DNA of 22,575 bases from Lachnospiraceae bacterium (lineage in GTDB: Bacteria; Bacillota; Clostridia; Lachnospirales; Lachnospiraceae), in contig CAAEAB010000219.1 in NCBI GenBank assembly GCA_900753685.1, forward strand, positions 1 through 22,575, read 5' to 3'. Below are positions 1 to 22,575 of this stretch, piece after piece. Below the pieces are notes generated by a model. That model was not told the origin of the DNA, did not search any database, and worked only from the letters and a program-made list of their open reading frames with translations. Within the stretch, counting starts at the first letter, position 1, and each line of letters starts with the position of its first letter. The position numbers and the translations under genes are program-made.

Positions 1-657
1 CCAGGTGTTTTTTTCCAAAACAAGCTTATCGCTGAAGGCCTCCGACAAATTATTCAGAAGAAGCTCTCTCTGTGTCACCGAAATGGCTATCTTCTGCTTT
101 TTCTTTAATGTATAAAGAAATTCCTCCAGCGCCTGATTGACATTCCGGCTCTTCATCAACTTTTCATAAATATGGGCGTGAATTTTATTGACTAGAAAAA
201 CTCTCGGGAAATCCGCAGACTTGAATAAATTAACGGCCTCCTGCCAATGCTCGGAAGCCAGCCGCGAAAATTCCTCCAGGTTTCCGACTTCACCAATACT
301 CGTTATACAATAGGGCGAGCGCACAGTCACCTTATAAGGAATCTGAATCTCACCGCCATTGCTTATAATACTGATATGTCCTTCGGCCTTATCCCCCGGT
401 TCCATATTGTCCGCTATAAATGTAAAATGAATCTGATTATCCGTTCCAATAATATCTGTTTCTGCACAGCGCATCTGTTTATTGGAAGAAAAGACCTTCG
501 CCCTCACGTCAATGCCATTCACCGCATAAACCCGAAATTCTCCCGAAAAATGTCTTCCGGCTTCAACTTCCAGAAAAATCGATTCATCTGAAACCCGTAT
601 ATCTGGGCAGCCATATTCAAATATTCCCTTTGACAGTAAATTAATCTTTTCTTTCAA
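1..657 (-). CDS. DUF5717-like protein, N-terminal part (cut by window edge)
   Basis: An open frame with no stop runs from a TTG start at 655-657 off the window edge and gives 219 residues. The TTG is preceded by AGGAGAG about 4-6 nt upstream, and the next in-frame ATG is about 60 codons in, so the TTG start is well supported. The first ~115 residues look like beta-rich immunoglobulin-like sandwich sequence (FSGEFRVYAVNG, HISIISNGGEIQIPYKVTV). They are followed by a helical, TPR-like stretch (LASEHWQEAVNLFKSADF onward). No signal peptide is seen at the start. The pattern agrees with my memory of the large DUF5717 proteins of Lachnospiraceae, which run to over 1000 residues and have no known function; that family call is from memory. 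It is divergent from the CobD-like gene. Confidence 0.72.
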   Translation of the reverse strand, partial: MKEKINLLSKGIFEYGCPDIRVSDESIFLEVEAGRHFSGEFRVYAVNGIDVRAKVFSSNKQMRCAETDIIGTDNQIHFTFIADNMEPGDKAEGHISIISNGGEIQIPYKVTVRSPYCITSIGEVGNLEEFSRLASEHWQEAVNLFKSADFPRVFLVNKIHAHIYEKLMKSRNVNQALEEFLYTLKKKQKIAISVTQRELLLNNLSEAFSDKLVLEKNTW

Positions 658-678
658 TGTCTCTCTCCTGTTTATCAT

Positions 679-739
679 TTGCATTTTAAAATGAAATGTA
701 CTAATATAGATTATAACACCATAATGAATATTGGTGCAA
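679..739. promoter_or_regulatory. Divergent overlapping promoters between DUF5717-like and CobD-like genes
   Basis: On the + strand, TTGCAT (679-684), a 17-nt spacer and TAATAT (702-707) form a SigA-type promoter for the CobD-like gene. On the - strand, TTGCAC (739-734), an 18-nt spacer and TATAAT (715-710) face the DUF5717-like gene. A perfect 12-bp palindrome, CATTTTAAAATG (682-693), lies in the + promoter spacer and just downstream of the - promoter. It could be an operator, though AT-rich palindromes arise easily by chance. Confidence 0.5.
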
Positions 740-763
740 CAAAAAGTAATGAGGAGTAAAATT

Positions 764-1861
764 ATGACACAAAAATCCGAACATTTTCACGGCAGCGATC
801 TTGAGAAAATCGAGGAAATCTACCACATTCCTCGGGAAGAAATTACCAGCTTTGCGGCGAATGTAAATCCCATCGGCATTTCCCCAAAACTGCGCAGCGC
901 ACTGGCCGAACATATTGACGCGATTACAGGCTACCCTGAAAGAGAATATACTTCCCTCAGAAAATGTATTGCCTCCTATGCAGATACTAATTTTAAAAAT
1001 ATTATCGTGGGAAACGGTTCCACCGAACTCATTTCCCTGTTTATCCAAATATTGAAACCTCACAAAGCCCTCATTCTCGGACCAACCTACTCCGAATATG
1101 AGCGTGAGGTCACCCTGGCCGGAGGCACCTCCCGGTATTACCGTCTCGATGAAAGCCATGGTTTTTCCGTCCATGTGGACTTACTTGCCAGACAGCTCAA
1201 TGAAACCATCGATCTGCTCATCCTGTGTAATCCGAATAATCCCACATCCACAGCCATCTCCCGCTCCGACATGCGTCAGATTCTGGATATCTGTAAGGAA
1301 AACGGTATCTATGTTCTTGTCGACGAAACCTATGTGGAGTTTGCCGAGGATTTACACGCCATTACGGCAATCCCTCTGTCTCAATATTACAATAATATCA
1401 TTGTTCTTCGGGGTGTATCCAAATTCTTTGCCGCTCCAGGGCTCCGACTGGGCTATGCCGTCTGCGGCAACCGCGACTTAGTCAAAGAAGTGGTCGGCCA
1501 TCAGGACCCATGGGCCATCAACACCTTAGCCGCCATCGCCGGAGAAATCATGTTCACTGACGAAGATTATATTGCCCGGACCCGTAAGCTCATTTCCTCC
1601 GAAAGAGACCGGATCTGCCAAAAACTGGACAGCATCCCTGGTGTCGCCTACTATCCCCCAAAAGCCAATTTTATTCTCTTAAAGATTCTCAAGGAGGATG
1701 TCGCCGCCATGGACATTTTTGAAGCCGCGATTCGTAAAAAACTGATGATTCGCGACTGTTCCGATTTTCCATTTCTTAACAATAAATATTTCCGTTTCTG
1801 TATCATGATGCCGGAAAAAAACGATGAATTACTGAATGTGATTGAAAAGCTGCTTGGATAA
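764..1861 (+). CDS. CobD-like PLP-dependent aminotransferase/decarboxylase
   Basis: A 365-residue fold-type I PLP enzyme. The ATG at 764 is chosen because GAGGAG (751-756) sits 7 nt before it; an upstream TTG at 731 has no such site. It matches threonine-phosphate decarboxylase (CobD) along its length: an HG start, AANVNPIG, GNGSTELI, CNPNNPT, DETYVEF, the PLP lysine in GVSKFFAAPGLRLGY, QDPWAINTLAAIAGE, and RDCSDFPFL near the end. CobD decarboxylates L-threonine phosphate to aminopropanol phosphate for the cobamide nucleotide loop. Histidinol-phosphate aminotransferase (HisC) is the close alternative. No cobalamin or histidine biosynthesis gene is next to it, so it is an orphan and the exact substrate is unproved. 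A terminator follows directly. Confidence 0.8.
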   Translation: MTQKSEHFHGSDLEKIEEIYHIPREEITSFAANVNPIGISPKLRSALAEHIDAITGYPEREYTSLRKCIASYADTNFKNIIVGNGSTELISLFIQILKPHKALILGPTYSEYEREVTLAGGTSRYYRLDESHGFSVHVDLLARQLNETIDLLILCNPNNPTSTAISRSDMRQILDICKENGIYVLVDETYVEFAEDLHAITAIPLSQYYNNIIVLRGVSKFFAAPGLRLGYAVCGNRDLVKEVVGHQDPWAINTLAAIAGEIMFTDEDYIARTRKLISSERDRICQKLDSIPGVAYYPPKANFILLKILKEDVAAMDIFEAAIRKKLMIRDCSDFPFLNNKYFRFCIMMPEKNDELLNVIEKLLG

Positions 1862-1879
1862 AAGCCCAATAACAAATGT

Positions 1880-1915
1880 GGTGTGGCCAGATAACTGGTC
1901 ACACCATATATTTTT
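1880..1915 (+). terminator. Rho-independent terminator after the CobD-like gene
   Basis: An 11-bp stem (GGTGTGGCCAG at 1880-1890 with CTGGTCACACC at 1895-1905, one G-T wobble) has an ATAA loop and is followed by ATATATTTTT on the + strand. It begins 19 nt after the stop codon. It may also help to end transcription of the convergent VTC-like gene, but the T-run in that direction is poor. Confidence 0.82.
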
Positions 1916-1932
1916 CCGAGCATTGTCCGTCC

Positions 1933-2580
1933 TTAAGCTCCAGGATTTTCCGTGTTTGGCGCCAGAGCCAGAACGGAACGAAAAATTGAAGGTATATGAA
2001 TACTCTGTTGATAGGTCATAATAACATGGTCTTTGTCCAAACGTTCCTTCATATCCAGCTGATCTGCCAGTAAATCTCCTTTGCGTCCATAGATTGAACG
2101 AACCGCCAGGTCAAATTGTATGTAATCATTACTGTTATGCACTTTAAAACGCTGACGCTCATAATCGACAACAACACCGATAGTCTTAAGATTCACCGTA
2201 ATCTCCAAATACAAATTCTTTAACAGGGGATACCGGCTTTCTTTCAGCCACCGCACATCTCCTCTGAAAATCCTCCGGCATTCATTGGCGGTAATGGGAG
2301 CATAATCTTTATAAATCAGTCCGGATCTGCGGCATTTCCTCTCAACCATCAAATGATTCGTATCAAAATCTACCATAACAATGCAGTAAACATCTTTATC
2401 TTTAGAATTCATATCCAGACCGTCTTCCAGATAATTAATATCATCGTTAAAATAAATCTTTCGAACCCTGCTCATTTTACTCAACCGATTTTCCGGCGCG
2501 CTTTGAATGGACTCTATCATTCTTTCATAGTCTTTCACATCAAGGACATTATTATTTTCATAAAATACTTCTCTATCCAT
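1933..2580 (-). CDS. VTC-domain-like protein (polyphosphate polymerase fold), probably degenerate
   Basis: A 215-residue soluble protein. ATG 2580 is used; a TTG directly before it (2583) is possible, and AGGGTGA lies upstream. It aligns by eye with the bacterial VTC/polyphosphate-polymerase domain of the CYTH superfamily: RVRKIYFNDD (38-47), VERKCRRSGLIYKD (79-92), the GDVRWL segment (108-112), LKNLYLE (120-126), VVVDYER (136-142), FDLAVRS (156-162) and VIMTYQQSIHIP (186-197). Such domains build polyphosphate from nucleoside triphosphate. Two lysine motifs (ERK, YKD) are kept. The usual R-x-R pair after the first strand reads VYCIVMVDF here, and the late E-x-K strand reads VIMTY. The lysine expected in the first strand is also not seen. 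A non-catalytic or polyanion-binding role is therefore possible. It is a single gene with its own promoter region. Confidence 0.6.
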   Translation of the reverse strand: MDREVFYENNNVLDVKDYERMIESIQSAPENRLSKMSRVRKIYFNDDINYLEDGLDMNSKDKDVYCIVMVDFDTNHLMVERKCRRSGLIYKDYAPITANECRRIFRGDVRWLKESRYPLLKNLYLEITVNLKTIGVVVDYERQRFKVHNSNDYIQFDLAVRSIYGRKGDLLADQLDMKERLDKDHVIMTYQQSIHIPSIFRSVLALAPNTENPGA

Positions 2581-2642
2581 CAATTAATATCTTCACCCTT
2601 TCCAAAAAATGTGTTTCCCCATTAACCTTTTCCACTCTTACT

Positions 2643-2648
2643 ATTATA
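2643..2648 (-). promoter_or_regulatory. Likely -10 element for the VTC-like gene
   Basis: Reading the minus strand, a perfect TATAAT lies about 63 nt before the start codon in the AT-rich gap 2581-2705. The matching -35 (TCATTT at 17-nt spacing) is weak. Nothing else in this gap looks like a gene. Confidence 0.4.
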
Positions 2649-2705
2649 TTCGGAAGTTGTGAAAAAATGATGTATAAAGATTAAAGAATTTATAAAAAAA
2701 GTATT

Positions 2706-3713
2706 TTATAACAATATACAATCTTCTTCCTTGAGAGCTAAATAGACATCCGTATTATTTTCGATTAATGTTGCCTTCTTGAACAATACGTCCACATCCA
2801 CCTGCTTATCGCCGCAGAGTACTGCATAACGAAGCACATTACCATGCGGAAGACTGACAGAAACTTTACCCTTCATCGTCAAATAACCTTCTTTTTCTAT
2901 CGGCTGGGTACTGATTTCCACAATTTCCGGACGGAAGGCCACATCCCTGGCAACTGCCTGTTTTCCGGTCAGCTTCCGGAAATCTTCCATCGACATAATA
3001 TTATAATGGCCGATGAAGGTTGCCGCAAATTTGGATAACGGCTGGGTATACATCTGGGTTGGTGCGGCCGACTGTTCAATCTCTCCCTTGTACATCAAGT
3101 GGATAACATCGGACATAACCATTGCCTCATCCTGGTCATGGGTTACAAAAATCGCAGTAATATCCATTTCTTTTTGAATACGACGAATCTCCACCTGAAG
3201 CGAATGGCGAAGCAAAGCATCGATGGCCGACAACGGTTCATCAAGAAGCAATACCTTTGGATGGGTTACCATAGCGCGGGCCAAAGCCGCACGCTGCTGC
3301 TGTCCACCGGACATCTGGGACGGATAATGATGTAAATGATCCGACAAGCCTACGATGTCCACCATCTCTTCCACCCGTTTTGTGATTTCTTCCTTCGGAA
3401 CCTTTTTTAATTTCAAGCCAAAGGCCACATTCTGAGCCACATCCATATTTGGGAAAAGACTGTATTGCTGGAATACCATTCCGATGTCTCTGTCCTTTGG
3501 ATTTACATTCGTAATATCCTTTCCATCAAGATATACCTTACCGGAGGTTACGGTTTCCAGACCGGCCAGACATCGGAGTAATGTACTCTTTCCACAGCCT
3601 GAAGGCCCCAAAAGTGTCACAAGAGACCCCTTCTCCACTTCCAGATCAATATTCTTTAATACTTCATTATTTCCAAAACTCTTACTTATATTTTCAAATC
3701 GAATATATGACAT
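2706..3713 (-). CDS. ABC importer ATP-binding protein (PotA/FbpC-type)
   Basis: A 335-residue ATPase that powers the uptake system encoded just upstream in the same operon. Walker A GPSGCGKST is at 36-44, the Q-loop FQQYSLFP near 81-88, the signature SGGQQQR at 135-141, Walker B LLLDEP at 155-160, the D-loop reads SAID, and the switch histidine is H192 (VTHDQDEA). A C-terminal part from about 240 carries a FRPEIVEI segment typical of a TOBE-type regulatory domain, as in polyamine, iron and phosphonate importers. AAAGGAG precedes the ATG, and the gene starts 14 nt after the second permease stop. It is the last gene of the operon. No strong terminator follows, only an AT-only stem around 2690-2711. 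The substrate cannot be read from the ATPase. Confidence 0.92.
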   Translation of the reverse strand: MSYIRFENISKSFGNNEVLKNIDLEVEKGSLVTLLGPSGCGKSTLLRCLAGLETVTSGKVYLDGKDITNVNPKDRDIGMVFQQYSLFPNMDVAQNVAFGLKLKKVPKEEITKRVEEMVDIVGLSDHLHHYPSQMSGGQQQRAALARAMVTHPKVLLLDEPLSAIDALLRHSLQVEIRRIQKEMDITAIFVTHDQDEAMVMSDVIHLMYKGEIEQSAAPTQMYTQPLSKFAATFIGHYNIMSMEDFRKLTGKQAVARDVAFRPEIVEISTQPIEKEGYLTMKGKVSVSLPHGNVLRYAVLCGDKQVDVDVLFKKATLIENNTDVYLALKEEDCILL

Positions 3714-3727
3714 TTCTCATCACTCCT

Positions 3728-4528
3728 TTACTTTCTCTGCGCTCTGCCCTTGCCCTCCCGGCTTTTCAGGAATAATACGATGGCCGTAATGACAAAGGTT
3801 ACAAACATAATAATTACAAATACGGCGCTGGCCTTTGTGCTGTCGCTCTTCATCGTCTGATAGAGGAAAATCTGCATATTTGGCGCAGAAGTTCCGGCCA
3901 GATTTCGAATCAGGACATAGTCGCCAAAGATAATACCAACGGCCAAAAGTGATGATACAATGATCGCTGAAAGAATATTCGGTACGACAACTCTGAAAAA
4001 AGCATAAATTTTAGATGCTCCGAGCATTTCAGCCGCTTCAATTAATGTGGTCATATTTACCGCTCTCATACCATTGCGGATACCCTGATAAATATACGGC
4101 AATATAACAACACAATAAGCGCCTACCAGCATGACCAGACGATTGCTGAGAATGGATTTTGTTCCTACATAAAGGGACAAAATACTGACAGAAAGAATAA
4201 CTCCCTGAATCGTATATGGAATCATACAGATAATCTGCACATATTTTTCAAGCTTCGGAAAATAAATTGTTGTGACAAACAAAGCCAGTAACACGATGAC
4301 AATCGTCAGTAAGATTGGCACGACGCACCATCCGATGGATCGTCCAACGGAAGCCATAAAGTTCTGGTCTGAAAACAGGGATATGTAGTTGTCAAGCCGA
4401 AAACCCTCAGGCAGTATCTCCGTCCATTTTTTAAATACAGAATAAATAATGGACACAACGAGAGGAATCAACAAATAGATCATGATCAGCAGCATAATCG
4501 CTATAGAACCTGCATTTTTTTTCTTCAT
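3728..4528 (-). CDS. ABC transporter permease (PotC-like)
   Basis: A 266-residue inner-membrane permease of the binding-protein-dependent family. About six hydrophobic segments are visible, starting with IAIMLLIMIYLLIPLVVSII near residues 8-27. The cytoplasmic coupling loop is EAAEMLGASKIYAFFRVVVPNI (about 165-186), which matches the EAA motif that contacts the ATPase. The ATG overlaps the stop of the preceding permease in an ATGA arrangement (4525-4528), so the two are translationally coupled and probably form the transmembrane heterodimer. The partner ATPase starts 14 nt after this gene's stop. The family fits polyamine, Fe(III), thiamine or aminoethylphosphonate importers; the substrate is not determined. 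Confidence 0.9.
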   Translation of the reverse strand: MKKKNAGSIAIMLLIMIYLLIPLVVSIIYSVFKKWTEILPEGFRLDNYISLFSDQNFMASVGRSIGWCVVPILLTIVIVLLALFVTTIYFPKLEKYVQIICMIPYTIQGVILSVSILSLYVGTKSILSNRLVMLVGAYCVVILPYIYQGIRNGMRAVNMTTLIEAAEMLGASKIYAFFRVVVPNILSAIIVSSLLAVGIIFGDYVLIRNLAGTSAPNMQIFLYQTMKSDSTKASAVFVIIMFVTFVITAIVLFLKSREGKGRAQRK

Positions 4529-5376
4529 TTTCTACGTCCTCCCTTCTGGAATTGTCTGCTCAGTCCATTGGTAATCAAAATCATAATCACCATAACTGCC
4601 ATCATTACAACAGAGAGCGCGCCGCCGAGCCCGGCACGTATCTTTACCTCGCCTGTAAAGCATCCGGCAATCTGAACCGGCAGGAGGGCAATATTATCCA
4701 TCATCAACGCATAAATCGTCGCATAGGCTGCCAGAGCGTTTGCAAACAAAACACTGAACGTGCTGAGAATACTTGGCATCAGTACAGGAACTCCGACCTT
4801 CCTCCAAAATACTCCCGGCGTACCACCAAGAAGTGTACAGGCTTCTTTCCACTGCTTCTGCACCCCGTCAAAGGCCGGTATAAGAAGAAGGGTAGATAAC
4901 GGAATCTGAAAATATACATAAATCAGACTCATTCCGTTCATCGTATATAAATTATAATTTGCAAGGAAATCAATGCCGAATTCTTTACCGATACTTACAA
5001 TCAAACCGGCATTGCCTAAAAGAATCATATAAGCGAAAGCCAAGGGAATTCCGGCAAAGTTTGATACCATATTTAATACGGCCATAAATGCATTATTCAA
5101 TTTTCCCTGATGTTGGTGAGCCGCACGTGCCCCAAGAAATGCAATGATAATTCCTATGATGGCCGATGTTAAAGATATTTTCAAGCTGTTAAGAATGGCT
5201 TTCTGATAAAGTAATTTTGAAAACACAGTCTGATAGTTTTCCAGCGTAAAGCCCGTTCCCGAATCCGGCTGGAAGCTCTTGATAATCACCGTAATCAAAG
5301 GTACGATTTCATAAAGCATTGCAACGATCAAGAATGGCACTAACGCAAGTAAATAAATATATGTTTTCTTTTTCAT
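4525..5376 (-). CDS. ABC transporter permease (PotB-like)
   Basis: A 283-residue inner-membrane permease with about six hydrophobic segments, the first at residues 5-30 (LLALVPFLIVAMLYEIVPLI). The EAA-type coupling loop reads EACTLLGGTPGVFWRKVGVPVL (about 178-199). AGGAG stands 10 nt before the ATG. The gene follows the binding-protein gene across a 123-nt gap that contains a large hairpin (5441-5491), and it is coupled to the next permease by a 4-nt ATGA overlap. Together with that permease, the ATPase and the lipoprotein it forms a complete importer. The order binding protein, permease, permease, ATPase differs from the classical potABCD order. Confidence 0.9.
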   Translation of the reverse strand: MKKKTYIYLLALVPFLIVAMLYEIVPLITVIIKSFQPDSGTGFTLENYQTVFSKLLYQKAILNSLKISLTSAIIGIIIAFLGARAAHQHQGKLNNAFMAVLNMVSNFAGIPLAFAYMILLGNAGLIVSIGKEFGIDFLANYNLYTMNGMSLIYVYFQIPLSTLLLIPAFDGVQKQWKEACTLLGGTPGVFWRKVGVPVLMPSILSTFSVLFANALAAYATIYALMMDNIALLPVQIAGCFTGEVKIRAGLGGALSVVMMAVMVIMILITNGLSRQFQKGGRRK

Positions 5377-5440
5377 TCAATTCAACTCCTGTCTGATGCT
5401 ATCTTTTTGTTTACCTGGATGCGCCAGATGATTGCTCTAT

Positions 5441-5491
5441 AATCTGAAAATGGGGGTGCAAGAATTTGCACCCCCATAAATAACTCAGATT
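5441..5491 (-). terminator. Large intra-operon hairpin (attenuator or partial terminator/RNA stabiliser)
   Basis: A perfect 12-bp stem has its arms at 5450-5461 and 5466-5477 (TGGGGGTGCAA with its complement) around a GAAT loop. An outer 7-bp pair, AATCTGA (5441-5447) with TCAGATT (5485-5491), encloses it. On the minus strand it begins 9 nt after the binding-protein stop and is followed only by a short ATTTTC tract. This is the usual place for partial termination or 3' end protection, giving more binding protein than membrane parts. Confidence 0.75.
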
Positions 5492-5499
5492 CTAAATAA

Positions 5500-6657
5500 T
5501 TACTGTACAAGCAACGGAGCGATTTCTTCTTCCCAACGAGTTCTTGCTGTTTCACATGCTGCGGAATAAGCGTCTGCATCATCGATCAGAACAGCGTCTG
5601 CAACGGCGTCTTTACTGATAACCTGGTCTGCATATTCTTCTGCAACTTCAAAATCTTCTCTTGTAGGAATAGCGCCGGCCAGAGCCAGATATGTCTGTCC
5701 TTCATCACTGAACATTACTTCTCTTGTAAGAGCTGCTGCATTTGGATGAGGTGCATATTTGTTAATAACAGACGCATATCCGTTCTGCAGAGAACCATCG
5801 GACGGAACAACTGCCGTCATATTATACTGGGTAATATTTTTGCTGTAAGGAATACCTGTGAAGCTCCATACAACGCCAACTGCGATTTCACCGGATTCAA
5901 AGTTTGCCTGTGTAATATCCAGTGTATTCACTCTTCCTGCTTCAGCCATCTCTGTCCAGAATTCAATCGCTGGCTCAAGATTGTCCATATCGCCGCCAAA
6001 AGCATATGCGGAAGCGATAAATGCAGCCTGAGCATTTGCACCGGTCAGAGGTCCAAGAGCGACTTTATAGTCGCCTTCACGGATATCCTGCCAGGATGTC
6101 GGTACATTTTCAACCTGATCTGTATTTACAAGGAAGGTTGTAACACCTGTATAGGCAACCATCCATTTTCCGTCTTCGCCTTTTGCCCAATCCGGAACGC
6201 TGTCCCAATAGGATGTTTTATATCCCTGAACCAGATCCTCATCAACAGCCTGTCCGGCAAATCCGTAACCAACATCACCCATATCCTTTGTACCGTTTTC
6301 GCCCTCTGTCGCAAACATTTGAAGCTCTTCGGAGGAACTCATATCTGTGTCATTATGTGTGATACCATATGTATCTGACATAGCGTTCCACAGGGAACCC
6401 CAGTCTGCCCATTCATCCGGCATACCAACAGATTCAACATGGCCTTCAGCTTTTGCATTTTCAATGATTTCATCCAGGGTTAAAGAATTCAAATCCCCGG
6501 CGGCATCTCCTGCTGTTGTTTCTACTGATGTCTCTGCACCTGTCTCTGCTGTCGTTTCAGCGGTTGTCTCTGTCTTTCCGCCGCCGCAGCCAACCAGCGC
6601 CAGGCACATTGCTCCAGTCAGGGCAACTGCCAATGATTTCTTAGTCATCTTCTTCAT
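5500..6657 (-). CDS. ABC importer substrate-binding lipoprotein
   Basis: A 385-residue periplasmic-binding-protein-like II protein. The ATG at 6657 is chosen over the longer frame because AGGAGGAG lies right before it and it begins a typical lipoprotein signal: MKKMTKKS, a hydrophobic core, then the lipobox LVGC with the modified cysteine at residue 24. A low-complexity Thr/Glu-rich linker (about 28-55) follows, common in Gram-positive lipoproteins. The mature domain contains EWADWGSLW, DTDMSSSEEL, YKTSYWDSVPDW and AYTGVTTFLVN, which place it among the iron/thiamine/polyamine/phosphonate type of binding proteins. The ligand is not resolved. It is the first gene of the importer operon. Confidence 0.9.
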   Translation of the reverse strand: MKKMTKKSLAVALTGAMCLALVGCGGGKTETTAETTAETGAETSVETTAGDAAGDLNSLTLDEIIENAKAEGHVESVGMPDEWADWGSLWNAMSDTYGITHNDTDMSSSEELQMFATEGENGTKDMGDVGYGFAGQAVDEDLVQGYKTSYWDSVPDWAKGEDGKWMVAYTGVTTFLVNTDQVENVPTSWQDIREGDYKVALGPLTGANAQAAFIASAYAFGGDMDNLEPAIEFWTEMAEAGRVNTLDITQANFESGEIAVGVVWSFTGIPYSKNITQYNMTAVVPSDGSLQNGYASVINKYAPHPNAAALTREVMFSDEGQTYLALAGAIPTREDFEVAEEYADQVISKDAVADAVLIDDADAYSAACETARTRWEEEIAPLLVQ

Positions 6658-6771
6658 AGTTTCTCCTCCTTTTTTACGGGCTGTCTTATTGAGTAAAGTG
6701 CCCTTATAACTATAAAAAGAGCCGAAAGGAATACCTCTTGACATTCTCTCTCCAACTCTACTGTCAAAGTC

Positions 6772-6800
6772 ATTCTATCATAAATTGTGTGAATTGTAAA
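6772..6800 (-). promoter_or_regulatory. SigA-type promoter of the ABC importer operon
   Basis: On the minus strand, TTTACA (6800-6795), a 17-nt spacer and TAGAAT (6777-6772) give a good housekeeping promoter. Transcription would start near 6765, about 108 nt before the binding-protein ATG. Confidence 0.65.
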
Positions 6801-6802
6801 CC

Positions 6803-6829
6803 AAAGATTGGCTATTTTCCATAATCTTT
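6803..6829. promoter_or_regulatory. Inverted repeat abutting the ABC operon -35 (possible operator)
   Basis: AAAGATTGG (6803-6811) is mirrored by CC-AT-AATCTTT (6819-6829), giving nine complementary pairs with a 2-nt offset. It ends 2 bp upstream of the -35 box, the usual place for an activator. The cognate regulator is unknown and not adjacent. Confidence 0.4.
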
Positions 6830-6870
6830 TGTTTATTTTAACATATTTTATATATTCATTAGATATTTTG

Positions 6871-6887
6871 GGCAATTTCTATGCCAA
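6871..6887 (-). promoter_or_regulatory. Candidate sigma-54 (-24/-12) promoter for the ABC operon
   Basis: The minus strand reads TTGGCATAGAAATTGCC, with GG and GC exactly 10 nt apart as sigma-54 requires. Ten of the 13 defined positions of YTGGCACG-N4-TTGCW match; the CG after GGCA and the last W do not. It points at the ABC operon, with a predicted start near 6860, and this window encodes RpoN. It also reads as an imperfect inverted repeat (6867-6888), so an operator is the alternative. Confidence 0.4.
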
Positions 6888-6904
6888 ATTTTTACAATAT
6901 GCGT

Positions 6905-6946
6905 AAAAAAAGACATAAAGACGATTTTGCACGCCCTTATGCCTTT
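6905..6946 (-). terminator. Rho-independent terminator of purA
   Basis: On the minus strand, a 15-bp stem with three G-T wobbles (arms 6932-6946 and 6909-6923) has an 8-nt loop and runs straight into a T-run. It starts about 32 nt after the purA stop. Confidence 0.85.
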
Positions 6947-6978
6947 TATCCTATACCTGTTCTCTGACAGATAAATAT

Positions 6979-8274
6979 TTATTTAGTCAAGCTGCTCTCA
7001 CGATGAATGATCTCATGACGTCCCGGCCCATTGGAAACCATAGTAATCGGAACCTCCAACTCTTTTTCAATAAACTCAATGTAATTCCGGCAGTTTTCCG
7101 GGAGATCTTCATATTTTGTAATGCCGCGGATTTCTGATTTCCATCCCGGCAAAGTTGTGTATACCGGTTTTGCCCTTTTAAGCTTCGGTGTTGCCGGGAA
7201 ATCCCGAGTCACTTCGCCGTCAATCTCATAACCAATACAAACCGGAAGTTCATCCAGATAACCCAAAACATCTAAAACAGTCAGAGCCACCTCCGTTGCC
7301 CCCTGCATACGACATCCATACCTGGAAGCTACAGCGTCAAACCAGCCCATACGTCTCGGACGTCCGGTCGTTGCCCCAAACTCACCGCCATCACCGCCGC
7401 GGCGTCGAAGCTCGTCAGCTTCATCCCCGAAAATCTCAGATACAAATTCACCGGCGCCGACTGCGCTGGAATAGGCCTTCACAACAGTGACAACCTCCTT
7501 GATCTCATATCCCGGAATTCCGGCCCCGATAGCGCCGTAGGAAGCCAAGGTGGAGGAAGATGTTACCATAGGGTAAATACCAAAATCCGGATCCTTTAAG
7601 GAGCCCAGCTGGCCTTCCAGCAAAATTTTCTTTCCGTCCCTGAGCGCATCCCTGAGGAATACCGAGACATCGGCAACAAACGGACGAATCATCTCTCTAT
7701 ATTTCAAAAGTTCCTGGAAAATTTCTTCCGGATCAATCGGAGCTTTATGATACAAATGCTCTACAAGCACATTCTTAGTTTCCAATATCCGATAAACTTT
7801 TTCTTTTAATACGTCTTCGTCATCAAAAAGCTCATTGACCTGAAAACCTATTTTTGCATATTTATCGGAATAAAATGGTGCAATACCGGATTTTGTTGAG
7901 CCAAAGGACTTGCCTGCCAGGCGTTCTTCTTCGTACTGATCGAACAAAATATGATATGGCATAAGAATCTGCGCCCGATCTGACACAAGAATCTTCGGCT
8001 GCGGAACGCCCCGTTTCACCAGAGAATCAATTTCATCAATCAAATTCTCAATATTCAAAGCCACACCATTGCCAATAATGCTGGTCGTGTGGTTATAAAA
8101 AACGCCCGACGGAAGAATATGAAGAGCAAACTTACCATATTCATTAATAATGGTATGTCCCGCATTACTTCCACCCTGAAATCTGACAATAATATCCGAT
8201 TTCTCCGCAAGCATATCGGTAATCTTACCTTTTCCTTCATCTCCCCAGTTTGCGCCAACGATTGCTTTAACCAT
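6979..8274 (-). CDS. purA: Adenylosuccinate synthetase
   Basis: A 431-residue cytosolic enzyme of full family length that joins IMP and aspartate using GTP to make adenylosuccinate, the first step from IMP to AMP. Visible motifs are the N-terminal GANWGDEGKGKITD with the phosphate loop and catalytic Asp, GGSNAGHT with the catalytic His, GAGEFVSE, and the guanine/IMP site TTGRPRRMGWFD. The central signature reads STKSGIAPFYSDKYAK rather than the commoner GTTxxGIGPAYxDK, so this is a divergent Clostridial-type variant. AAGGAG lies 13 nt before the ATG, a rather long spacing. It is monocistronic, with its own promoter (8345-8373) and terminator. No purine riboswitch structure was recognised in the 5' leader. 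Confidence 0.96.
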   Translation of the reverse strand: MVKAIVGANWGDEGKGKITDMLAEKSDIIVRFQGGSNAGHTIINEYGKFALHILPSGVFYNHTTSIIGNGVALNIENLIDEIDSLVKRGVPQPKILVSDRAQILMPYHILFDQYEEERLAGKSFGSTKSGIAPFYSDKYAKIGFQVNELFDDEDVLKEKVYRILETKNVLVEHLYHKAPIDPEEIFQELLKYREMIRPFVADVSVFLRDALRDGKKILLEGQLGSLKDPDFGIYPMVTSSSTLASYGAIGAGIPGYEIKEVVTVVKAYSSAVGAGEFVSEIFGDEADELRRRGGDGGEFGATTGRPRRMGWFDAVASRYGCRMQGATEVALTVLDVLGYLDELPVCIGYEIDGEVTRDFPATPKLKRAKPVYTTLPGWKSEIRGITKYEDLPENCRNYIEFIEKELEVPITMVSNGPGRHEIIHRESSLTK

Positions 8275-8344
8275 AATAAAATCTCAGCTCCTTAAAAGTA
8301 TTCGTACAACAACTGTAAACTGCGATGCGTTTACATACTCTTAC

Positions 8345-8373
8345 ATTTTATGATATAAACAGCAAAAAGTAAA
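8345..8373 (-). promoter_or_regulatory. purA promoter
   Basis: On the minus strand, TTTACT (8373-8368), exactly 17 nt and TAAAAT (8350-8345) lie just past the hbd terminator. The -35 lies within GCTTTACTTTTTG, which is shared word for word with the hbd promoter. Confidence 0.7.
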
Positions 8374-8375
8374 GC

Positions 8376-8410
8376 AAAAATTATGGCCAGGGAATTTTCC
8401 CTGGCCATAA
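8376..8410 (-). terminator. Rho-independent terminator of hbd
   Basis: A perfect 14-bp palindromic stem (8381-8394 with 8397-8410, containing TTATGGCCAGGGAA) is followed on the minus strand by TTTTTGC. It begins 25 nt after the hbd stop. Confidence 0.92.
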
Positions 8411-8435
8411 ATTAATTCGATTTCAAATAAAAGAA

Positions 8436-9278
8436 TTAATATTTAAAGAATCCTTCGCCGCTCTTTCTTCCGAGCTTACCGCCGCGAACCATCTGTCTCA
8501 TAAGACGGGATGCACGATATTTGGAATCACATGTTTCTGCATAGAAAGTATCCATGATGTGTAAGCATGTATCCAGACCGATCAGATCGCCGAGGGCCAG
8601 AGGTCCCATTGGATGGTTACATCCAAGCTTCATAGATTTATCGATGTCTTCTGCGGAAGCAAGTCCTTCTTCAAGAACGATAGCTGCTTCGTTGATCATC
8701 GGAATAAGGATACGGTTAACAACAAAACCAGGTCCTTCTTTAACTTCTACAGGATCTTTGCCGATTTCTTTGGAGAGCTCATAAACTGTCTCAAAGGTTT
8801 CTCTGGATGTATTTAATCCATTGATAACTTCAACTAATTTCATGACTGTAGCTGGGTTGAAGAAGTGCATACCAATGACTTTATCCTGGCGTTTTGTAGC
8901 GGATGCGATTTCAGTAATGGAAATAGAAGATGTATTTGTTGCTAGGATCGTTTCCGGTTTGCAGATTGCGTCAAGCTTCGCAAACAAATCCTTTTTAATC
9001 TGTACATTTTCAACGATCGCTTCGATCACAAGATCAGCATCTGCTGCAGCATCTAAACTAACAGATGTAGATACGTTCGCCATAATTTCAGCTTTCTTCT
9101 CTTCGGTCATTTTGCCTTTGGAAACCATCTTGTCCAGGCTCTTTGCAAGCTTTCCAACCTGAGTTGCTAAGATTTCTTCGGACATATCATTAAATACTAC
9201 CTGATAGCCTGTTTTAGCTAAAACCTGTCCGATGTCCAGTCCCATCTGCCCTGCACCAACAATAAATACTTTTTTCAT
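8436..9278 (-). CDS. hbd: 3-hydroxybutyryl-CoA dehydrogenase
   Basis: A 280-residue cytosolic enzyme of standard family length that interconverts acetoacetyl-CoA and 3-hydroxybutyryl-CoA with NAD(P)H, a step of butyrate formation. The N-terminal Rossmann motif is VGAGQMGLDIGQ; NTSSISITEIA and GMHFFNPATVMKLVEVI carry the catalytic Ser/His-type residues, and the NRILIPMINEA segment begins the C-terminal dimer domain. AGGAGG is well spaced before the ATG. It stands alone here: thiolase, crotonase, butyryl-CoA dehydrogenase and EtfAB are not neighbours, unlike the compact bcs operon of many butyrate producers. It has its own strong promoter and terminator. Confidence 0.95.
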   Translation of the reverse strand: MKKVFIVGAGQMGLDIGQVLAKTGYQVVFNDMSEEILATQVGKLAKSLDKMVSKGKMTEEKKAEIMANVSTSVSLDAAADADLVIEAIVENVQIKKDLFAKLDAICKPETILATNTSSISITEIASATKRQDKVIGMHFFNPATVMKLVEVINGLNTSRETFETVYELSKEIGKDPVEVKEGPGFVVNRILIPMINEAAIVLEEGLASAEDIDKSMKLGCNHPMGPLALGDLIGLDTCLHIMDTFYAETCDSKYRASRLMRQMVRGGKLGRKSGEGFFKY

Positions 9279-9351
9279 AAGATCCTCCTGCTGTTCATAT
9301 TTTTTATTTTTTAATTATTTGTTTTTGAATGTTACTGTTACGACCAAGTTC

Positions 9352-9380
9352 ATTTTAACTCAATTTGCCCAAAAAGTAAA
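9352..9380 (-). promoter_or_regulatory. hbd promoter
   Basis: On the minus strand, TTTACT (9380-9375), a 17-nt spacer and TAAAAT (9357-9352) form a promoter about 75 nt before the hbd start. It is the twin of the purA promoter in both boxes, in spacing and in the flanking GCTTTACTTTTTG. Confidence 0.72.
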
Positions 9381-9413
9381 GCTGTTCGCAGGATTTTTTT
9401 GTCAATATTCCCC

Positions 9414-9794
9414 TTATTTTATCGCCGCAACAACTTCAATTTCAACGAGAGCGCCCTTTGGAAGAGCGGCAACCTCTACACAGGAACGAGCCGGAGCATC
9501 TCCTGTAAAATATTTTGCATAAATTTCATTGACCGTTCCAAAATCGTCAATGTTGTCTAAAAATACGGTTGTTTTAATGACATCCGAATAAGTCAGGCCG
9601 GCTTCGGCTAAAACTGCGCCGAGATTTTTTAATACTTGTTCGGTTTGGGATACGATTCCTTCAGCCAAAACTCCCGTCTCAGGAATCAGCCCGATCTGTC
9701 CGGATGTAAATACAAGATCACCAACCTTTACCGCATGTACATAAGGTCCCACTGCTGCCGGTGCATTTTTTGCGTTAATAGTTATTTTTGTCAT
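9414..9794 (-). CDS. ridA: RidA family reactive intermediate (enamine/imine) deaminase
   Basis: A 126-residue protein of normal RidA length. ATG 9794 is chosen because GGAGG (9807-9803) lies 8 nt before it; an in-frame ATG at 9809 overlaps that site. RidA trimers hydrolyse reactive 2-aminoacrylate-type enamines released by PLP enzymes. Seen here are GPYVHAVKVGDLVFTSGQIGL, the SQTEQVLKNLGAVLAEAG helix, and ARSCVEVAALPKGALVEIEVVA, which carries the conserved substrate-binding arginine and the late glutamate. It begins 15 nt after the stop of the cysteine-desulfurase-like gene, so the two are one operon. Confidence 0.94.
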   Translation of the reverse strand: MTKITINAKNAPAAVGPYVHAVKVGDLVFTSGQIGLIPETGVLAEGIVSQTEQVLKNLGAVLAEAGLTYSDVIKTTVFLDNIDDFGTVNEIYAKYFTGDAPARSCVEVAALPKGALVEIEVVAAIK

Positions 9795-9809
9795 AGCTTT
9801 TTCCTCCAT

Positions 9810-10967
9810 TTATTCCTTCGGCATCCGCTTAATATCGGAAACCTTGTCACTAGACACAGTCAACTGCCACAAGGCCTGTGTTACCTTATCAATATCCTCT
9901 TCTGTGGTATAATAATTCAATGCAAACCGGGCCGTTCCTCTTGGATAGGTACCCAAAGCCTTATGGGCCTCCGCTGCCTGCTGCAATCCCGAACAGATAA
10001 TAATGCCATACTCCTCTCTGAGAGCTTCTTCCAGTTCCTTTTCTTCCATAAAGTCAACCTGGATTGAAATAACCGGAATACGGTCCTTATAGCCCGGTCC
10101 GATAATACGAACTCCATTCACATGCTGGACCTTGCGGATAAACTGCTCAACCCGCTTCTGGCCTCCCCGACTTAACGTATGCAATGTTTTCTCTTCAATA
10201 AATTCAAAGGCTTTGTGGAGCCCGGCAATAGCGGCAATATCCAGCGGATCCTGTTCAAATTTTTTCCGCATATCTGGGCCGCCGAGAAGAGCCCGCGCCC
10301 GTTCGCTGGCCTGAAAACCGCCGATTTTTTCAGAAGCAAAAAGTCCCCGGCTCCCTGAAAAAGTAAGGACATCCACGCCCCAGATGTTCATAAAAATCGG
10401 CACACAGCCGGCTGTCTGGGCCACATTGACAATCATAAGAAGGCCATGTCTTCTGGCAAATTCGCCAATCTCCTTCACCTGAAGTATCGTTCCCGAAACC
10501 TCCGAGCCGTGATTCACTATAATAGCCTTTGTATTCGGACGGATCAGCTTTTCCAGGGCCTCAAATCCCTTTTCACCCTTTAACGGATCAAAGAAAATAA
10601 GCTGTCCCTTTTCATTGCACGGAATCCGGGTATACTCCACACCGCCGGAAATGCCCTTATCTGTCTCATGACCGATATTCTCCAACGCATTCAGTACGGC
10701 ATCATTTTCCATGGACGAAATAAGTATGTGATCGCCATCTTTAAAAAGTCCTCGAATCACCATATCCAACGCCGCTTCGACGCCCGACGTGAAAACAACC
10801 GATTCCGCTCCCGGTCCATGAAACAGCTTATTTAACTGGTTCCTGGTAGCTTCAACAATATTCTGAAGACTGTCCGCATCCATATTCACCGAAGCAGCCA
10901 TCGCTTCTTCCACCCCCTCAGCCATCGGCTCAAGAACCTCCAGCTGATTCAGATAAATTCTATCCAT
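9810..10967 (-). CDS. Class V aminotransferase/cysteine desulfurase-fold protein lacking catalytic residues (predicted pseudoenzyme)
   Basis: A 385-residue full-length relative of the SufS-like cysteine desulfurases. The fold is clear: FTSGVEAALDMVI (59-71), VNHGSEVSGTIL (151-162), AQTAG (183-187), LTFSGSRGLFASEKIGG (201-217), EEYGIIICSGL (318-328), and HKALGTYPRGTARFALNYYTTEEDID (335-360). The key positions are changed. The PLP lysine of the usual GHKG is R207 (GSRG). The Asp that binds the PLP nitrogen in DAAQ is N181. The ring-stacking His of SMEHN is N88. The catalytic Cys of GLHCA is Q330, and the early NAATT motif is absent. Q184 and R347 remain. AGGAGG precedes the ATG. It is the first gene of an operon with ridA. 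Ordinary desulfurase activity is unlikely; K214, seven residues on, is the only nearby lysine that might substitute. Confidence 0.85.
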   Translation of the reverse strand: MDRIYLNQLEVLEPMAEGVEEAMAASVNMDADSLQNIVEATRNQLNKLFHGPGAESVVFTSGVEAALDMVIRGLFKDGDHILISSMENDAVLNALENIGHETDKGISGGVEYTRIPCNEKGQLIFFDPLKGEKGFEALEKLIRPNTKAIIVNHGSEVSGTILQVKEIGEFARRHGLLMIVNVAQTAGCVPIFMNIWGVDVLTFSGSRGLFASEKIGGFQASERARALLGGPDMRKKFEQDPLDIAAIAGLHKAFEFIEEKTLHTLSRGGQKRVEQFIRKVQHVNGVRIIGPGYKDRIPVISIQVDFMEEKELEEALREEYGIIICSGLQQAAEAHKALGTYPRGTARFALNYYTTEEDIDKVTQALWQLTVSSDKVSDIKRMPKE

Positions 10968-10997
10968 TCAGTTTTTTCCTCCTTCTATCATCAATTT

Positions 10998-11086
10998 CTG
11001 AATTATTTCTCTGAATTATTTCTTATTTTAGCATACTTTCTCTATATTTGATACATAATATCTTTTATAAAATTCGAATTATTTCT
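10998..11086. repeat. Tandem 13-bp repeat plus a third copy in the divergent intergenic region
   Basis: CTGAATTATTTCT occurs twice head-to-tail at 10998-11010 and 11011-11023. An 11-bp copy, GAATTATTTCT, recurs at 11076-11086, just before the ribosome site of the DUF421 gene. All lie in the 136-bp gap between two divergent genes. They may be regulator sites. A TAAAAT near 11034-11039 (minus strand) could be the -10 of the desulfurase-like gene, with a weak -35. Confidence 0.5.
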
Positions 11087-11103
11087 CAAAAAGGAGCGTC
11101 GAC

Positions 11104-11811
11104 ATGCATATTCTTTATATTGTTGTACTTTCCATCGGGTCGATTGTTGAGCTTTTTATTCTGTGTAAGCTCATGGGCTACCGTCAGCTGTCCCAGCTCA
11201 GCATGTTTGACTACATCAACGGTATTACAATTGGCAATATTGCCGCAGAAATGGCCACATCTCTGGACGATAACTTTATAGAACCCCTGGTCGCCATGCT
11301 GATTTATGCCTTTGCCGCCATATTTTTGTCCTGGTGGAGCAGTAAGTCTATAAAAGCCCGACGAATTATTTCAGGCAAGCCGACGGTTCTTTTAAATAAC
11401 GGTCAGCTTTTTGAGAAAAATTTCCGAAAGGCAAAAATTGATCTAAATGAATTTCTGGCCCAATGCCGTATCAGCGGCTATTTTGATATCTCTCAGTTGG
11501 AATCGGCCATTCTGGAAGAAAATGGTCACATCAGCTTTTTGCCGAAAAGCGGAAACCGTCCACTGACCCCCGGCGACATGCAGTTTACGCCGAAAAGAGA
11601 TGCCCTCGTCGCAAATGTGATTATCGATGGCCACATTATGCCAAAAAACTTAAAGGCTTCCGGCAAAGACGAACGATGGCTAGATAATCAGCTGAAAACC
11701 TATGGCATTTCAGATATTAAGGAAGTTTTTCTCGCCACCTGCGATTTAAATCAACAATTCACCGTCTACACCTATACAAAGGACAAAATCCCACCGGACA
11801 TGCTGGCCTAA
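11104..11811 (+). CDS. DUF421 (YetF/YdfR-like) membrane protein
   Basis: A 235-residue inner-membrane protein of the YetF family, whose molecular role is poorly known; some members are linked to spore or stress phenotypes. Three hydrophobic segments are visible in the first ~85 residues (about 3-23, 38-55 and 60-80), with the family motif MGYRQLSQLSMFDYINGITIGNIAAEM between them. After this comes SGKPTVLLNNGQLFEKNFRKAKID and a soluble two-part C-terminal domain (about 90-230). AAAGGAGC precedes the ATG. It is the only + strand gene between 1861 and 17612, and its stop codon overlaps that of the convergent dehydrogenase with no terminator between. Confidence 0.87.
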   Translation: MHILYIVVLSIGSIVELFILCKLMGYRQLSQLSMFDYINGITIGNIAAEMATSLDDNFIEPLVAMLIYAFAAIFLSWWSSKSIKARRIISGKPTVLLNNGQLFEKNFRKAKIDLNEFLAQCRISGYFDISQLESAILEENGHISFLPKSGNRPLTPGDMQFTPKRDALVANVIIDGHIMPKNLKASGKDERWLDNQLKTYGISDIKEVFLATCDLNQQFTVYTYTKDKIPPDMLA

Positions 11812-12767
11812 TGAACTTCATTGATCGGCTCTCCCCTCAGAAAAGCACGAATATTCTCGATCAAAATATTCATCAACCGCTGTCTTGTTTCTAAAGCCGC
11901 CCATGCGATATGGGGCGTCATCCATAGATTTTTTGCATGAAGCAGCGGATTATCCGGATTCACCGGTTCTGCAGACGCTACATCCACACCAGCTCCGGCC
12001 ACTTTACCGCTGTTTAAAGCATCCCGCAGGTCTGCCTCGCGAATCAGCTTTCCCCGGCCCGTATTTAAAAGGATTACTCCATCCTTCATTTTTCCAATTG
12101 TTTCTTTATTGATCATTTCTTCATTTTCCTCGTTCAACGGACAGTGAAGCGTGATAATATCAGATTTTGCATAAATTTCCTCCAGGGAAACCATATGGCA
12201 ATGTTCGGTCTCCTTGGATTTATCCGGCGTCCTTCGATAAGCCAGCACCTCCATGCCAAAGGCCTCGGCCTTCCGCGCCACCGACTGACCAATAGCTCCG
12301 TAGCCAATAATTCCCATTGTCTTTCCATATAGCTCGATTAGAGGCGCCTCCCAAAAACAAAAATCCGGAGATTCCGACCATTTTCCCCGTCTCACCGCGG
12401 CCGAATGTAGCCCCACCTGGGAAGTTATTTCCAATAAAAGCGCCATAGTAAACTGAGCTACCGCTTCTGTGCCATAGGCCGGAATATTTGTCACCACAAT
12501 TCCCAGTTCATTCGCCCTCCTCACATCAAGAACATTATATCCCGTAGACATACAGCCTATGTAGCGTATTGCCGGACAGGCCTTCAAGGTTTCCTCCGTC
12601 AGCACCGTTTTGTTTGTCAACACAATATCACTGTCTCCGATGCGCTCGATAATCTCATCCTCCTTCGTCCTGTCATAAACTCGGACCTCTCCCAAGGCCT
12701 CCAGCGCCTTCCAGGATAAATCTCCTGGATTCAACGTATATCCGTCCAAAACAACAATCTTATTCAT
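11808..12767 (-). CDS. D-2-hydroxyacid dehydrogenase (glycerate/hydroxypyruvate reductase-like)
   Basis: A 319-residue NAD(P)-dependent cytosolic enzyme that reduces a 2-oxoacid to a D-2-hydroxyacid or the reverse. The Rossmann motif GIIGYGAIGQSVA is near 150-162. The catalytic triad is visible as Arg in LLNTGRGKL, Glu in ASAEPVNPDNPL and His in TPHIAWAA. GIVVTNIPAYGTEAVAQFTMALLLE is the typical inter-domain segment. The closest subgroup by eye is glycerate dehydrogenase/hydroxypyruvate reductase, but lactate or other oxoacids are possible. GGAGGTG precedes the ATG by about 11 nt. It starts 24 nt after the alanyl-tRNA editing gene stop, so it is probably co-transcribed with it. Confidence 0.9.
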   Translation of the reverse strand: MNKIVVLDGYTLNPGDLSWKALEALGEVRVYDRTKEDEIIERIGDSDIVLTNKTVLTEETLKACPAIRYIGCMSTGYNVLDVRRANELGIVVTNIPAYGTEAVAQFTMALLLEITSQVGLHSAAVRRGKWSESPDFCFWEAPLIELYGKTMGIIGYGAIGQSVARKAEAFGMEVLAYRRTPDKSKETEHCHMVSLEEIYAKSDIITLHCPLNEENEEMINKETIGKMKDGVILLNTGRGKLIREADLRDALNSGKVAGAGVDVASAEPVNPDNPLLHAKNLWMTPHIAWAALETRQRLMNILIENIRAFLRGEPINEVH

Positions 12768-12791
12768 TTTTACATCCGCACCTCCATTCGC

Positions 12792-13958
12792 TTAATCCTG
12801 TCGGGCCAAATTTGCTTTTTCAAACCATTCTTTAATCTTCGCTCCATCTCCGGCCAACGTTCCCTGTATCATCTGCGGCGTACCGCCGCCTTTGCCCGCA
12901 TACAACGTCTGTATTTCCTGTCCAAGCTCTTTTGCCTGCTGATCCGCGTCAATCAGAACGTAACGATATCTCCCGCCGTCGCCTTCGGCGAGAACAAGAA
13001 CCCTCCTGGCCCGTTCAGAAAGAAGATTGGCATATTCCCGCAGCTCATTTCCCTCCAGACCATTTTCCAGAACACAAAGCGCCTTTCCTGAAATGGTCAG
13101 ATTTGCCGCCTTTGCGGCCAGCATTTCTTTTTTCATCTGAACCATTTTAAACTTCAAATCGCCGTTTTCTCTTTGAAGCCGCTCAACCGCCTCCGAAATC
13201 TCCCCGGTCTTTGCAGACAGCAAATGGGAAATCTTTACCACACTATCATGCTTTTCTGCATAATCAGTCAGCGCCCGATTGCCTGAAAGCATGGAAATCC
13301 GCACGCCGCCCTTATAATTCTGAACCGACAATATTTTGATCAGGCGGATCTCTCCGGTTCGGAAAGGATGGGTGCCGCAGCAGGCGCATCGGTCATACCC
13401 GGGGATTTCCACAATACGAACCTCCCCGGCCAATTCCTTTTTACTCCGATAGCTCATTACGGCCAGCTCTTTTTGCGGTGGAATCATTGCCCGAATGGGA
13501 ATATTTTCTTCAATGGCCCGGTTGGCCTCCCTTTCAATTTCCCCTACTTGCTCTTCCGTCAGCTCACCGTTAATATCCAGCGTAATCGCTTCGCTGCCCA
13601 TGTGAAATCCCACATTATCATATCCATATTTTCTGTGAATCAGGCCTGAAACAATATGCTCCCCGGCGTGATTCTGCATATTTGAAAAACGAAAATCCCA
13701 GTCCAGCCGGCAATAAACCTTCGTATTTACAGTCAACGGCCTGTCCGCATAATGCCATACCTCCCCATCCTTCTCATGAGTGTTCGATATGACTGCCTCT
13801 CCAATCCACCCCCGGTCTCCCGGCTGGCCGCCGCCCTCCGGGAAAAAGGCGGATTTGTCCAGGCAGATCCGATATGCGTTGTCCTTTTCCTCACACGCCA
13901 TAACCCGGGCGTCAAACTCTCGGATATAAGGATCCCTCTCGTATAATCTATCCGTCAT
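12792..13958 (-). CDS. Alanyl-tRNA editing protein (AlaX-type with DHHA1 domain)
   Basis: A 388-residue stand-alone editing factor related to the AlaRS editing and C-terminal domains. It hydrolyses mischarged Ser- or Gly-tRNA(Ala). The beta-barrel start is FFPEGGGQPGDRG (38-50). The zinc ligands are H97 and H101 in NHAGEHIVSG, with C193 and H197 in CACCGTHPFRTGEI. A coiled-coil helix follows (about 235-280), and a DHHA1-type end carries LYAGKGGGTPQMIQG. This is the long AlaX form, not a truncated AlaRS, because no aminoacylation domain precedes it. GGGGAGG lies before the ATG. It follows rpoN across a hairpin and leads into the dehydrogenase gene. Confidence 0.93.
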   Translation of the reverse strand: MTDRLYERDPYIREFDARVMACEEKDNAYRICLDKSAFFPEGGGQPGDRGWIGEAVISNTHEKDGEVWHYADRPLTVNTKVYCRLDWDFRFSNMQNHAGEHIVSGLIHRKYGYDNVGFHMGSEAITLDINGELTEEQVGEIEREANRAIEENIPIRAMIPPQKELAVMSYRSKKELAGEVRIVEIPGYDRCACCGTHPFRTGEIRLIKILSVQNYKGGVRISMLSGNRALTDYAEKHDSVVKISHLLSAKTGEISEAVERLQRENGDLKFKMVQMKKEMLAAKAANLTISGKALCVLENGLEGNELREYANLLSERARRVLVLAEGDGGRYRYVLIDADQQAKELGQEIQTLYAGKGGGTPQMIQGTLAGDGAKIKEWFEKANLARQD

Positions 13959-13978
13959 CGTTACATTCCTCCCCTATA

Positions 13979-14014
13979 AAATAAGAATCACCGACACATC
14001 AATGATTCTTATTT
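13979..14014 (-). terminator. AT-rich hairpin terminator after rpoN
   Basis: A perfect 12-bp stem (AAATAAGAATCA at 13979-13990 with TGATTCTTATTT at 14003-14014) has a 12-nt loop, and its second arm ends in T-rich ATTTTATAG on the minus strand. It lies 20 nt after the rpoN stop. The stem is weak in GC, so read-through into the editing gene is likely. Confidence 0.6.
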
Positions 14015-14034
14015 GAAAACTTATTATTAACTTT

Positions 14035-15405
14035 TTACTGAAAACATTTTCGGCCGCTGGCATCCTTAACGCCCATCTCTTCCCGATATTTTGCCACCGT
14101 CCGGCGGCTGATTTTTACGCCCCGTTCCACGAGCCGCTCCGTAATCACCCGGTCACTCAACGGTTTTTTCTTATCCTCTTCTTCGATGATGGATGCCATG
14201 AACTGCTTCACCTGCTCTGTGGTAATCTTTCCACTGCTGTTCCCAGCTGCGATGCTTTTCGAAAAGAAATAATTCAAAGGATATATTCCCCAGGAACATT
14301 GAAGATATTTATCCCGGATAGCCCTGCTGACTGTAGACTCATGAATATCCAACATTTCAGCCACATCCTGGAGCCTCAAAGGCTGCAAATGTCCTGTCCC
14401 CAGTTTAAAAAACTCCGCCTGATAATCGACAATACACTTTGCCACCCGCATCAAAGTGGAATTTCTCTGCCCGATACAATTCTGTATCCATTCAGCCTGA
14501 CGTATCTTTCCGATGATATAATCCTGAGTTTCCTTTGAAGATTCTGTTTCCAAAATTGTTTTATAAAAGTGATTAATGCCAATCTTTGGATATGTATATT
14601 CATTTAACAGAATCTCATAATAATTTGACAGCTTAACCACGGTCACATCCGGCGTAATATATTTCAGATGTCCCCTTGCGTCAAAACCGCTGCCCGGCTT
14701 CGGATTCAGCTCCTTAATATGGTCGCATGCTTCGATGACCTGCTCCATCGGCAGCTTCATCTTCTTGCTAATCACATGAAGCTTGTTTTTTCCCAATAAT
14801 TCCAGATAATCCGAAACAATCTTCCGAGCGACCTCGTCCTGCTGCTCTTCTCTGTCCAGCTGCAGCAAAAGACATTCTCTGAGATTTCTGGCACAAACCC
14901 CCGCCGGATCCAATCCCTGAATAATTTTAAGCTGAGACTCTATAAAGGCCACATCCGTATCAAACCGCCCGGCAACATCCTCGAGGCTTTCCTCCATATA
15001 GCCTTTGGAATCCAGAGAATAGACCAAAAACTGAATAACATCATATTGCAAATCTGTCAAATCGACGGTTAAAAGCTGATGAAGAAGATATTCGGACAAT
15101 TCCTCTCCGACATTCTCGCTGTAATCCATCAAACGTTTATCATCCGAATCCTCACCGCCATATTCCTGACGATAATAAATACGATTGCGTTCATCAATAG
15201 AATCCAACCATTCCATCTTTCTTACCAGGTCTGCCGCCTTATCCGGCGTTTCATAGCCATCCTCGATATCCACCACCGGATTTTCCAGAGAGACCTCCTT
15301 TATATATTCACTCAATTCCTGGGAACTCATCTGAAGTATTTCCATCGACTGTATCATCTTCTGGGACAATACTTGATTTTGTGTTACCGACAACCGAATA
15401 TCCAT
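14035..15405 (-). CDS. rpoN: RNA polymerase sigma-54 factor
   Basis: A 456-residue sigma-54 of normal length. It directs RNA polymerase to -24/-12 promoters that need an enhancer-binding ATPase. Region I is the Gln/Leu-rich start (QNQVLSQKMIQSMEILQMSSQEL, 1-45). The core-binding domain follows (about 90-290, containing LDPAGVCARNLRECLLLQL). The helix-turn-helix segment contains LQDVAEMLDIHESTVSRAI, and the RpoN box is RRTVAKYRE at 434-442. GCAGGAG precedes the ATG. It has its own SigA-type promoter. No enhancer-binding protein or PTS gene lies in the window, so its regulon must be sought elsewhere; one candidate site is at 6871-6887. Confidence 0.96.
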   Translation of the reverse strand: MDIRLSVTQNQVLSQKMIQSMEILQMSSQELSEYIKEVSLENPVVDIEDGYETPDKAADLVRKMEWLDSIDERNRIYYRQEYGGEDSDDKRLMDYSENVGEELSEYLLHQLLTVDLTDLQYDVIQFLVYSLDSKGYMEESLEDVAGRFDTDVAFIESQLKIIQGLDPAGVCARNLRECLLLQLDREEQQDEVARKIVSDYLELLGKNKLHVISKKMKLPMEQVIEACDHIKELNPKPGSGFDARGHLKYITPDVTVVKLSNYYEILLNEYTYPKIGINHFYKTILETESSKETQDYIIGKIRQAEWIQNCIGQRNSTLMRVAKCIVDYQAEFFKLGTGHLQPLRLQDVAEMLDIHESTVSRAIRDKYLQCSWGIYPLNYFFSKSIAAGNSSGKITTEQVKQFMASIIEEEDKKKPLSDRVITERLVERGVKISRRTVAKYREEMGVKDASGRKCFQ

Positions 15406-15452
15406 ATATTTCTCCTGCCTTACTAATTCATCCTACACCGCTGTTCATTCAT

Positions 15453-15481
15453 ATTATAACTCATTTTCGACAAGAAGGCAA
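15453..15481 (-). promoter_or_regulatory. rpoN promoter
   Basis: On the minus strand, TTGCCT (15481-15476), a 17-nt spacer and a perfect TATAAT (15458-15453) lie 48 nt before the rpoN start codon. Confidence 0.7.
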
Positions 15482-15504
15482 AAAGATTTAAAAAGGAACC
15501 CGTC

Positions 15505-16125
15505 CTACCGCGTGTGCTTCACAGCCTCCGCAATCATATTTACAACGCCGTCAATACCAAACCTGGAGCTGGAGACTGACATATCATAGGATGCACTCCG
15601 CCCCCATTTAGCTTCACTGTAATAATTATGATAGCTGGCCCGCCGTTTATCTATCTTATTCATCAGGCCTTCCGCCCGTTTTTTATCAACCTTCTGGCGT
15701 TTCATGATCCGCTCAATCCGATCCTCCTTGTCCGCATGAATAAACACAGACAAAACATTTTCCTGATTTTCCAGAACAGATTCGGCACAACGCCCGATAA
15801 AAATGCAAGAACCTTCCGCGGCCAACTTCCGAATCGTACGGCTCTGCATAATAAACAGACTGTCATTGGTCAGGTAATCCATGGAAGCCATCATTGCCGC
15901 ATCCGCCGTCGGATTCCCCGAACAAAAGCCATTTAAAAGCCAGCTTGTCCGTTTTTCATCCGCATTTTCAAACAAAGACTGGGCCAGACCGGAATCAATC
16001 GCTGTCTGCTTTAATAAAACCTTATCATAACACGGTATTCCCAGCTTTGCTGCCAGCTTTTCGCCGATTTCACGGCCGCCACTGCCATATTCCCGTCCTA
16101 TACAAATCGTAATCTTTTCTGTCAT
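15505..16125 (-). CDS. Cytidylate kinase-like family protein
   Basis: A 206-residue soluble P-loop protein. ATG 16125 is chosen over the longer frame because AAAGGAGAGG stands before it and it opens the family start TEKITICIGREYGSGGREIG. That motif replaces the classic GxxGxGKS phosphate loop with GREYGSGGR, which is typical of the cytidylate-kinase-like (AAA_26) family of Firmicutes and not of true Cmk. CIFIGRCAESVL and a RIMKRQKVDKKRAEGLMNKIDKRRASYHNYYS lid-type helical segment follow (about 130-170). Phosphotransfer to a nucleotide is inferred; the true substrate is not established. It begins 22 nt after the MATE gene and is probably in its operon. Confidence 0.86.
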   Translation of the reverse strand: MTEKITICIGREYGSGGREIGEKLAAKLGIPCYDKVLLKQTAIDSGLAQSLFENADEKRTSWLLNGFCSGNPTADAAMMASMDYLTNDSLFIMQSRTIRKLAAEGSCIFIGRCAESVLENQENVLSVFIHADKEDRIERIMKRQKVDKKRAEGLMNKIDKRRASYHNYYSEAKWGRSASYDMSVSSSRFGIDGVVNMIAEAVKHTR

Positions 16126-16147
16126 ATCAAGCCTCTCCTTTCGTTGC

Positions 16148-17488
16148 TTACTGCATTTTGAACTTCTCAGCCCATTTCCCACGCAAATAGAAAAGGACTG
16201 ACATCAGAGTGGCAATCGACCATCCGATGGGCCAGGACATCCAGATTCCTGTAACCTCAAAGTACGACGCCAATATGTACGATAAGATAACCCTCAAAAT
16301 CAGATCGGCAAAGGTCGCCGCCATAAAGGATACCATCGCCCCTGCCCCGCGGAGCATTCCGTCAATAACAAGCTTGACGGAAATTACAAAATAAAATGGA
16401 GCTACAATTTTTAGAAAACTAATTCCCGTATTCATAGCTACGGCAGACGCATCACCACTCATAAATAATTGTATCATATTCTGGCCAAAAATAAAGAAGG
16501 CAATGAAAAACGGTACTGCCGTAAGCAGCCCCATTTTGACACCGGCCTGTAAGCCCTTTCGCGCCCGGTCAACCTTACCGGCGCCCAGATTCTGGGCTGA
16601 AAAACTGGAGACGCCGTTGCCGAGGGTCGTAAAACAGGTGACAGAAAACGTATTTAACTTAATCGCCGCCGAATATCCGGCAATGACAGAGGAACCGAAG
16701 GAATTGACCAGACTTTGGATAAAAATATTTCCTACCGACACAAAGCTTTGCTGCAAAATGCTCGGCACTGCGATCAGACTGATTTTTTTCAGCATCGACC
16801 ACGAAAACAGGGCAAATGCTTCCTTTGTCCCCACCTGACGAAGCCGTCGAATCAGCGTTAAAAGGGCTAGAATGCAGGCAATACCCTGGGCAAGGAAGGT
16901 CGCCCAGGCCACACCGGCCACGCCCCAATGGAAACCGGCCACAAACCATGTATCCAAAGCGATATTTCCCAGCGACGATCCGATCAGAAAATATAAGGGC
17001 GTTTTTGAATCGCCCAGGGCTGTAAAAATACCGGTAGCTACATTATATAAGAATAAGAAAATCAAGCCGCCAACATAAATTCTCAGATAGAGGGCGCCGT
17101 CAGAAAAAATGTTATCCGGTGTGCGTATCATCCGCATCAATGACTGTGTCCCCAAAAGGCCGCCCACTGTCAACACGACAGCCAGCACAAAAGAAGACAG
17201 CAAGGTCGTGTATACGGCTGTTTTCATTTTTCCATATTCCTTCGCACCAAAAAGCTGGGATATGACCACCGCACAGCCGACATTGCTTCCCACCGCAATA
17301 GCCATAAAAATCATTGTGATCGGATAGGAAGCCCCTACTGCCGCCAGCGCATCCTCTCCGGCAAATTTCCCGGCGATGACACTGTCGGCAATATTATATA
17401 ATTGCTGAAATATGACACTGATAAACATTGGAATTGTAAACCGCCATAGAACTTTCTGCGGGTTACCTTCAGTCAAATCTTTTATCAT
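16148..17488 (-). CDS. MATE family efflux transporter
   Basis: An inner-membrane exporter of about 446 residues with 12 predicted hydrophobic segments in two halves. These proteins expel drugs or metabolites against H+ or Na+. The opening DLTEGNPQKVLWRFTIPMFISVIFQQLYNIADSVIAGKF is diagnostic, and the second half repeats the pattern with PSILQQSFVSVGNIFIQSLVNSFG. ATG 17488 is favoured because AGGA lies 8 nt before it; ATG 17497, three codons earlier, directly abuts GGAAGG and is the alternative. It is divergent from the LysR gene across a 123-bp gap that carries an operator-like repeat, so LysR control is likely. The kinase-like gene follows in the same direction. Confidence 0.93.
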   Translation of the reverse strand: MIKDLTEGNPQKVLWRFTIPMFISVIFQQLYNIADSVIAGKFAGEDALAAVGASYPITMIFMAIAVGSNVGCAVVISQLFGAKEYGKMKTAVYTTLLSSFVLAVVLTVGGLLGTQSLMRMIRTPDNIFSDGALYLRIYVGGLIFLFLYNVATGIFTALGDSKTPLYFLIGSSLGNIALDTWFVAGFHWGVAGVAWATFLAQGIACILALLTLIRRLRQVGTKEAFALFSWSMLKKISLIAVPSILQQSFVSVGNIFIQSLVNSFGSSVIAGYSAAIKLNTFSVTCFTTLGNGVSSFSAQNLGAGKVDRARKGLQAGVKMGLLTAVPFFIAFFIFGQNMIQLFMSGDASAVAMNTGISFLKIVAPFYFVISVKLVIDGMLRGAGAMVSFMAATFADLILRVILSYILASYFEVTGIWMSWPIGWSIATLMSVLFYLRGKWAEKFKMQ

Positions 17489-17528
17489 GTTCTTCATCCT
17501 TCCCTTATTGCTTTTATTTCCGAAGGGA

Positions 17529-17590
17529 ATTATACTATAAATTAAATAATAAATAAAATTAATGAATTTTATGTACTCTATTAATATAAT
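17529..17590. promoter_or_regulatory. MATE/LysR divergent control region with operator-like inverted repeat
   Basis: On the minus strand, a perfect TATAAT (17534-17529) serves the MATE gene; on the plus strand, a perfect TATAAT (17585-17590) serves the LysR gene. Both have poor -35 boxes. An 8-4-8 perfect inverted repeat (17553-17572, ATAAAATT and AATTTTAT around AATG), with the T-N11-A spacing of LysR boxes, covers both -35 positions. This is the classical layout of a LysR-controlled divergent pair. Confidence 0.55.
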
Positions 17591-17611
17591 CTATAAACGA
17601 GGTATATTTTT

Positions 17612-18502
17612 ATGAATTTTGATTTTTATCGGACCTTTTATTATGTCGGAAAATACCAAAGCATTACCGCGGCAGCCAAAGCGCTCTATGTAACTCAACC
17701 CACTGTTACCCATGCCATCCAGTCACTGGAGCGGGAGCTTGGCTGTTCTTTATTCATCCGCTCTCAGAAGGGCGTCCGTTTTACACCGGAAGGAGAAAAA
17801 TTTTATACCGCGGTTGCTGCCGCCTGTGAAACCATTTTTCAGGCGGAAGCCCGGCTGGAGGCCTCAAAAAATCTTTCAGAGGGCGTCATCGCCATCGGAG
17901 CCAGTGAAACAACACTGCACCATTATCTCATACCAATCCTGGCTGATTTTCGCAAAAAACATCCCGGAATCCATATGAAGCTGTTTAACTCCAGCACCCC
18001 GGAAATGCTCCGGGAAATACTGGACGGACATATCGACTTTGCAGTTCTTGTCATGGACAGTAATTACCGGCATGAAAACTTATCCATCACACATCTCACA
18101 GATTTTGAGGATATTATGATCGGAGGTCAGGCATTTTCTGAATTGAACGGGCGCAGCATTTCTCTAAAAGAATTCATCGATTACCCTCTTGTTTCTATGG
18201 AAAAAGGAACTATGACCCGTCAGTTTTTTGATCAGTTTTTTCATGAGCACAATCTTTTCCCTGAACCGGATATTGAACTGGCGACGACGGACTTAATCGT
18301 TCCGGTGATCCGGGGAGGTCTTGGCATCGGCCTGGTACCTGAACCCTTTGCCAGAGAAGCCCTAGCCCGGGGAGAAATTTTCAATATTACCCTGAAAGAA
18401 AAAATTCCCCGCCGGGAAATCTGCCTTATAAAAAAGAAAAAGGCTTCCCTTTCCCTTATCGGAGAAGCCTTTATTCAATATCTTCTGTCAGATGATCGAT
18501 GA
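17612..18502 (+). CDS. LysR family transcriptional regulator
   Basis: A 296-residue DNA-binding regulator of normal family length. The winged helix-turn-helix covers residues 1-60 (FYYVGKYQSITAAAKALYVTQPTVTHAIQSLE, then GCSLFIRSQKGVRFTPEGE). The effector-binding domain (about 90-290) has IAIGASETTLHHYLIPIL, DGHIDFAVLV and VPVIRGGLGIGLVPEPFA. GAGG precedes the ATG. It is divergent from the MATE exporter, the most likely target together with itself. Its 3' end runs 32 bp into the convergent eutP frame, and the last ~25 codons coincide with the terminator of the microcompartment operon on the other strand. The effector is unknown. Confidence 0.93.
   Translation: MNFDFYRTFYYVGKYQSITAAAKALYVTQPTVTHAIQSLERELGCSLFIRSQKGVRFTPEGEKFYTAVAAACETIFQAEARLEASKNLSEGVIAIGASETTLHHYLIPILADFRKKHPGIHMKLFNSSTPEMLREILDGHIDFAVLVMDSNYRHENLSITHLTDFEDIMIGGQAFSELNGRSISLKEFIDYPLVSMEKGTMTRQFFDQFFHEHNLFPEPDIELATTDLIVPVIRGGLGIGLVPEPFAREALARGEIFNITLKEKIPRREICLIKKKKASLSLIGEAFIQYLLSDDR
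18429..18472 (-). terminator. Terminator of the microcompartment operon, inside the LysR gene 3' end
   Basis: On the minus strand, AAAGGCTTC (18472-18464) pairs perfectly with GAAGCCTTT (18447-18439) across a 16-nt loop and is followed by TTCTTTTTTA. The stem begins within the eutP stop codon. All of it is coding sequence of the convergent LysR gene. Confidence 0.78.
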
Positions 18503-18911
18503 GCTCCTTAATACCCTCGCCGGTCATACTGCATATTTTAAAAATCGGACGGGCGCCGGCCAGAGTCAGACTTCTCTCTGCCCGAATAAGCTGCGCTTCA
18601 TCCCTGATTAGATCGCTCTTTGTGATGACGCCCACCATCGGTTTCTGGAACATGGCCTGAAGTCCCGGCGGCAATGTGAACGTCATGTCTGTCGGGTCCT
18701 GCAAAAGCAGCACCACATCCACCCCCAGGGACGTGACCGCCAAAGCCTGGTAAAACTGGCGCCGTTCCACATATTCCCCCGGTGTGTCAACGATATTATC
18801 CGTCACTTCCAGAGCCTGGGTCTTCTTATATTTAATCGCCTGATTTGTCAGATACTGGCAAAGTGTCGTCTTACCACAGGACACCTTTCCAATGAGCATT
18901 ATTTTTTTCAT
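18471..18911 (-). CDS. eutP: EutP/PduV family microcompartment-associated GTPase-like protein
   Basis: A 146-residue small P-loop protein of normal EutP length. ATG 18911 is chosen because GGGAGG lies 6 nt before it and it opens the family start MKKIMLIGKV; an upstream in-frame extension is not homologous. Motifs are the P-loop GKVSCGKT (8-15), DTPGEY (42-47) and the base-specific TKSD (97-100). EutP has been described as an acetate kinase-like or GTPase accessory of ethanolamine compartments, and PduV as associated with the shell. It is the last gene of the operon, 13 nt after the eutS stop, and ends at a terminator. Confidence 0.9.
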   Translation of the reverse strand: MKKIMLIGKVSCGKTTLCQYLTNQAIKYKKTQALEVTDNIVDTPGEYVERRQFYQALAVTSLGVDVVLLLQDPTDMTFTLPPGLQAMFQKPMVGVITKSDLIRDEAQLIRAERSLTLAGARPIFKICSMTGEGIKELIDHLTEDIE

Positions 18912-18924
18912 GTCAGGCCTCCCA

Positions 18925-19281
18925 TCAGGTCCGGGTAATCTTTGCCGGACTGAATCCGAGAACATCGGACAATGTGTCATTGACCGCAATGAGCGCGGCT
19001 TCCACACTGGAAACATCGCCGCAGATGACCAGGGAACCACTGAAACGATCCACAAAAACAATATCTACTGCGGCCGCCTTCGTCGCCACATCGGCGCCGA
19101 TAATCGCCGCCTCGCTCGGCGTAATGGTCATAATTCCCAAAGCGCCCCGGTTTTCTGTGATGACCCCCAATTTCGCGTACAAATCCTCCTTCGGATTGGC
19201 AATTAAATGGGCCATGGTCGTCTGTTTGCCGGGTACGTATTCCTGGATGACCCGCTGTTTATCTTCAAAAACATTTTCCAC
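18925..19281 (-). CDS. eutS: EutS/PduU-type microcompartment shell protein
   Basis: A circularly permuted BMC-H shell protein of about 118 residues. GTG 19281 is preferred because GAGGTG, which overlaps the previous stop codon, lies 6 nt before it; GTG 19290 directly abuts that site. [21 protein letters not shown] is the N-terminal strand region that forms the small beta-barrel on the hexamer in EutS/PduU. The BMC core follows as [37 protein letters not shown] and [22 protein letters not shown]. It resembles EutS more than PduU by eye. It is a structural facet protein of the compartment, encoded between the PduT-like shell gene and eutP. Confidence 0.92.
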
Positions 19282-19292
19282 GCTGTTCACCT

Positions 19293-19847
19293 CTACATCA
19301 GGCTTTCAAAAATCTCCGGACGAGGACTCGGTATGACAACGCTGGAGACAAGTAAACCATTGTTCTTACCTTCTTCACTTCCGGCCTCCACCGAAGCCTT
19401 CACAGAAGCCACATCCCCAGCCATGACAACAAAGGATTTTCCGCCGAGACCCATACCGAGACGCACGTCGAGGAGGGTTACATTAGCCGCCTTTACCGCC
19501 GCATCGGCGCCGTAAACAGCCGCCGTAATGCTGAAGAATTCCATAACGCCGATGGCTCCTGTGCCATGAAAATCCGTCGCCTGATTGATTGCCTCAACCA
19601 CCTGAGGATGGACTCTTGGAATGACAGTGGAATCCACCACATGGCTCTCACCGACAGCCATTCCCGCATCCAGTGACGCCTTTACCGCCGCAACCTCGCC
19701 TGTAAATAATATACTGTATTTTCCCGGACATACCGGTTTCGCAAAGGTCAGTTCCACCTGGGCAGCCTTTAAAATAGCATCGGCAGCCTCTACACCTTTA
19801 GCAATACTATTCAGCTCAAGAAAACCTACCGTTTCAATCATCGTCAT
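19293..19847 (-). CDS. pduT: PduT-like tandem-BMC (BMC-T) shell protein with Fe-S cysteine
   Basis: A 184-residue protein with two BMC domains in tandem (about 4-90 and 95-180), which forms pseudohexameric trimers in the shell. The motif KPVCPGKY puts a cysteine at the PduT position that binds a [4Fe-4S] cluster at the trimer pore (Cys38 in Pdu numbering). Starting at the second ATG (19841) makes it residue 38 exactly. ATG 19847 overlaps the preceding stop as ATGA with AAAGGA at 7 nt, while ATG 19841 has GGGGAG at 6 nt; both are plausible. It follows the PduS-like gene directly, as expected for an electron relay across the shell. Confidence 0.92.
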
Positions 19848-21196
19848 CTCCCCGTCCTTTCAATGATAATCCGCCCTCCGACGGAAACCACTTTTCCGGA
19901 AATGCTGGCATGGATATTCGCTCCCATGGCTCCCTCCGGAATCCGTGCGATCAACTGGCCTTCTGTCACCTTATCGCCGACTTTCACCACCGGCTCCGAC
20001 GGCGCACCGATATGCATACTGACAGGGATTTCCACCCGCTCCGGGCTTCCTTCCTCACAGGAATCAATCTTCAAATCATACCAGGCTAATACGCCGACGC
20101 GGGCTGCCACCCGGCCCGCCGGAATCTTCCGGCCTTCCCGGTTTCTATCCACTTTATATTCGGCCCCTTCTCTCGTGTAACGAATGCCTGCTTCTCTGAG
20201 GGCGCCTTTGAGCACCTGATTGACCCGTTTCGGCTGCAGACCCATCGGACAAGCATATTCCTCGCAAATACCGCATTCACAGCAGATGGCCGCATTCTGT
20301 ACATCTTTATCATCCAATATCTTTGTCACAGCTTGCGACATAGCAAGCTTACGCATGATTTTATGAGGTTGGAGCGGATGACCGATTAAATGTCTCGGGC
20401 ACATCTGGGTACAATAGCTGCACTGGATACAGGCCGAGCGGGCCCGGTTCAGCATATGCTGCAGGGAAATCTGCGTCTTACGGGCAATGCTGCTATCCTC
20501 CGGCAAAATAAGTATACCGGAAGTCGTTTTAGTCACCACCGCGGCCTTTGCCTCTTCCATCGTCATCCGGGCGCCCATCATCGGTCCGCCGGAAACAACA
20601 AAATATCTGGATTTCAATGCTCCCCCGGCCATTTCAATACAAGTTTCAAAAGAAGTTCCCACAGGCACATGAAGCACCGTCGGCTTTTTCACCTCGCCCG
20701 TCACTGTCAGATATTTTTTCGTAAAAGCTTTGCCTTCCATTGCATCGCTGATACTGAGCATCGTTGCCACATTGGAAACGACGCAGCCCACATCCAGAGG
20801 AATTCCCGCAGGTGGAACAACCCTCCCCGTCACCTCATAAACCATGGTCTGTTCATCCCCTGCCGGATAAAAGCTGTCCATTTTTGCCAGCGTCACTTTA
20901 GAAGCCCGGTCTTTTAACACCTTTTCCAGGGCTTTAATTTCTTCCGTATATGTTTTTTTAAGGGCTATCCGGCATTCCTTCGCGCCGAGCAGCTCGCCGA
21001 CAGCTTCCACCGCGGAAACTACCCGGTCCCCCAGATGCTTCATAATGTATCTGTCAGTACGAAGCAGCGGCTCACACTCAGCACCGTTGATAATGAGATA
21101 TTCCACCGGACCGCCCGCATATTTGACATGCGTCGGAAAGCCGGCGCCTCCGCAGCCGACAATCCCCGCCTCCTTAATGCAATTCAATAAGTCCAT
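19844..21196 (-). CDS. pduS: PduS-like flavin/Fe-S electron transfer protein (RnfC family)
   Basis: A 450-residue RnfC-like protein that is thought to carry electrons from NADH through FMN and two [4Fe-4S] clusters, supporting cobalamin reduction or cofactor recycling in microcompartments. The N-terminal flavin/NADH region has IVGCGGAGFPTHVKY and INGAECEPLLRTDRY (11-50), and an SLBB-type region has TVTGEVKKPTVLHVPVG (164-180). Two ferredoxin-type cysteine sets are C256/259/262/266 and C305 or C306/308/311/316, each ending in CP. The end (about 395-445) is a barrel-sandwich hybrid, VKVGDKVTEGQLIARI. AGGAAG precedes the ATG, and the gene overlaps the PduT-like gene by 4 nt. Confidence 0.93.
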   Translation of the reverse strand: MDLLNCIKEAGIVGCGGAGFPTHVKYAGGPVEYLIINGAECEPLLRTDRYIMKHLGDRVVSAVEAVGELLGAKECRIALKKTYTEEIKALEKVLKDRASKVTLAKMDSFYPAGDEQTMVYEVTGRVVPPAGIPLDVGCVVSNVATMLSISDAMEGKAFTKKYLTVTGEVKKPTVLHVPVGTSFETCIEMAGGALKSRYFVVSGGPMMGARMTMEEAKAAVVTKTTSGILILPEDSSIARKTQISLQHMLNRARSACIQCSYCTQMCPRHLIGHPLQPHKIMRKLAMSQAVTKILDDKDVQNAAICCECGICEEYACPMGLQPKRVNQVLKGALREAGIRYTREGAEYKVDRNREGRKIPAGRVAARVGVLAWYDLKIDSCEEGSPERVEIPVSMHIGAPSEPVVKVGDKVTEGQLIARIPEGAMGANIHASISGKVVSVGGRIIIERTGR

Positions 21197-21200
21197 GGAC

Positions 21201-21485
21201 TCACTTCCTGTTCTTATTTTCTTTCATGATTTCCATAGAATCGATAATGCCCACGATGGCGCTGTCTACCGGAACGCCTTCCTTTCCGGCGGCCCGCCGG
21301 GCCGTACTTCCTGTGACAACAAGAACATCCTCGCCCACACCGGCGCCGACCATATCGGCGGCAACAAAGACTTCCCCTTTCCCCTGGGCCGTCTCCGTCT
21401 CCTTCACAATCATAAGCTTCTGTCCGTTTAAGGCTTCCTGCTTCTTGGTCGCCCATACGTGTCCGATTACTCTGCAAATAAGCAT
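21201..21485 (-). CDS. eutN: EutN/CcmL family pentameric vertex protein
   Basis: A 94-residue BMC-P protein that caps the vertices of the compartment as pentamers. The family start MLICRVIGHVWATKKQEALNGQKLMIV, the middle FVAADMVGAGVGEDVLVVTGSTARRA and the end PVDSAIVGIIDSMEI are all present, and the length is normal. GGGGGA precedes the ATG, 10 nt after the pduL stop, and the PduS-like gene starts 4 nt after its stop, so coupling is tight. Confidence 0.95.
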   Translation of the reverse strand: MLICRVIGHVWATKKQEALNGQKLMIVKETETAQGKGEVFVAADMVGAGVGEDVLVVTGSTARRAAGKEGVPVDSAIVGIIDSMEIMKENKNRK

Positions 21486-21495
21486 ACAAGTCCCC

Positions 21496-22353
21496 CTAAA
21501 GGATTTCTATTTTTTTATGTCCGGCTTTAAAAATGTCCCTTGCGGCCGGAGTGATGATCGTTCCCTTCGCAAAACACAGTGTCCCGCAGGTACAGTCATG
21601 AATCAGCGCCTTCGCCAGCTTTTCCGTCACCAGTTTTTCACGAATGATATCATCCTTACATCCGATATCCGAAATCGGCTCTTCATTCAAAACGGCACAG
21701 ACATTTTTTACCACTTCATTAATTAATTGTTCCATATCCACTGCTGACACCCCCCTATTTTCAGATGGCGCGCCATAAAGGATAAAGGCTTCGGTTCCCA
21801 CCCGATACCCGCAGGCATTGGCCTCGTCGAAGTCAATGTGCATGGCCGGAGCAAATTTCTCGCTGACTCGAATCGGCACATCTTCAAAGATGACCTTCCG
21901 GTCGCTCTCCACCTCTACCCGGACCTTGTCGCCGTCATGGACGCCATATTCCTCCGCATCCTGGGGACGCATATGAATATGATTCCGTGCGACGATGACG
22001 CTCCCATTGGCTTTCATCTCTCCATGGGAACCGATAATCATCACATCCGACGCCCCGTTAAGATTGCCTGACAGGTTGACCGGCGCCGTCAGTCCAAGCT
22101 TTCTGCAGTCCGTCTTGGACAACTCCACCTGGACAGACGACCTCGGCGGTCCGAGAACCGCCACATTTTCCACACAGCCGTCTTTGGTTACCAGCTTCAC
22201 TCTCTGTTCGCTTAAATACTCTCCGGGCTGGGATAAATCCCGTCGTTTTTTCAGGGCCGCCCCCTCACCAAAGAGGGTTTCAATGGCGGCCTGGGTTAAA
22301 TGGACATGGCAGCCGGATGCTTCGATTAAAATCTTCTTTCTCTCTACGCTCAT
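21496..22353 (-). CDS. pduL: PduL-type phosphate acyltransferase with C-terminal extension
   Basis: A 285-residue enzyme that exchanges CoA and phosphate on acetyl- or propionyl-CoA inside microcompartments. The zinc-site histidines are visible in GCHVHLT (H16, H18), RNHIHMRP (H125, H127) and MHIDFDEANACG (H172). The PduL core covers 5-195, near the usual ~210 residues. The extra ~85 residues hold an amphipathic helix (VDMEQLINEVVKNVCAVL, 205-222), a Cys-rich HDCTCGTLC (252-260) and GTIITPAARDIF (264-275), which resembles the N-terminal segment of EutT. ATG 22353 is used; it shares a base with the eutT stop (TGATG) and has GGAGG 9 nt before it. A GTG at 22356 is possible. Confidence 0.93.
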   Translation of the reverse strand: MSVERKKILIEASGCHVHLTQAAIETLFGEGAALKKRRDLSQPGEYLSEQRVKLVTKDGCVENVAVLGPPRSSVQVELSKTDCRKLGLTAPVNLSGNLNGASDVMIIGSHGEMKANGSVIVARNHIHMRPQDAEEYGVHDGDKVRVEVESDRKVIFEDVPIRVSEKFAPAMHIDFDEANACGYRVGTEAFILYGAPSENRGVSAVDMEQLINEVVKNVCAVLNEEPISDIGCKDDIIREKLVTEKLAKALIHDCTCGTLCFAKGTIITPAARDIFKAGHKKIEIL

Positions 22354-22575
22354 CACTTTCTGCCTCCCTCATAATACCCTGCCAGCCACCGGCAAAATAC
22401 AATATAAACGCCGCTGCTCAGACGATTCAAATTCTGAATAATATCCGGCCGCTCTACAACGCCTTCCACCGTCATAAAGGCATGGGCCGCGGAAAGCTCC
22501 ACTTCCCGCACCTTTGCCCGGAGATGGTTTAAGTCCGCCGCCATCCGCCCCATTGTATAGTCGGGAATCGGATGG
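22353..22575 (-). CDS. eutT: EutT-type ATP:cob(I)alamin adenosyltransferase, C-terminal end (cut by window edge)
   Basis: The last ~73 codons of a gene that continues beyond the window. The visible sequence DLNHLRAKVREVELSAAHAF followed by VERPDIIQNLNRLSSGVYIVF matches the C-terminal helices of EutT (the LLRTKVRETE and RPDILQALNRLSSTVYVM segments of the enteric protein). EutT makes adenosylcobalamin for ethanolamine ammonia-lyase. The frame is open to the window edge, so the internal ATG at 22553 is not the start. Its stop overlaps the pduL start, so the two genes are translationally coupled. It is the best single marker that this is an ethanolamine-type or other B12-dependent compartment. 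Confidence 0.87.
   Translation of the reverse strand, partial: HPIPDYTMGRMAADLNHLRAKVREVELSAAHAFMTVEGVVERPDIIQNLNRLSSGVYIVFCRWLAGYYEGGRK

Follow-up and report, generated by a model that had tools for sequence, protein, structure and literature searches.

Results

A desulfurase homologue without its catalytic residues

The window, that is, the whole stretch of 22,575 nucleotides analyzed here (contig CAAEAB010000219.1 of a Lachnospiraceae bacterium), carries on its reverse strand a gene for a 385-residue protein, named pCD in this work, which fits the PLP fold type I / aminotransferase class V superfamily (PF00266) by profile and by fold. The nearest sequence families and fold are those of the TIGR01977 (EF2568-type) proteins and of SclA (NF040779), but its scores of 221.4 and 209.4 bits are far under the respective cut-offs of 377 and 525; the Frisingicoccus caecimuris copy (L001) reached 218.0 bits against TIGR01977. 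The features of the locus are listed below. Column statistics come from non-redundant alignment rows, 33 of the pCD clade and 45 of active enzymes, and the columns are named by their role in desulfurases (PLP lysine, PLP aspartate, stacking histidine, catalytic cysteine and phosphate Thr64).

9414..9794 (-), RidA, next gene downstream of pCD (the ORF could begin at 9809), from ORF and synteny
9810..10967 (-), pCD (name coined here), predicted PLP-free pseudo-desulfurase, 385 aa
9813..9824 (-), C-terminal MPKE, invariant in 46/46 full-length clade proteins, disordered in the structure model
9978..9980 (-), codon of Q330, catalytic Cys column (C in 45/45 active and 0/33 clade rows)
10053..10148 (-), residues 274-305, holding 10 of 18 newly invariant columns (clade versus active alignment)
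10347..10349 (-), codon of R207, Schiff-base Lys column (K in 45/45 active and 0/33 clade rows)
10425..10427 (-), codon of N181, PLP Asp column (D in 45/45 active rows, N in 33/33 clade rows)
10704..10706 (-), codon of N88, PLP-stacking His column (H in 45/45 active and 0/33 clade rows)
10968..11103 (no strand), intergenic region, putative former site of yqeC-mocA; its F. caecimuris counterpart precedes yqeC
10978..10984 (-), pCD ribosome-binding site AAGGAGG, from sequence

An earlier note on this DNA had read the gene as a 385-aa cysteine-desulfurase homologue in which the lysine, aspartate, histidine and cysteine were replaced by R207, N181, N88 and Q330. All four residue calls were correct, and the alignment of clade and active rows placed them in the expected columns and extended the losses to the whole clade. 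At the Schiff-base Lys column the clade rows carry Y (26), H (3), R (2) or N (2), and at the catalytic Cys column the commonest residue is G (22/33). The Schiff-base Lys and persulfide Cys of TIGR01977 proteins are both present in 45/45 active rows, and neither occurs in any clade row (0/33). Nor does pCD belong with the Lys-less IscS proteins of the Archaeoglobus fulgidus type, which keep the Cys, as this residue is gone in 33/33 rows. The alignment columns also rule out K214 as a replacement Schiff-base lysine: the window lysines kept in at least 90% of the clade rows are those at 76, 120, 147, 165, 279, 336 and 384, none of them at the Schiff-base column. A sequencing or assembly artefact can be dismissed, since the losses are common to P0001 (a 99% identical cluster) and P0002 (92%), the latter with R, not Q, at 330. 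Judging from these residues, it is very likely that pCD can neither hold PLP in the usual way nor form a persulfide.

Extent and boundaries of the pseudoenzyme clade

Some 5.8 billion proteins were searched, the 7997 candidates with most shared words being scored, and 52 clusters were retrieved before identity fell to about 34%; of these, 46 are of full length, while 6 are partial or chimeric. A profile search, with roughly 8,000 most-word-sharing candidates scored, arrived at these 52 again. Among full-length members the lowest score was 603 bits; partial members reached 376-559 and the first outsider 277. Homologues altered at these positions, of the kind which the earlier note had proposed to look for, exist as a clade in which the PLP lysine is absent from 52/52 clusters, its column being R, N, Y or H.

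A single-sequence scan of genome contigs brought up no relative, and an alignment-based scan detected three loci, in Frisingicoccus caecimuris DSM 28559 (L001, genome G001), a Frisingicoccus MAG (L002, G002) and a Clostridia MAG (L003, G003). Scores at clade level (>600 bits) were restricted to 3/98 relatives and to 1/397 genomes drawn from the family, a sample whose rows do not include G002 and G003. The best score outside the clade in these scans was 297.7 bits, from an intact enzyme (L065); the out-of-clade check took only ORFs containing GHK, and such an ORF was present in 9/9 loci given.

In a quick tree of 88 rows, calculated without bootstrap and with several long branches flagged, the clade forms one side of a single branch with SH-aLRT support of 100 and a stem of 1.03 changes per column. 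Its neighbors are intact enzymes, P0053 (support 84) and L007/L020 (support 96). Those few clade members with a source name (P0011, P0023, P0041, P0044 and P0046) are labeled PLP-dependent enzyme or selenocysteine lyase/cysteine desulfurase, which is probably wrong. Within the open-licence papers searched we recognized no description of a pseudo-desulfurase clade of this kind or of its operon context. Pseudo-desulfurases as such are already known, so that the novelty, within the searches made, lies in this clade and its context.

Residues lost and gained across the clade

The losses exceed those listed in the earlier note, reaching Thr64, His206, Asn156 and the AAT, R-G-x-H and Gly-Thr motifs. 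Thr64 is found in 0/33 clade against 44/45 active rows and His206 in 0/33 against 45/45; Asn156, present in 45/45 active rows, is Glu or Asp in 32/33 clade rows, and Asn89, likewise kept in all 45, is Asp in 33/33. The AAT motif (residues 9-11) is mostly gone, a deletion removes the R-G-x-H Arg from 33/33 clade rows, and T241 of the Gly-Thr loop has become Pro in 26/33, with Thr surviving in 3/33. In desulfurase structures, these R-G-x-H and Gly-Thr segments project into the site of the partner subunit. Arg347, which we take to be the substrate-carboxylate Arg, is retained in 33/33 clade and 45/45 active rows. In comparison with EF2568 and SclA, pCD is without the phosphate-ligand residues and without the Lys, Asp, His and Cys, and it carries the MPKE tail.

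Besides these losses, 18 columns that vary in the active enzymes reach an invariance of at least 97% within the clade. Ten of them lie between residues 274 and 305 (E274, R278, K279, Q281, H282, P291, G292, Y293, R296 and D305). The MPKE ending, also present on the genome copies L001, L002 and L003, is confined to the pCD clade among the proteins compared: 0/54 active homologues tested (P0053-P0106) end in PKE. In the structure model of pCD, residues 376-385 have pLDDT values below 50, and a tail predicted to be disordered and yet conserved suggests a binding motif.

Selection on pCD

The NG86 dN/dS of the window pCD versus the L001 copy was 0.106 (dS 1.35), within a range of 0.032-0.115 obtained for seven neighboring genes compared between these two sequences; values were returned for 5/6 pCD pairs and are rough, as a dS of at least 1.35 is near saturation. 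The frame, start, ribosome site and MPKE tail are all intact, and 1/81 near-invariant columns of the clade is changed in the window copy (F350L), where the 34 rows compared range from 0 to 6. In relative-rate tests against L001 the window side showed an excess with 2/5 outgroups (chi-square 4.13 and 4.12), as did P0003 against L001, also with 2/5; no significant excess was observed for the window against P0003 or P0008, with five outgroups each. The window gene is perhaps under slightly eased constraint.

That the gene is a selected pseudoenzyme and not a decaying gene, as had been proposed from the sequence alone, is supported by the shared losses, the SH-aLRT 100 branch and the dN/dS of about 0.11, to which the single changed conserved column, the newly invariant columns and the invariant MPKE now add. 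For the clade as a whole, the dN/dS, MPKE, conserved-column and invariance data rule out decay. Taken together, pCD is almost certainly a selected, PLP-free pseudoenzyme.

Operon context in relatives

In F. caecimuris (L001) the gene order is yqeC, yqeB, xdhB, Fe-S subunit, xdhA, mocA, pCD, xdhC, ridA. L003 has this order plus a permease, a MoeA-like gene and a MOSC gene, the genes between pCD and RidA being permease, MoeA-like gene, xdhC and MOSC gene; L002, a 4.7-kb contig that opens inside xdhA, has the order xdhA-mocA-pCD. The end of mocA overlaps the start of pCD by 1, 4 and 14 bases in the three relatives. L001 YqeC passes TIGR03172 (162.3, cut-off 73) and L001 YqeB passes TIGR03309 (359, cut-off 220); the yqeB of L003 (G003) also passes TIGR03309, and its yqeC is 51% identical to that of L001. 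The search for yqeB in G002 was negative; in that genome the contig with pCD starts within xdhA. The XdhA, XdhB, Fe-S, MocA and XdhC matches fall under curated cut-offs, with 279.4 of the required 830 for the selenium-dependent xanthine dehydrogenase model. The L001/L003 hydroxylase is a putative selenium-containing enzyme.

In the congener G004, mocA of a similar operon is not followed by pCD; in G005 the contig breaks off within xdhA. No clade-level pCD match was found in either genome. Since G004 carries the operon without pCD, and pCD occurs in 3/98 relatives against 24/98 with yqeB over the cut-off, pCD is a lineage-specific addition which is not required for every such operon. At L057 and L058 a selD-like gene lies beside the molybdenum-hydroxylase operon, at the position of a DUF421 gene in L001 and L003.

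Probable loss of the operon at the window locus

When the reverse-complemented window is compared with L001, the match block ends at the start of yqeC and resumes 13 bases before the start of pCD, then runs on through the pCD stop and from RidA onward; 28 window bases in the intergenic gap are unmatched. The six genes from yqeC to mocA are absent from the window locus, yqeB and yqeC included, and so is xdhC, which in L001 lies between pCD and RidA. The operon sits at the same place in L001 and L003, and in G005 and G004 a match to 2-hydroxyacid dehydrogenase is close to it (a partial match at the region's edge in the latter); for this reason we infer its loss at this locus in the window's lineage as the simpler reading. 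The window pCD is now a solitary gene that has a ribosome site of its own and follows sequence which in L001 precedes yqeC. A promoter scan of positions 9200-11200 gave consensus matches little above those of shuffled sequence. A function tied to RidA is disfavored, as other genes intervene between the two in L001 and L003.

The earlier reading of the gene's function had been made without sight of this loss. Left without the operon at its locus, the window pCD may have another role or may be a recent leftover.

Intact homologues and ancestry

SelD and an intact TIGR01977 homologue were each found over cut-off in 3/3 pCD-carrying genomes. The intact homologues L007, L008, L009, L010 and L020 score 381-463 bits against TIGR01977, and those of G003 (L008) and G001 (L009) are preceded by a YedF-like gene and selD. 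Intact-looking homologues were also present at 15/27 loci of genomes without pCD (3 of the others were mis-picked ORFs and 9 gave no ORF).

We compared six 20-kb regions (L050-L055) around enzymes of the type nearest the clade, and in 4/6 a selD-like, YedF-like or YeeE-type transporter match lies nearby: selD-like and YeeE-type matches in G002 and G058, with a short YedF-like match as well in G002; YeeE-type and short YedF-like matches in G004; and selD-, YedF-, yqeB-, yqeC- and mocA-like matches in G029 (L050). The reference genes were all missing from the G037 and G040 regions (L052 and L053). On account of these selenium-gene neighbors, the ancestor of the clade was probably, though not certainly, a desulfurase of selenium metabolism.

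Four IscS-like proteins (P0117-P0120) have N-D in place of H-K and retain the stacking His, the PLP Asp and the Cys; similar in this to A. fulgidus IscS, they form a Lys-less group of their own. Matches to a desulfurase homologue in G305 (C31:11439-12587) and G245 (C86:2674-3867) run over two and one TGA codons, respectively, and may just run past a stop.

Discussion

Several known systems resemble pCD in part. Excerpts of two reports describe EF_2568 as "probably a selenocysteine lyase", in an Enterococcus faecalis cluster where its neighbors are SelD (EF2567) and the MobA-related EF2569 (PMC2276186, PMC2432076). The IscS of A. fulgidus and IscS1 of Methanosarcina acetivorans are likewise desulfurase homologues without the catalytic lysine and, in the passages concerned, the former is proposed to act as a ligand and not as a sulfur donor, giving a Cys ligand to the IscU cluster (PMC7585200). 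These Lys-less IscS proteins, as there described, indicate that desulfurase folds can serve without desulfuration. In contrast to A. fulgidus IscS, the pCD clade has also lost the catalytic Cys, which disfavors a similar Fe-S scaffold, and the neighbors of pCD in the relatives are molybdenum-hydroxylase genes. Of the roles left open by the earlier note, the operon of the relatives favors one in molybdenum-hydroxylase maturation, probably with a link to selenium, and not in Fe-S assembly.

Closer to such a role is the NifS4-XdhC pair of Rhodobacter capsulatus, in which, as excerpted, active NifS4 binds to XdhC and provides the molybdenum cofactor that XdhC holds with its sulfur (PMC2997495). 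As proposed here for pCD, a desulfurase fold works with XdhC, in that case in xanthine dehydrogenase maturation, whereas the pCD clade would be incapable, by known chemistry, of the persulfide formation of NifS4. With regard to the selenium-dependent SDMH operon (yqeB/yqeC), a 2024 study calls the selenium modification of molybdenum hydroxylases "the least understood mechanism", and its passages report that deletion of yqeB in Clostridioides difficile impairs growth on xanthine and on uric acid, while deletion of yqeC has no visible effect (PMC11448449). The yqeB genes of G001 and G003 and the yqeC of L001 pass the corresponding models, and this operon is missing at the window locus; the consulted literature passages on yqeB/yqeC make no mention of a pseudo-desulfurase.

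The explanation we prefer, to which we give a probability of about one half, is that pCD serves (seleno)molybdenum-cofactor maturation in the relatives as a docking protein without catalysis, and is orphaned in the window. A desulfurase or selenocysteine lyase of the TIGR01977 superfamily would have been neofunctionalised into a pseudoenzyme whose desulfurase-like body, 274-305 stretch and MPKE tail might bind the cofactor handlers MocA, XdhC and YqeB. It would thereby guide a selenium or sulfur donor, either SelD/YedF or an intact desulfurase whose gene lies elsewhere, to the molybdenum cofactor. The desulfurase shape without the chemistry, the overlap with mocA and the position of xdhC as the next gene in L001 point to the docking half of a NifS4-XdhC-like arrangement; the anatomy of the mocA-pCD arrangement is observed, and docking is what we infer from it. 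In the window lineage, the operon genes would have been lost on either side, leaving an intact pCD behind the former operon's upstream region. Against this explanation speak the absence of pCD after mocA in the similar G004 operon, the negative search for yqeB in G002, the scores of the L001/L003 hydroxylase subunits, MocA and XdhC under curated cut-offs, the persistence of the window copy without the operon at its locus, and the lack in the window of H329 and Y207, which are kept in 27/33 and 26/33 clade rows.

The last two points bear on whether the window copy still has work to do. It might be a leftover, jobless since the operon was lost and starting to drift, its low dN/dS predating the loss. 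We regard this as unlikely, albeit worth serious attention: the absence of the operon speaks for it, as do the rate excess on the window side against L001 with 2/5 outgroups and the GSR and lost H329 seen in the window and in the relatives closest to it, P0001 and P0002, against GGY and H in most of the clade; yet the frame, start, ribosome site and MPKE have stayed intact with 1/81 conserved columns changed, no rate excess appears against P0003 or P0008, P0003 itself runs ahead of L001 with 2/5 outgroups, and the losses on both flanks spared exactly pCD. A reading which includes the move of pCD to another pathway in the window lineage after the operon loss seems to us quite improbable.

Other alternatives concern the clade as a whole. 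That the emptied pocket binds a new ligand, for instance a pterin cofactor or an amino acid, so that pCD is a carrier or an enzyme with new chemistry, would agree with the changes N89D and D181N in 33/33 rows, N156 to E/D in 32/33 and R347 kept in 33/33, which make the pocket look re-tailored and not merely emptied. We nevertheless consider it very doubtful, given that pocket positions 64, 88 and 330 vary freely and that residue 207 of the window differs from the commonest Tyr. Serine palmitoyltransferase has a Lys-less subunit and provides the model for a further possibility, a heterodimer in which pCD regulates or retargets an intact TIGR01977 paralogue. The two have the same fold and co-occur in 3/3 genomes, but the loss of the cross-subunit motifs, with T241 changed to P in 26/33 rows (T in 3/33) and the R-G-x-H Arg deleted in 33/33, argues against a helper half of an active heterodimer, and intact-looking homologues also occur without pCD; this possibility, too, strikes us as very doubtful.

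If the preferred docking role is correct, a PLP-free look-alike overlapping mocA separates scaffolding from catalysis and offers a testable handle on the selenium/sulfur step. The clade also illustrates well how an enzyme evolves into a pseudoenzyme: it is set off by one branch with good support, its nearest relatives are intact, and nature has supplied a probable loss of the operon.

Other genes of the window

A microcompartment cluster at 18471-22356 (-) comprises a PduV/EutP-like GTPase, two BMC-domain shell proteins, an RnfC/PduS-like electron carrier, EutN and a PduL-type phosphotransacylase. ABC transporter genes occupy 2706-6744, with a binding protein weakly similar to the 2-aminoethylphosphonate-binding PhnS (43.9 bits, cut-off 395), and a CobD-like/HisC-like PLP enzyme at 731-1861 scores just under the CobD cut-off (274.7 versus 290.55). 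At 12792-13958 there is a stand-alone AlaX-like alanyl-tRNA editing protein, 388 aa long, whose end resembles DHHA1.
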